The notes under the pieces are model-generated. The model made no database searches and had not been told where the DNA came from. It saw only the letters and a program-made list of their open reading frames with translations. The translations under genes were made by a program, and so were the position numbers. Of a stretch of 64,000 nt of DNA, positions 1-64,000 are shown in pieces. The stretch comes from Hyphomonas sp. (GTDB lineage Bacteria > Pseudomonadota > Alphaproteobacteria > Caulobacterales > Hyphomonadaceae): assembly GCF_013823385.1 (NCBI RefSeq), contig NZ_PNMA01000005.1, forward strand, positions 1 through 64,000, written 5' to 3'. Each line of letters begins with the position of its first letter. The stretch's first letter is position 1.

Positions 1-2
1 AG

Positions 3-470
3 TTGGCAGGAACAGAAGCGTTGGTCGGTCGGTTTCATAAGGTCGGAAAAGATCAAAGGACCGCAGCTGGCTGGTATCGAATCATTGCATATATAGGCTT
101 CCTCGCAACGGCCATATATATGGCATATACAGTATATGTCACTCAACAAGGCGGATATAATGGCACTTTGCTAGAAGCAATGATCGCCAAATCTCAATTG
201 GCGCTATTTCTTCTCATTCCGTCGACTTTTCTCGCAATTGAGCTGCGCCGATTAAACCGAAGCCAAGCTCGCTTACAAGAACTTGAGTTGCTTATCTCAG
301 CTTTTGGTCCTTTCGTTGACGATCTGCCAACAGAAGAAAAGAATAGGCTGAAGCAAACTATGGCACCTGTCTTTTTTAAAGCAGACAGCTCGAAACCCGA
401 CACAGAGCCATCGATAACAGATGAACAAGTCAAGCTATTCAAAGAGATATTCAAAATTGGGAAATCTTAA
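3..470 (+). CDS. Hypothetical protein with two membrane segments, probably cut by the window start
   Basis: Unrecognised. The visible frame gives up to 155 residues from a TTG at the window edge, so the true start may lie upstream and the entry should be read as 5'-partial. Two hydrophobic segments (about residues 25-45 and 65-80) are followed by a charged, helical tail of about 70 residues rich in Leu, Glu and Lys, probably cytoplasmic. The DNA is visibly AT-richer than everything downstream and uses A/T-ending codons freely, which suggests recent acquisition. It converges on the TonB-dependent receptor gene, with a palindromic repeat between the two stops. Confidence 0.55.
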   Translation: MAGTEALVGRFHKVGKDQRTAAGWYRIIAYIGFLATAIYMAYTVYVTQQGGYNGTLLEAMIAKSQLALFLLIPSTFLAIELRRLNRSQARLQELELLISAFGPFVDDLPTEEKNRLKQTMAPVFFKADSSKPDTEPSITDEQVKLFKEIFKIGKS

Positions 471-523
471 GGCGAACGCATTGTTGATCCCGAAATCGTA
501 ACCCAACATCCCGCGCGCAAGCC

Positions 524-550
524 GGTGGGTATCGCTCCGCTCAACCCACC
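524..550. repeat. GGTGGGT/ACCCACC palindromic element between convergent genes
   Basis: Perfect 7-bp inverted arms GGTGGGT (524-530) and ACCCACC (544-550) enclose a 13-base loop; CCTACG follows. The sequence resembles a palindrome seen scattered between genes in many proteobacteria. Its position between two convergent stops fits a bidirectional terminator, but no clear T-run follows either arm. Confidence 0.5.
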
Positions 551-563
551 CTACGCATACATC

Positions 564-2645
564 TCAAAACTTCCCCTTCAGCTCCACCGTAAAAATCGGC
601 CCGAACGCGCGGGAATATTCCTCCGTGCGCACCAGGGGGCCGTTGCGGTCGCCAGCATAGACGCGGCGCCAGTAGGTGTCCTTCTGGTTGGTGAGGTTGC
701 CGAGGGCCACCGTGCCGGTCATGCCGGCGATGTCCTTATGCTCCAGATAGGCCATCAGGAAGGGCGGCTCATTGCCCGAGAGCTGTGTGTCGGAAAGCTG
801 ATAGAACGGCTCCTGCTTGAAGCCTTCCAGCACCATGCCCCAGGCAATATCCGTATTCGGAACGTCCTGGCGCAGCTCGATATTATAGTCCCAGATCAGG
901 TGGCCATTGATCGAGCGGCGGATGCCGGTCACCGGATCGTCGGCTTCCGTATCATAATACCGTCCCTTGGCGGTGATCTCGGCGCCGGTGAAACCCAGCT
1001 TTGAGAGCTTCAGCGTCGATTCGGTTTCCACCGCATAAGCCTTGGCGCTGTCGATATTGCCCGGCCCCGCCCCCTGCCCGATCGGCACCTGGTCGATCAC
1101 ATCTTCAAGGTCCACATAGATGAAGCGTATGGTGGACGCGCCCCATTCGCCGAAATTCTTCTGCGCCTCCAGCGTATAGCGCCAGGATTGGTTGGGCACG
1201 ATATTCTGGTTGCCGGACTGGCCATTGCCGAGGTCAAGGTCCACCGAGGAAATGAAGTCATAGAAATTGAGCTGGCCCACGCGCCGCTCCACCTTGCCCA
1301 CCAGTTTCAGCGTATCGCTCTGCTGCCAGGAAAGGCTGGCAATGCCCTTGGGCCGGGTAAAGCTGCGCTTGTTTTCCGCGTCGCCGGTCTGTTCGAGCTC
1401 GGAATATTCCATCCCGCCGGAAATCTGCAGATTGAGCTTGGGGGTGAGTTGGCGCCCATGGGTGAGGATCACCTCGCCCCGGCGTTCCTCCACGCGGCTG
1501 TTGGCAAGGTGCAGCGGCACCGGCAGCAGCGGTCCGCCGCCCACGGCCTCTTCCAGCGCGGTTTCGGCCTCCAGGAAGTTGAACGCGCCCTCGGCGGAAA
1601 TCTGCCAGTCGCGCCCCTTCCCCGTCTGCAGGGCATATTCGCTGCGCAGGATGTATTCGCCCTCGTCAACGCTCTGCTCGAAATTGGACGCATACTGACC
1701 AGACCCGTCGAGCCCGCCCATCAGGAACCAGTCTACAAACGGGCTGTGCTCATGCCGCACCAGGCCGATCAGCTTCAACCGGCCCGGCCCGAAACCGAAT
1801 TCATAGTCCCCGCCGATCTCGGCGTTCCATTCGTCTTCGGACCCCTTGAAGAGGCGCCGCCCCTCCACCCCGCCCAGCGGATAGGTCTTGGAAATCTGCT
1901 TGCGGTCCACTTCCCACACGCCGAGCTTGGCGTTGAGATTGGCAATGTCTCCGCTCGCCGGCTTCCAGGAAAGCGACCCGGCGAGCGACACGTCCTCGAT
2001 CACGCGGGTGAAATCCTCCCGGCGCTGTTCCAGAAGGTTGCCCTGCCCGTCCTGAATGAGGCGCCAGCCCGCGTCGCCCGCCCGTTGCGGCGCGCTGCGC
2101 CCTTCCACGCTCCAGCTCAGCGCGCCCTGGCTGCCTGCCAGCGTCACCGTGCCTTCGTTCAGCGAGGGCGGCAGGTTTTCCCGCAGGCGGATCTTGTAGC
2201 GCCAGGTGCCGTCCATCGTGCCTTCGCCGTCTGTGATCACGTTGACCACCTTGCCGGTCAGGCCCGGAATATCGGTCTGCGTCCCGTCCAGCACTTCGAT
2301 GCGCACCACCCGGGCTGCCGCGATCCGGCCGAGTTCAGCTTCGGCCCCGTTCGCCTTGGCAGAGACGCGCTGGCCGTTGATCAGCACATTGCCGCGCGCC
2401 TGGCCAAAGCCGCGATTGCCGCTGTCATCGCGGATGATCGCAAAGCCCGGAATACGCCGCACCATGTCCAGCGCCGTCACCGCGCCATATTGGGCAAAAT
2501 CCGCCGGCACATATTCGGAACGGATCGTTCCGTTTGTGGCGGCGGAGCTGGCATCCGGCACGACGTCCACCGCCGTATCGGCGCCCGCAGGCCCCATCAG
2601 CGCCATCACGGCAAGGCTTCCCATCAGCAGCGGTTTCATCGGCAT
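564..2645 (-). CDS. TonB-dependent outer-membrane receptor
   Basis: Outer-membrane beta-barrel receptor that would import a ligand using TonB energy; the ligand cannot be told. The start at 2645 is chosen because GGAGG lies 8 nt upstream (ATGs at 2651 and 2639 are alternatives); it gives 693 residues with a signal peptide. A plug domain follows (motifs DMVRRIPGF and [11 protein letters not shown], about residues 60-150), then many alternating amphipathic strands and a terminal Phe (ELKGKF), as expected for a barrel recognised by BAM. It is transcribed divergently from ddl. A perfect BlaI/CopY-type operator lies 117 nt upstream, suggesting control by a BlaI-family repressor that is not encoded in the window. 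The family is clear, the substrate unknown. Confidence 0.85.
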
Positions 2646-2761
2646 TGGCATTTCCTCCACACTCTCCGAGCAGGCCTGCTTGACAGCGCCGCTCAAATGT
2701 CATTTCCGTTTTTCGGTATCGATTTCTCGATCTTCAATAAGATTGAGGCGTGGTCTCACAA

Positions 2762-2777
2762 GACTACAGATGTAGTC
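2762..2777. promoter_or_regulatory. BlaI/MecI/CopY-type operator
   Basis: GACTACAGATGTAGTC is a perfect inverted repeat (6-bp arms, 4-bp centre) containing the TACA-N2-TGTA core bound by BlaI/MecI/CopY winged-helix repressors. It sits upstream of the TonB-dependent receptor in an AT-rich promoter-like stretch. The match is direct; regulation by such a repressor is inference. Confidence 0.6.
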
Positions 2778-2833
2778 AATAGCTATTTCGATGCGCTCTT
2801 GAGGGTCATTCGCACAGGATTGGCCCGCCCTCT

Positions 2834-2880
2834 GGCGGCCGGGGCGCCCGAACGCCCTGTTTTCAGGGCAATCGGCCGCC
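2834..2880. other. Two-tier stem-loop in the ddl leader
   Basis: Outer arms GGCGGCCG (2834-2841) and CGGCCGCC (2873-2880) pair perfectly. Inside, GCCCTG (2854-2859) and CAGGGC (2864-2869) pair around a TTTT loop. No T-run follows, so a simple terminator is unlikely. It could be a leader structure or a chance product of high GC. Confidence 0.3.
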
Positions 2881-3044
2881 GCCCTGCCCGCCCCGCGCCC
2901 AAACATGATATTTCGGTAATCCGCCGCAAAACCGCCCCGCCCCCGCCTGACAGCCGCCGCGCCCCGCGTCTTAAGTCGGTGTTCACCGTGTCAGGCCATG
3001 AACTAGGCGGGCGCGCGGCAGTAAGCGGCAGAAGGAATTTCCCC

Positions 3045-3965
3045 ATGAAACGGCCCATGAAACGGGTAGCAGTGATCTATGGCGGCTGGTCTTCGGAACG
3101 CCCCGTCTCCTTGTCCTCCGGCCAGCAGATGGCCGCTGCCGCCCGCAAGGCCGGCTATGACGTCACCGAGATCGATGTCACCCGCGACCTCGCCGCCCAG
3201 CTTGCGCAGGCCAAGCCCGATGCCGTCCTCAACGGCCTGCATGGCCCCTGGGGCGAGGATGGCTGCGTGCAGGGCGTGCTGGAGGTGATGGGCATCCCCT
3301 ACTCCCATTCCGGCGTGCTCGCCTCGGCCCTCGCCATGGACAAGCTCAAATCCAAAACCGTCTATCGCGGCGCCGGTCTTGATGTGGCCGCCGACAAGCG
3401 CGTCACCCGCGCAGAGGCCGCCGCCGCCCATGCCCTGCCCCCGCCCTATGTCATCAAGCCAGTGAACGAAGGCTCGAGCTTCGGCGTGCTGATCGTGCGC
3501 GAGGGCGCCAACGGCCCGCCCCAGGAGCTGACCGGCCCGAACTGGCGCTATGGCGACTATCTGATGGCGGAAGAATACATCCCCGGCCGCGAGCTGACCG
3601 TCGCCGTCCTCGGAGACCGCGCGCTCGCTGTCACCGAGATCACGACCTTAAGGGACTATTACGACTTTGATGCAAAATACGCGGCTGGTGGATCAAGGCA
3701 TGTGATCCCGGCAGAGCTGCCCGCGCAGATAACGAAAGCGGCAATGGACGCCGCGCTCGTTGCGCATCAGGCCCTTGGCTGCCGCGGAGCGACACGGTCT
3801 GACTTCCGCTATGATGAAGAGAAGGACCGGCTCGTGATCCTCGAGACAAATACCCAGCCCGGCATGACGCCGACCTCGCTCGTCCCCGAGCAGGCCGCGC
3901 ATGTGGGCATGGCATTCGAGGACCTCGTCGCCTGGATGATCGAGGACGCCTCATGCCAAAGATAG
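3045..3965 (+). CDS. ddl: D-alanine--D-alanine ligase
   Basis: Cytoplasmic ATP-grasp ligase joining two D-alanines for the peptidoglycan stem peptide. The 306-residue protein matches the family length. Visible motifs: N-terminal [15 protein letters not shown], the substrate region [30 protein letters not shown] in the ATP-grasp domain, and the metal/ATP site [20 protein letters not shown]. The start at 3045 follows AAGGA at a spacing of 8 nt; the frame stays open far upstream, but only as antisense to the receptor. Its last 13 bases overlap ftsQ, so translation is probably coupled. It is the first gene of the visible division cluster; murB and murC are not next to it. Confidence 0.95.
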
Positions 3966-4828
3966 AGCGTAACCAGACCGTTCCCGGCCGCCGCCGCGCG
4001 CCGCCCGCCACGATCATCGATGAGACCACGGGCGAGGAAGTGCGCGTTTCGTCGGTGATTTTCGGCATCGTGCTGCTGGTCGCCATCCTTGTCGCCACCG
4101 CCGCCTGGATGGGCGGGTCGATGTCGCAGATCGGCTCGCGCTTTGGCGGCTTCATGGATGACACCGCCCGCCTTGCCGGCGTGGACGTGCGCTCGGTCTC
4201 GGTAATCGGGCTCGAGCTCAACCCGGCGCTGGCCGATGAAGTGCGCGCCGCCGCGATGATCGAGCCGGGCGAGAACATGTTCCGCGCCGACCCCTATGTC
4301 ATCCGCCGCCGCGTCGAATCCACCAAGAAAGTCCTGAACGTCCGTGTACACCGCCTCTGGCCCGGCCAGGTGGTGATCCTCGCCGAAGCCGCCGAGCCCG
4401 TCGCCCTCTGGCATGACGGGCGCGACTGGAAAGTCGTCGATGGCCTCGGCCGCATCCTGCCGGATGCAAAGGCCGAAGATCATGGCGACCTGCTGCGCCT
4501 TGCCGGTCTCGGCGCGCCCGCCGCCGCGCCCCAGCTCACCCGCGCCCTCGCTTCGTCTCCTGACATCAGCGACCGCGTGGCCGTCGCCACCCGCGTCGGC
4601 GAGCGCCGCTGGGACATGCGTTTCGTCAGTGGGGTGACGGTTCGCCTGCCCGAAGACGAAGCGCTCGAGCCCGCCCTCGACCGCCTCGCCAAGCTGCAGG
4701 TGCGCACCGCCCTCACCCAGCGCCCGCTGGAAATGATCGACCTGCGCTCGCGCAGCCGCGTCTATCTGCGCGCCACCAAGGAAGCCCAGCTCGCCCATCC
4801 CCTCACCCCGGCCGGCGAGCGCACCTGA
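3953..4828 (+). CDS. ftsQ: Cell division protein FtsQ
   Basis: Bitopic inner-membrane protein of the divisome that links FtsA/FtsZ-side proteins with FtsL and FtsB in the periplasm. The 291 residues comprise a basic Arg/Pro-rich cytoplasmic tail (1-37), one transmembrane segment (about 38-58, [17 protein letters not shown]), a POTRA domain (about 80-150, including [10 protein letters not shown]) and the beta domain. It overlaps ddl by 13 bases and its TGA shares a base with the ftsA ATG. Position and domain order make the call secure although sequence identity in this family is low. Confidence 0.92.
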
Positions 4829-6123
4829 TGGCAAACCTGTCGGCCAAACGCCTCGCCCGCCTCCAGAACCAGCGCGCCGGCACCGTCGCTGCCCTCGATA
4901 TCGGCTGCTCGAAAACCACCTGCCTGATCGGCCGCCCGGATGGCTCCGGCCCGCGCCGCATCCAGATCCTCGGCGGCGGGCGCCAGCAGACGCGCGGCTT
5001 CAACGGCTCCGGCATCACCGACATGGAAGGCCTCGAGCGCACCATCCGGGTTGCCGTCGAAGATGCCGAGCGCGAAGCGGGTGAACCGATCAGCGAAGTC
5101 ATCCTCGGCGTCAGCGGCCCGCAAGTCACCTCCTGCCTTGTCGAAGCCCAGATCGAGCCGGGCGGGCGCGCCGTCACCTCCCGCGATGTGCGCCGCCTGC
5201 ATGCCCAGGCCATGGCCCGCGTGCCGCAGAAGAATTCGGATATCCTCGCCGCCTGGCCGGTGGTCTACACGATTGACCGCGCCGCCGGCCGCGTGCGCCA
5301 GCCCGTCGGCATGATTGCCGGCACGCTGCATGTCCGCATGGCGGTGATCACCGCGCCCAAAACCATCGTCCGCAATCTCGTCGAATGTGTCGGCCGCGCC
5401 CATCTCGGCGTCACCAAGCTTGTCCCCTCCTCCATCGCGTCCGGCCTTGGCACGCTGATCGAGGACGAGTTGGAAAACGGCACCATCTGCATTGATATGG
5501 GCGCCGGCATCACCGCCGTTTCGGTCTTCCTCAACGGCGCCCCGGCCTGGCTTGGCCTCGTGCCGGTCGGCGGCCAGCATGTCACCGCAGACCTCGCCCA
5601 GGGCCTTGGCACCACCTTCGCCGCTGCCGAGCGGATCAAGACCGTCTTTGGCACCGCAGACCTTGAAGGCCCCGGCCTGGCAGAGCGCGTGGAAGCGGCC
5701 CGCCTTGGCGATGATGGCCGCCTGCATGCCACGCGCACCGAGCGCGGCGAGATCGCCCGCATCATCGCCCCGCGCATCGAGGAAACCTTCGAACTGGTCG
5801 CCCAGATCCTGGAGACCAGCGATGTCCGCAAGGTGCTCCCCCACCGCGTCGTTCTGACCGGCGGGGCCAGCCAGCTTCCCGGCATCCGCGAAGTTGCCAG
5901 CCGCTATCTGCGCGCGCCCGTGCGGCTCGGCAAACCGGTGATTTCTGAGTTTCTCGGCGAGACACTGGCAACACCGGCTTTCTCCACCGCATCCGGCCTG
6001 ATACTCTATCCCGAGTTGGGGTATGCAGATGCGGCGCGGGCTGGCGTGGCATCAACAGAGGATGCTGCCGGATCGGGCACCTGGGTGAATGCCGCACTGC
6101 GCTGGCTGAAGGAAAATTTCTAG
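4828..6123 (+). CDS. ftsA: Cell division protein FtsA
   Basis: Actin-like ATPase that tethers FtsZ filaments to the inner membrane. The 431-residue protein shows the phosphate-1 loop VAALDIGCSKTTCLIG near the N-terminus, the 1C/SHS2 insertion (IRVAVEDAEREAGEPISEVI region), phosphate-2 CIDMGAGITAVSVF, adenosine motif VVLTGGASQLPGI, and a C-terminal amphipathic helix VNAALRWLKENF that serves as the membrane anchor. It is fused by TGATG to ftsQ and is followed by a 123-base gap before ftsZ that carries a CtrA-like site. Confidence 0.96.
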   Translation: MANLSAKRLARLQNQRAGTVAALDIGCSKTTCLIGRPDGSGPRRIQILGGGRQQTRGFNGSGITDMEGLERTIRVAVEDAEREAGEPISEVILGVSGPQVTSCLVEAQIEPGGRAVTSRDVRRLHAQAMARVPQKNSDILAAWPVVYTIDRAAGRVRQPVGMIAGTLHVRMAVITAPKTIVRNLVECVGRAHLGVTKLVPSSIASGLGTLIEDELENGTICIDMGAGITAVSVFLNGAPAWLGLVPVGGQHVTADLAQGLGTTFAAAERIKTVFGTADLEGPGLAERVEAARLGDDGRLHATRTERGEIARIIAPRIEETFELVAQILETSDVRKVLPHRVVLTGGASQLPGIREVASRYLRAPVRLGKPVISEFLGETLATPAFSTASGLILYPELGYADAARAGVASTEDAAGSGTWVNAALRWLKENF

Positions 6124-6164
6124 CGGAATTTCCCTGAAAAGTTTCTGGCGCTATCCACATTCAC

Positions 6165-6179
6165 TTAAGCGTTTTTTAG
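6165..6179. promoter_or_regulatory. CtrA-like box before ftsZ
   Basis: TTAAGCGTTTTTTAG fits the CtrA consensus TTAA-N7-TTAA with one change in the last base. It lies 67 nt before the ftsZ start. In Caulobacter CtrA represses ftsZ through such a site, so the match is meaningful in context, but binding here is inferred. Confidence 0.5.
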
Positions 6180-6246
6180 CCCCGCCACGCGATGGTGGTC
6201 GCTGATATGGCCCGGCTGGACGCGAGATTGTGAGAATAGGCACTCG

Positions 6247-7737
6247 ATGACTCAAGAACTCAGACCCAAAATCGTCGTTTTTGGCGTAGGCGGTGCCGGT
6301 GGCAACGCGGTCAACAACATGATTGAGGCAAACCTGCAGGGTGTGGAGTTTGTCGTTGCCAACACCGACGCTCAGGCCCTTGCCCGGTCGCAGGCCGAAT
6401 TGCAGCTCCAGCTGGGCCTGGAGACCACCGGCGGTCTCGGCGCTGGCGCGCGTCCCGAAATCGGCGCCCGCGCGGCTGAAGAATCGCTCGAGGAAATCCG
6501 CCTCCACCTGGAAGGCGCCCATATGGTGTTCATCGCCGCCGGCATGGGCGGGGGCACCGGCACCGGCGCAGCCCCCGTCATCGCCCGCGCGGCCCAGGAA
6601 CTTGGCATCCTCACCATCGCCGTGGTCACCAAGCCCTTCGGCTTTGAAGGCAGCCACCGGATGAAGCTCGCCGAGGAAGGCCTCGCGCGCATCCGCAGCC
6701 ATGTCGATACGATGATCGTGGTGCCCAACCAGAACCTCTTCCGCATCGCCAATGACCGCACGACCTTCGCCGACGCCTTCCGCATGGCCGATGACGTGCT
6801 CTACAATGGCGTGCGCGGCATCACCGACCTGATCGTCATGCCGGGTCTCATCAACCTCGACTTTGCAGACGTCGGCGCCATCATGCGCGGCATGGGCACC
6901 GCCCTGATGGGCATGGGCGAAGCCAGCGGCGAAGGCCGCGCGCTGGAAGCGGCCCGCCGCGCCATCGACAATCCCCTGCTCGATGATGTCACGATCCGCG
7001 GCGCCAAGGGCGTGCTGATCAACATCACCGGCGGCTATGACATGACCCTGTTCGAGCTGGACGAGGCCGCCAACGAGATCCGCCGCGAGGCCGATCCTGA
7101 AGCCAACATCATCATCGGCTCGGCCTTCGATACCGCGCTGGAAGGCACGATCCGCGTCTCCGTGGTTGCCGCCGGCCTGGATGAAGCTGCCCGCCGCCTG
7201 CCCGCTGCCCAGCCGGCCACCGCCAGCGTGCGCCAGCCCATCGCGGCCCCGGTCGAGGAAGCCCCCGCCCAGCCCGAGCCTGAGCCGATGCTCGCCGAGC
7301 CGGAAATCGAAGACATGCTGGAAACGGTGGCAGAGACGGCCGCCGCCGAAGAGGCCCCCACCCCGGCCAGCAACGCAGAAGACGACGACCGCCCGGTCGT
7401 CATCACCCGGCCCCAGCCGGCCACGCGCGCCGTGATCATCGATGACACCGCCGATGCCTCCGATGAGGACGAGGCTGTCACGCCGATGCCGTCGGTCTTC
7501 TCCAGCCGCAAGGACGCGCCCTCTGCCGACAGGCCGGCCCGCGAAGCGCCCTCGGCCGGCTTTGCCAACCTCTTCGGCTGGCGCCGCCCCACACCCCAGG
7601 GCCAGAACGACACGGCCGATGTTCCGGCGGTGCCCAGCCAGATCGTCACCTCGCCGGACGACCATCCCAAGCCGGCGCCGTTTGACGATGCCGATCTTGA
7701 AATCCCGGCCTTCCTGCGCCGGTCGGCCAACAACTGA
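6247..7737 (+). CDS. ftsZ: Cell division protein FtsZ
   Basis: Tubulin-like GTPase that polymerises into the Z ring. The GTPase core (about residues 10-320) contains [12 protein letters not shown], the tubulin signature [13 protein letters not shown] and the synergy-loop region [16 protein letters not shown] long acidic, Pro/Ala-rich linker (about 325-480) follows and the protein ends with the conserved peptide [13 protein letters not shown], the docking site for FtsA and other partners. At 496 residues it is long, as in Caulobacterales with extended linkers. The gene has its own leader with a CtrA-like site, so it can be transcribed apart from ftsQA. Confidence 0.97.
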
Positions 7738-7763
7738 TCTGCCTTCCGAATGTGGCCAGCGCG

Positions 7764-7865
7764 CGCCCGGACCTCGTCCGGGCGTGTCCGTATTTGTCCG
7801 GAAGTGTCCGGATTTGTCCCTTATCTGTCCGAAACTGTCCCGGTGTGTCCCTTCGGTGACAGCTT
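7764..7865 (+). repeat. TGTCC array with 10-bp period and leading hairpin
   Basis: The pentamer TGTCC begins at 7785, 7795, 7805, 7815, 7826, 7836 and 7846, with a variant CGTCC at 7775. Every step is 10 bp except one of 11. The array starts with a perfect 9-bp hairpin (CGCCCGGAC at 7764-7772, GTCCGGGCG at 7776-7784). Spacers recur (GGATT, GAAAC). The same arrangement, inverted, occurs at 34778-34894, and a short version lies at 26300-26345. It occupies the ftsZ-lpxC gap. Function not known to me. Confidence 0.75.
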
Positions 7866-8026
7866 TTGTAACAGAAATGTCCGTTTATTTTCAGCGTACT
7901 AGAACCAACACCCGCCCCATTTTGTAACAACACGCAATATCCCGTGTTTTGATGCTGGCCCCCTCCCTTGCCAAATGAATTCCGAAGGCTGCGCCAGGTG
8001 CAGCCGCAGTTCAGGTTGTTGGTTCA

Positions 8027-8938
8027 ATGGTTGATATGCAACACACCCTCGCCAAGGCTGTCAGCTGCGCCGGTGTCGGCGTGCACAGCGGCGTGCGGGC
8101 GCGCCTCACCCTGAAACCGGCCCCCACCGGCACCGGCATCGTCTTCGTCCGCACCGATGTGCCAAACGGCACCGGCACCGTGCCCGCCCATGCCGAAACC
8201 GTCACCGACACCCAGCTCGGCACCACGATCAGCAATGAACACGGCGTTTCCGTCGCCGTCGTCGAACACCTGCTGGCCGCCATCGCCGGCCTCGGCATCG
8301 ACAATCTCATCGTCGAGATCGACGCCCAGGAAGTGCCGATCATGGACGGCTCCTCCTCGGTCTTCTACGAGTTGATGATGCTCGCCGGCCTCAAGGCCCA
8401 GGGCGCCCTGCGCCGCCGTATCCGCGTGCTGGAACGCGTCGAAGTGGCCGATGGCCCCAAGCGCGCCTCCCTCTCCCCGGTCGCCGATGACAGCCTCACC
8501 ATGCGCGCCCGCATCGAATACACCGACCCCACAATCGGCGTGCAGCAGATGGCCCTGCGCCTCCTGCCTGGCAGCTTCGCCCGCGATCTCGCCTTCGCCC
8601 GCACCTTCGGCTTCGCCCGCGATGTCGACATGCTGCGCGCCATGGGCCTGGCCCGCGGCGGCTCGCTCGAAAACGCCGTGGTGATCGACGATAACGGCAT
8701 CATGAACCCGGAAGGCCTGCGTGTGGAGGATGAGTTCATCCGCCACAAGATGCTCGACGCTGTGGGCGATCTGATGCTTGCCGGCGCCCCGATTGCCGGC
8801 GCCTATGACGCCGTCCAGCCCGGCCATGGCATCAATAACAAGCTGGTGCGCGCCCTGCTCGCCAATCCCTCGGCCTGGTGCTGGGAAGACGCCGGCACTT
8901 CCGCCAGCGTGACAGAAGACGTCCGCGCCGCCGTCTGA
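8027..8938 (+). CDS. lpxC: UDP-3-O-acyl-N-acetylglucosamine deacetylase
   Basis: Zinc enzyme for the committed step of lipid A synthesis in the cytoplasm. The 303 residues show the duplicated LpxC fold: VGVHSG near the N-terminus, zinc ligand His in SVAVVEHLLAAIAGLG with the MDGSS stretch after it, ARTFGF, and FIRHKMLDAVGDLMLAG, which supplies the second His and Asp ligands, followed by the GHGINN His. It stands downstream of ftsZ as in many alphaproteobacteria, separated by the TGTCC array. The start at 8027 is the first Met of the conserved frame; an internal Met at residue 4 is an alternative. Confidence 0.95.
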   Translation: MVDMQHTLAKAVSCAGVGVHSGVRARLTLKPAPTGTGIVFVRTDVPNGTGTVPAHAETVTDTQLGTTISNEHGVSVAVVEHLLAAIAGLGIDNLIVEIDAQEVPIMDGSSSVFYELMMLAGLKAQGALRRRIRVLERVEVADGPKRASLSPVADDSLTMRARIEYTDPTIGVQQMALRLLPGSFARDLAFARTFGFARDVDMLRAMGLARGGSLENAVVIDDNGIMNPEGLRVEDEFIRHKMLDAVGDLMLAGAPIAGAYDAVQPGHGINNKLVRALLANPSAWCWEDAGTSASVTEDVRAAV

Positions 8939-8972
8939 GCTTTCACCGGATGGCTCTGGCGCTGCCTGCGCC

Positions 8973-9419
8973 TCAGGCCTGCCCGCTGATCCCGCCATTG
9001 GCCGCAGGCCGTGCAGGCTCCGTCCCACTGGCAGCTTCAACCTCACTGTCCGGGTCGGGCCCGCCTGACAGCGTCCGCATCAGCGCCATAAGATGGCTGC
9101 GCACGCGGTCGTCCTCGATCCGGGAAAAGTTGCGCACCAGTTCGATCACCGCCCGTGACGAGCTGCCCGGCTCATCTGCCGCCTCGGCCGCGCCAAAGAA
9201 CCAGCCGGGCAAAACCTCCAGCACTTCGGCAATCTGGGCCAGCCGCCCGGCGCTGATCCGGTTGGCACCGGTCTCGTATTTTTGGATCTGCTGATAGGAT
9301 ATGCCGAGAGCATCGGCCACCTGGTCCTGCGTCAGCCCCAGCAATATCCGCCGCCGGCGCATGCGCTCGCCCACCTGACGGTCCACCTGGTTTGCATCAC
9401 TCAGTTTGATCGGTCTCAT
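8973..9419 (-). CDS. XRE-family helix-turn-helix regulator
   Basis: A 148-residue DNA-binding protein. The HTH_3 domain occupies about residues 15-70 (RMRRRRILLGLTQDQVADAL, then GISYQQIQKYETGANRIS), a common alphaproteobacterial type. The rest is an acidic helical region of about 75 residues with a disordered Pro/Ala-rich end, perhaps for oligomerisation. It reads divergently from bamD and converges on lpxC, 34 bases from the lpxC stop. Its targets are unknown; the 224-base gap to bamD could hold an autoregulatory site, but none was clear. Confidence 0.85.
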   Translation of the reverse strand: MRPIKLSDANQVDRQVGERMRRRRILLGLTQDQVADALGISYQQIQKYETGANRISAGRLAQIAEVLEVLPGWFFGAAEAADEPGSSSRAVIELVRNFSRIEDDRVRSHLMALMRTLSGGPDPDSEVEAASGTEPARPAANGGISGQA

Positions 9420-9643
9420 GGAGTTTACCTGACTGCGCCATAGGTTGCGGTTGACCCACCCGAAAACCGGGTTCCGGCGCGTAAAGAAGAACCCTTATAC
9501 CCGGGGAGCTAGTCCGCAACACCCTTAAGACAAGGCCGCCCTTCCCTGCCGCATGCGCGCAGATGACAAACGGTCTTGGAAACCCCGCACAATCCGGGCT
9601 AATCAAGCTGACGAAACGTTCTGAGAGCGCGAGGCCGCACCGC

Positions 9644-10477
9644 ATGTCGAAACTGACGCCCCTTCCCCTCGTGATTCTTGCCAGCGCCCTTGTGGTGACG
9701 GCGTGCGCCTCGAGCCGCCGCAATCCCGAGCTTGCCTATGTCGAGCGCCCGGTGGAGCAGCTCTACAATCAGGGCACCGACCGGCTGGACCGCCGCGATT
9801 ACACCCGCGCCAAGCTGTTCTTCGAGGAAGTCGAGCGCCAGCACCCCTATTCGGAATGGGCCCGCCGCGCGATGGTGATGTCGGCCTATGCCTCCTATCG
9901 CTCGCGCGATTACACCACCTCCATCTCCGGCGCGCAGCGGTACCTCTCGCTCCATCCGGGCGGCTCGGAAGCTGAATACGCTTATTACCTGATCGCTCTG
10001 AACTATTTCGACCAGATCACCGATGTCGGCCGCGACCAGGCGACCACCGAAAGCGCACGCAACGCCTTTCTGGAGGTCATCCGCCGCTATCCCGACAGCG
10101 AGTATGCCCGCGACGCCCGGGTCAAGCTCGACATGGTCAACGACCAGCTCGCCGGTAAGGAAATGACCATCGGCCGCTGGTATCTGCGCTCCAACCAGAC
10201 GCTGGCCGCCGTCAACCGCTTCCGCCGCGTGGTCACCGAATATCAGACCACCTCTCACGCCGAGGAAGCGCTCCACCGCCTCGTTGAAGCCTATCTCACC
10301 CTCGGCCTGCGCGATCAGGCGCTCGCCGCCGGCGCCACGCTCGGCCACAACTATCCGGGCAGCGACTGGTACAAGATGAGCTACCAGCTGCTGACGAATG
10401 AGGGGCTCAACCCCGAGACCGTCGACGAGACCACCCGCCGGTCCTTCCTTCAGCGGCTGATCCCCGGCGGCAAGTAA
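9644..10477 (+). CDS. bamD: Outer-membrane assembly lipoprotein BamD
   Basis: TPR lipoprotein of the BAM complex that folds beta-barrel proteins into the outer membrane. The start at 9644 gives 277 residues with a lipoprotein signal whose lipobox ends VVTAC (Cys about residue 21). TPR-like helices follow: QLYNQGTDRLDRRDYTRAKL, then HPYSEWARRAMVMSAYASY, and further repeats to about residue 260. A longer frame from 9563 would add 27 residues ahead of the signal peptide and is rejected. GAGG precedes the chosen ATG by 9 nt. It lies after lpxC and before ligA/recN, the usual neighbourhood. Confidence 0.93.
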   Translation: MSKLTPLPLVILASALVVTACASSRRNPELAYVERPVEQLYNQGTDRLDRRDYTRAKLFFEEVERQHPYSEWARRAMVMSAYASYRSRDYTTSISGAQRYLSLHPGGSEAEYAYYLIALNYFDQITDVGRDQATTESARNAFLEVIRRYPDSEYARDARVKLDMVNDQLAGKEMTIGRWYLRSNQTLAAVNRFRRVVTEYQTTSHAEEALHRLVEAYLTLGLRDQALAAGATLGHNYPGSDWYKMSYQLLTNEGLNPETVDETTRRSFLQRLIPGGK

Positions 10478-10496
10478 CCGCCGGGCCGCCGGCCCG

Positions 10497-14284
<3,788 letters not shown>

Positions 14285-14399
14285 GAAGGGGCTGATACCA
14301 CGAGAACAAAATGAGAACAACCAGAATCATGGGCTTGCGCGCAGAGGCCACTTCGCCCCATCTTCGGCCCCGGCGCTGCGGGGCGCATCAGGAGGCGGG

Positions 14400-15131
14400 G
14401 TGCAGATAAGGCGCGCGCAGATCATGGCAGGCTTCAAGGGCGCGGGGCTCGCCATCGTCGCGCTCCTCATCCTCTGCTTCTGGTATCTGGGCGCGGCCTG
14501 GCTGTCGGGAAAACTGCCGCTCGGCGGGCGGGCCCAGGCCGAGGAGCCGGGCGCGCCGGTCACCTATCTCTGCGAAGCGCCCTTCCACACCGACATCGCC
14601 CTCCCCCTCCACGACCCCCTGTTCGACTGGGCCGCCGAATTGAAAGACGAGCTGCCTGCCTGGCTGCCGCCGGACACCTACGTCCTCTTCGGCTGGGGCG
14701 ACTTGGTCTTCTTCACGCGCGTGCTGCAGCCCGAGGACATGACCCCCGGCCGCGTCCTCAGCGCGCTTGCCGGGCTGAACGAGACCGCCGTGCGCATCGT
14801 GCCGGTGGATGGCGGCTCGGTGGACGAGTTCTGCGCGCCCATTCAGGTCGACAGTGAAGGCCGCGCCGCCCTGATCGCGCATATCCGCGAGACCTTCGAG
14901 CGGGACAGTGCCGGCGAGCTGCAGATGATCCCGACGCCGGTGCCGGGCGAAATCCTGGTCCGTGCCCGGGGCCGCTACAGCATGTTCAACACCTGCAACC
15001 AGTGGACAGCCGCCGCCCTCGGCAAGGCCGGCCTGCCGCGCGCCCTCTTCGCCCCCTTCGCATGGAACGTTACGTCACCCTTGCAAGCCCGGCTGGAGAC
15101 GGATACCGAGGAGGTAACTCTATACAACTAG
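14400..15131 (+). CDS. DUF2459-family membrane-anchored protein
   Basis: Conserved protein of unknown function. One N-terminal membrane segment (GLAIVALLILCFWYLGAAW) anchors a domain that lies outside the cytoplasm. It includes YLCEAPFHTDIALPL, FGWGD, and a C-terminal MFNTCNQWTAAALGKAGLP stretch typical of DUF2459, whose Cys and His residues recall papain-like or NlpC-like arrangements (inference). The GTG at 14400 is chosen because GGAGG stands 4 nt ahead; the ATG at 14424 lacks a ribosome site. The gene diverges from recN and is followed 19 bases later by the fucosidase gene. Confidence 0.75.
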   Translation: MQIRRAQIMAGFKGAGLAIVALLILCFWYLGAAWLSGKLPLGGRAQAEEPGAPVTYLCEAPFHTDIALPLHDPLFDWAAELKDELPAWLPPDTYVLFGWGDLVFFTRVLQPEDMTPGRVLSALAGLNETAVRIVPVDGGSVDEFCAPIQVDSEGRAALIAHIRETFERDSAGELQMIPTPVPGEILVRARGRYSMFNTCNQWTAAALGKAGLPRALFAPFAWNVTSPLQARLETDTEEVTLYN

Positions 15132-15150
15132 ATTAATGGGAGGAGTTAGA

Positions 15151-16275
15151 ATGATTGGTCCGAATGGCCGCCCCTGTCCGGAATGGTTCGCCAAGCCCCA
15201 GCTCGGCATCTTCATCCACTGGGGCATGTTCACCATCCCCGCCTGGGCCCCGCGCGGCCGCGCCATCCACGAGCTTCATGGCGACGACTATTATATGAGC
15301 GCGGTGATGACCCCCTATTCGGAATGGTATGACAATGCCGTCCGCGTCGAAGGCAGCGAAACGCGCAAACGCCATCTGGAGCTTTACGGAGACAAACCGT
15401 ACAAGGACTTCTTCCCCGAATTCGATGCCCAGTCGCAGAAGTTCAATGCCGATGAATGGGCCGATTTCTTCGTCGAATGCGGCGCCACCCATTGCGTCTT
15501 CGTCACCAAGCATCATGACGGCCTCTGCCTCTGGCCGACGGAAGTTGAAAACCCCCACCGCCCCGGCTGGCATACAGAGCGCGACTTTGTCGGTGAGCTC
15601 GCTGATGCCGTGCGCGCCCGCGGCCTGCGCTTTGGCCTTTATTATTCCGGCGGCCTCGACTGGACCTTCCGCGACACGCCGATTGCCAATCTCGGAGACA
15701 TGTTCGCCTGCGTCCCCACCGAGCAGGATTACCGCGACTATGCCCTCGCCCAGGCGAAAGAACTGATCGATCGCTACAAGCCCTCGATCTTCTGGAACGA
15801 CATCGCCTGGCCCAATGGCGAGGATGTGCCTGTGCTGCTGGACTATTATTACAAGGCCGTGCCCGATGGCGTCACCAATGACCGCTGGCTCGGCGCGCAC
15901 GACTTCTTCAATTCCCTGCGCCATGACGAAACCCGCAAGGGCTTCAACGACATGATGAAGGAACGCTCCGCCGGCGGCGCGCAGGAAGAAACCCCCGCGC
16001 CGTATGCGGATTATCGCTGCGTCGAATTCGGCCTCGGCGTCGTGCCCAGGGAACACAAATGGGAGGCCTGCCGCGGCCTCGGCCTCGGCTTTGGCTACAA
16101 CTCGGCGGAAATCCCGGAAGACTATATGACCAGCGGCGAGGTGATCGCCCTCTATAAGGACGTCACCTCAAAGCGCGGCAACCTGCTGATCAATATCGGC
16201 CCCCTCGCCGATGGCACGATCCCGGACCTGCAGAAAGCCCCGCTGCGCGCATTGGGTCAGTATCTGAAGGGCTGA
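15151..16275 (+). CDS. Alpha-L-fucosidase (GH29)
   Basis: Retaining glycoside hydrolase cleaving alpha-L-fucosyl residues. The start at 15151 follows GGGAGGAG with a 5-base spacer; an upstream ATG at 15136 is rejected. The 374-residue barrel shows WFAKPQLGIFIHWG at the N-terminus, YVTKHHDG-like FVTKHHDGLCLWPT, and the nucleophile region SIFWNDIAWPNGE (Asp in WND). The C-terminal NLLINIGPLADGTIP is also typical. No signal peptide is seen, so it probably acts in the cytoplasm on imported oligosaccharides, unlike many secreted members. No fucose catabolism genes stand nearby. Confidence 0.88.
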   Translation: MIGPNGRPCPEWFAKPQLGIFIHWGMFTIPAWAPRGRAIHELHGDDYYMSAVMTPYSEWYDNAVRVEGSETRKRHLELYGDKPYKDFFPEFDAQSQKFNADEWADFFVECGATHCVFVTKHHDGLCLWPTEVENPHRPGWHTERDFVGELADAVRARGLRFGLYYSGGLDWTFRDTPIANLGDMFACVPTEQDYRDYALAQAKELIDRYKPSIFWNDIAWPNGEDVPVLLDYYYKAVPDGVTNDRWLGAHDFFNSLRHDETRKGFNDMMKERSAGGAQEETPAPYADYRCVEFGLGVVPREHKWEACRGLGLGFGYNSAEIPEDYMTSGEVIALYKDVTSKRGNLLINIGPLADGTIPDLQKAPLRALGQYLKG

Positions 16276-16286
16276 CGGCGGCGGGC

Positions 16287-16757
16287 TTAGCCCGCCCGCT
16301 CCACCACATCGGCCACCGGCCGGCGCCGCGCGCCGTGCCGGCCCTTGAAGCGCACCTTCTGGCCCACCCGCACATGCGCCCGCCCCGGCGCCAGCCGGAA
16401 CTGCACCGGGCTTTTCACGCGGTCACACCGGATAAGGCCCACGGCCCTCTGCCGGTCGAGATGGATCACATTGCCTGACACCCATTCGTCCGGGTCCAGG
16501 TCTGGCGCGCGGGCCGGGCCGGACGCTACCTGCGCCAGCATCACCATGGCCGGGCCATCCGACAGCGCCCCCGTCACAGCCCCCTCTGCCGCCAGCGGCC
16601 CCTTCGCCCCGCGCCCGCCCGCCAGCCGCGCCACCAACACAACCGCCAGAACCAGGATCAGCGCCCCCGCCAGCCCCACCACGAGCATCCGCGCCGTCTC
16701 ATCCCACGCCGCCGGCAACAGCGATGTCACCGGCCTCAGTATTTCCTGAATATCCAA
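16287..16757 (-). CDS. Membrane-anchored protein with a cold-shock/OB-like C-terminal domain
   Basis: Not a named family that I recognise. The TTG at 16757 is chosen because GGGAGG precedes it by 5 nt; earlier codons in frame look non-coding. The 156 residues contain one membrane segment (about 24-46, MLVVGLAGALILVLAVVLVA), a linker, and a basic domain of about 60 residues (SGNVIHLDRQRAVGLIRC to PVADVVE). The domain's spacing of Gly, Val and Phe resembles a cold-shock OB fold (GLI strand, VGQKVRFKG strand), but RNP aromatic residues are missing. The arginine-rich end suggests nucleic-acid or phosphate contacts; this is inference. Confidence 0.55.
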   Translation of the reverse strand: MDIQEILRPVTSLLPAAWDETARMLVVGLAGALILVLAVVLVARLAGGRGAKGPLAAEGAVTGALSDGPAMVMLAQVASGPARAPDLDPDEWVSGNVIHLDRQRAVGLIRCDRVKSPVQFRLAPGRAHVRVGQKVRFKGRHGARRRPVADVVERAG

Positions 16758-16887
16758 GTCTGCCTCCCTCAAGCCCCAACAAGGATTAGATCGCCGCCCG
16801 CCCCCGCCAAGCACCGCCGCAATTTTCCGCAATCGGAACCTTCCCGCTGCCTGAATTTTGGGCAGCTTGTTCGCGCCCATTGCCGGG

Positions 16888-16923
16888 CAAACAAAAACGC
16901 CCCAGCCTTGCGGGCCGGGGCGT
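16888..16923 (-). terminator. Rho-independent terminator of the aminopeptidase gene
   Basis: On the minus strand ACGCCCC (16923-16917) pairs with GGGGCGT (16903-16897), followed by TTTTTGTTT. It lies 25 bases beyond the aminopeptidase stop, in the right direction. Confidence 0.75.
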
Positions 16924-16948
16924 CTGGGTCTCGTCTGTGGCGGCGAAA

Positions 16949-18760
16949 TCAGATCTTCGCGCAGGCTTTCTTCAGCCAGTCTTTCACCTCGCCGTCGAGC
17001 TTGCGGCCGAGCAGTTTCAGAACGCGCTTGTGATAGTCGTTCACATATTTGCGCTCCTCCTTCGTCAGCATCTTCACATCGATCAGGTCACGGGCCAGCG
17101 GCGCAAAGGTCAGGCATTCAAAGCCGAGCATCGCAATCTCCCCGCCCGGAATATCCTCCGCAGGCGTCACATATTGCAGATTCTCGATGCGGATGCCGTA
17201 TTCCCCGGCCTTGTAGAAGCCCGGCTCGTTGGAAACGATCATCCCCGGCATCAGCGGCACCGGGTTCCACGGCTTGGCAATCCGGTGGGGCCCTTCATGC
17301 ACGCCGAGATAAACCCCCACGCCATGGCCGGTGCCATGCTGATAGTCGAGCCCCGCCTGCCACAGCGCATGGCGCGCCAGTACGTCCAGATGCGTCCCCG
17401 TGGTGCCCGGCGGAAAGCGCACGGTCGCCAGCGCAATATGCCCCTTCAGCACGCGGGTATAGTTCGCGCGCATTTCCTCCGTAGGCGTCCCGATCGGCAC
17501 GGTGCGCGTCACATCCGTCGTCCCGTCAAGATACTGGCCGCCCGAATCGATCAGGAACAGAGAGCCGCGCGCCAGCTTCCGGTCAGAGGCCGTGGAAACG
17601 CGGTAATGCGGCAGCGCGCCATTCGGCCCCGCCCCGGAGATCGACGGGAAGGAGAGATCGTTGAGATTGCCGAGTTCCTCGCGAAAGGCTTCCAGCTTCA
17701 CCACCGCGTCAATCTCGGTCACCTCCCCGCTCTGCGCCTCGGTGTCGAGCCAGTGGAGGAAGCGCGTCAGCGCCACCCCGTCGCGGATATGCGCCGCCGT
17801 CGTGCCCTTGATCTCCGCTTCATTCTTGCACGCCCGCGGCAGTGCCACCGGGTCGCGCTGGCGCAGGATGGTGGCGCCCGCCTCCTTCAGCGCATCAAAG
17901 AACCAGGCCGAAGCCACATCCGGATCAAGGCTCACCGTCTTGCCCGAAAGGCCTTTAAGTCCCTCGTCCAGCTTGCTCAGCGGGCGGAGCGTTACCCGGT
18001 TGCCAAGGTGCCGGCGCAGCGCCGCGTCGGTCTTCTCCTCATCGATGAACAGCTCTGCCGATCCATCCGCCTTGAGGATCGCCCGCCCCAGCGGCAGCGG
18101 CGTACAGCTTACGTCCCCGCCCCGGATGTTGAATGCCCAGGCAAGCGAGGCCGGCGAAGTCAGCACCGCCGCATCCGCCCCGTCGCGGGCGAGCTGCGCG
18201 CCAACCGCTTCCAGCTTGTCGGTATGCGCCACGCCCGCATGCTTGACAGCCTGCGGAACAACTTTTGCCATCGGCTGGGGCGGGCGGTCTTTCCAGGCCG
18301 CATCAATCGGGTTCTCGGTCACCGCCACCAGCTCGGCCCCGGCCTTCGCTGCGGCCGCTGCCAGCGCGGCCACATCGTTCGGGCTCATCAGGCGCGGGTC
18401 ATACCCCACCTTCTTGCCCTTCAGGCTCTGCTGCGCCAGCCAGCCAAACGCGCCGGGGTCGGGAATGCCCACCACCTCGAACAGCGCCGGGTCCGTCTGG
18501 TCGCCGGCCTGCAGCGTGTAGCGTCCGTCGGCAAACAGCACCGCCCTGTCGGTAAACACGAAGGCGGAGCCGAACGAGCCGGTAAACCCGCTCACCCAGG
18601 CCAGGCGCTCATTCGCGTCGGGCAGGTATTCGTTCTGATATTCATCGTCATGGGGCACGTAGAGGCCATCAAGGCCCTGGCGTGCGAGTTCACGGCGAAG
18701 CAGCGGAAGATGGGCCCGGCCGTCCTGCGGCCCACCCTTGATGTCGAATGTCTGTCTCAT
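16949..18760 (-). CDS. pepP: Xaa-Pro aminopeptidase (M24B, aminopeptidase P)
   Basis: Metallopeptidase that removes the N-terminal residue before proline. The 603 residues match the long three-domain form. Two creatinase-like N-terminal domains (from about residue 10, with YVPHDDEYQNEYLP and GRYTLQAGDQ) precede the pita-bread catalytic domain with metal ligands in LIDSGGQYLDGTTDVTRT (two Asp), GTGHGVGVYLGVHEGP (His), NEPGFYKAGEYGIRIEN (Glu) and FECLTFAPL (Glu). The start at 18760 has AAGGGG just ahead. A perfect inverted repeat lies 10 bases upstream and a terminator follows, so it is probably monocistronic. The symbol is by family. Confidence 0.9.
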   Translation of the reverse strand: MRQTFDIKGGPQDGRAHLPLLRRELARQGLDGLYVPHDDEYQNEYLPDANERLAWVSGFTGSFGSAFVFTDRAVLFADGRYTLQAGDQTDPALFEVVGIPDPGAFGWLAQQSLKGKKVGYDPRLMSPNDVAALAAAAAKAGAELVAVTENPIDAAWKDRPPQPMAKVVPQAVKHAGVAHTDKLEAVGAQLARDGADAAVLTSPASLAWAFNIRGGDVSCTPLPLGRAILKADGSAELFIDEEKTDAALRRHLGNRVTLRPLSKLDEGLKGLSGKTVSLDPDVASAWFFDALKEAGATILRQRDPVALPRACKNEAEIKGTTAAHIRDGVALTRFLHWLDTEAQSGEVTEIDAVVKLEAFREELGNLNDLSFPSISGAGPNGALPHYRVSTASDRKLARGSLFLIDSGGQYLDGTTDVTRTVPIGTPTEEMRANYTRVLKGHIALATVRFPPGTTGTHLDVLARHALWQAGLDYQHGTGHGVGVYLGVHEGPHRIAKPWNPVPLMPGMIVSNEPGFYKAGEYGIRIENLQYVTPAEDIPGGEIAMLGFECLTFAPLARDLIDVKMLTKEERKYVNDYHKRVLKLLGRKLDGEVKDWLKKACAKI

Positions 18761-18770
18761 GCCCCTTCAT

Positions 18771-18786
18771 AGCGCCAACTGGCGCT
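18771..18786. promoter_or_regulatory. Perfect inverted repeat before the aminopeptidase start
   Basis: AGCGCCA (18771-18777) and TGGCGCT (18780-18786) flank two bases. It lies 10 nt upstream of the aminopeptidase ATG, in its 5' leader. It could be an operator or a small leader hairpin; no regulator is recognised. Confidence 0.35.
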
Positions 18787-18908
18787 GCCGGAAAGCAAGC
18801 AAGCTATGCAAATAAGCATGGAAAAACGTCACATTCCATACTGTTTTGTTTAGCTCGCACCCTATATAGGCCGCACACAAACATTGCTGCGCCGCAGCAA
18901 AATGATAA

Positions 18909-18923
18909 TTAACAAGGTATTAA
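18909..18923. promoter_or_regulatory. Perfect TTAA-N7-TTAA (CtrA-type) site
   Basis: TTAACAAGGTATTAA matches the CtrA full-site consensus exactly. It overlaps the AAGG ribosome site of the small gene that starts at 18925, so binding there would block rather than promote expression, or the site is incidental in this AT-rich leader. Confidence 0.4.
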
Positions 18924-18924
18924 A

Positions 18925-19116
18925 ATGAAAACCGAAATTAACCTCTCGCCGTCGGCCGATATGGTGATCGAGAGCGTCCTGCGCCCGGCAATGGACACCC
19001 AGGCTGCGCCCGCCGCAGCGCCTGCCGCGCATGAAAGCGCCCGCGACGCCCTCGTCCGCCTCAACATCCTGGCCCGCCGCCAGCAACGCTGGGATCGCCG
19101 CGCCGCCCGCGCCTGA
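18925..19116 (+). CDS. Small hypothetical protein, 63 residues
   Basis: Unrecognised. The short frame begins MKTEINLSPSADMVIE, passes through an Ala/Pro-rich middle (about residues 25-37) and ends in a basic helix (LVRLNILARRQQRWDRRAARA). AAGG stands 8 nt before the ATG and the leader is AT-rich, both in favour of a real gene, while the body has the high-GC codon use of the neighbours. A perfect CtrA-type site overlaps its ribosome site. The basic tail could bind nucleic acid or membrane; no function can be assigned. Confidence 0.5.
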   Translation: MKTEINLSPSADMVIESVLRPAMDTQAAPAAAPAAHESARDALVRLNILARRQQRWDRRAARA

Positions 19117-19221
19117 TCCGTCCTTATTCGCCTGCCGCTCCACACCCTCCCATCGGGGGCGGCAGCTGAAGATCGCCCGGCCAGGCGTCCTCCCCCCACG
19201 CGCCGGCGCGATCCCCTCCCC

Positions 19222-19245
19222 GCCCATCCCTCCCCAGGGATGGGC
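19222..19245. other. Ten-base-pair hairpin between convergent genes
   Basis: GCCCATCCCT (19222-19231) and AGGGATGGGC (19236-19245) form a perfect stem with a CCCC loop, between the small gene and prmA, which converge. It probably limits read-through from either side, although no T-run follows. Confidence 0.45.
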
Positions 19246-19292
19246 CGGAGGGCCAAGGGGGCTCTTCTAAAATTGGATTGGGGCCGAACCCC

Positions 19293-20150
19293 TCACCCCT
19301 TCTTCCGGAACACCAGCGTTGACCAGCCGTCGCGCTTGATGCGTTTCTGGAAGAGGAGGTTGTGCCCCTCATAGGCAGCGCGCACCGGCCCGGCCTGATG
19401 ATGCAGCAGCCCCGAAAGGATGATCGTCGCCCCCGGCGCCGACAGCCGCTCGATCTCGCCGGCAAGGCCGATCAGCGGCTTCATCAGGATATTGGCAAAT
19501 ACCGTATCATAGGGGCCTGCCTGCCGGATCGCCGGATTGTTGGCGCCTGCCACATGATGCACGAAGAAACGGCTCACCTGGTTCTTCTTCGCATTCTCGC
19601 GCGCCACGAATACCGAGTCCCGGTCAATGTCGCTGCAGGACGCCATCTCCGCGCCGACTTTCAGCGCCGCAATCGCCAGCACGCCCGATCCCGTGCCGAG
19701 ATCCAGCACGCGCCCCGGCTTGCGATAGCGCCGCGCCTGCGCCAGTGCCAGGAGGCAGCCCAGCGTCGTGCCATGATGGCCCGTGCCGAAGGCAGGGCCC
19801 GCTTCGATCAGTACAGAGATTTTCCCGGGCGAGGACTGGGCCAGCGCATGGCTGCCCGCCACCACGAACGGCCCGGCATTCACCGGCGGCAGCCCTTCCA
19901 GCGACAGCGTCACCCAGTCGCGCTCGACAATCTCCTCGATCCGCGCGGTCAGCTCCGGGGCGGCCGCCTCGATGAGGGCGACGCATTCTTCGGCCTCTTC
20001 CATCGTTTCGCAGAAGGCGTCGATCCGCCAGGCGCCGCGCGCATCTTCCTTGGCATCGACCGCGCCTGCGGGCGAAGGGTCCGCCCAGGCGAGCGCGTCC
20101 CATGCCGTTTCCACTGGCCCCCGCGGGCCTCTTGCCGTGATCTGGTACAT
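19293..20150 (-). CDS. prmA: Ribosomal protein L11 methyltransferase
   Basis: SAM-dependent enzyme that methylates ribosomal protein L11. The 285 residues carry a divergent N-terminal substrate-recognition domain (about 1-95) and a Rossmann methyltransferase domain with motif I VLDLGTGSGVLAIAALKVGA and the catalytic-loop region DTVFANILMKPL. The linker GPAFGTGHHGTTLGCL is the PrmA hallmark. It reads away from the PRC-barrel gene. Confidence 0.9.
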   Translation of the reverse strand: MYQITARGPRGPVETAWDALAWADPSPAGAVDAKEDARGAWRIDAFCETMEEAEECVALIEAAAPELTARIEEIVERDWVTLSLEGLPPVNAGPFVVAGSHALAQSSPGKISVLIEAGPAFGTGHHGTTLGCLLALAQARRYRKPGRVLDLGTGSGVLAIAALKVGAEMASCSDIDRDSVFVARENAKKNQVSRFFVHHVAGANNPAIRQAGPYDTVFANILMKPLIGLAGEIERLSAPGATIILSGLLHHQAGPVRAAYEGHNLLFQKRIKRDGWSTLVFRKKG

Positions 20151-20290
20151 GGCGGCGCGCTTAGCAGGCCGCCCCCGCCTTGGGAAGCGGGCAAGGCGCG
20201 CCGCGCGGGCCCCATCCTAACAAAGTTTAACACAACCTCTGCGGGCCCGCGGCGTTGTAACGGGACAGCAACCCCAAAAGGAGACGATCC

Positions 20291-20656
20291 ATGCCGACAC
20301 CCTCCGGCCATACCAGCGCCATTCCCGCAAGCCGCACCATCGGCACCTCCGTCTACAACACTGCCGGCGACAAGATCGGCAAGGTCGAAGACGTGATGCT
20401 CGACAAGATGGACAATTCCATTCTCTACGCCGTTGTCGGCTTCGGCGGCTTCCTGGGCATGGGCGAGAAATACCATCCGGTTCCGTGGTCCACGCTGGAC
20501 TACAGCAAGGAGAAGGATGGCTATGTCGTGCCCTTCACCAAGGAGCAGCTGGAAGCGGCCCCGGCCGATTCCATCGACGAGCTGACCAAGAATGACGGCC
20601 ACGCCGCGCGCGACGCCGCCTACAACTACTACAAGGTCCAGCCCTACTGGCTCTGA
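20291..20656 (+). CDS. PRC-barrel domain protein
   Basis: A 121-residue soluble protein with a PRC-barrel (about residues 15-90). Typical motifs are GTSVYNTAGDKIGKVEDVML and LYAVVGFGGFLGMGEKYHPV, followed by PWSTLDY. Such stand-alone PRC proteins occur widely in alphaproteobacteria, often among stress-induced or envelope genes; their partner is unknown. The related domain also forms part of reaction-centre subunit H, whose gene puhA is in this window, but this copy is separate. AAGGAG lies before the ATG and a strong terminator follows, so it is a single-gene unit. Confidence 0.85.
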   Translation: MPTPSGHTSAIPASRTIGTSVYNTAGDKIGKVEDVMLDKMDNSILYAVVGFGGFLGMGEKYHPVPWSTLDYSKEKDGYVVPFTKEQLEAAPADSIDELTKNDGHAARDAAYNYYKVQPYWL

Positions 20657-20682
20657 TCCCCTGCCAGTAAAGCCTGGACAAG

Positions 20683-20710
20683 AAGGCGGTGGCTTCGGCC
20701 GCCGCCTTTT
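20683..20710 (+). terminator. Rho-independent terminator after the PRC-barrel gene
   Basis: AAGGCGGTGGC and GCCGCCGCCTT pair (one G-T pair) around a TTCG tetraloop and are followed by TTTTCGTTT. It sits 27 bases beyond the stop. Confidence 0.88.
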
Positions 20711-20822
20711 CGTTTGGGGAGTCCCCCGGACTCAGAAAATTACCGTTTTTCGATAAAAACTACTGGAAACGCCCCCACCGGTTCCTATATGATAATCGAT
20801 AAGACAGCAGAGGAGCCGAGCA

Positions 20823-21113
20823 ATGGCCTTCACCACCGAAGACATGATCCTGATCGAGCAGCGCGCCGCCAATGAGAAGAAGAGCGCCGGCGCCGCCTAT
20901 CTGCTCTGGTTCTTCCTGGGCTGGATCTCGGCGCACCGCTTCTATCTCGGCAAGCCGGTCACGGCGATCCTGCAGATCGTCAGCTATTTCTTCCTGATCG
21001 GCTTTGTCTGGTGGGTGCTGGACCTCTTCCTCATCCCGGCGATCATCGACCAGAAGATGGACGCCGCCCGCTCCGACGCCGCCTGGGCCATCCGCCGCAG
21101 CCGCTACGCCTGA
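20823..21113 (+). CDS. TM2-domain membrane protein
   Basis: A 96-residue inner-membrane protein. The TM2 domain (about residues 20-75) has two membrane helices: AYLLWFFLGWISAHRFYLGK, containing the characteristic aromatic HRFYLGK turn, and a second helix FFLIGFVWWVLDLFLIP. Short charged tails flank it. TM2 proteins of this size are common, of unknown role, and often single genes, as here: promoter-like AT-rich DNA with TATATGATAAT precedes it and a terminator follows. Confidence 0.85.
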   Translation: MAFTTEDMILIEQRAANEKKSAGAAYLLWFFLGWISAHRFYLGKPVTAILQIVSYFFLIGFVWWVLDLFLIPAIIDQKMDAARSDAAWAIRRSRYA

Positions 21114-21157
21114 CACTTGAACACCCCGGCGGCTGCCCTCCTCCCACAGCCGCCCCC

Positions 21158-21191
21158 AAGGCCCCGAAGCGCTCCCCCGCTCCGGGGCCTT
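21158..21191 (+). terminator. Rho-independent terminator after the TM2 gene
   Basis: AAGGCCCCG (21158-21166) pairs with CGGGGCCTT (21183-21191), followed by TCTCGTTTC. It separates the TM2 gene from the convergent lipoprotein gene. Confidence 0.7.
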
Positions 21192-21209
21192 CTCGTTTCA
21201 CCGCCCCCG

Positions 21210-24098
21210 TCAGGGCACGGCTATCTGCAAGGAAAACCTGTCTTCCGCCCCGAGCGTGTCGGTGATGACCATCACGCGGTCCCCATCCCCGGAAAAGAAG
21301 ACCCGGCGCGGGTATCCGCGGGCAGTGCCCACCGACAGCGGCACATGCTCCATCTCAAGGACGCCTTCGCGTTCGAGCCCGGTATCGGAATAATAGACAA
21401 CCTTGCCGGCGATCGAGGGGTCGGACTGCGATATGTTCACCGCAAGCGCCCAGACACCCCGTTGCGAAGAATGTTCGGCCCACATCAACTGCATGTCCCC
21501 ATCGACAGCCTGGATAAACACCATGTCTGTCGCCGGATCGTCAGAGGAATGGAACAGTTCCGCCCGCCGCGATATCATGACCGCCCCGTCTTCCCTGAAC
21601 CAGGGCGGCCCCTCGACATCGCGCAGTTCCGGTTGCGGCATGCTTCCGACAAAGGAGATGGGCGAGGTCGTCAGATCCCATCTGTCAAACTGGAACCTCC
21701 CGGACCGGCGCGTCGCCGTGTACAGACGGTCTCCATTGGGATGCATCCGCGTGTCATCTCCGCGCGTCGCCCATCCTGCCTGCACCTCCGTGCCAGCGTC
21801 CATGTCCACCGAGACAATCGCGTTCCAGACCCCATATTCATTCGGCATATGGGCAACGCCGCGGCGATCGAGCACAATATCGCCAAAGCTGGTCGATATC
21901 TGCTGGGTCGCAATCACCGCCGCCGTTTCCAGATCAATCCGGCTGATCAAGCCCGTATGGGCCACATAAGCCTGCCGCCCGTCAAAGGACAGCCCGATCC
22001 GGTACCCTTCCCTGGACAACGGCACACGCGCCTCCCCCAGCCCGTCCAGCCGCAGGATGCGCAGCTCGCGCCGGTCCGGCGAAAAGTATGTGAACAGATC
22101 AAGGGCTTTGGAATACTCTCCATCCTCGGCTATCCCGTCGAGGCGAAAGACCACCGGCTTTCCCGGCGCAGCCACATTCACGGTTATCTGCTGAGGCACG
22201 CCGGTGCGCACTCCATCATCGGCGTTCATCGAGAAGACATAGGTTCCCGCCACCGCTGGTGTAAAGTTCAGCGCGGCGCTTCTCATGTCGGCAATCACCA
22301 GAGAACTTGCAGCCGGCTGGCTGACGATTGTCCATGCAAATTGCAGGGGCCGGCCCTCAGGGTCGAAACTATCGCCCGCATCCAGCCGGATGCTTTCCCC
22401 CACCCGGCCTGCGGAATATTTCTGCAGGGTCAGCACGGGAGGAAGGTTCATCCCGCTGGGGCTGGGAAGGGAGTATTTCAGAATGTAATAGGCCTGCGGC
22501 TGCGTCAGGTCATCCTGCGCCAGGATATAGCTTTCGTCGCTCGCCTGATCGGACCAGACATATTTGGCATAGAGTTGCCGGCCCTGCGCGCCGCCGATGC
22601 GCGGCATCGGCAGGACACTGGCAGGCTTACCACCCCCGGCGCCGAACAGGCTCGCCTGCGTGGCGAGACCGTTCGCATCCCCGGTCAGAACGCTCCAGTA
22701 GTTCGTAAACTGATTATAGGAAGCGTTCGTGATGTTGACAGCATCAATCATCGCCAGGAAGCGCATGTCGGTGGCCGGGTCCGAACTGCTCTCAACAATG
22801 ACGCCGCATGCCGTCAGGATCGATCTCCCGTCGCCAGCCAGCCATTTGTTTCCGCAGAAACTATACTGCCCGTGATAGGGCGAATCCCGCACGCCCAAAA
22901 AATGCCCGGCACTCACACTGATACGCCGGATATCGTCGGGAAAAAAACTCCGGTCATCGACCGAGTAAAGCCCCTCTCCGGAAGGGTGCATCTTCAATTG
23001 GGACCCCCGGAAAATACTCGTCAGGTCTGACTTCAGCCCCGAAGGACTGATGGATATCACCTTGCGGAAAATATCGCCTTCTGACTGGACAGCATAAACA
23101 TACCCATCGTCCGCAATGCTGATATTGGCGGAAGCCCCATATGCCGGAAGGGTCCACACGATCTCGTAGGAAGACAGGTCAACAACACTGATCGATGTCT
23201 CATGGCCAATTGCAGCGAGGTGTCCGTTCGGCGAAACCGCAATCGAAAGGCCCGGCAGGGGAAGGCTGGTAACAGCCGCTTCCCGCCCCCCTCTCAGCAC
23301 CATGAGCGATCTCTCGTGCAGAGCTGCGACAACTCCCTCACCCGCTGACCCGGCGACCATCCGGAACGGCGCGTTCAGTGGCCGGATGGTATACAAGCTT
23401 GCCTGGATAGGCCCGGTCGTTGCCGTCGTGACGGCATATCCGTCACTTACGGAAACCTCGAATGTGTATTCGCCCTCGGCGTCGAACTCTATCGGCACCA
23501 CGGCGCCCTCAAAGCTCGTCTGAAGGGCCGAGGCAGAAGGCGCACTTGTCAGCCGCCAGGAATAAGTGAGCAAATGGCCATTTACGTCATTTGAACCACT
23601 GGCATCCAGCAGCACCTCTTCCCGGATGGCAGGCATCGCCTCAGAGGCAACCACAGACACCACCGGCGCATCATTGGTCAGCGTTACCGTTACCGTGTCG
23701 GCGTTCTCCGCGCCCGCCGGATCCACCACGCGGAGACGGATGACATAGTCGCCCGGAGCCATGGCCATAAGGCGCGCGATCGGCACGCTCTCGCCGCTGA
23801 TCGTGGCATTGGCCCCTGCCGGCTGGGACACGATGGACCAGACATAGGAAAGCGGATTGCCATCGGGATCGGTGCTGGCGCTGCCGTCGATCTGATAGCC
23901 GGCCGGAAGGATGGCGGCCGTGAAGTCCGGTCCGGCAGCGGCGACAGGTGGGCGGTTGGCAGGTGGCGGCGTGCTGCCGCCGCCTCCATTTCCGCCGCCG
24001 CCCGGCGCGCTTCCGGTGCCGCCACCGCCGCCCCCGCCTCCACATGCAGCCAACAGGAAACCGAGCGCAGCAATCGCTGCCGCAATACCAACCCGCAC
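21210..24098 (-). CDS. Large lipoprotein with PKD-like domains and beta-propeller repeats
   Basis: A 962-residue exported protein, unnamed. The GTG at 24098 follows GAGGGG and opens a lipoprotein signal with lipobox LLAAC, then an eight-glycine run and a Gly/Pro-rich spacer to about residue 48. Two tandem PKD/REJ-like Ig-fold domains follow (about 50-140 and 143-235; motifs IDGSASTDPDGNPLSYVWSI and LLDASGSNDVNGHLLTYSWR), a first propeller-like region (about 240-535; repeated SPNGHLAAIG-type turns), a third PKD-like domain (about 545-640) and a second propeller-like region to the end. It likely sits on the cell surface and binds protein or polysaccharide. No neighbour clarifies its role. Confidence 0.8.
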   Translation of the reverse strand: MRVGIAAAIAALGFLLAACGGGGGGGGTGSAPGGGGNGGGGSTPPPANRPPVAAAGPDFTAAILPAGYQIDGSASTDPDGNPLSYVWSIVSQPAGANATISGESVPIARLMAMAPGDYVIRLRVVDPAGAENADTVTVTLTNDAPVVSVVASEAMPAIREEVLLDASGSNDVNGHLLTYSWRLTSAPSASALQTSFEGAVVPIEFDAEGEYTFEVSVSDGYAVTTATTGPIQASLYTIRPLNAPFRMVAGSAGEGVVAALHERSLMVLRGGREAAVTSLPLPGLSIAVSPNGHLAAIGHETSISVVDLSSYEIVWTLPAYGASANISIADDGYVYAVQSEGDIFRKVISISPSGLKSDLTSIFRGSQLKMHPSGEGLYSVDDRSFFPDDIRRISVSAGHFLGVRDSPYHGQYSFCGNKWLAGDGRSILTACGVIVESSSDPATDMRFLAMIDAVNITNASYNQFTNYWSVLTGDANGLATQASLFGAGGGKPASVLPMPRIGGAQGRQLYAKYVWSDQASDESYILAQDDLTQPQAYYILKYSLPSPSGMNLPPVLTLQKYSAGRVGESIRLDAGDSFDPEGRPLQFAWTIVSQPAASSLVIADMRSAALNFTPAVAGTYVFSMNADDGVRTGVPQQITVNVAAPGKPVVFRLDGIAEDGEYSKALDLFTYFSPDRRELRILRLDGLGEARVPLSREGYRIGLSFDGRQAYVAHTGLISRIDLETAAVIATQQISTSFGDIVLDRRGVAHMPNEYGVWNAIVSVDMDAGTEVQAGWATRGDDTRMHPNGDRLYTATRRSGRFQFDRWDLTTSPISFVGSMPQPELRDVEGPPWFREDGAVMISRRAELFHSSDDPATDMVFIQAVDGDMQLMWAEHSSQRGVWALAVNISQSDPSIAGKVVYYSDTGLEREGVLEMEHVPLSVGTARGYPRRVFFSGDGDRVMVITDTLGAEDRFSLQIAVP

Positions 24099-24375
24099 AG
24101 AAAGCCCCTCTTTTAGATTGCGGCATCCTCCCCAATAGTTGCCGGTGCCGCAACCCCAAATTTGTGAAAGTATCGTGGCAACACACTGGTGGAATTGAAA
24201 AAATTAATCATTCCCCGGCGAGGCGAACTTTCCGGTGCCCGCACCCCAGAATTGCCGCAGCCGCCCTCATCGGCTGCTTGATCCGGGCCCGGAAGACTTT
24301 GAGTGAGGCGCGCAGGACTTGACGAGTTATTTTCAATATCGTAGAAATATTATCAATAAACGGAAGGAAATGCAG

Positions 24376-24849
24376 ATGTCAGATTATGCGCGCGGCAAGG
24401 GCGTCTCCAGCGCCGTCACCTATGTGGACCCCAATGCCGCTTTCCGCTGGCTGGAAGACGCCTTCGGCTTTGAGCCGGTGATGGTCATCCTGGATGAGAA
24501 TGAGCGCATCGCCCATTCGGAGATGGTCTTTGGCAACGGCCTCATCATGGTCGGCGGCGAATGGTCGGAAAATCATCGCAGCCCGAAAAGCCTCTCCGGC
24601 GTCAACACCCAGTCTGTCCACTTGCAGCTTGGCGATGGCGAAGACATCGATGCCCATTGCGCCCGCGCGCAAAAGGCCGGGGCCGAAATCCTTCAGATGC
24701 CGGACGATCAGTTCTACGGCGACCGTACCTATCGCGCCCGCGACCTTGAAGGCCATATCTGGACCTTCGGCGTCACCGTGAAAAAGCTGAGCCCGGCCGA
24801 ATGGGACAAGGCCTCCGGCGGCAGCCTTCACACCCGGACGCGCCTGTGA
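24376..24849 (+). CDS. VOC (glyoxalase/bleomycin-resistance fold) protein
   Basis: A 157-residue vicinal-oxygen-chelate protein. The start at 24376 is 8 nt after AAGG; another ATG at 24370 is too close to it. Motifs VTYVDPNAAFRWLEDAFGFE and RDLEGHIWTFGV are typical of the PhnB/YdeR-like branch; the latter holds the Glu-His of the metal site. It starts an operon with an ArsR regulator and an SRPBCC protein (overlaps of 4 bases each), a grouping seen repeatedly in alphaproteobacteria. The substrate is unknown; a detoxifying or small-molecule binding role is inference. Confidence 0.85.
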   Translation: MSDYARGKGVSSAVTYVDPNAAFRWLEDAFGFEPVMVILDENERIAHSEMVFGNGLIMVGGEWSENHRSPKSLSGVNTQSVHLQLGDGEDIDAHCARAQKAGAEILQMPDDQFYGDRTYRARDLEGHIWTFGVTVKKLSPAEWDKASGGSLHTRTRL

Positions 24850-25196
24850 GCAAGCCCGCCCGCCTCGATACCGTCTTCGCTGCCCTCGCCGATCCAGGCC
24901 GCCGCCGCGCGGTGGAACTGCTGGGGCAGAAGCCGCGCAGCGCCGGCGAGCTGGCCAGCGCCCTCGGCCTGGCCGCCCCCGCCATGAGCCGCCATCTGCG
25001 CCTCCTCAAACAGGCCGGCCTTGCGCAGGAAACCCATCCGGAATTTGATGCCCGTGTACGGATCTATTCCCTGAAGGAGGGCGCCATGGCCGATCTGAAG
25101 CTCTGGCTGGCAGAGACCGAAGCCCTCTGGACCGGCCAGCTCACCGCCTTCAAGGCGCATGTCGAAGCCAGGGCAAAGGCACCGAAAAAGCCGTGA
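24846..25196 (+). CDS. ArsR-family transcriptional regulator
   Basis: A 116-residue winged-helix regulator. The GTG at 24846 overlaps the VOC stop (GTGA), which sets the start. The HTH lies at about residues 10-75: VFAALADPGRRRAVELL, then AGELASALGLAAPAMSRHLRLL and a wing VRIYSLKEGAM. It lacks the CxC metal site of ArsR/SmtB sensors, so it belongs to the branch linked to SRPBCC/AHSA1 proteins, and likely controls its own operon. Confidence 0.87.
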   Translation: MSKPARLDTVFAALADPGRRRAVELLGQKPRSAGELASALGLAAPAMSRHLRLLKQAGLAQETHPEFDARVRIYSLKEGAMADLKLWLAETEALWTGQLTAFKAHVEARAKAPKKP

Positions 25197-25657
25197 GCGC
25201 CGTGATCGTCTCTCTCCGCGTGCCTGCCCGCCCGGAGGAGGCCTTTGACATCTTCACCGGAGAGATTGCCGCCTGGTGGCAACCCTCCGCCCTCTTCCAG
25301 CTCACCCCGCGCGGCGATGGCACGCTGAGCTTTGAGGGGGAGACCCGCCTCATCACCACCCTGCCCAATGGCAAGGTGTTCGAGATCGGCCGCGTCACCG
25401 CCTGGCAGCGCGGCGCGCGCCTCGCCTTCTCCTGGCGCCAGGCGACCTTTGCGCCAGATCAGCTCACCCATGTCGACATCCGCTTCGAGGCGGCCGGCGA
25501 AGACACCCGCGTCACGGTCACCCATCGCGGCTGGGACGCCATCCCGCAGGACCATGTCGCCCGCCACGGCTTTCCCCTCGCCGCCGCCCAGATGCGCTTG
25601 GCCGAATACTGGCGCGCCCAGCTCGCCGCCTTCAGCCAGGTCCGTAGATCGCCCTGA
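25193..25657 (+). CDS. SRPBCC (AHSA1-like) protein
   Basis: A 154-residue START/Bet v1-like ligand-binding protein. Typical features are VIVSLRVPARPEEAFDIFTG, a run of beta strands and a C-terminal Trp-rich helix (YWRAQLAAFSQ). It overlaps the ArsR regulator by 4 bases (GTGA) and completes the VOC-ArsR-SRPBCC operon. Its stop overlaps the 3' end of the convergent GFA gene by about 25 bases. Confidence 0.85.
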   Translation: MSAVIVSLRVPARPEEAFDIFTGEIAAWWQPSALFQLTPRGDGTLSFEGETRLITTLPNGKVFEIGRVTAWQRGARLAFSWRQATFAPDQLTHVDIRFEAAGEDTRVTVTHRGWDAIPQDHVARHGFPLAAAQMRLAEYWRAQLAAFSQVRRSP

Positions 25658-26126
25658 AGTGATCCCACAGCGCAGCCCGCGTCGTGTTGAACCCCTCCAC
25701 CACCAGCGCGTCATCGGCGGCCACAGAATCGGGCGCTGCCTCATCGATGAAGATGTGCGACGTCGGGATCGCCCAGCCGGGCGCGTCCAGCGTTCCGGCA
25801 CAGAGGATGACAAGGCCGGGCGCCACATCCGGCCCATGCCACAGCCGCGCGCCGCAATGCCGGCAGCGATAGATCGAGATCTGATTGCCACTGCCCCCGG
25901 TGCGCCGGAAAAGGTCGAGCTGCCCAGCGGTCACCTCAAACCCGGCCTTGGCCACATGCAGGTAAACGGCGACCGGTCCCCCCGAAAGGCGCTGGCAATC
26001 CCTGCAATGGCAGGCATTCACCGCCATCGGCCGCGCGCTCACCCGGTAGCGCGCCCGGCCGCAATGGCACCCGCCTTCCAGCGGCAGCGGAGGCAAAGGC
26101 GGGCGGGCAACAGCAATCCGTTTCAT
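25632..26126 (-). CDS. GFA-family (Mss4-like) zinc protein
   Basis: Member of the glutathione-dependent formaldehyde-activating enzyme (Gfa)/CENP-V family, a beta-tent fold with structural zinc. The start at 26126 gives 164 residues. Zinc-site cysteines are visible as GGCHCGRARY, CHCRDCQR and YRCRHCGARLW. Actual formaldehyde activity is doubtful for most members. It is divergent from the cyclophilin gene and its 3' end overlaps the SRPBCC gene. Confidence 0.85.
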   Translation of the reverse strand: MKRIAVARPPLPPLPLEGGCHCGRARYRVSARPMAVNACHCRDCQRLSGGPVAVYLHVAKAGFEVTAGQLDLFRRTGGSGNQISIYRCRHCGARLWHGPDVAPGLVILCAGTLDAPGWAIPTSHIFIDEAAPDSVAADDALVVEGFNTTRAALWDHFRAIYGPG

Positions 26127-26242
26127 GCCCCAAATCCTGCCCTCCGCCCCGCCCGCAGGCAAGCCGGGCCTCTGCATGGCTCCCTTTCCCGGAAATCCCC
26201 CGGCAATTGACGCGGGCCGCCCCCTCGCCGACAGTTGCACGC

Positions 26243-27169
26243 ATGAAACGCGCTCTTTTTGCCTCCGCCGCCCTTTTCTGTGCCGCCTGTGTCACGGCCA
26301 GTCCGGTTTTGTCCAAAACTGTCCCGGAATTGACCGGGCCTGTCCCTGGCTGGCGCGCAGTTGACCCGGAAAATCTCATCCTTGTCACGCTGGAAACCGG
26401 CACCGTGGCGATCGAGCTTTTCCCTGAAGCGGCCCCCGCCCATGCCGCCCAGATCCGCGAAGCCGTCCGCGAAGGCTTCTATGACGGGGAGTATTTCTAC
26501 CGCGTGGTCGAAGGCCATGTCGCCCAGGCCGGCCGCGAATTCGACATGGCCATCGCCGCCTGGCCCACCCTGCCCTTTGAGGCCGAACGCGAAGCCTCTG
26601 CCGAGGGCTTTGCCCCGCAGGGCAGTGCAGACCTTTACGCGCAAGAAGTTGGCCACAGACAAGGCTTTGCGGTTGGCCGGGAGGGGGATAGCGAATGGCT
26701 TCTCAACTGCCCCGGCGCCCTCGGCATGGCCCGCGACACAGATCCCGCCAGCGGCTCCACCGAGCTCTTCATTCCCCTCCAGCCGCGCCGCTATCTTGAC
26801 CGCAACTACACCGTCTTCGGCCGGGTGATCGACGGGATGGAGTTCATCCACCGCCTGCCCCGCGTTGATCCGGCCACGGAAGAAGAAACCAACGCCCTGA
26901 TGGGCGAAGACGCCGAGCTTGCCCACCAGATCAGCCAGTATCGCCGCTCGAAACTGGCGGATAACCAGATCCAGTCCGCCCGGATGGCCGCAGATATCCC
27001 CGTGGACAGCCGCCCGGCGTATGACGTCATGATGACGCCCTCTGCCGAATGGGAAGCCCTCAAAACCTCCAAGCGCGACTATGCCGGCATCCCCGCCCTC
27101 GCCTATACTCCGCCCAAGGTGCTGGACGTCTGCTCGCTGCCGGTGCCTGCTCGGCGGGCGGGCGAGTGA
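26243..27169 (+). CDS. Exported cyclophilin-type peptidyl-prolyl isomerase
   Basis: Predicted periplasmic prolyl isomerase of 308 residues. The N-terminus MKRALFASAALFCAACVTAS is a signal peptide, with a possible lipobox (CAAC). The cyclophilin domain runs from about residue 45: VTLETGTVAIELFPEAAP, YFYRVVEGHVAQAGREF, ALGMARDTDPASGSTELFI and FGRVIDGMEFIHRLPR. A C-terminal extension of about 90 residues follows. Oddly, codons about 20-35 fall on a 10-bp TGTCC array that also occurs in two non-coding places in the window; the peptide it encodes is an exposed linker between signal and domain. Confidence 0.85.
   Translation: MKRALFASAALFCAACVTASPVLSKTVPELTGPVPGWRAVDPENLILVTLETGTVAIELFPEAAPAHAAQIREAVREGFYDGEYFYRVVEGHVAQAGREFDMAIAAWPTLPFEAEREASAEGFAPQGSADLYAQEVGHRQGFAVGREGDSEWLLNCPGALGMARDTDPASGSTELFIPLQPRRYLDRNYTVFGRVIDGMEFIHRLPRVDPATEEETNALMGEDAELAHQISQYRRSKLADNQIQSARMAADIPVDSRPAYDVMMTPSAEWEALKTSKRDYAGIPALAYTPPKVLDVCSLPVPARRAGE
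26300..26345 (+). repeat. Short TGTCC array inside the cyclophilin gene
   Basis: TGTCC starts at 26310, 26320 and 26341, with variants AGTCC at 26300 and TGACC at 26331, so steps are 10, 10, 11 and 10. Spacers GGTTT, AAAAC and GGGCC match those of the larger arrays. The 10-bp period is not a multiple of three, so coding alone does not explain it. Confidence 0.55.
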
Positions 27170-27421
27170 TGCAAGGATGGGCATTGCCCGGCCTGAAGCC
27201 AACCTTACGCATTTATAATCTGGCGCGAATCCATCCGGAAACAGAGCACTAGCGCGCGGCTTCTCCTGCCGGGCGAACCGGCGGCCCGCTCCCGTCTTGC
27301 CAGTCTCGCCGGGCCATAGTTTCGTTTTGCTTCGGGTGCCCCGGACTGCCGGTCCGGGCGGGTGGGTTTTGCGCTGCGCCAGGGGGCGCTGCAATGGCTT
27401 CGAGAGGCAGGGCGTGTGAGC

Positions 27422-28708
27422 ATGGCGTTCGAGGGAAAGTCGCAGGGCGAAAGCCGCCCCGCCGAGACCGAAGGCAAGACCCAGACCGGGCGGCGCTGCT
27501 TTGTCATCCTCCCCTATCCGGCCGGGGAAGAGGCAGCCGCCGGGCCGGATTTCGACGCGGTCTATGAAGACCTTATCCGCCCCGTTATCGAGGACCTCAA
27601 CCTCGACATCATCCGTGCCGACCGGGTGAGCCGGTCCGGCCTCATCCACAAGGAGATGATCGAAAACCTGCTGGAAGCCGACGTTGTGATCGCCGATGTC
27701 ACGCTCGGCTCGCCGGATGTGTTCTTCGAACTCGGCATCCGCCAGACCGCGCGGCGGGCAGGCACGGTGATCCTGCGCCATGCCAAAAGCGCCGTGCCGC
27801 TGCCCATCTCCGGCATGCGGGCGCTCGACTATGATCTGGACGCGCGCGGGGGCATCTCGCGCCAGCAGGTGATCGAGGATTGCCGCATCCTCCTGCGCAC
27901 GCATGTGAAGAACAGCCTCGACAATCCGAGCACGGACAGCCTCGTCCACACGCTGATGCCGGGCATGGAAGTCTCCCTGCCCGGCCGCCTCATTCCGGAG
28001 CGGCGCTACATCTCCTACCGCGTCGGCCCGCAGGGGCCCAAACCCTCGAAGCTGATCGAGCTTGTCACCGGGGACCTGGCCGACATTGACGACATGGATG
28101 TGTGGGTGAACCCGGAAAACACCCGGATGGAATTCGGCCGCCTGCACGAAGCCTCCATCTCCGCCACCATCCGCTATCTGGGCAGCCGGCGCGACCGGCA
28201 CGGCTTTGTGCGCGACGACATGATCGCCCGCCTGCTGGCCCAGCGCGCGGGCGGCCATCAGCTGCGCACGGGGGTGGAGCCGGCCACCGCGCTGGTCACC
28301 GAAGCGGGCATGCTGCGGAAGACCAACAAGGTGCGCCTCCTCGTCCACACCGCCGCGTATCAGGGCGAGCCGGGGCGCGGCTACCGGCTGATCGGGGCCT
28401 ATCGCAAATGCGTCAGCAATGCGCTGGCCGCCATCGACGCGGAAAACCGCCGCTTCGGCATGAGCCCCAAGCGCGCGCTGAAATCGGTGCTGTTCCCCCT
28501 TCTGGGCACACGCAGCGGCGGGGAAAGCCCGCATGAACGCGCGCAAGGCCTGATCCAGACCGCCCAGCAATACCTGCTCAACTGGCCCGATTCCCGGATC
28601 GAGCGGGTGGCCTTCCTCTGCCACACCCAGGCCGATCTCGACCTTGCCCAGGCCGCCCTCTACCGCATCGGCCTGCGCGCGGTTGCCGTGCCGAGAGGCG
28701 CGCGCTAG
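27422..28708 (+). CDS. TIR-like/nucleoside-transferase-like domain fused to a macro domain
   Basis: A 428-residue cytoplasmic protein not assigned to a named family. Residues about 25-125 match the TIR-like/deoxyribosyltransferase-like Rossmann pattern: CFVILPYP, IRADRVSRSGLIHKEMIE, ADVVIADVT and PDVFFELGIR, with Glu103 in the place of the catalytic Glu. Residues about 205-425 look like a macro domain: KLIELVTGDLADIDDMDVWV, the loop VNPENT, a central AYRKCVSNAL helix and the second binding loop FPLLGTRSGGESPHERA. One half could cleave NAD+ or a nucleotide and the other bind or remove ADP-ribose; this is inference. Start: ATG 27422 (GTG 27416 possible). It stands alone, with no defence genes beside it. 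Confidence 0.7.
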   Translation: MAFEGKSQGESRPAETEGKTQTGRRCFVILPYPAGEEAAAGPDFDAVYEDLIRPVIEDLNLDIIRADRVSRSGLIHKEMIENLLEADVVIADVTLGSPDVFFELGIRQTARRAGTVILRHAKSAVPLPISGMRALDYDLDARGGISRQQVIEDCRILLRTHVKNSLDNPSTDSLVHTLMPGMEVSLPGRLIPERRYISYRVGPQGPKPSKLIELVTGDLADIDDMDVWVNPENTRMEFGRLHEASISATIRYLGSRRDRHGFVRDDMIARLLAQRAGGHQLRTGVEPATALVTEAGMLRKTNKVRLLVHTAAYQGEPGRGYRLIGAYRKCVSNALAAIDAENRRFGMSPKRALKSVLFPLLGTRSGGESPHERAQGLIQTAQQYLLNWPDSRIERVAFLCHTQADLDLAQAALYRIGLRAVAVPRGAR

Positions 28709-28785
28709 GCAGGCGGGGCGGGTCTTTTTTGTGGGATTCGCGGGGGTGCGGCAGATGCACATCTTGCGGTATTAACCCATTTAAA

Positions 28786-28801
28786 ACACTATATGTGGTG
28801 T
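28786..28801. promoter_or_regulatory. NrdR box before nrdB
   Basis: ACACTATATGTGGTGT matches the NrdR consensus ACACWATATATWGTGT at 14 of 16 positions. NrdR represses ribonucleotide reductase genes when dATP/ATP binds. A second, much weaker box may lie near 28757. nrdR itself is not in the window. Confidence 0.7.
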
Positions 28802-28864
28802 GTTGAGTGTCCGAACCGGCCGGATTCGCCGGCCTTAACCGACCTGATGAATGGAGCCTGCCCC

Positions 28865-29899
28865 ATGGCAAACGTAAGCAATGATCGCCCCGGCCTGCTG
28901 ACGCCGAGCCTTGCCTACAAGCCCTTCCGCTATCCCTGGGCGTATGAGTTCTGGAAGAAGCAGCAGCAGGTCCACTGGATGCCCGAGGAAGTGCCCCTCG
29001 GCGAGGACTGCAAGGACTGGGCCGTGAAGCTCTCGGACGCCGAGCGCAACCTGCTGACCCAGATCTTCCGCTTCTTCACCCAGTCGGATGTCGAAGTCGG
29101 CGCCAACTATATGGAACACTACATGCCGCTGTTCAAACCGGTGGAAGTGTCCATGATGCTGTCGTCCTTCTCCAACATGGAGACGATCCACATCGCGGCC
29201 TATGCCCTGCTGCTGGAAACCATCGGCATGCCGGATTCGGAATTCTCCGCCTTCATGGAATACAAGGAGATGGCCGCCAAGCACGACTATCTCGGCCAGT
29301 TCGACACCAAGACCGATGAAGACATCGCCGTCTCGATGGCCGTGTTCGGCGCCTTCACCGAAGGGCTGCAGCTGTTTGCCAGCTTCGCCATGCTGATGAA
29401 CTTCCCGCGCTTCAACAAGATGAAGGGCATGGGCCAGATCGTCACCTGGTCGATCCGCGACGAGAGCCTGCACTGCGAAGGCATGATCAAGCTGTTCCAC
29501 ACCTTCTGCGCCGAGACCGGCGTGATGAATGATGCCCTGCGCGAGCGTATCCGCGAATGCTGCCGCACGGTGGTGAGCCTGGAAGACAAGTTCATCGAAC
29601 TCGCCTTCGAGATGGGCCCGGTGGAAGGCATGACGGCGGACGACATCAAATCCTATATCCGCTACATCGCCGACTGGCGCCTCAATCAGCTCAAGCTCGA
29701 ACCGATCTACGGTATTGCCAAACACCCGCTGCCCTGGCTGACCGAGATCCTCAACGGGGTCGAGCATGCCAACTTCTTCGAGCAGCGCGCGACGGAATAC
29801 TCCAAAGGCGCCACCAAGGGCGACTGGCACGGCGATGACGGCGTCTGGAGCCGCTTCGACCAACGCCGGAAGACCGCAGAGAACGTGCCGGCGGAGTGA
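28865..29899 (+). CDS. nrdB: Class I ribonucleotide reductase beta subunit
   Basis: Ferritin-like diiron subunit that supplies the radical for making deoxyribonucleotides with the NrdA subunit (not in the window). The start at 28865 has GGAG 8 nt ahead and gives 344 residues. Metal ligands can be placed: Asp in QSDVEVG, Glu and His in METIHIAAY, Glu in FTEGLQLF, Glu and His in IRDESLHCEGM. The radical tyrosine is present 7 residues after the Glu of METIH. The gene has its own NrdR box and is followed by palindromic repeats, so it is probably transcribed alone. Confidence 0.95.
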   Translation: MANVSNDRPGLLTPSLAYKPFRYPWAYEFWKKQQQVHWMPEEVPLGEDCKDWAVKLSDAERNLLTQIFRFFTQSDVEVGANYMEHYMPLFKPVEVSMMLSSFSNMETIHIAAYALLLETIGMPDSEFSAFMEYKEMAAKHDYLGQFDTKTDEDIAVSMAVFGAFTEGLQLFASFAMLMNFPRFNKMKGMGQIVTWSIRDESLHCEGMIKLFHTFCAETGVMNDALRERIRECCRTVVSLEDKFIELAFEMGPVEGMTADDIKSYIRYIADWRLNQLKLEPIYGIAKHPLPWLTEILNGVEHANFFEQRATEYSKGATKGDWHGDDGVWSRFDQRRKTAENVPAE

Positions 29900-29920
29900 A
29901 ACCGGAAAGAATTGAGAGAA

Positions 29921-29957
29921 GGTCCCGGATAGCAGCTGCGCTGCTTCCGGGATGACA
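29921..29957 (+). repeat. Dispersed palindrome, copy 1
   Basis: The element reads GGTCCCGGA, an inner AGCAGC/GCTGCT stem, then TCCGGGATGACA. Both arms pair perfectly (TCCCGGA with TCCGGGA). It lies 22 bases beyond the nrdB stop and may end that transcript. Further copies are listed below; the family is widespread in alphaproteobacterial intergenic DNA. Confidence 0.8.
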
Positions 29958-29987
29958 TCCTCTTTTGATCCCGCTCGAAAAAACCCG

Positions 29988-30032
29988 TGTCATCCCGGCC
30001 AAGGCCACGCAGTGGCCGCAGAGCCGGGACCT
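29988..30032 (-). repeat. Dispersed palindrome, copy 2 (inverted)
   Basis: It reads TGTCATCCCGG, an inner GGCCA/TGGCC stem, then CCGGGACC, the reverse orientation of copy 1. Confidence 0.75.
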
Positions 30033-30063
30033 GCTCTCCAAAATTCGCGCGCCTTCTCAACAA

Positions 30064-30100
30064 GGTCCCGGATCACTGCTTCGCAGTGTCCGGGATGACA
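30064..30100 (+). repeat. Dispersed palindrome, copy 3, forming the 3' end of the GIY-YIG gene
   Basis: GGTCCCGGA, CACTGC-TTC-GCAGTG, TCCGGGATGACA. The minus-strand GIY-YIG frame runs into it and stops within it at 30073, so the repeat encodes the last residues (VIPDTAKQ). Confidence 0.82.
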
Positions 30101-30408
30101 CGGGCCATGCAGGCCCCGCCCGACACAAGATCACCATACAGATCAATCCAGCCGGGATTGAATTTGCCGATCAGCTCATCCTTCCAGGGGCGGCGCCAGC
30201 GTTTGAGGCGCTTTTCGAAGTTCAGCGCATCGTCCACCTCGGCAAAATCCTCGAACCAGACGAGGCGGTGGATATGGTGTTTCTTTGTATGCCCACTGAA
30301 GGCTCCGCGGCGATGCTGGGACACGCGCCCGAGGAGATCACTGGTGACACCCACATAAAGCGCGCCGTCCTTTTTTGAGGCGAGGATGTAGACCCAATAG
30401 TTTTTCAT
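30073..30408 (-). CDS. GIY-YIG nuclease-domain protein (UPF0213/YhbQ-like)
   Basis: A 111-residue single-domain GIY-YIG protein. Motifs are YWVYILASKKDGALYVGVTS (a YVY-x-YVG variant of GIY-YIG), the Arg of LLGRVSQHR and a Glu in LNFEKRLKRW. Members of this small group cut DNA or are uncharacterised. The domain ends near residue 90; the remaining residues, including VIPDTAKQ, come from palindrome copy 3. Copy 3 at its 3' end and copy 4 about 60 bases before its 5' end are in opposite orientation, so the gene sits within an inverted pair. The leader between 30409 and 30468 is AT-rich. Confidence 0.8.
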   Translation of the reverse strand: MKNYWVYILASKKDGALYVGVTSDLLGRVSQHRRGAFSGHTKKHHIHRLVWFEDFAEVDDALNFEKRLKRWRRPWKDELIGKFNPGWIDLYGDLVSGGACMARVIPDTAKQ

Positions 30409-30468
30409 ATGCGCCCCCCCACATAAAAGAACATAACATGAACATTATTCTACGTCAACCCTCTCCCG

Positions 30469-30505
30469 TGTCATCCCGGACGGCCCAGAGGGCCGATCCG
30501 GGACC
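30469..30505 (-). repeat. Dispersed palindrome, copy 4 (inverted)
   Basis: TGTCATCCCGGA, inner GGCCC/GGGCC-like stem, TCCGGGACC; opposite orientation to copy 3. It lies upstream of the GIY-YIG gene. Confidence 0.8.
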
Positions 30506-30536
30506 CTGTTGAGAGGGAGCACAGAGATTGAGAGAA

Positions 30537-30573
30537 GGTCCCGGATCACCGCTTTGCGGTGTCCGGGATGACA
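30537..30573 (+). repeat. Dispersed palindrome, copy 5
   Basis: GGTCCCGGA, CACCGC-TTT-GCGGTG, TCCGGGATGACA, the same orientation as copies 1 and 3. It lies 92 bases before dnaX. Confidence 0.82.
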
Positions 30574-30664
30574 CGAGGGGGTGGTGGGGATGACACGCGA
30601 TACTCTCCGCGCCGTTTAAAGCCCTTTGCCCTTCTGCCCCTGCCCCGCTAAGGTCCGGCGATCC

Positions 30665-32401
30665 ATGAGCGCAGACGATTCCTCCACAGGCGATGATGCC
30701 ACGGGCGCCCTCTTTGGGGGCGGGGAGGCGCCTGCGCGCGGCAAGGCCTATGAGGTGCTGGCGCGGAAGTATCGCCCGCGGCGCTTCGAGGACCTGATCG
30801 GCCAGGAAGCGATGGTGCGGACGCTTTCGAACGCGTTCGAGACGGGCCGCATCGCGCATGGCTTCATGCTGACGGGCGTGCGCGGGGTGGGCAAGACGAC
30901 CACGGCGCGCCTCCTGGCCCGGGCCCTCAACTATGAGCCGAAGGCCGATGCCAAGGGGAAGAAGGGCAAGGCTTCAGGCCCGAGTATCCACCTCGACCCG
31001 CCCGGCGAGCATTGCGACGCGATCATGGCGAGCCGGCACCCGGATGTGCTGGAGCTTGACGCGGCCTCGCGCACCGGCGTGGCGGATATGCGCGACCTGC
31101 TGGATTCGGCCCGGTATGGGCCTGTGTCGGCGCGCTACAAGGTCTATATCATCGACGAAGTTCACATGCTGTCGAATGCGAGCTTCAACGCGCTGCTGAA
31201 GACGCTGGAAGAACCCCCGCCGCATCTGAAGTTCATCTTCGCGACGACGGAAATCCGCAAGGTGCCGGTGACGGTGCTGTCGCGCTGCCAGCGGTTTGAT
31301 CTCAAACGCCTCGATAGCGCGGAGCTGGCAACCCATCTGGGCAATGTGGCCCGCAATGAAGGGGCGAATGTTTCTGAAGAAGCCCTTGCGCTGATTGCGC
31401 GGGCGGCCGAAGGCTCTGTGCGCGACGGGCTTTCCCTGCTGGACCAGGGCATTGTTCAGACCACGGATGGCGAGGAAGTTTCGGGCGCCGCCGTGCGCGC
31501 GATGTTGGGCCTGGGCGACCGGGCGCGCCTTCTGGACGCGGTGGAGAAGGCGGTTTCGGGCGACGCCAAGGGCGCGCTGGCCGAAGTGCGCGAGCAGGTG
31601 GCGAGCGGGGCAGACCCGGCGGTGATCCTCAAGGACATCCTTGATATTGCGGCCGATATTTCCGTGGCGCAGGCGACCGGAGACGACTGGACCCCGGCCG
31701 GGCCGGCCGACTGGGCAAACCGCACGAAGGCGCTGGCCCAGCGCCTGACCCCGGCGCAGGCGGCGCGCAACTGGCAGCTGCTGCTGTCGGGCTATGGCGA
31801 CCTGCAGGTGGCGCCGGACCCGGCCACGGCGCTGAACATGGTGATCCTGCGGCTGGCGGCCGCCTCCACCCTGCCCTCGCCCGAAGAGGCCGCGCGGATG
31901 ATTGCCGAGGGGGCCCGGCCGCCGGGAAAGGATAGCCCGCCCCTTAAGGCCCCGCCGCAGGTGCCCGGCGGGATACACAGCTTTGCCGACATGATTGCGA
32001 TGATGGACGCGGCACGCGAGGTGGCGTTGCAGGTGGATACCGAACGGTTCGTGCGGCCATCGAGCTTTGAGCCGGGGCGGCTGGCCTGCGCGCTGGCGCC
32101 GGGGGCACCGGCGGGCCTGCTGGGGCGGCTGAAAACCTTCCTCGAAAGCTATAGCGATCTCGACTGGACCGTGGAGGAAGCCGAGACCGATGCTGAATCC
32201 ATGCGCGAGCGGGAACGGCGGGAGAAGGCCGAGCGGATCGAGGCGGCGATGCAGCATCCGCTGGTGGCGGCAACCCTTTCGGCGATCCCCGGCGCGGTGA
32301 TCCTGGATGTGGGCCAGATGCCGCCGCCGCTTGAAATCGAGCCCTCGCAGGACGATGTGGCCAGTAACGTTATTCCTCTCAAAACCCGCCGGCCGGCCTG
32401 A
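30665..32401 (+). CDS. dnaX: DNA polymerase III subunit gamma/tau
   Basis: Clamp-loader ATPase of the replicative polymerase. The start at 30665 (MSADDSS) gives 578 residues. The AAA+ module (about 35-260) shows GVRGVGKTTTARLLARALNY (Walker A), IIDEVHMLSNASFNALLKTL (Walker B) and FATTEIRKVPVTVLSRCQRF (sensor 1 and SRC). The four-cysteine zinc module normally between Walker A and B is absent: only one Cys (EHCDAI) remains in a Lys/Gly-rich insert, as in other Caulobacterales. A tau-like C-terminal region follows. ybaB begins 15 bases downstream, the usual dnaX-ybaB-recR arrangement, interrupted here by one gene. Confidence 0.95.
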   Translation: MSADDSSTGDDATGALFGGGEAPARGKAYEVLARKYRPRRFEDLIGQEAMVRTLSNAFETGRIAHGFMLTGVRGVGKTTTARLLARALNYEPKADAKGKKGKASGPSIHLDPPGEHCDAIMASRHPDVLELDAASRTGVADMRDLLDSARYGPVSARYKVYIIDEVHMLSNASFNALLKTLEEPPPHLKFIFATTEIRKVPVTVLSRCQRFDLKRLDSAELATHLGNVARNEGANVSEEALALIARAAEGSVRDGLSLLDQGIVQTTDGEEVSGAAVRAMLGLGDRARLLDAVEKAVSGDAKGALAEVREQVASGADPAVILKDILDIAADISVAQATGDDWTPAGPADWANRTKALAQRLTPAQAARNWQLLLSGYGDLQVAPDPATALNMVILRLAAASTLPSPEEAARMIAEGARPPGKDSPPLKAPPQVPGGIHSFADMIAMMDAAREVALQVDTERFVRPSSFEPGRLACALAPGAPAGLLGRLKTFLESYSDLDWTVEEAETDAESMRERERREKAERIEAAMQHPLVAATLSAIPGAVILDVGQMPPPLEIEPSQDDVASNVIPLKTRRPA

Positions 32402-32416
32402 CGGAGACAAGATCCC

Positions 32417-32740
32417 ATGAAAGACCTCGCCCAGATCATGCAGCAAGCCCAGGCCATGCAGGCCAAGATGGCCGAAGTGCAGCAGAAGATCGAGAATACC
32501 GAAGCGGACGGCGTGGCGGGGGCCGGCCTTGTGCGCGTGAAGCTGCGCGGCAAGGGGGAGATGGTGTCGGTGACCATCGACCGGAGCCTGATGGGGGACG
32601 ATCCGGAAATCGTGGAAGACCTGATCAAGGCCGCCCATTCCGACGCCCGCAAGCGCCTCGACCAGGCAATGGAAGAGGCGATGAAATCAGCCACGGCCGG
32701 CTTCGGCGGCCTGCTGCCGGGGTTCAAGCTGCCGTTTTAG
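32417..32740 (+). CDS. YbaB/EbfC nucleoid-associated protein
   Basis: A 107-residue DNA-binding protein forming tweezer-like dimers. It opens with a long helix (MKDLAQIMQQAQAMQAKMAE), continues with strands typical of YbaB (VRVKLRGKGEMVSVTIDRSL), and ends FGGLLPGFKLPF. GGAGA is correctly spaced before the ATG. Co-transcribed with dnaX. Confidence 0.93.
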   Translation: MKDLAQIMQQAQAMQAKMAEVQQKIENTEADGVAGAGLVRVKLRGKGEMVSVTIDRSLMGDDPEIVEDLIKAAHSDARKRLDQAMEEAMKSATAGFGGLLPGFKLPF

Positions 32741-32847
32741 CGCGGTCTGGCTCCAACTGCCATATATCCTATCAAATCAAGGAGGCGGGGGAGGACGCAA
32801 ACCGGCCGGTCCCCGTTACGCCTCCCCAATTACTGCAGCTAACGGAG

Positions 32848-33057
32848 TTAAGAGCTGTATTGAATATATTTTTGCCAGAAGAAGTGCGCAGATTGGATAA
32901 CGTCTTCACTGGCTTTTTTTGCGATGAGATAATCGCTGAGTGCTGCCCAGCTTTGCGGCTGCGGAAAATCCTTATCTCTTTCCACTGACCAAACGAAGCG
33001 CTCGTGTTTCTCTCTCCAAGCGCAGCGAGTTTTTACATATTGCCTAAAAGTTTGCAT
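32848..33057 (-). CDS. YozE/SAM-like small protein
   Basis: A 69-residue protein resembling the YozE SAM-like family: MQTFRQYVKTRCAW, RDKDFPQPQSWAALSDYL and a final helix with FFWQKYIQY. The start at 33057 follows AAGGAGA; a longer frame is rejected. Its DNA is clearly AT-richer than the flanking dnaX-ybaB and recR, and it is inserted on the opposite strand between ybaB and recR, genes that are usually adjacent. Both facts suggest acquisition by transfer. Function unknown; the family was described mainly from Firmicutes. Confidence 0.65.
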   Translation of the reverse strand: MQTFRQYVKTRCAWREKHERFVWSVERDKDFPQPQSWAALSDYLIAKKASEDVIQSAHFFWQKYIQYSS

Positions 33058-33375
33058 GCCCTTCTCCTTTTTGTTGAAGGCACGAGAGAATTGAAGCATC
33101 GCGCCCGCTCTTGGAACGCACCGGAAAATTCCCAAATTCATAAGGCGTCATGATCCGAATGAGGCGCCGAGGCTGTAAGTCCCGGGCCAAATGTTCGTCA
33201 CGCTCGATGGCCGGCAGGCCATCTGAGCGCCCAGCTCCTTTTCTCTCCGCTGGAAGCAACGGCGCTGGCAGGAGATGGGCCCTCAGATGCGCTTTGCGCA
33301 TCGAGGGTGACGAAGGACAGAGGCTGCGCATCTTCCGGGATGACACGGAGCGCGAAGTGCGCGAGGAAAACGGCC
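33058..33375. other. Intergenic region before recR with a decayed palindrome
   Basis: This 318-base stretch has no convincing gene. A hairpin GATGCGC-TTT-GCGCATC lies at about 33284-33300, and the right half of the dispersed palindrome (TTCCGGGATGACACGG) at about 33332-33348. These look like a degraded copy of the repeats found around the GIY-YIG gene. Confidence 0.5.
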
Positions 33376-33981
33376 ATGTCACAGCGTTCTGCCGGTCCTG
33401 AGCTTCTTCGACTGATTGATCTGATTGCCAAGCTGCCGGGCCTGGGGCCGCGGTCGGCGCGGCGCGTGGCGCTGCATCTGCTGAAGCGGAATGACACGCT
33501 GCTGAAGCCGCTGGCCGAGGCGATGGCCGAAGCGGGCGCGAAGATCCAGAAATGCACGGTCTGCGGCAATTATGACACCGTGCAGCCCTGCGCCGTATGC
33601 CAGATGCCGGGGCGGGACGAGGGCGTGATCTGTGTGGTGGAGGATGTGCCAGACCTGTGGGCGCTGGAACGCGGGGGCGCGTTCCGCGGGCGCTATCATG
33701 TTCTGGGCGGGACGCTCTCGGCCATTGACGGGATCGGGCCGGAAGACCTGGGCATTGCAAGCCTTGTGGCACGGATCGATGCGGGGGGCATCCGCGAGGT
33801 GATCCTGGCGCTGAACGCGACGGTGGATGGTCAGACCACGGCACATTATGTGGCCGACCTGCTGGCCGGGAAAGGCGTGGATGTGACGCGGCTCGCGCAC
33901 GGGGTTCCCGTGGGCGGTGAGCTGGATCATCTCGATGATGGAACATTGGCGGCGGCGCTGCGCGCGCGGCGCGGGCTTTAG
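33376..33981 (+). CDS. recR: Recombination protein RecR
   Basis: Works with RecO and RecF to load RecA at gaps. The ATG at 33376, preceded by GAGGA at 8 nt, gives 201 residues, the family length; the longer frame upstream is rejected. A helix-hairpin-helix ([20 protein letters not shown]) is followed by a C4 zinc finger ([16 protein letters not shown]) and a Toprim domain ([14 protein letters not shown] to [16 protein letters not shown]). It converges with the next gene, overlapping by 4 bases. Confidence 0.95.
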
Positions 33982-34643
33982 CCGGTATCAAGCCGCATCT
34001 GCAGCAGGGCGCCGTCAACGAGGCCCTGCACCTGGCCCAGCAGGCGGAAATTCACGGCATTGTCACTGGCCGCGCGGGCCGCGTCATAGCCCCGGCGCGA
34101 CAGGATTTTTTCAGGGTAAGGTGCCAGCAGCCGGCGCATCCGCAGAATGTTCGCCTCCGGATCAAGGAAGACCGTTTCCAGCGCCCGCAGGCGGCGAACG
34201 AGCCGCGCGCTGGGCAGCAGCGTATCTTCGGTGGGGGGCGGCGCGGCGGCAGCGGCAGGATGGGGCGTAGACGGAGGAGCTGCCTTGCGGCCAATGCGGA
34301 CGCGCGCGGCAGGCTCAGTCAGGCGGAACAGCGGGGCGCGGGCGCGGCCCGAGGCGGGCGCTGAAGGCGCGGCGGGCCCTGCAGCGGGGCGTGCTTTTGG
34401 CGGGACGGACGGAGCGACCAGCGCGCCGCGCGCGGCGGCAATGAGGAAGAGGGCGCGGCGCACCATGGCTTCGATGAAGGTCAGCTCGGCGGCGACCGCC
34501 TCATGCGCGGGCCGGGGCAGAAAAACCGTGAAGCCGAACCGGCCAAGGCCGAGGCGCGGGACCAGCGTGACCGCCAGCATCTCTGCCGCAACCTGGGCAA
34601 AGCGAATAAGGCTGATGGCCATGGGGGCGAAGACGGCGCGCAT
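33978..34643 (-). CDS. Hypothetical protein, proline-rich centre
   Basis: Unrecognised. From the ATG at 34643 the frame gives 221 residues: a hydrophobic, basic N-terminal third ([20 protein letters not shown], possibly membrane associated), a low-complexity Ala/Pro/Arg middle, and a charged helical C-terminus ([20 protein letters not shown] and after). The start is uncertain since no ribosome site is clear. The stop overlaps recR by 4 bases. A TGTCC array reading in its sense direction lies about 135-250 bases upstream of it. The long overlapping plus-strand frame here is less convincing. Confidence 0.5.
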
Positions 34644-34777
34644 GGGGGAGAGTTTAAAGCCAGGCACGGGCGTGTTGGATAAGACGGGGGCGCGGGAGGG
34701 GAAAAGCTGTTTCCGGTCAGGGCGTTGGCCGGGCAGAAACCTGCGGGTTTGGGCGCGCCTGTCCCTCATTCGGGGGG

Positions 34778-34894
34778 TGACAGAACGCGGACAAATCCGG
34801 ACAGTTTTGGACAGGCCCGGACACTCCATGGACAAATCCGGACAGTTTCGGACAAATCCGGACAGTTCCGGACACGCCGGGACAGGGCCCGGCG
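34778..34894 (-). repeat. TGTCC array with 10-bp period and leading hairpin, minus strand
   Basis: On the plus strand GGACA begins at 34789, 34799, 34809, 34819, 34830, 34840, 34850, 34860, 34870 and 34880: ten units, all steps 10 bp but one of 11. Read as TGTCC on the minus strand, it is preceded by a perfect 7-bp hairpin (CGCCGGG at 34875-34881, CCCGGCG at 34888-34894) and ends in TGTCA, as the array at 7764 starts with a hairpin and ends in TGACA. It lies between divergent genes. Confidence 0.8.
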
Positions 34895-34978
34895 CCCCCC
34901 TCCCCTGATCCGGGGATTGGCGGGGGCGCGGGATGTGGCAGGAGAGAGGCAGGCAGGGCGCATATCAGGGGAGCCATC

Positions 34979-35494
34979 ATGAAGGCAGGGGTGAAGCTGA
35001 TGGGCGCGGCGCTGGCCGCCAGCCTGGCCAGCGCGGCAGCGACGGCGACGGCCCAAGGCGCGGGCTGGAATGTGATGCCCTACATCAGCAGCCTCTATGA
35101 GGAATGCCTCGACAGCGCGCTGAGGGATGACACGCCGGACATGCAGCTGGTGATCTGTGAGGACAATCTGGCGGCGCTGGAGGCGGTGGAGACCGACCTT
35201 GCCGGCTGGGCCCCGGTTTCCGCCGAGATGAACCATCTGCACTATGCCATGGCCCTGCTGCTGGACAGTGTGGGCGAGGCCAATGCCCTTCTGGCGGGCG
35301 ACGCGCTGAGCCAGACGCGGTGTGGCTATGTCGAGACGGCGCTGACGCGGATGACGCAGATTGCGCCGGAACTGAGCGCGCAGGACGACGCGGATTTCTA
35401 TGGCGTGATCCATCGCGGCTTTGAGGACAAGGCGCGGATGTGCCGGATGCGCTGGGGCGCGCCGGAGAGAGCCCCGGTCCTTCCCGAGGAGTGA
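34979..35494 (+). CDS. Exported hypothetical protein, cysteine-containing
   Basis: A 171-residue protein with a signal peptide (MKAGVKLMGAALAASLASAA, cleavage near ATAQG). The mature part is acidic and helical with four Cys (EECLD, VICED, TRCGY, ARMCRM) that could form two disulfides in the periplasm. GGGAG precedes the ATG. No domain is recognised. The TGTCC array is 85 bases upstream. Confidence 0.65.
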   Translation: MKAGVKLMGAALAASLASAAATATAQGAGWNVMPYISSLYEECLDSALRDDTPDMQLVICEDNLAALEAVETDLAGWAPVSAEMNHLHYAMALLLDSVGEANALLAGDALSQTRCGYVETALTRMTQIAPELSAQDDADFYGVIHRGFEDKARMCRMRWGAPERAPVLPEE

Positions 35495-35521
35495 GGCTTC
35501 AGAAGATTATCTGCCGGCGGA

Positions 35522-36406
35522 TCACTGATCCAGATCAGGAAACTTGTCTCGCAGGTTGACCGTCATGCGGCTGAGGAAGTCTGCATTCTTGTCAGCGTCA
35601 CTGCCGCGCGTGGCGGGGGCAGCGCGGCTGAAGGCGGCGGCATGGGCGAGCGCGGCGCGGGCATGTTTGCGGGCCTCACCGGGGCGGAACTCGTTGGCAT
35701 AGGCGGCGCGGTTGAAATAGGCCGCCAGCGCCCAGTCGAAATAGGCCGCCCGCTTCGGGCAGGCCGCCTGCAGGCGCAGGAGGCGGGCGGAGATGGCGCC
35801 CACCGCGCCCGGAGCGGTAGACGCCCCGGAGAGGCCGCGGGCCTCATATTCCACGCCGCTGCCGCGATTTGCCGTATAGGGATAGGCGGCCAGCGGGGCC
35901 TCTTCGGCAAAGATCGGGTGGACCCGTTCCCTGCCGGGCGTGGTGGCGAGAATGGCGAGTTGCGGGATGATGACCGATTCCAGCGCCGTGAAGACCGGGC
36001 CGTAGAGATAGAGTTTCACCTCTGCGCCATCCCCGCCGGTGACGGCGGTGCCGGTGCCGCTGTCGAACGTGTGGTCGGTGCGCAGGGCCGCGTCATAGGC
36101 CTTGCTGAAGAGGGTGAGCTGGGTGTCTGGATCTTCCACGGCGCCGGCGAGGGAGACGAACAGGAGGGCGGCGAGGCCCTGAATGTCGCTGCTGCCGGGA
36201 CAGCGGGTGGCGGCGATTTCGGCCGTCTCATAGACCTTTTCAAGGGCGGTCGGGACGCCAAGCTCGATCGCGGCGTGCATGTTGAAGACGATCTGGGCGG
36301 CGTTTTCGGGGCAGGCGATGGTCTCGGCGGCGCCCTCCCCGGCTTCGGCAAGCGCCGGGGCGGCGGCCAGGCTGAACAGGGCGGCGGCAAGGCGCGCGCG
36401 AATCAT
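35522..36406 (-). CDS. Exported hypothetical protein
   Basis: A 294-residue protein. The start at 36406 is set by GGAAG and by the signal peptide MIRARLAAALFSLAAAPALA; 47 upstream codons are discarded. The mature part is mostly helical with four Cys (ACPEN, RCPGS, ACPKR) and several Ala-rich helices suggesting TPR-like repeats (AALAYFNRAAYANEFRPGEA region). It converges with the preceding exported protein, 27 bases apart. Function unknown. Confidence 0.65.
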   Translation of the reverse strand: MIRARLAAALFSLAAAPALAEAGEGAAETIACPENAAQIVFNMHAAIELGVPTALEKVYETAEIAATRCPGSSDIQGLAALLFVSLAGAVEDPDTQLTLFSKAYDAALRTDHTFDSGTGTAVTGGDGAEVKLYLYGPVFTALESVIIPQLAILATTPGRERVHPIFAEEAPLAAYPYTANRGSGVEYEARGLSGASTAPGAVGAISARLLRLQAACPKRAAYFDWALAAYFNRAAYANEFRPGEARKHARAALAHAAAFSRAAPATRGSDADKNADFLSRMTVNLRDKFPDLDQ

Positions 36407-36771
36407 GGGGCATCTTCCAGATGGGTGCCGCCCGATTGTGGCGGGGGAACCGGGCCCCCGCCAGCCCCTGTACCGGGGGGCGGATTTCAACGCCTGTTCA
36501 AAGATTGGGCAGGTTTGCCTGCCCCCGTGGCAATGAGCAGTGAACAACGGTGATTTTGTTCAGAAGCGGGCCGGTTGTCATTGCTTTGTCGCACCTGCGA
36601 GGTAATTGTTGCAATGCAGCATGAGCTGGGCCGCTCCGGTCAAGGCCATGGCGCGAGGCACCCCGTCCACCGGGACCCCGCCCCATACCGGAGCAGGATA
36701 AGCCCCCGGACGCGCTGCGGGAGGAGTTTTCCTGCCGGCGCGCCCGGCGCTAACTCTGAAGGACTGATCCA

Positions 36772-37113
36772 ATGCTGAAAGCTACCTCGATGATCCTGGC
36801 CGCTGCCATGGCTCTCACCCCCGTTGCTGCTGCAGAGTCGCTGAAGGAAGTGACCCTGAAGATGGACTATGATCCGGCCCTGCTGACCACCGAAGCCGGC
36901 GTCGAAACGCTGGTTTCCCAGCTTGAAAGCAAGGCCCGCAAGCTCTGCTCGCAGCGCGTGCCGGCGCTCGGCGCCATCTATGTGGACGCCGATTGCTCCG
37001 CTTCCCTCGTGAAGGCCGCCGTGCAGCAGATCCATGCTGACCAGGCCAGCAGCGTTGAACTGGCACCCACCTTCCAGCGCCTGGCCGCTGTGGACTACGC
37101 GCTCGCCAACTGA
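36772..37113 (+). CDS. UrcA-family exported protein
   Basis: A 113-residue protein of the UrcA family, found in alphaproteobacteria and of unknown role. A signal peptide (MLKATSMILAAAMALTPVAA) is followed by VTLKMDYDPALLTTEAGVET, two Cys about 20 residues apart (KLCSQ, ADCSAS) that probably form a disulfide, and a helix with VKAAVQQIH. AAGGA stands 9 nt before the start. A perfect 9-bp hairpin lies 58 bases after the stop. Confidence 0.75.
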   Translation: MLKATSMILAAAMALTPVAAAESLKEVTLKMDYDPALLTTEAGVETLVSQLESKARKLCSQRVPALGAIYVDADCSASLVKAAVQQIHADQASSVELAPTFQRLAAVDYALAN

Positions 37114-37171
37114 GCCCCCCGATTTTCCGGAACAACGCCAGACCAATGTTTCCTCCCGGTCCGCGGCGTTG

Positions 37172-37203
37172 GAGGGGCCATCTGAGGCCAAGGGTGGCCC
37201 CTC
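37172..37203 (+). terminator. Possible terminator hairpin after the UrcA gene
   Basis: GAGGGGCCA (37172-37180) and TGGCCCCTC (37195-37203) form a perfect 9-bp stem with a 14-base loop. A weak T-run only follows, so it may need Rho or act by structure alone. Confidence 0.45.
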
Positions 37204-37297
37204 ACTCCGGCTTTGCCTGAGACCATGACTGAGACTTGACCTGAACGCAGGCCGCCCGGCTTTCACGCCGGGATTGCGCCTTTCTCCACTTTGCTCT

Positions 37298-37310
37298 TGA
37301 CGCAGCGTCA
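37298..37310. promoter_or_regulatory. Inverted repeat TGACGC-A-GCGTCA
   Basis: TGACGCAGCGTCA is a perfect 13-base dyad overlapping a TTGACG that could be a -35 element. It lies 118 bases before the tonB-like gene and resembles MerR-family operators, but this is only suggestive. Confidence 0.3.
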
Positions 37311-37427
37311 GGCTTCCCTAGCGCAAGGCATGGGCAGCGAGGGGCTGCCTGCTTCCGGAACCGGGCCCGCAGAGCCCGGCCGGACACGGCCCGCAGAGGC
37401 GGGCTGCAAAGCTGGAGGAGGAATGAC

Positions 37428-38054
37428 ATGATTTCCATGAATACCGGGCCATACCGCCTGTCGCTGGCCACGCTGCTGGCGGCGCCGCTGGTCTATGGCC
37501 TGTTCTTGGCGGCCAATGCGCTGATCACGGTGCGCGAGGTGACCCTGGTGGTGAGCCCGCAGCGGGTGCTGGAAAGGGTGACGCCGGAGATTACCGAGCC
37601 GGGCAAACCCCGCACCAAGCAGAGGCCCGTGCCCCTGGAGGCGGCGCAGAAGCCCCCGCCGCCGCCGCGCCCGGCTGTGGCGAGCGAGGGCCTCGTTCCC
37701 ACCGGCCCGGTCTGGGGCGGGGAGGCGCCGGAGCGGTTTGACGTTGGCAAGATCAGCTTCGGCGCGATCTCTGCCAGCCCGATTGACGGGCGGGAGCTGG
37801 TGGCGGTGCGCCCGCCGGTGCCCACGATCCCGGCCGCCGCCGTATCGCGCGGAATTTCAGGCAGCTGCAACGTGACCTTTGACGTGGATACGGCCGGGCG
37901 GCCGCAGAATGTGGCGGCGCAGTGTACGGATAATGTGTTCCGGGCCGAAGCCGAACGGGCCGTGCGGCGGGCGGAATTCCTCCCCGCCATCCGCAACGGC
38001 CAGCCCGTGATCCAGAAGAATGCGGTCTACCCGATCGAATTCATCGTGGAGTGA
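37428..38054 (+). CDS. TonB-family energy-transducer-like protein
   Basis: A 208-residue protein with one N-terminal membrane segment (ATLLAAPLVYGLFLAANALI), a proline-rich periplasmic linker (about residues 45-85, containing PPPPPRP) and a C-terminal TonB-like domain (about 130-208: SGSCNVTFDVDTAGRPQNVA, RAVRRAEFLPA, VYPIEFIVE). GGAGGAG lies 7 nt before the start. It would transfer proton-motive energy to outer-membrane receptors such as the one at the window start, but no exbB/exbD are nearby. An extra Cys pair (SCNV, AQCTD) in the C-terminal domain recurs in the lipoprotein at 39778. Confidence 0.8.
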   Translation: MISMNTGPYRLSLATLLAAPLVYGLFLAANALITVREVTLVVSPQRVLERVTPEITEPGKPRTKQRPVPLEAAQKPPPPPRPAVASEGLVPTGPVWGGEAPERFDVGKISFGAISASPIDGRELVAVRPPVPTIPAAAVSRGISGSCNVTFDVDTAGRPQNVAAQCTDNVFRAEAERAVRRAEFLPAIRNGQPVIQKNAVYPIEFIVE

Positions 38055-38173
38055 CGGGCTGCCGGGGCGGGCCTGCCCTGCCCCGGCCCTGCGGCTTTGC
38101 CCCACCCTGCCGGTGTTGACCCCATGGGCAACGCCGCCAATATTGCGCCGGGGTCGACAAGCGGGGCCAACCC

Positions 38174-39445
38174 ATGGGTTTTGTATCAAGACGGGCCGGC
38201 TTTCTGGCGATGCTGTGCGCGCTGGCGCTGATGCCGGCGGCCGCGCAGGCGGCGGGCGCGGAGCGTGCCGCGCTGGAAGCCGGATGCGGCGCGGGCGATG
38301 GCGAGGCTTGCCTGACGCTGGGCCACATATTTGCGCGCGACGAGGACGCAGAACGGGCGCTGGCGCTTTACCGGGAGGCCTGCGCGCTGGAAAGCGGCGC
38401 GGGATGCCATGCGGCCGGCGCGCTTCTCTATGCCGGGCGGGGGGCGGCGGCAGATATTCCGGGAGCGGTGGATCTGTTCGCGCAGGGCTGCGGCCTTGGC
38501 GACGGCGATGCCTGCCTGCGCCTTGCCGGCGAGCTGGAATTTCCCGACTTTGGCGAACCTGACAGCGAGGGCGCTCTGGCCGCCTATACCCGCGCCTGCG
38601 AGGCCGGGAAGCCGGAGGGCTGCGAGCGGGCGGGCATCGAGGCGGCGCCCGCGCCCGTGGAAGCCGCCGGCGCGCCGGTGGCCCCTGCCGATGCAGACAA
38701 GGACGCCGCCGTGATCGTGACGGCCTATACGCTGCCTGCGGAGGATGAGGCGCCAGCAAGGGGCGGCCCGAGCTTTGCAGCAGAGGCCCTGCCCGACCTT
38801 GATTTCGGGGCGGCGATTGCCGGGCCTGATGATCTGGCCGAGGGCGAGGAGATGACGGCGGCAGATGAGGCGGCCGGGGATGTTCAGCCCTCGGAGGAAG
38901 ACCTGGCGCTGGCCGAGGAGCGGAGGGGCATGGCGGACGCCTGCGGGCGGGGCGATCTGGAAGCGTGCGAGATCTTTGCTGCCTGGCTGCGCGATGGTAC
39001 GGGCGGAGAGGCAGACCCGGTGCGCGCACGGCGGATATTCTCCGTGATCTGCACCGAAGGGTCAGTCAAGGGATGCTATGAGCTGGCCTGGATGATGTAT
39101 GATGCCGGGCAGGAAGCCGAGGCGAGCCCGCTGGAGCTTTCGCGCGCGCGGTTTCTGTTTTCCGAAACCTGCAAGGCTGGGGTGATCGAAGCCTGCCTGC
39201 AGGCGGGCGACCTGCGCCGGGAGGGCATTGGCGGCCGTGTGGATGAGGCGGGCGCCGGGCGGCTCTATGCGGTAGCGTGCGACGGGGGGCTGGAGCCAGC
39301 CTGCACGCTCGCCGCCAGCATGGCGCTGCCTCTGAAGGAGACCGCCACGCCGGAGGAAGCGGACAATGAGGCGGCGGCCCCTTCAGAGGACGATCTGGCT
39401 GCGGACGAGGCCGAGGCGACCGAAAGCGATCCTGTTTCCGGCTGA
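38174..39445 (+). CDS. Exported Sel1-repeat protein
   Basis: A 423-residue secreted or periplasmic protein. A signal peptide (GFLAMLCALALMPAAAQA) is followed by Sel1-like helical repeats in two blocks (about residues 35-155 and 250-390) with paired Cys at fixed spacing, e.g. AGCGAGDGEACLTLG, REACALESGAGCHAAG and SVICTEGSVKGCYELAWMMY. This Cys pattern is typical of Hcp-type beta-lactamase-like Sel1 proteins, in which each repeat is stapled by a disulfide. An acidic, low-complexity linker separates the blocks, and the end is acidic too. The partner is unknown. Confidence 0.8.
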   Translation: MGFVSRRAGFLAMLCALALMPAAAQAAGAERAALEAGCGAGDGEACLTLGHIFARDEDAERALALYREACALESGAGCHAAGALLYAGRGAAADIPGAVDLFAQGCGLGDGDACLRLAGELEFPDFGEPDSEGALAAYTRACEAGKPEGCERAGIEAAPAPVEAAGAPVAPADADKDAAVIVTAYTLPAEDEAPARGGPSFAAEALPDLDFGAAIAGPDDLAEGEEMTAADEAAGDVQPSEEDLALAEERRGMADACGRGDLEACEIFAAWLRDGTGGEADPVRARRIFSVICTEGSVKGCYELAWMMYDAGQEAEASPLELSRARFLFSETCKAGVIEACLQAGDLRREGIGGRVDEAGAGRLYAVACDGGLEPACTLAASMALPLKETATPEEADNEAAAPSEDDLAADEAEATESDPVSG

Positions 39446-39452
39446 GGGCGAA

Positions 39453-39638
39453 TTATTCGCTGGTGGGCGTCTGGTCTTTCTGGCGCGTCTTGCCGACGCC
39501 CACGACCATGCCGAGGCCGAGCAGCGTGACGGCGCCGACGAGAATCCAGGTGAGCGCGACGCCCAGAAGGAACGCGCCATAGGCAAGGCCGCCGATGAAC
39601 AGCAGAAAGCCGATCAGATAAATCGCAAAAGATGACAT
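39453..39638 (-). CDS. Small two-helix membrane protein
   Basis: A 61-residue inner-membrane protein. Two hydrophobic segments (AIYLIGFLLFIGGLAYGAFL and ALTWILVGAVTLLGLGMVVG) are followed by a short charged tail (KTRQKDQTPTSE). GGAG sits 6 nt before the ATG at 39638. Its stop is 7 bases from the Sel1 gene stop, so the two converge. No function is known. Confidence 0.7.
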   Translation of the reverse strand: MSSFAIYLIGFLLFIGGLAYGAFLLGVALTWILVGAVTLLGLGMVVGVGKTRQKDQTPTSE

Positions 39639-39777
39639 GACGAACTCCAGACTCCTTATGATCAGGAGTCAAACGGCTGCCGGGGCCGTTGGTTCCTTTG
39701 GGGGTCCAAAGGAGCCTGGCGGGCGGCGCTTGACGGCAGCGCCTGCCGGGATACACTTTCCCCCGGAGGTGGCGCGC

Positions 39778-40155
39778 ATGAACCGCTTGACGTTACTGAT
39801 CGCCGCAGGCCTGGTGATGGCGGGCTGCACCACGCGGGTGGCCCCTGACCCTGAGCTGGCGGCGGTCTGCCCCGTGCCGGCAATGCCCCTGGTTTTTCCG
39901 CACCCGTCCTATCCCGAACACGAGGCCGAAAATGGCTATGAGGATCGCTGCACGGTGCGCTTTGATGTCGATGCGGCGGGCACGCCGGTAAATCTGGCGG
40001 CGCGCTGCACCTACAAGGCCTTTGCCGAGTCCGCCGAAGCGGCGATGCAGGAAGCGCGGTTTGACCCGGCGCTTTCCAAGACCCTCCCTCCCGGCGCCCA
40101 GTGCGCGGGCTTCAACTTCGAATACAGCCTGGAGCCTCAGCCAGAGGCATTCTGA
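39778..40155 (+). CDS. Lipoprotein with TonB C-terminal-like domain
   Basis: A 125-residue lipoprotein. The start at 39778, preceded by GGAGG, gives a signal with lipobox LVMAGC. The mature part resembles the C-terminal domain of TonB: CTVRFDVDAAGTPVNLAARC, then ESAEAAMQEARFDPAL. It lacks a membrane anchor of the TonB type, so it cannot be an energiser by itself. It shares the paired-Cys DVDxAGxPxNLAAxC pattern with the tonB-like protein at 37428, which suggests duplication. A longer frame from 39637 is rejected. Confidence 0.75.
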   Translation: MNRLTLLIAAGLVMAGCTTRVAPDPELAAVCPVPAMPLVFPHPSYPEHEAENGYEDRCTVRFDVDAAGTPVNLAARCTYKAFAESAEAAMQEARFDPALSKTLPPGAQCAGFNFEYSLEPQPEAF

Positions 40156-40178
40156 CCGGAAGAAGGACGGCATAAAAA

Positions 40179-40206
40179 AGCCCTCCCCGGCTGGAGAGGG
40201 CTGTTT
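40179..40206. terminator. Bidirectional terminator between the lipoprotein gene and typA
   Basis: AGCCCTC (40179-40185) pairs with GAGGGCT (40196-40202). AAAAAA stands before the stem and GTTTT after it, so both strands have a T-run after the stem. Confidence 0.8.
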
Positions 40207-40215
40207 TGGAGAGAG

Positions 40216-40252
40216 GGTCCCGGATCAGCGCGGTACGCTTTCCGGGATGACA
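40216..40252 (+). repeat. Dispersed palindrome, copy 6
   Basis: GGTCCCGGA, inner AGCG/CGCT, TCCGGGATGACA; same family as copies 1, 3 and 5. It lies just beyond the typA stop. Confidence 0.8.
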
Positions 40253-40260
40253 CGGGCGGA

Positions 40261-42093
40261 TCAGGCGTCGGCGCTCTGTTTGGAGCGGCGCTTGCGCTCG
40301 TTGGGGTCGAGGTAGATTTTCCGCAGGCGGATGTTTTTCGGGGTGACCTCGACGAGTTCATCATCCGCGATGTAGGCGAGGGATTTTTCCAGCGTCATCA
40401 TCAGCGGCGGGGTCAGGCGGACGGCTTCGTCCGAGCCCGAGGCGCGCATGTTGGTGAGCTTCTTGCCCTTGAGGACGTTCACTTCCAGATCGTTGTCGCG
40501 GTTGTGTTCGCCGACGATCATGCCGCCATACACCTTGTCGCCGGGATGGATCATCATCGGGCCACGGTCTTCCAGGTTCCAGAGGGCGAAGGCGACGGCT
40601 TCGCCCTGCTCCATGGCGATCAGCACGCCGGTGTGGCGGCCCTGGATCTTGCCCTTGTGGGGGGCGTATTCGTGGAAGATGCGGTTCATGATGGCGGTGC
40701 CGCGGGTATCCGACAGAAGCTCGCCCTGATAGCCGATCAGGCCGCGCGTCGGCGCGTGGAAGACAAGGCGCGTGCGGCCGACGCCCGAGGGGCGCATGTC
40801 GAGCATCTCGGCTTTGCGCTCATTCATCTTCTGGACGACGATGCCGGAATGTTCGTCATCCACATCGATGATGACTTCCTCGACCGGCTCGAGCTTTTCG
40901 CCATTCGGGCCTTCCTGCATGACGACCTGCGGGCGGGCGACGCCGAGCTCGAAGCCTTCGCGGCGCATCGTCTCGATCAGGACGGAGAGCTGAAGCTCGC
41001 CGCGGCCGGAAACGGTGAAGGCCTCGGCATCAGTGGCGCGCTCGACTTTCAGGGCGACGTTGCCTTCGGCTTCCTTCTGCAGGCGGTCCCAGATCATCCG
41101 GGAGGTGACTTTGGTGCCTTCGGTGCCGGCCAGCGGCGAATCATTGACGCGGAAGGTCATCGAGATGGTCGGCGGGTCGATCGGCTGGGCGGCCAGCGGC
41201 TCGGTGACCGAGGGGTCGCAGAAGGTGTCGGCGACGTTGGCCTTGGTCATGCCAGCGAGCGAGACGATGTCGCCTGCGGAGGCTTCGTCTACCGGCACGC
41301 GGTCAAGGCCGCGGAAGGCGAGGACTTTGGAGATGCGGCCCTGCTCGACGAGGCCGCCTTCGCGGTTCAGCACCTTGATCGACTGGTTCGGCTTGATCGA
41401 GCCTGACAGGATGCGGCCCGTCAGGATGCGGCCGAGGAAGGGGTCTGCCGAGATGGTGGTGGCGAGGAAGCGGAACGGGCCTTCGGCCACTTTCGGCGTC
41501 GGGACGTGATCGACCACCAGCTGGAACAGCTCGTCCATGTTGGCGGTGGGCGTTTCATATTGCTTGGACATCCAGCCCATCTTGCCCGAGCCATAGAGGA
41601 CGGGGAAATCGAGCTGTTCGTCGGTGGCGTCGAGATTGGCGAAGAGGTCGAACACTTCGTTGAGCACTTCGTCCACGCGGCGCTCGGCCTTATCGACCTT
41701 GTTGACGGCCACGATGGGGCGCAGGCCGACTTTCAGGGCTTTGGAGACCACAAACTTGGTCTGCGGCATGGGGCCTTCAGCCGAATCGACGAGCACGATC
41801 ACGCCGTCCACCATGTCGAGGATACGCTCCACTTCCCCGCCGAAGTCGGCGTGGCCGGGGGTGTCGACGATGTTGATGCGGTAGCCGTTCCATTCGACCG
41901 AGGTGGTCTTGGCGAGGATGGTGATGCCCCGCTCTTTTTCCAGATCGTTGGAGTCCATCATCCGCTCGGCCGTCTTTTCGTTGGCGCGGAAGGTTCCGGA
42001 CTGTTTCAGGAGTTCGTCAACGAGCGTGGTCTTGCCATGGTCAACGTGGGCGATGATGGCAATGTTGCGCATCTTTTCGAGCGGCGTGGTCAT
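40261..42093 (-). CDS. typA: Ribosome-associated GTPase TypA/BipA
   Basis: Translational GTPase of the EF-G family involved in ribosome assembly and stress or cold growth. The 610 residues show P-loop [15 protein letters not shown], switch [17 protein letters not shown] and [13 protein letters not shown]. Domain III and V signatures follow ([39 protein letters not shown]), and the C-terminal domain ends with the basic [12 protein letters not shown]. It is divergent from pgeF. Confidence 0.95.
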
Positions 42094-42272
42094 AAGTATA
42101 GGCTTTCCGGCGGGCGGCGTTCGGGAGGAAAACGGGCGCTGTCTGGTGGATTTGGGCGCCCCCTAGCAGACATGCGGCGTTTTGCATATGCCGAAGCGGC
42201 AGGTTTTGATGGGGCCGATGCAGCCCGAAGCGGGTCTTGACGGGGCCGCCGGGGACCGGCAGCAGGGGGAGC

Positions 42273-43037
42273 ATGAGCCCGCCGCTGACCTCTGCCCCCC
42301 TGCTCGCCGGTATTTCCGGGCTAAGCCATGGTTTCTTCGGGCGGCGCGGCGGGGTTTCCGGCGGGATTTATGACAGCCTGAACTCCGGCGAGGGATCGGC
42401 GGACGATCCGCGCAATATTGCCGAGAACCGGGCGCGGATCAGCGCGGCCATCGGGGCAAAATGGCTGCTTTCCTGCTATCAGGTGCATTCGCCCGGCGTG
42501 GTGCGGGTGACCGCGCCCTGGGATGAGCGCCCGCAGGCCGACGCGATGGTGACCGACCGGCCGGGGCTGGGGCTCTGCATCCTTTCGGCAGACTGCACCC
42601 CAGTCCTTTTTGCGGACCCAGATGCGGGCATCATTGGCGCGGCCCATGCCGGCTGGAAGGGCGCCATTGCGGGCGTTCTGCTGCGCACGCTGGAGGAGAT
42701 GGAAGCCCTGGGCGCCAGGCGCGAGCGCATCCGCGCGGCGATTGGCCCGACGATCCAGCAGGCAAGCTATGAGGTGGGCCCGGAATTCCGCGATCAGTTT
42801 CTGAGCCAGGACGCGGGCAGCGACGACCTGTTCATTCCCGGCAAGGGCGACCGGTTTCACTTCGACCTGCCGGGCTTCTGCCAGCGCCAGCTGATCACCG
42901 CCGGGGCGGGCGAGGTGTTCAATCTCGGCCATGACACCTGCGCGATGGAGGAGACCTACTTTTCCAACCGGCGGCGCAACCTGCGCGGCGAACCTGATTA
43001 TGGGCGGAATGCTTCGGCGATTGTCATTCTGCCCTGA
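42273..43037 (+). CDS. pgeF: PgeF/YfiH purine nucleoside phosphorylase-like protein
   Basis: Zn-dependent enzyme of the family once called laccase-like or polyphenol oxidase, now linked to purine nucleoside phosphorolysis and to removal of misincorporated residues in peptidoglycan. The start at 42273 (MSPPLTSAP) gives 254 residues. Motifs are SCYQVHSPGV, SADCTPVLFAD and AHAGWKGAI (His and Cys ligands), and NLGHDTCAMEETYFSNRR. GGGGGA stands before the ATG. Confidence 0.88.
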   Translation: MSPPLTSAPLLAGISGLSHGFFGRRGGVSGGIYDSLNSGEGSADDPRNIAENRARISAAIGAKWLLSCYQVHSPGVVRVTAPWDERPQADAMVTDRPGLGLCILSADCTPVLFADPDAGIIGAAHAGWKGAIAGVLLRTLEEMEALGARRERIRAAIGPTIQQASYEVGPEFRDQFLSQDAGSDDLFIPGKGDRFHFDLPGFCQRQLITAGAGEVFNLGHDTCAMEETYFSNRRRNLRGEPDYGRNASAIVILP

Positions 43038-43130
43038 TATACTGCGGATTCCAGAATCCTGTGGCTTGCGACTCGGGCCGCCCTGTTACAAAAGCGTCGC
43101 GAACCCCGCCCGGTCAGAGAGAGCCCTCCC

Positions 43131-44069
43131 ATGAAGCTGATTTCCTGCAACGCAAACCGGCCTCTGTCCGATGCCATCGCCGACTATCTGGACATGCGGC
43201 TGACCCGCTCGGAGGTCAAAACCTTCGCCGACCAGGAAATCTTCGTCCGGATTGATGAGAATGTGCGCGGGGAGGACGTGTTCGTCATCCAGTCGACCTC
43301 CTACCCGGCGAACGACAATCTGATGCAGCTGTTGATCATGATGGACGCGCTGCGCCGCGCCTCGGCCCGGCGCATCACCGCCGTGATCCCCTATTTCGGC
43401 TATGCAAGGCAGGACCGCAAAACCGATGGCCGCACGCCGATTTCGGCAAAGCTCGTGGCAAACCTGATCTCGACCGCCGGGGCTGACCGCGTGCTGACCG
43501 TTGATCTGCATGCCGGGCAGATCCAGGGCTTCTTCGACATTCCGACCGACAACCTCTTCGGCGGGCCGGTGATGGTGGACGACATCAAGGAACGCTACGG
43601 CAAGGAGAAGATCATCGTGGTCTCGCCCGATGTGGGCGGCGTGGTGCGGGCGCGGTCCCTCGCCAAGCGGCTGGACGATGCGGATCTGGCGATTGTCGAC
43701 AAGCGCCGGCCAGAAGCGGGCAAGTCCGAAGTGATGAACATCATCGGCGATGTGAAAGGTTGCCGCTGCATCATGCTGGACGACATGTGCGACTCAGGCG
43801 GCACGCTGGCCAACGCCGCCGCCGCGCTGAAGGAGCATGGGGCAAGCTCTGTCTCCGCCTATGTGACGCATGGCGTGCTTTCCGGCAGCGCCGTCAGCCG
43901 GATCGAGAATTCGGTGCTGGACGAGCTGGTGATGACCGACACCATCCAGCCCTCGGAAGAGGCGCTGAAGTCCAAGAATATCCGTGTGCTGCCGATTTCG
44001 CCCCTGCTGGGCGAAGCGATCCGCCGGATTGCGAATGAGGAAAGCGTGTCGAAGCTGTTCGACCGCTAG
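43131..44069 (+). CDS. prs: Ribose-phosphate pyrophosphokinase
   Basis: Makes PRPP from ribose 5-phosphate and ATP for nucleotide, His and Trp synthesis. The 312 residues carry the flexible-loop region [20 protein letters not shown], the metal site [15 protein letters not shown], and the PRPP motif [16 protein letters not shown]. It is the last housekeeping gene before the photosynthesis cluster and ends at a terminator. Confidence 0.96.
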
Positions 44070-44077
44070 CCAAGGCC

Positions 44078-44101
44078 GCCCGCGCGCAGGGCGCGGGCTT
44101 T
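44078..44101 (+). terminator. Terminator of prs
   Basis: GCCCGCGC (44078-44085) pairs with GCGCGGGC (44091-44098), followed by TTT. It lies between the convergent prs and hemA genes and marks the edge of the photosynthesis cluster. Confidence 0.7.
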
Positions 44102-44121
44102 GCCAGGACCTTCAGGCCGGA

Positions 44122-45336
44122 TTACGCCGTGGCACGGGCCAGGGCGCAATGGGACCAGAGCTCTGACAGGGCCTGGACGAGGTCTTCTATATCGGCATCG
44201 GTATGGACCGGGGACGGCGTGATGCGCAGGCGCTCTGTGCCTTTCGGAACCGTGGGATAGTTGATCGGCTGAACATAGATGCCGTAGCGCTCCATCAGCC
44301 AGTCCGAGATCATCTTGCACTTGACCGGATCGCCGACCATCACCGGGACGATATGGCTGGGGTTTTCCATCGCCGGGATGCCGATTTCGCGCAGGCGGCG
44401 GCGGACCTTGCGCACCCGGTCCTGCTGCTGCAGCCGCTCCCAGCTGGAAACCTTCAGATGGCGGATCGATGCCTGGGCGCCAGCAGCGATGTGCGGGGGC
44501 AGCGCGGTGGTGAAGATGAAACCGGAGGCAAAGCTGCGGACGAAATCGACAACCGCCGCCGAGCCGGCGATATAGCCGCCCACAACGCCGAAAGCCTTGC
44601 CGAGCGTGCCTTCAATGATGGTGAGCCGGTCCATCAGGCCTTCACGCTCGGCAACGCCCCCACCGCGGGGACCATAAAGGCCAACCGCGTGGACTTCATC
44701 GAGATAGGTCATCGCGCCATATTCATCGGCAATGTCGCAGAACTCCGCTATCGGAGCGATGTCGCCGTCCATGGAATAGACGCTCTCGAAGGCGATCAGC
44801 TTGGGCACGTCCGGGTCGAGCGCGTCGAGCTTGCGGCGCAGGTCTTCCGGGTCGTTGTGGCGGAAGACCTTGCAGGTGGCGCGGCTGTGGCGGATGCCTT
44901 CGATCATCGAGGCGTGGTTGAGCGCGTCCGACAGGATGATGAGGCCAGGTATCCTGGCGCCGAGCGTGCCGAGGGTGGCCCAGTTGGAGACATAGCCGGA
45001 GGTGAAGAGAAGCGCAGCTTCCTTGCCGTGGAGGTCTGCCAGCTCCTGCTCGAGCAGGACATGGTAATGGTTGGTGCCGGAGATGTTCCGTGTGCCGCCG
45101 GCGCCCGCGCCGCAGTTTTCCAGAACCTCATGCATGGCCGAAAGCACTTCGGGATGCTGGCCCATGCCGAGATAATCGTTCGAGCACCAGACCTTGACGG
45201 GTTCTTCCCCGCGCTCGCCGCGGAACACGGCCTTGGGGAAAGCCCCCTTCTCGCGCTCGATATTGGCGAAGACCCGGTAATTGCCTTCCTGGCGCAGAGC
45301 GTCGAGCTCACTTTGGAAATGTGCTTCGAAATCCAT
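44122..45336 (-). CDS. hemA: 5-aminolevulinate synthase
   Basis: PLP enzyme condensing glycine and succinyl-CoA to 5-aminolevulinate, the first step to haem and bacteriochlorophyll. The 404 residues show [48 protein letters not shown] and the PLP lysine in [14 protein letters not shown]. It is the last gene of the bch-puh run, 3 bases after puhE; placement of hemA here joins precursor supply to pigment demand. Confidence 0.96.
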
Positions 45337-45339
45337 GGG

Positions 45340-46149
45340 TTATCCCCTCCACTTCTCTTTGTTTTCTGTGCGTGTGTGTGCGTGTTCGTGAACGGAAGGC
45401 TTGATGGCCCACCCCCACAGCGATGGGTCCCGCAGGGGCAGGACAAGAGCCCAATGCTCGATCAGGGCAAGGACGGTAATGGCGGTGAGCAGGAGGAAAC
45501 CAGCCGATTCGAAACTGCCCGGCGCATGGCCAAAGGCTTTCAGCGCCAGCCAGGCCGAAGCGCTGGTGATGACGATGACGGCGGCCGCAAAGACCGAGCC
45601 GGGCGCCCGGCGGCTGAAATAGGTTTTGAGATAATCCAGATGCCGCGGCATGAACTGGTCTGTGATATTCGGCGCGCCGGAGAAGACGACCAGCTTGGCA
45701 CAGATGCGCGCGCCCCAGAGCACGAGATATACCCAGAAAGCAAACTGATTGGCCGCGCCCCAGCTGATCACACCGAGAATGACCGCGTGGACGGCAATGG
45801 CAATCTCGTGATGAAGGACGGTGGCAAAGGCGGCGCGGAACCGGGCCATGCCGGTGAGCCCTTCCGGGCAGGCCGCGCGCGAGGAGCCGGTGAGGAAGCC
45901 GGTGAGGAACATCACCTCATGCCAGGCCCAGAGCAGCAGCCCCGCGCCAAAGCCGAGATAGGCGGCCTCTACGCTCGTCTGATCGCGCAGGGCGATGACC
46001 AGCAGGGTGGCGCCCGCCAGCACGGCGGTGGCGCCCCAGGCCGTCCAGACATGTGTGCGGCGGGGCAGACCGATCAGGAAGAAGATCGCGCCCGTGCTCA
46101 GCCACCAGGCGAGCGCCGCAAATATAACCGGGGGCAGATAATCCCACAT
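45340..46149 (-). CDS. puhE: Photosynthetic complex assembly protein PuhE
   Basis: Polytopic inner-membrane protein (DUF3623) needed for proper reaction-centre and LH1 assembly. The 269 residues have about seven hydrophobic segments, e.g. FAALAWWLSTGAIFFLIGL, and the typical HEVMFLTGFLTGSSR and FMPRHLDYLKTYF stretches. It lies between acsF and hemA with gaps of 3-7 bases. Its last codons (HEHAHTRTEN) fall on an alternating purine-pyrimidine tract at about 45367-45391. Confidence 0.9.
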   Translation of the reverse strand: MWDYLPPVIFAALAWWLSTGAIFFLIGLPRRTHVWTAWGATAVLAGATLLVIALRDQTSVEAAYLGFGAGLLLWAWHEVMFLTGFLTGSSRAACPEGLTGMARFRAAFATVLHHEIAIAVHAVILGVISWGAANQFAFWVYLVLWGARICAKLVVFSGAPNITDQFMPRHLDYLKTYFSRRAPGSVFAAAVIVITSASAWLALKAFGHAPGSFESAGFLLLTAITVLALIEHWALVLPLRDPSLWGWAIKPSVHEHAHTRTENKEKWRG

Positions 46150-46156
46150 CCGCGCG

Positions 46157-47254
46157 CTACCAGACCGGCTGAAGCCGGACTTTTTCCGGCAGCGTGTTTT
46201 TCCGGACCGGAAGGAAATACAGCTTCAGGAAAGTTGCGCCCGCCGCAAGAGCGAGGCCTTTTGAATGTATCCAGCCAAGGACGCCGCGGCCTTTCACTTC
46301 GTCAATCCTGTCTGCAAGGGTGCGCAAGCGCTCAAGCCCCCTGCGGAAAGCCGGGGCTTCAATGTCGATCTCGACCGGGAAAACCTGGCGGGCGATCTCA
46401 TTGGTGAGGCCGAAGACCTTGTAATCGTACTCTGTCGGGTCAACGCCCAAAGCGGCGTGGAAGGCGGGCCGGCGATGGTCGCGGACATACATGGTGGCGT
46501 AGACAGCCAGCAGGAAGAAGCGGATCCAGTAGAGGTTTCCGCCCTTCAGGAGGGTGGGGTCTGCCCGCATGATGAGGGCGAAGGCCTCGCCATGGCGGAA
46601 CTCGTCATTGCACCACTGTTCGAACCATTTGAAGATCGGGTGGAAGCGCAGTTCGGGATGCTTCTCCAGCTGGCGGAAGATGGTGATGTAGCGGGCATAA
46701 CCGATCTTCTCGGAGAGATAGACCGAGTAGAGAATGTATTTCGGCTTGAAGAAGGTGTATTTCTTCTTGCGCGTCAGGAAGCCGAGATCGACGCCGATAC
46801 CGAAATCCTTGAGGACGAAATTGATGAATCCGGCATGGCGGGCTTCGTCGCGGCTGAGATATTTGAAGAGGGCGGCCATGTCCGGATTGCTGACCTGGCG
46901 GGTGATCTCGCGGTAGAGCACGCAACCTGAGAATTCAGACGTCAGGGAACTGACGAGAAAATCGACAAACTCTGTGCGCAGCTCCCGCGGGAGGGTGTCG
47001 AGGATATTGTCGAACTCGGTGGTGCGCTTGAAATGGGAGCGGTTGGGATCAGCCGCCATCTCGGCAATCAGCGCGTCCCACTCCTCGCGGACGGGGGAGA
47101 TGTCCATCGCGTCGATGGCGTCAAAGTCCGTCGTGTAGAAACGCGGGCTGAGCATGGTTTCCTGGAGGGCCAGGGAGTTGGTGTCGAAGGCGCGCGGGGG
47201 CGCCTCAAGGGCGCGCATCTCATCGGCGGTCAGTGTGGCGTCCATAGTGGTCAT
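46157..47254 (-). CDS. acsF: Oxygen-dependent Mg-protoporphyrin IX monomethyl ester cyclase
   Basis: Diiron enzyme making ring E of bacteriochlorophyll using O2; its presence means pigment can be made in air. The 365 residues carry diiron ligands in [13 protein letters not shown] (Glu), [13 protein letters not shown] (Glu, His), and [13 protein letters not shown] (Glu, His). The ATG at 47254 is used; a second at residue 4 is an alternative. It follows orf94 with a 3-base gap. The anaerobic enzyme BchE is not in the window. Confidence 0.94.
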
Positions 47255-47257
47255 CGG

Positions 47258-47542
47258 TCAGACCCTCCCATCGCTGAAGCTCACTTCGTAAAGTTCGGTG
47301 AGCAGAAACATGGCGTGCAGGCGGGTCAGCGCCCGCTCGATAAAATTGGCGCGCGTGAGCGTGGCGACGCGGCGCAGGACGAGGCGCTCGCCGAACGGTA
47401 CGGAGACGGGCGCGCCGTGGACATAGACGCGGTCACCGATGCCGGGCTGAAGGCCGCCATCGAGTTCGACATGCGCTTCCAGGGAATCAAAAGTGTGCTC
47501 GATGCGGAGCGTACACGGAACAGTCAGCTTGCGGGGGATCAT
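47258..47542 (-). CDS. Small conserved-position protein between puhC and acsF
   Basis: A 94-residue soluble protein that I cannot name. It begins MIPRKLTVPCTLRIEHTFDS, is rich in beta-strand-like segments (HVELDGGLQPGIGDRVYVHG) and ends in a helical part with LTRLHAMFLLTELYEV. It overlaps puhC by 4 bases and precedes acsF by 3, so it is co-translated with them. A role in cyclase function or complex assembly is suggested only by position. Confidence 0.8.
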   Translation of the reverse strand: MIPRKLTVPCTLRIEHTFDSLEAHVELDGGLQPGIGDRVYVHGAPVSVPFGERLVLRRVATLTRANFIERALTRLHAMFLLTELYEVSFSDGRV

Positions 47543-48018
47543 CGCGCGGCCCTCCCCTCTTCGAAGAGGCGGGCAAATTCGGCAACATTATCCTTGCCGA
47601 AGGCGTCGAGGCTGATCCACTGGCCGGTGGCGGGATCTTCCAGGATGAAGCGGCCATTGCCGGTAAGGTGAAGGGAAAAGGGCGGGCCCGCGCCGATGCC
47701 ATCCCGGGCGCGGTCCAGCGCCAGGGACCGCAGCGATGTGCGCACGAAGCCGCCGGTTTCCGGCGCCCATGTGTGGACGACTGCCCCGGTATCGGCATCA
47801 ATCGCGAGGATTTCCCCGCCTTCGCCATCCACAAACTGGAAGGAAAGCGTATCGACGGTGAGCGGGCGCCAGTCAGACGTGTGGGTCGAGCCGGTGAGCC
47901 GGACCACGGACACACCCAGCAGGGCGAACACGACCAGGGCGGCGCAGGCCATCAGCAGGGCCCTGGGCGGGCGGCTGTCATGAGCGTGCGGGACGGCGGG
48001 CGCGGCTGGGGCGGGCAT
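47539..48018 (-). CDS. puhC: Photosynthetic complex assembly protein PuhC
   Basis: Bitopic protein that helps assemble the reaction centre-LH1 core. The ATG at 48018 follows AAGGAG at 7 nt (the TTG two codons earlier is rejected), giving 159 residues: a Pro/Ala-rich cytoplasmic start, one membrane helix (LLMACAALVVFALLGVSVV) and a periplasmic domain with FVDGEGGEILAIDADTGAVV, typical of PuhC. It overlaps orf94 by 4 bases. Confidence 0.88.
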   Translation of the reverse strand: MPAPAAPAVPHAHDSRPPRALLMACAALVVFALLGVSVVRLTGSTHTSDWRPLTVDTLSFQFVDGEGGEILAIDADTGAVVHTWAPETGGFVRTSLRSLALDRARDGIGAGPPFSLHLTGNGRFILEDPATGQWISLDAFGKDNVAEFARLFEEGRAAR

Positions 48019-48029
48019 GATCAAACTCC

Positions 48030-48707
48030 TTAGGACAGGCTGGGGGCGGCTGCCGGTGGCAGGGAGGGGGCGGCTTTTTCGCGCGCCGGGATGGCGCTGA
48101 TGCTGACCCGGTCTGGCGCATAGGTGGCGATGGCACCGGCGAGCACGCGGGACACGGCCGTCACATCCTTGAGGCAGCGCAGGACAGGGCGCGGACGGGA
48201 AAAGCGCAGCGGCCGGGCATGGGGCCAGAGGCGCAGATAGCTGAGGCCACCGGAGGCGGACAGGACCAGCTGGACATCGCCCTTGACGCGGCCATGACGC
48301 TGGAAGTCTGCCGAGGTGATCTTTTCAAATGGCAGGTTCACATATTTGCGGATGGCGACGCCGTAGCGGAGCACGACGCGGCGCGAGGTGATCGTATAGA
48401 CCGTCGAGCGGGCCATGGCCCAGGCCAGGAGGAGGATCAGCCCCCCGCCGATGGCGAGCCCCATGAGCGAGCTGATCAGTATACCGGCAATCTCGCCCGG
48501 CGCCCCGGCCGAAGCCGCATTGGTGGCGCGCCAGGCGCCCACGGCGAGGAAATAGGCGAAGACGAAGCGGATATGGAAGACATGAATGGCGAAGGCGGCA
48601 ATGTCCGGGCTGCCCTGCCAGAGGAGGCGTTCGCCTTCCGGCAGTTTCTCGGGAAGGCCGCGGACGGGCTCGCCCTTCTCGTCTTCTTCATCATGAAAGC
48701 CGATCAT
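48030..48707 (-). CDS. puhB: Photosynthetic complex assembly protein PuhB
   Basis: Inner-membrane protein with a PH-like domain, used in reaction-centre assembly. The 225 residues have two or three membrane segments (FVFAYFLAVGAW; IGGGLILLLAWAMARSTVY), then the bPH2 signature YTITSRRVVLRYGVAIRKYV and FEKITSADF. The N-terminus GLPEKLPEGERLLWQGSP is typical. It overlaps puhA by 4 bases. Confidence 0.92.
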   Translation of the reverse strand: MIGFHDEEDEKGEPVRGLPEKLPEGERLLWQGSPDIAAFAIHVFHIRFVFAYFLAVGAWRATNAASAGAPGEIAGILISSLMGLAIGGGLILLLAWAMARSTVYTITSRRVVLRYGVAIRKYVNLPFEKITSADFQRHGRVKGDVQLVLSASGGLSYLRLWPHARPLRFSRPRPVLRCLKDVTAVSRVLAGAIATYAPDRVSISAIPAREKAAPSLPPAAAPSLS

Positions 48708-49480
48708 AGCAGGGGCTCCAGGCGTTGGGGCGTGGCGTAGAGCGTGCCGGCGCCGTAATAGGCGCTGACCATGTCTTCTTCCAGCCGGGTGATCTGGTCG
48801 GGATTGCGCAGTTTGGGAACGTCCGCAAAGTGGACGGCCTTGATGGCTTCCACCTCCACGCGGCGGCGGCTTTTCGAGATGTTGCAGAACGGCACCGGCA
48901 GGAGCACGCGCTCGCCCGTACCTGTCAGCGTAACCTCGAAATAGCGGATGATCGCTTCGGCCCGGTCAACCCAGAGATCTGTCACCGTGCCGGCCGTGAC
49001 GCGGTCGAGGCCGACGACGGGAAGGCCGCGCGGATCCAGGTCTTTCCCGGAGACGGTATATTCCGGGTGGAGACGATAGGGCTCGATCCGGTTGGAGCCG
49101 TCCCAGTTGAGGTCGGGCTCGTCCAGACGCTGGGCGTAAGAGCCGGGGCCGACGGCCGAGGTCATCGGATCGCCCTCAGGCTCCATCGGCGCGCCCGGCC
49201 AGGGAGCCGTGCGGCGCAGGGGATGGGCGCGGGTATCGGCCGGGCCATAGCTCATCTCGATCGAGCCTCGGCCATTGGGGAGGTTGAAGGTTTTCTTCGG
49301 CGGGAAGAAGAAGATGCCGGCGCCCTCGGAGCGGCCGGTGGTGTCTTCCTCCAGCGGGTAGCCTTCTCGCGCGCCTTCGCGGAGCAGATAGTAGATCAGG
49401 ATGAAAAAGAAGATCGTGAACGCCCAGAGGCAGACATCCACGAGATCTACGCCATTTACGAATTCACCACGGAATAACAT
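48704..49480 (-). CDS. puhA: Reaction centre subunit H
   Basis: The H subunit caps the cytoplasmic side of the photosynthetic reaction centre and shapes proton uptake to QB. The 258 residues have one N-terminal membrane helix (VDVCLWAFTIFFFILIYYLL), then REGYPLEED-like REGAREGYPLEED, and a PRC-barrel in the middle (GLPVVGLDRVTAGTVTDLWV, IIRYFEVTL). It lies between lhaA and puhB. The L and M subunit genes must be elsewhere. Confidence 0.94.
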   Translation of the reverse strand: MLFRGEFVNGVDLVDVCLWAFTIFFFILIYYLLREGAREGYPLEEDTTGRSEGAGIFFFPPKKTFNLPNGRGSIEMSYGPADTRAHPLRRTAPWPGAPMEPEGDPMTSAVGPGSYAQRLDEPDLNWDGSNRIEPYRLHPEYTVSGKDLDPRGLPVVGLDRVTAGTVTDLWVDRAEAIIRYFEVTLTGTGERVLLPVPFCNISKSRRRVEVEAIKAVHFADVPKLRNPDQITRLEEDMVSAYYGAGTLYATPQRLEPLL

Positions 49481-49504
49481 GAGCGGTCTCCTTCAATGGA
49501 CGGG

Positions 49505-50938
49505 TCAGCCTGGATAGGCTGCCAGACCAAACTTTGTGGCTTGGGGTGTGGAACTGGTGAGAGAATGGCGGGCGAGCGGGCCAACCACAGCGAGAGTTGC
49601 AAACAGGAGGAAAATTTCGAGCACATAGACCGTGGTGTAACCCGCGGCCGGACCGGCGAAGGCGGGGCCAAGATGGCCCTCCGCCCCCAGACGGTTGATG
49701 ATGTCACGCAGCGCGCCGCCGAGGGAGACGGCAACACCGGTGGCCGTGGCCGTCACCGCGCCCCAGGCGCCCAGCGCAATGCCGCTTTCATGGCGCCGGG
49801 CAATGGCCATCATGGCTGTCAGCGTGCCGACGGAAAAAAGACCGCCGCCAAAACCGATCAGGAAGGCCCCCATAAGGAACACGCCCATGACACCCATGGG
49901 TTCCGCCAGGATGATCAACGCGAAGGCGGCAATGCCCGCAACCGCGCCGAGGCCGGCAAGCCGGTGGGGCTCCCCTCCCCGGCTGAGCTGGCGGGAGCAG
50001 AGCGCAAAACCGAGCAGCGCGCCCAGCGCCCAGAGGGCCGTGAGCCGGGTGGTTTCCGACACGGTCATGGCGAGCATTTCAGCGCCGTAGGGCTCCAGCA
50101 GCACGTCCTGCATGCTGAAGGCGGCGACGCCGAGGCCGGAGGCGGCCAGAAGGCGGGCGGTGGTGGCATCGGCAACGAGGCGGCGCCAGGTTTCGCCGAA
50201 AGCGGGGCGCACGCGGGCGGGGTCTGTCAGCGCGCGGTTGCGGGTTTCCTGTTTCCAGAGGGCGATCAGATTGAGCGCCATCGTGACGACGCCGGCGCCC
50301 TGGATCACCTGGATCAGGATCATGGTATTGAAATCATGCAGCAGCCAGCCGAAGACGATGGAGCTGACCAGCATGCCGAAGAGCAGCATGATATAAAGAA
50401 GCGCGACCACGCGGGGGCGGGTTTCATCCGTAGCCAGATCGCTGGCCAGGGCGAGACCGGCGGTCTGGGTGATGTGGATGCCGGCGCCGACTAGGAGGAA
50501 GGCAAGCGCGGCGCCTGCCGGGCCGACCCAGGCCGGGCCGGTGCTATCCCCCGAGAGGAGGATCAGCGCGAAGGGCATCAGGGCGAGGCCGCCGAACTGG
50601 AACATCGAGCCGAACCAGATATACGGGCCGCGCCGCCAGCCGAGGACGGATTTGTGCATGTCCGAGCGGTGGCCAATCAGGGCGCGCAGCGGCGCGAACA
50701 CCAGCGGCAGCGCCACCATGAGCGCCACCAGCCAGGCGGGCATGCCGAGCTCGACGATCATGACGCGGTTGAGGGTGCCGGTGAGCAGCACCATGGCCAT
50801 GCCCACCGACACCTGGAACAGGGAGAGCCGCAGCAGCCGGCCGAGCGGAAGCGTGTCGCTCGCCGCATCGGCAAAGGGCAGGAAGCGGCTGCCAACCGCT
50901 GTCCAGACCTCTGAAATGGGGCGGCGCTGGGGCTTCAT
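49505..50938 (-). CDS. lhaA: Light-harvesting complex assembly protein LhaA (PucC family)
   Basis: Twelve-helix MFS-like protein of the bacteriochlorophyll delivery (BCD) family, which helps assemble LH1. The 477 residues include LLTGTLNRVMIVELGMPAWL, the family hallmark also present in the gene at 63317, and IGHRSDMHKSVLGWRRGPYI. It overlaps bchM by 4 bases and is 24 bases before puhA. Confidence 0.93.
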   Translation of the reverse strand: MKPQRRPISEVWTAVGSRFLPFADAASDTLPLGRLLRLSLFQVSVGMAMVLLTGTLNRVMIVELGMPAWLVALMVALPLVFAPLRALIGHRSDMHKSVLGWRRGPYIWFGSMFQFGGLALMPFALILLSGDSTGPAWVGPAGAALAFLLVGAGIHITQTAGLALASDLATDETRPRVVALLYIMLLFGMLVSSIVFGWLLHDFNTMILIQVIQGAGVVTMALNLIALWKQETRNRALTDPARVRPAFGETWRRLVADATTARLLAASGLGVAAFSMQDVLLEPYGAEMLAMTVSETTRLTALWALGALLGFALCSRQLSRGGEPHRLAGLGAVAGIAAFALIILAEPMGVMGVFLMGAFLIGFGGGLFSVGTLTAMMAIARRHESGIALGAWGAVTATATGVAVSLGGALRDIINRLGAEGHLGPAFAGPAAGYTTVYVLEIFLLFATLAVVGPLARHSLTSSTPQATKFGLAAYPG

Positions 50939-51629
50939 GCGCGCACGACCTCCATGGCTTCGGAGAAATAGAACCCCGAACTGATGCGCTGGCGGCGGGC
51001 CACGCGGAAGGCGCCGCCCGAGGCGCGCTCGATGCGGCGGGCGAGGCTGGCGCCGGAAACGGGAATGATGGCCGGGGCGCGGTCTGACCGGGGGAAAAGC
51101 TTGCCAGCCGCATGCATGGCGCTGAGCAGCGCGGTGCGGGGGGCATGGGTGAGGATCAGGCTGCGCCGGATGCGCGGCAGGATGCGCGAGACCATCGCTT
51201 CCATATCGGCTTCTTCATAATGGATCATGGAATCGAGGGCGACGGCATGATCGAAGACGCCAAGGTCAGGATGGGTCATGTCCCCTACCCGCCAGGTGAT
51301 GCGCGGTATGAGCTGGGGATCGGCGAGGCGGTTTGCGGCGATCTCCACGAGCGGGCCGGCGATGTCGATGGCGAGGACTTCTGCCCCCCGGCCCGCAGCG
51401 GCGACCGAGAAGGTGCCCGTGCCGCAGCCCGCATCGAGCACGGTTCGGCCGGTCAGGTCTTCGGGGAGCCAGGAGAGGATGGTTTCGTGCATCGCCTCAC
51501 GCCCCGCCCGCACGGCGGCGCGGATGCCGCTGACAGGGGCGGCGGAGGTGAGCTTTTCCCAGGCAGCCGCAGCGGTGTCGCCGAAATAGGTCTGCAGCTC
51601 CATGCGCCGGGTGTGGTAGGCAGTATCCA

Positions 51630-51630
<1 letters not shown>
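50935..51630 (-). CDS. bchM: Mg-protoporphyrin IX O-methyltransferase
   Basis: SAM-dependent enzyme methylating Mg-protoporphyrin IX before ring E closure by AcsF. The 231 residues show SAM motif I TVLDAGCGTGTFSVAAAGRG, and ALDSMIHYEEADMEAMV. The C-terminal RISSGFYFSEAMEVVRA is typical of BchM. It shares a base with the bchL stop and overlaps lhaA. Confidence 0.94.
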
Positions 51631-56246
<4,616 letters not shown>

Positions 56247-56257
<11 letters not shown>

Positions 56258-57784
56258 AACGCGCCTTTGCATCGTAAAGGATGTCGAGGGTGACGGTGTC
56301 GAGCATCTGATCCCGGGCAAAGGCTTCGGTATTGCGCCGGGCCTTGCCGCGCACGAAGAATGGGATCTTCTTCAGTTCGTTTTCCGCGTCATGGGTCCAG
56401 ACGAGGGTGGGAACACCCACTTCCAGCGCAGCTGGCGCGGTTTCCTGCGGCACCGCCGCATGGCCACCCAGATGGGACGCGCCGGCTTCATCATGAAATT
56501 CGAAATCATCCCGGAACATGCCGAGAAGATGTTCCTCCAGCCCCATCAGCAGCGGATGCACCCATGTGTCGAAGAGGACATTGGCGCCCTCAAACCCCAT
56601 CTGCGGGGCGTAGCGGGCGGGGAAATCCTGCACATGGACCGGCGCGGAGATGACGGCGCAGGGAATGCCGAGCCGCTTGGCGATATGGCGCTCCATCTGC
56701 GTGCCGAGGATGAGTTCGGGCTGCAGCGCCGTAATGGCCGCTTCCACTTCCAGATAGTCATCCGTAATCAGAGCTTCCACGCCATGAGCAGCGGCAGCTT
56801 CGCGGACCGGGCGGGCAAATTCACGGCTGTAAGTGCCGATCCCCACGACCGTGAAAGCAAGTTCTTCCGCCGCCACCCGGGCGGCGGCGATGGCGTGGGT
56901 GGCGTCCCCGAACACGAAGACGCGCTTGCCGGTGAGGTAGTTGGAATCCACCGAGCGCGACCACCAGGGGAGATTGCTCAAATAGTCCGACAGGTCGGGC
57001 GCCGGAACACCCGCGAGCGCGCAGACTTCGGCGACAAAGTCTTCCGTTGCGCCCACACCAATCGGAATGGTGCGGGTGTAGGGCTGGCCGAACTCTTTCT
57101 CCAGATAGCGCGCGGCGGCTTCGGCGATTTCCGGATAGAGGACGACATTGAAATCAGCCACGGGCAGGAATTGCAACTCGGACGGCGAGGCGCCCAGCGG
57201 GGCGACGATGTTCACGGCAATGCCGCAATGGGCAAGAAGACCCGTGATCTCGCGCACATCATCCCGGTGGCGGAAGCCGAGCGCCGTGGGCCCGAGAATG
57301 TTGCAGACTGGCCGGCCGGCGCCGTTCTTCTTGGGCCGCAGCGACGGCTGGGCCAGCCCCCTGACCAGCCGGTAAAAGGTTTCCGACGCGCCCCAGTTTT
57401 CCTTCTTGGAATAGGAGGGCAGCTCCAGCGGAATGACCGGCACATCAAGGCCAAGCGTGCGGGCAAGGCCGCCGGGATCATCCTGGATCAACTCTGCGGT
57501 GCAGGAGGCCCCGACAATGATCGCTTCGGGCTGGAAACGCTCGACCGCATCGACGGCGGCGCGCTTGAATATCTCGGCCGTATCGCTGCCAAGATCCCGG
57601 GCCTCGAAGGTTGTGTAGGTGACCGGCGGGCGCTGACCGCGCCGTTCGATCATTGTGAAGAGAAGATCTGCATACGTATCGCCCTGCGGCGCGTGGAGGA
57701 TGTAGTGCAGGCCGGTCATCGCGGTGGCGACGCGCATGGCGCCGATATGCGGCGGGCCTTCATAGGTCCAGACTGTAAGCTGCA

Positions 57785-57785
<1 letters not shown>
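56247..57785 (-). CDS. bchB: Dark-operative protochlorophyllide reductase subunit B
   Basis: With BchN it forms the catalytic component that reduces ring D of protochlorophyllide. The ATG at 57785 ([20 protein letters not shown]) shares a base with the bchN stop and gives 512 residues; the 36 upstream codons are rejected. Key residues: the Asp ligand of the 4Fe-4S cluster in [12 protein letters not shown], and [15 protein letters not shown], and the C-terminal domain with [19 protein letters not shown]. Confidence 0.96.
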
Positions 57786-59574
<1,789 letters not shown>

Positions 59575-59637
59575 GGCGCTCTGAACCGCCGCTCCCATTC
59601 CCTGTTTATCGGAAGAACATATCAGCGAGCGGCAGAG

Positions 59638-59655
59638 TGTCAACGAACGTTTACG
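59638..59655. promoter_or_regulatory. PpsR/CrtJ-type box 1 before bchF
   Basis: TGT-N12-ACG (59638-59655): the left half matches the TGT-N12-ACA consensus and the right half has one change. It abuts box 2. Confidence 0.55.
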
Positions 59656-59671
59656 TCAATTTGAATTTACA
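59654..59671. promoter_or_regulatory. PpsR/CrtJ-type box 2 before bchF
   Basis: CGT-N12-ACA (59654-59671), with central CAATTTGAATTT. One change in the left half. Boxes 1 and 2 share two bases; PpsR/CrtJ commonly bind two sites cooperatively. Confidence 0.55.
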
Positions 59672-59994
59672 AGTTCGCGCTTTACAGATCGCTCAATAAG
59701 AGAGAGAATGAGATGCAAGCCAAAGCGGAGCTGGAAGTTCCGTCTGGTCGAGGACTATAATGCCCTGCGGACCCAAGTACGCGCCAACTGAAACGCCAAG
59801 AACACAAGTCAGGGCGCGCCTGCCAACTGCCTCCCCGGGTCTCGCTTCCTCCCCAGCGCGCGCTCGTTCTGGAATGATCGAGCAGAAATTCAAAAAATGT
59901 TTCTACACGGACGGTTCGTGTGGTTTCAACTCGAAGGATGTTCAGAAGCGGCGATCACAAGCCCGCACTGCCCGTCCATTATTGGGAGGCACAA

Positions 59995-60888
59995 GTGTCA
60001 TTGGAACGCGACAGGGAGAGCACCACCGGAAACTCCGGAGGCAAGGAACTCGCCAGCTTCGGTAACCTGATAAATTACTGGGCGCAGGGCCCGGGAGGCC
60101 AATCGGTGCGGGCTGAGCAGGTGTTCACCGCCATACAGGCGGAGATCATCCCGAGGCTCGTCCTCGCCAGGCAGAGTTATCAACGAACCCGCCCTGCCCC
60201 TTCGCTCTTACCCCACCCCATTTCGGACGCCGACAGGGAAGTGTTCCTTGAGCATGTGCTGCAGGGCGGCGCCGCCGAAGCCGCGGCGCTGGCCAGGGGG
60301 CTCATTGCGCGCGGCACACCTGTGGAGTCCGTCTTTGTCGATCTTCTGGCATGGTCTGCGCGGCGGCTCGGCGAATACTGGACTGAAGACCTCGCCACCT
60401 TCACCGACGTGACCATCGCCCTCTGCCGCCTGCACGAGATCCTTCATCAGGTCAGCGAGGCGAGCGCGCCCTCTTCAAAACAGGCGGCGCTCTCAGCCAA
60501 CTCCATCCTGGTCAGCAGCGCGCCGGGCGATCAGCACGTGTTTGGGGCACTCATGGTCGCCGAAAGCTTCCGCCGTGACGGCTGGTTCGTGCGCTGCGAA
60601 CCGGGGAGCGACGCGGATACGCTGCGCACGGCGGTGGCCAGGGAATCGTTCAATGTCGTGGGGCTGTCCTGTGCGTGCGACCGGGACCGGTCGGACCTTT
60701 CGGACACGATCCGGACACTCCGTACAAATTCCATCAATCCGGAAACCATCATTATGGTTGGCGGACGCCTGTTTTCCGAACATCCCGAGCTAGCCGGAGA
60801 GGTGGGCGCCGATCTGCTGGCTTATGACGGGGCATCGGCGGTTGAATTGGCACGGAATAGGTTGGCAAACACGAAGGGTGACTGCTAA
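59995..60888 (+). CDS. ppaA: B12-binding antirepressor PpaA/AerR
   Basis: Cobalamin-binding regulator that antagonises PpsR/CrtJ in response to light or oxygen. GTG 59995 is chosen since GGGAGG precedes it by 5 nt (GTG 59920 and ATG 59938 are open in frame); it gives 297 residues. The B12 domain at about 165-290 contains GDQHVFG (the lower-ligand His motif DxHxxG), VVGLSCA and IIMVGGRLF. The helical domain before it includes YWTEDLATFTDVTIALCRLH. ppsR starts 40 bases downstream; the pair is probably one transcript. Confidence 0.9.
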   Translation: MSLERDRESTTGNSGGKELASFGNLINYWAQGPGGQSVRAEQVFTAIQAEIIPRLVLARQSYQRTRPAPSLLPHPISDADREVFLEHVLQGGAAEAAALARGLIARGTPVESVFVDLLAWSARRLGEYWTEDLATFTDVTIALCRLHEILHQVSEASAPSSKQAALSANSILVSSAPGDQHVFGALMVAESFRRDGWFVRCEPGSDADTLRTAVARESFNVVGLSCACDRDRSDLSDTIRTLRTNSINPETIIMVGGRLFSEHPELAGEVGADLLAYDGASAVELARNRLANTKGDC

Positions 60889-60927
60889 GGGCTTATACAA
60901 CCGTAATTTCAGCTTCTGGAAAAAGAC

Positions 60928-62352
60928 ATGGAAGCCACGTCGGACCAATCCCCAACCAGACTGCCTTTTAGAGACGCAGAAGACAGCTTTTCGGGCCTGG
61001 ATGCCGATACTATTGCCGCTTTGGTGGTCAATGCTTCCGACATTGCCCTTATCATCGAAGACGGCCGAATCAGGGATGCATCGGTATCCCTTGAGGACCT
61101 TCGCCGGTCCGGCGTCGTGGAAAGCTGGATCGGCAAGGAATGGGCCGATACGGTCACGGTGGAAAGCCGCCCCAAGATTTCAGCGCTCCTGAGCGGCCAG
61201 GGCTCTCAGCCCTCCCAGCCCGCCCGCCAGGTGAACCATCCGACCGGGGGCACCAAGGAACTGCCGATTGCCTATCGCACCGTTGCCACCAAGCAGGGCA
61301 ACCGGATGATCGCCCTTGGCCGGGATCTGCGGACGGCGGCCGAGCTGCAGCAACGCCTTCTCAAGGTGCAGCAGGAGCTTGAGCATGATTATGCCCTGAT
61401 GCGCCAGGCGGAGGCGCGGTATCGCACAATTTTCCAGGCCGTCAGCGAGGCGATCCTGATCGTGGATGCCGACCGGTTGACCGTCGAGGACGCCAATCCA
61501 GCCGCCGCAACCCAATTGCAGATCAGCCTTGAAGATATCGCCCAGGGCTCGCTGACCAGCCTGTTTGATCCCTCCAGCGCCCGCGCCCTGGAACGCATGA
61601 TCGCGCAAGCCGCCGTGAACGGACAAGCCAGCTGTACGACCGTGACCGGACGCAAGGGCGAAAAACTCAAAGTGCTCGCCGACACCTTCCGGCAGAACCG
61701 CGAGATCCGGGTGATCTGCCGCATTCTGGACCGGAAGACCAATACGATCATTCCGGAAATGGCGGGCGCGCCCCTGCTCAGCATTCTGGAAGACCTTCCC
61801 GACGGCTTTGTCGTTGCCGATGGCGACCTGCGGATCATCACGGCCAACAAGGCCTTCATCAACATGACGCAGCTGATGAGCCGGTCTGCGATTTCCGGCG
61901 CGCGGCTTGCCGATTATCTCGGCCGGTCGACGACCGATCTGAACGTCCTGGTCTCCGCAATCCGGACAAACGGGTCAGCGCGCAATTTCGCCACCCTCGT
62001 GCGGGACCGGTTCGGGACCGAGGAGGAAGTTGAGGTGTCGGCCGTCAATTCAGGCGAAGACGGGCGCGCGCTTTACGGATTTTCGATCCGCAATGTCGGA
62101 CGCCGGCTGAATACGGAGCCGCCGATCCGGGAAGAACTGCCCAAATCGGTTGAACATCTCACGAGCCTGGTTGGCCGGATGCCGCTCAAGGACATTGTGC
62201 GGGATTCAACCGCCCTGATCGAGCGGCTCTGCATCGAAGCGGCGCTTCGTCTGACCGATGACAACCGCGCCTCGGCAGCCGAAATCCTCGGCCTGAGCCG
62301 CCAGGGGCTTTACTCAAAGCTGAACCGGTTCGGCTTCGAGGACAAAGAATAA
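60928..62352 (+). CDS. ppsR: Photosynthesis repressor PpsR/CrtJ
   Basis: Redox/light-dependent repressor of bch, crt and puf/puc genes, binding TGT-N12-ACA. The 474 residues hold an N-terminal PAS-like domain (about 25-130), a Q-linker helix (ELQQRLLKVQQELEHDYALM), two PAS domains (about 155-270 and 275-390) and a C-terminal Fis-type HTH (NRASAAEILGLSRQGLYSKL). A Cys just before the HTH (IERLCIEAAL) corresponds to the redox cysteine known in PpsR/CrtJ. A second Cys of the pair is not obvious. Confidence 0.94.
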   Translation: MEATSDQSPTRLPFRDAEDSFSGLDADTIAALVVNASDIALIIEDGRIRDASVSLEDLRRSGVVESWIGKEWADTVTVESRPKISALLSGQGSQPSQPARQVNHPTGGTKELPIAYRTVATKQGNRMIALGRDLRTAAELQQRLLKVQQELEHDYALMRQAEARYRTIFQAVSEAILIVDADRLTVEDANPAAATQLQISLEDIAQGSLTSLFDPSSARALERMIAQAAVNGQASCTTVTGRKGEKLKVLADTFRQNREIRVICRILDRKTNTIIPEMAGAPLLSILEDLPDGFVVADGDLRIITANKAFINMTQLMSRSAISGARLADYLGRSTTDLNVLVSAIRTNGSARNFATLVRDRFGTEEEVEVSAVNSGEDGRALYGFSIRNVGRRLNTEPPIREELPKSVEHLTSLVGRMPLKDIVRDSTALIERLCIEAALRLTDDNRASAAEILGLSRQGLYSKLNRFGFEDKE

Positions 62353-62365
62353 TCTGATCTGATTT

Positions 62366-62383
62366 TGTCAAATCGAGTTGACA
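62366..62383. promoter_or_regulatory. Perfect PpsR/CrtJ box before bchG
   Basis: TGTCAAATCGAGTTGACA fits TGT-N12-ACA exactly. A further inverted repeat TTGACAC-TATTGA-GTGTCAA (62378-62397) overlaps it. It lies 14 bases after the ppsR stop and before bchG. Confidence 0.75.
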
Positions 62384-62411
62384 CTATTGAGTGTCAATCT
62401 TACGATTTCTC

Positions 62412-63320
62412 ATGGTCAGGATGCCTGCAACCGCCGTTGGAAACCGACTGCCGCAACCCGCTGCAGTTCTGGAACTCTTCAAGCCTGTCACCTGGTTTGC
62501 GGCGATGTGGGCCTATATGTGCGGCGCTGTTTCGAGCGGCCAGCCCCTCCCGGGAAATCTTCACCTGCTGCTGGGCGGCATGTTGCTGGCGGGCCCCATG
62601 GTCTGCGCCTCCAGCCAGGCGGTCAATGACTGGTTTGACCGGCATGTCGATGCGATCAATGAACCCGGCCGGCCAATCCCCTCCGGCCGCATACCGGGAC
62701 AATGGGGCCTCTATCTCGCTATCCTCTGGTCCGCGCTGTCATTGCTGCTGGGACTGGCGCTTGGCTTCTGGGCATTCATGGCGACGGTTGCCGCCGTTTT
62801 CCTGGCCTGGGCCTACAGCGCCCCGCCGCTGCGCCTGAAGCTCAATGGCTGGTGGGGAAATGCAGCTGTCGGCTTTTCCTATGAAGGCATAGCCTGGCTG
62901 ACCGGGGCCGCCGTGATGCTGGGAGGCCTGCCGAACGGTTTCATTTTCTTCCTCGCCATCAGCTATTCGATTGGCGCCCACGGGATCATGACCCTCAATG
63001 ATTTCAAATCCATCGAGGGCGATCAGCAGATGGGGGTTCGCTCACTGCCCGTACAGCTCGGACCGGCACGTGCCGCAAGGCTTGCCTGTGTCATGATGGC
63101 CATACCTCAGATGGCAGTAATCCTTATGCTGATTATTCTGGGCAAGCCGGTGCATGCCGGTATCATTACCGGTCTTCTGGGCGCGCAGGTCTGGCTGATG
63201 GGAGCCCTGCTGGCCGACCCGCGCGGCAAGGCTATCTGGTACAGCTCCACAGGGGTCACGCTTTACGTGCTCGGCATGCTGGTCAGCGCCCTTGCCATTG
63301 CCCCCTGGAGCCTTTCATGA
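62412..63320 (+). CDS. bchG: Bacteriochlorophyll synthase
   Basis: UbiA-family prenyltransferase attaching the geranylgeranyl or phytyl tail to bacteriochlorophyllide a. About nine membrane helices. The Asp-rich site is NDWFDRHVDAINEPGRPIPS and a second loop has NDFKSIEGDQQMG. The start is uncertain: ATG 62412 is used; ATG 62421 and GTG 62391 (inside the operator dyad) are possible. Its stop overlaps the next gene by 4 bases. Confidence 0.93.
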   Translation: MVRMPATAVGNRLPQPAAVLELFKPVTWFAAMWAYMCGAVSSGQPLPGNLHLLLGGMLLAGPMVCASSQAVNDWFDRHVDAINEPGRPIPSGRIPGQWGLYLAILWSALSLLLGLALGFWAFMATVAAVFLAWAYSAPPLRLKLNGWWGNAAVGFSYEGIAWLTGAAVMLGGLPNGFIFFLAISYSIGAHGIMTLNDFKSIEGDQQMGVRSLPVQLGPARAARLACVMMAIPQMAVILMLIILGKPVHAGIITGLLGAQVWLMGALLADPRGKAIWYSSTGVTLYVLGMLVSALAIAPWSLS

Positions 63321-64000
63321 CCGCAGCCCTGCCTGCATCAAACTTCGGCTGGTTTGGCATTTTCCGGCTGGGGCTTGTGCAGACTTCTCTTGGCGCGATT
63401 GTCATCCTCATGACATCCACCCTCAACCGGGTGATGGTGGTCGAGCTTGGCCTGGCCGCCGCCATTCCTGGCCTGCTGGTCGGCCTGCACTATGCTGTGC
63501 AGCTCTCCCGCCCCCGCTGGGGCTTTGGCGCCGATACCGGGGGGCGGCGGTCTCCCTGGATCCTTGGCGGGATGAGCGTCCTGGCAGCCGGCGCGGTTCT
63601 GGCATCGATCTCGGCGGCGCTCATGCAGACAAGCCTTGCCGCCGGACTTGCCCTTTCCCTGCTCGCCTTTGGGCTGATAGGGGTGGGTGTGGGCGCCGCA
63701 GGCACGAACCTGCTTGCCCTGCTTGCCATCCGCACGCCGCCAGAACGCAAAGCGGCCGCCGCCGCCATTGTCTGGATCATGATGATCGCTGGCTTCATTC
63801 TGACCGCCGGCATTGGCGGGCAGTTGCTGAAACCCTTCACCTTCGAACGGCTGATCCTCGTGACTGCAGGCACCGGCATGTTGGCAGTGACCCTCACGGG
63901 CCTGGCTCTGTTCCGGCTCGAACCTGCAGCGCCGGCGCGCCCGGCCTCCCCTTCCCCAGAGCCCCGGTCAATCGATTTCCGGGCGGCCTTGGCGGAGATA
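63317..64000 (+). CDS. PucC-family protein (BCD transporter), 3'-partial
   Basis: Member of the MFS-like bacteriochlorophyll delivery family, often found between bchG and bchP. The visible 228 residues begin MTAALPASNFGWFGIFRLGL and contain TSTLNRVMVVELGLAAAIPG, the same signature as lhaA. At least six membrane segments can be seen. The reading frame runs through the window end. It overlaps bchG by ATGA, so the two are co-translated. Confidence 0.9.
   Translation, partial: MTAALPASNFGWFGIFRLGLVQTSLGAIVILMTSTLNRVMVVELGLAAAIPGLLVGLHYAVQLSRPRWGFGADTGGRRSPWILGGMSVLAAGAVLASISAALMQTSLAAGLALSLLAFGLIGVGVGAAGTNLLALLAIRTPPERKAAAAAIVWIMMIAGFILTAGIGGQLLKPFTFERLILVTAGTGMLAVTLTGLALFRLEPAAPARPASPSPEPRSIDFRAALAEI

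Follow-up and report, generated by a model that had tools for sequence, protein, structure and literature searches.

What element occupies the gap between ftsZ and lpxC in a Hyphomonas genome (G000; 4,179,865 bases in 172 contigs), where a perfect hairpin is followed by seven copies of the pentamer TGTCC set about one helical turn apart? A first-pass annotation of the 64,000-nucleotide stretch analysed here (the window) had offered two readings, a phased protein-binding array or an RNA acting as a protein sponge. We therefore re-read the window, searched related genomes for the repeat and compared its sites between species. The features of the window are the following.

7764-7784, plus strand: perfect 9-bp hairpin with a 3-nt loop (CTC), 3' of ftsZ, read from the sequence
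7785-7850, plus strand: core array 1 in the ftsZ-lpxC gap, seven TGTCC units at steps of 10, 10, 10, 11, 10 and 10 bp
7851-7882, plus strand: downstream phased arm of array 1, with TG at +11 (TGACA, 7857), +21 (TGTAA, 7867) and +32 (TGTCC, 7878)
26290-26366, plus strand: degenerate in-gene array of eight phased units, by direct reading; the exact-word part is 26310-26345
34778-34788, minus strand: arm of array 2, opening unit TGTCA (34782-34778), at +11 relative to the final core unit
34789-34884, minus strand: core array 2, ten TGTCC units with eight 10-bp steps and one 11-bp step

Phased TGTCC arrays in the window

Re-reading the sequence confirmed what had been described for the ftsZ-lpxC gap, seven TGTCC with one 11-bp step behind a perfect 9-bp hairpin, and for an inverted ten-unit array 27 kb away. 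The short array reported near 26300-26345 was found where claimed and proved longer once degenerate units were allowed. The 10-bp step that had been given for the arrays holds for their cores but not for the degenerate flanks, which run at ~10.5 bp. Nine three-unit TGTCC matches are present in the window, compared with none across 100 dinucleotide shuffles. By our own gene calls, array 2 occupies a divergent gap between a 221-aa ORF (minus strand) and a 171-aa ORF (plus strand), neither of which has a Pfam match at E 0.001. The in-gene array lies in the 5' portion of a gene (26243-27169) for a cyclophilin-type isomerase and reads, in order, TGTCA, AGTCC, TGTCC, TGTCC, TGACC, TGTCC, TGGCG and TGACC. 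Array 1 has counterparts in G042, G022 and G015, which carry TGTCC arrays, and in G046, which carries a TGCAAC grid. In addition, two-unit TGTCC pairs, 10 and 11 bp apart, occur at 11357-11371 (plus strand) and 60702-60717 (minus strand); these may be incipient or decayed arrays, or chance.

The hairpin, which the first-pass annotation had taken as part of a shared array design, belongs to the ftsZ-lpxC gap alone and not to the array family, because 3 of 118 arrays have a perfect hairpin of at least 8 bp directly next to their first unit, and all three are this one locus in three species. The hairpin at this locus lacks a T-run and is conserved with paired changes across Hyphomonas species (G022, G015, G046 and G043); in G043 and G046 it is present without a TGTCC array there.

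A dispersed family in a few Hyphomonas genomes

TGTCC at exact 10-bp steps constitutes a dispersed family in four Hyphomonas genomes, with weak traces in two more. The genome of the window contains 146 three-unit matches (62 + 84) and none to the reversed pattern. Among 41 genomes (25 of the genus including G000, and 16 others of the order), three-unit matches were found only in G000 (146), G015 (150) and G022 (183), and a four-unit search of ten genomes, four of which are also in the 41-genome set, added G042 with 17 matches and gave none in the other nine, including G046. Relaxing the word to TGWCM across 42 genomes of the genus returned 176 three-unit matches in G000, 190 in G015, 212 in G022, 98 in G042, 18 in G043 and 11 in G052, compared with 0-3 in the remaining 36 (0 in G046) and 0-6 for the reversed control. 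The genomes in which the arrays were found belong to a few marine budding bacteria. A four-unit scan of a genome collection returned at least 113 stretches; among the 80 listed, nine belong to PHEH01 (G022), two other records appear twice and the remaining ones once each. The same scan of viral sequences returned at least 120 stretches. No description of these arrays was found among open-access papers. The annotation had staked its reading on further copies and on a conserved phase, and both were found, the family being genome-wide and the phase being kept in relatives.

Two other kinds of repeat were seen during these searches. At G042:C9:126855-126879, three TGACA words at 10-bp steps fit TGWCM on both strands, and the 1+1 TGWCM matches in several non-array genomes may be sites of the same kind. 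A second repeat family consists of a hairpin of the GTTGGAGTTTT..TGGAGTTTTCCGnAAAAAACTCCAACGG type with TGGAG at ~11-bp steps (L329, L353, L354, L357 and L358 in G015, L397 in G000 and L368 in G043); in the named G015 and G000 loci it lies directly 3' of a TGTCC array.

Helical phase of the cores and flanking arms

Phasing and placement were examined in sampled stretches of G015 (40 stretches, 800 kb), G000 (41, 776 kb including the window), G042 (16, 309 kb) and G043 (20, 400 kb); those of G015, G042 and, except for the window, G000 were selected around arrays, and those of G043 were evenly spaced. In G000, G015 and G042, the next TGTCC within 40 bp lies 10 bp away in 426 cases, 11 bp away in 63 and 21 bp away in 26, and any other distance accounts for at most 14 cases. 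Beyond the last exact unit, the dinucleotide TpG recurs at +10/11, +21/22, +31/32 and +42. Periodograms over 118 arrays place the TpG period at 10.55 bp downstream and 10.35 bp upstream, with peaks of 198 and 119, respectively, compared with a largest value of 52 among 300 nulls, and the phase persists for ~50 bp. These periods are those of the B-DNA repeat, and phasing at ~10.5 bp is a signature of duplex DNA rather than RNA. At 10.5 bp per turn, the 10-bp core drifts ~17 degrees per unit off a strict single face.

The downstream arm also carries a wave of G+C content with a period of 10.7 bp and a peak of 459 (null mean 52.5, maximum 117, from 500 samples at other gene 3' ends), a strength that suggests bending or wrapping of the arm. 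On the upstream side the highest GC peak (158) is at 9.7 bp, off the helical repeat. Among dinucleotides, TG has the strongest downstream periodicity (198, compared with 74 for its complement CA), whereas upstream TG (119) and CC (120) share the top and CA reaches 63. The much stronger phasing of TpG than of CpA, seen on either side, makes a head-to-tail layout look likelier than a dyadic one.

Conservation at matching loci and growth by substitution

Comparison of 51 G015 arrays with the sampled G000 sequence found both flanks colinear for 35, and in 34 of these 35 gaps a same-strand array is present. Twenty-six of the gaps were short enough for alignment; in these, 98% of pentamer positions are identical (549/562) compared with 61% of spacer positions (269/444), and the flanks stand at 1489/2059. 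The corresponding values are 362/366, 321/363 and 802/978 for G042 and G000 (14 of 15 gaps with an array), and 201/215, 136/214 and 463/703 for G042 and G015 (8 of 9). These shared-position figures are ascertained, since the stretches of G000, G042 and G015 were chosen around arrays. Of five matching gaps of G015 arrays in the sampled G043 sequence, three were read: the first contains three in-register TGTCC, the second has degenerate units in a row (TGTCA, TGACC, TGTCA, TGTCC) and the third, ftsZ-lpxC, has no TGTCC array. Unit number varies between species, partly by whole 10-bp units.

The spacers are less constant than the words. GGATT fills 28 of 98 spacers in the first 21 of the 41 G000 stretches, and the commonest spacers of G015 include TGATC and CGATT (12 each of 172) and CGTTT. 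Spacers inside one array are mostly unlike each other, indicating that the units are not simple recent duplicates.

Arrays also lie within genes, among them trmD, amgK (APH family), phoD, an HlyD-type gene and a gene for an Mrp/ParA-type NTPase. The phoD genes of the four array genomes and of G043 align without gaps, and where the array genomes have TGTCC, G043 has TGTCC, CGTCC, CGTCC and TTGCC in register. The ungapped alignment and the near-words in register show that the phoD array grew via point substitution with no need for insertion; a transposed or inserted repeat would leave an empty site, and at phoD, the one array examined in this way, G043 has no gap but one TGTCC with near-words. 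Among G046 sequences, only a 46%-identical homologue and a fragment of phoD were found. The amgK array encodes TFLDKTGQNRT, which is near the peptide of relatives among the 75 of 120 proteins inspected, indicating that the array was written largely through codon choice.

A different word on the same grid in a sister genome

G046, which lacks any TGWCM three-unit match, carries TG[C/A]AAC (TGMAAC) at 10-bp steps. G046 contains the pair TGCAAC-N4-TGCAAC 20 times, compared with 0-3 times per genome in the 41 others of the genus, and the reversed control occurs 0 times or, once, 1 time; some of the 20 pairs are chance (L495). The signal came with the longer word, since a three-unit search for TGCAA in 42 genomes gave two single matches (G046 and G019). 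Each genome has at most one pair that mixes TGTCC with TGMAAC. The G046 assembly is a draft in 520 contigs; 52 kb of it (11 pieces, two chosen for TGCAAC) plus the loci were read, and these 52 kb contain no TGTCC-N5 pair, compared with 182 in 776 kb of array-enriched G000.

Identity to the window is 88.5% over 3.2 kb for G046 and, over ~2.4-2.5 kb, 91.4% for G042, 84.2% for G022, 83.6% for G015 and 81.8% for G043. The tree groups G046 with G000 and G042 (support 99/99), and G046 with G042 at 88/87; G015, G022, G043 and G052 branch outside this group in a mutual order that the tree does not settle. Because TGTCC genomes lie both inside and outside the group of G046, the simplest history is that TGTCC gave way to TGMAAC along the G046 branch.

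TGTCC and TGMAAC share one type of grid, and several loci have them on the very same one. In the ftsZ-lpxC gap, G046 reads TGCAACGAAA TGCAACGAAC and retains the neighbouring spacers GTATT and CGGTG. Fourteen loci were examined (13 from G046 and one from G042). Long G046 matches were obtained for L467, L483, L503, L508, L509 and L495, and the first five of these six comparable loci lie on TGTCC arrays of G000 or G015; the sixth, L495, is a coding match without an array, and its word is also present in other genomes. L507 gave a partial match only, and six further G046 loci gave none. In pairwise alignments with G000, G046 words fall on TGTCC starts at ftsZ-lpxC (2/2), L503 (2/3) and L508 (3/4, the fourth lying outside the array), and off them at L509 (0/2) and L483 (0/2), where the site alone is shared. 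The L509 words align in a three-way comparison but not pairwise, so that this coincidence depends on the alignment. Leaving out L495, TpG follows the second word at +10 in 11 of 12 G046 loci, at +20/+21 in 8 + 3 and at +30/+31/+32 in 2 + 7 + 1.

G042, which is otherwise a TGTCC genome, has a single TGMAAC array, in trmD (L481), with the word at 43, 53 and 74. Its TpG dinucleotides at 43, 53, 63, 74 and 84 occupy the same positions in G000 and G015 without gaps, and the TGTCC at 33 and 95 of G000 have no counterpart in G042. The encoded peptide changes from VRKCPDLSKTVQEVS to VQSCNEMQQTETALK. The trmD array of G042 may reflect an early switch or, alternatively, a recent exchange with a strain like G046.

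Placement on genes and chromosome

Gene calls were made with our own codon-usage script, by which 85% of the DNA is coding, and the placement set comprises 118 arrays from three genomes, partly at the same loci. Thirty-one arrays overlap gene calls (22 antisense and 9 sense), 85 lie between two called genes and 2 were unplaced. Intergenic arrays are found in convergent gaps in 28 cases (15.2 expected), in tandem gaps in 45 (43.6) and in divergent gaps in 12 (26.2). Of those in tandem gaps, 27 run along the gene direction and 18 opposite. Flanking 3' ends lie within 60 bp in 52% of cases (23% expected) and 5' ends in 16% (24% expected). The excess at 3' ends and in convergent gaps, together with the deficit in divergent gaps, is the pattern of a signal that is allowed outside promoter regions and not that of an operator.

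The 46 four-unit places in G015 divide into 25 on the plus and 21 on the minus strand, with a gap coefficient of variation of 0.99 compared with 0.97 for random placement. A link to replication was considered and rejected, given this random-like rather than regular spacing and, by eye, no strand pattern relative to GC skew. The idea that arrays lie behind terminators was likewise dropped, because a simple terminator occurs within 60 bp upstream of 8 of 87 arrays, compared with 103 of 762 gene 3' ends that carry one within 100 nt.

A proposed duplex-DNA site read from one helix face

Replacement of the word at the same spacing in a sister genome, combined with one word per helix turn, points to a protein reading one face of the DNA. 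Chances seem to us about even that each array is a duplex-DNA site of this kind, read by a presumed lineage-variable protein. The protein-binding reading offered at the outset is supported by steps of 10 or 11 bp, by flanking TpG at 10.35-10.55 bp, by the drift of spacers where pentamers are kept and by sites at matching loci in relatives. Under such a scheme, a cooperative, sequence-specific protein would bind head to tail along a core in which a word specific to the lineage, beginning with TpG, recurs 3-10 times at 10-bp steps. The reader would touch TpG once per turn and prefer, depending on the lineage, certain bases at the three or four positions that follow, weaker TpG units at ~10.5 bp would extend the site some 50 bp on either side of the core, and the downstream arm would be bent or wrapped. 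Sites would accumulate where DNA is free to vary, namely at gene 3' ends, in convergent gaps and in loosely constrained codons, with arrays growing through point substitution on the grid. When the specificity of the reader shifts, words would be rewritten on the TpG grid, as TGTCC may have been to TGMAAC in G046. The likeliest role would be that of a REP/BIME-like site for chromosome structure or supercoil handling at gene ends, rather than that of a promoter switch.

A broader proposal, to which we would give roughly one chance in three, is that the TpG grid constitutes a helical address code, in which a clade-specific word stands at matching intergenic and genic places and is rewritten in a sister. 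If true, it would give bacteria a parallel to the rapid co-evolution of a DNA reader with its scattered targets. A family whose sites stay put and in phase while the word differs between close species would show, in a testable way, how a binding specificity and its numerous targets evolve jointly; which factors organize chromosomes at gene ends, and whether protein-coding DNA yields to a signal at the DNA level, could be tested as well. Hyphomonas neptunium is a budding model organism in which chromosome segregation and the CtrA network have been investigated, according to the available parts of two reports (PMC6650430, PMC7200025), and with such a laboratory model, direct fishing for the reader is feasible.

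Alternative explanations

The arrays could be uptake-signal-like sequences, that is, arrays favoured by the receptor for DNA uptake during natural transformation, propagated because uptake followed by recombination is biased towards them, with words that differ between species as dialects, as in Neisseriaceae. This explanation, which we consider unlikely, accounts for the dialects and for the permissive placement. The DNA uptake sequences (DUS) of Neisseriaceae, as described in the available part of one study, have dialects, permissive intergenic sites, intragenic copies and about 1900-6000 copies per genome (PMC3630211). Permissive placement and in-gene copies parallel DUS, as do the species dialects of a dispersed word (TGTCC in G000, G042, G015 and G022, and TGMAAC in G046). 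Copy number is, however, far lower: about a thousand or more copies would be expected, and the three-unit matches number 146, 150 and 183 in G000, G015 and G022, with 46 four-unit places in G015. Furthermore, DUS are single words rather than helical arrays, and no open-access paper joining Hyphomonas, natural transformation and competence was found.

The shape of the downstream arm raises the idea that the arrays are strong gyrase sites, with the gyrase C-terminal domain wrapping the phased arm and sites at 3' ends relieving transcription-driven positive supercoils. The E. coli gyrase motif is 130 bp long and includes two 47-bp flanks in which GC content has a 10.75-bp period, and gyrase sites are enriched downstream of highly transcribed operons, as the available part of the source reports (PMC6379681). 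The downstream GC wave of the arrays matches this periodicity over ~50 bp, and the preference for 3' ends and convergent gaps agrees with it. An exact word at exact 10-bp steps, replaced by another word in a sister, nevertheless clashes with degenerate indirect readout. In addition, symmetry about a cleavage site is absent, since the GC wave is unequal, being strong on one side and weaker and at 9.7 bp on the other, TpG exceeds CpA in phasing on both sides and there is no clear dyad. We consider gyrase sites quite unlikely.

An ordinary transcription-factor operator, of the MraZ type or of the OmpR/PhoB type, would share the architecture of the arrays, and OmpR/PhoB-type proteins bind direct repeats of the form pentamer-N5, as found here at one-turn spacing. 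Upstream of mraZ (L453-L462), ten Hyphomonas genomes have, by eye, three CCCA(T/C) words at 10-bp steps, a conserved MraZ-type box. This box (CCCAT/ATGGG) is alike in array and non-array species, and no TGTCC array was found upstream of mraZ in the ten genomes, two of which have a single TGTCC. MraZ itself was rejected as the reader, its own box being ATGGG where the arrays use TGTCC or TGMAAC. In Mollicutes, the MraZ box is given as (AAAGTGKN3)3 in the available part of the account (PMC5282649). PF00486 proteins number 10-13 per genome in six genomes, and no array-clade-specific group stood out in the score list, inspected by eye. Divergent promoters are avoided, and the arrays are generally not at promoters, yet single arrays do precede genes (e.g., L508/L408). 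An operator of this kind is very improbable in our estimation.

Slippage, tandem duplication or a functionless mobile repeat could explain why the number of units varies from species to species, partly in steps of a whole 10-bp unit, but a neutral repeat is made highly improbable by spacers that mostly differ within an array, by pentamers kept far better than spacers and by the substitution growth in phoD and the word change in trmD, both of which are ungapped. Finally, we give hardly any credence to an RNA element in which repeated UGUCC, or GGACA on the opposite strand, acts in 3' UTRs as a sponge, Rho site or part of a terminator: it fits the preference for 3' ends and the small same-strand majority in tandem gaps, but 18 of 45 tandem-gap arrays run opposite, antisense orientation accounts for 22 of the 31 arrays within genes, the units are phased as in duplex DNA, G is not scarce in the array core, few arrays follow a simple terminator, and the spacer GGA content on which the sponge idea drew is not kept in G015 (TGATC, CGATT, CGTTT).

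Comparison with known systems

REP and BIME elements are dispersed, mostly extragenic and near gene 3' ends, and the arrays resemble them in all three respects; REPs, however, are palindromes, whereas the arrays are direct repeats with substitution growth in phoD. MraZ boxes share with the arrays a short word repeated at 10-bp steps, but they comprise three units of another word at the mraZ promoter, whereas TGTCC arrays are found genome-wide, have up to ten units and lie mostly off promoters. The STAR elements of staphylococci are likewise interspersed intergenic direct repeats with variable spacers that expand and contract at stable loci (PMC3532100), although STAR loci differ between staphylococcal species and neither helical phasing nor a word switch is described for them in the available part of that report. 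The motif of gyrase, like the strong gyrase site of Mu, shares with the arrays a GC wave of ~10.7 bp over ~50 bp and a location downstream of operons; in the part of the source at hand, it is degenerate and symmetric, whereas the arrays have an exact word and a mainly one-sided wave (PMC6379681). DUS, like the arrays, are dispersed short words with permissive and intragenic placement and species-specific dialects, but they are thousands of single words for which uptake has been shown and helical arrays are not described in the available part of the account (PMC3630211), whereas the elements reported here are tens of arrays recognized from sequence.
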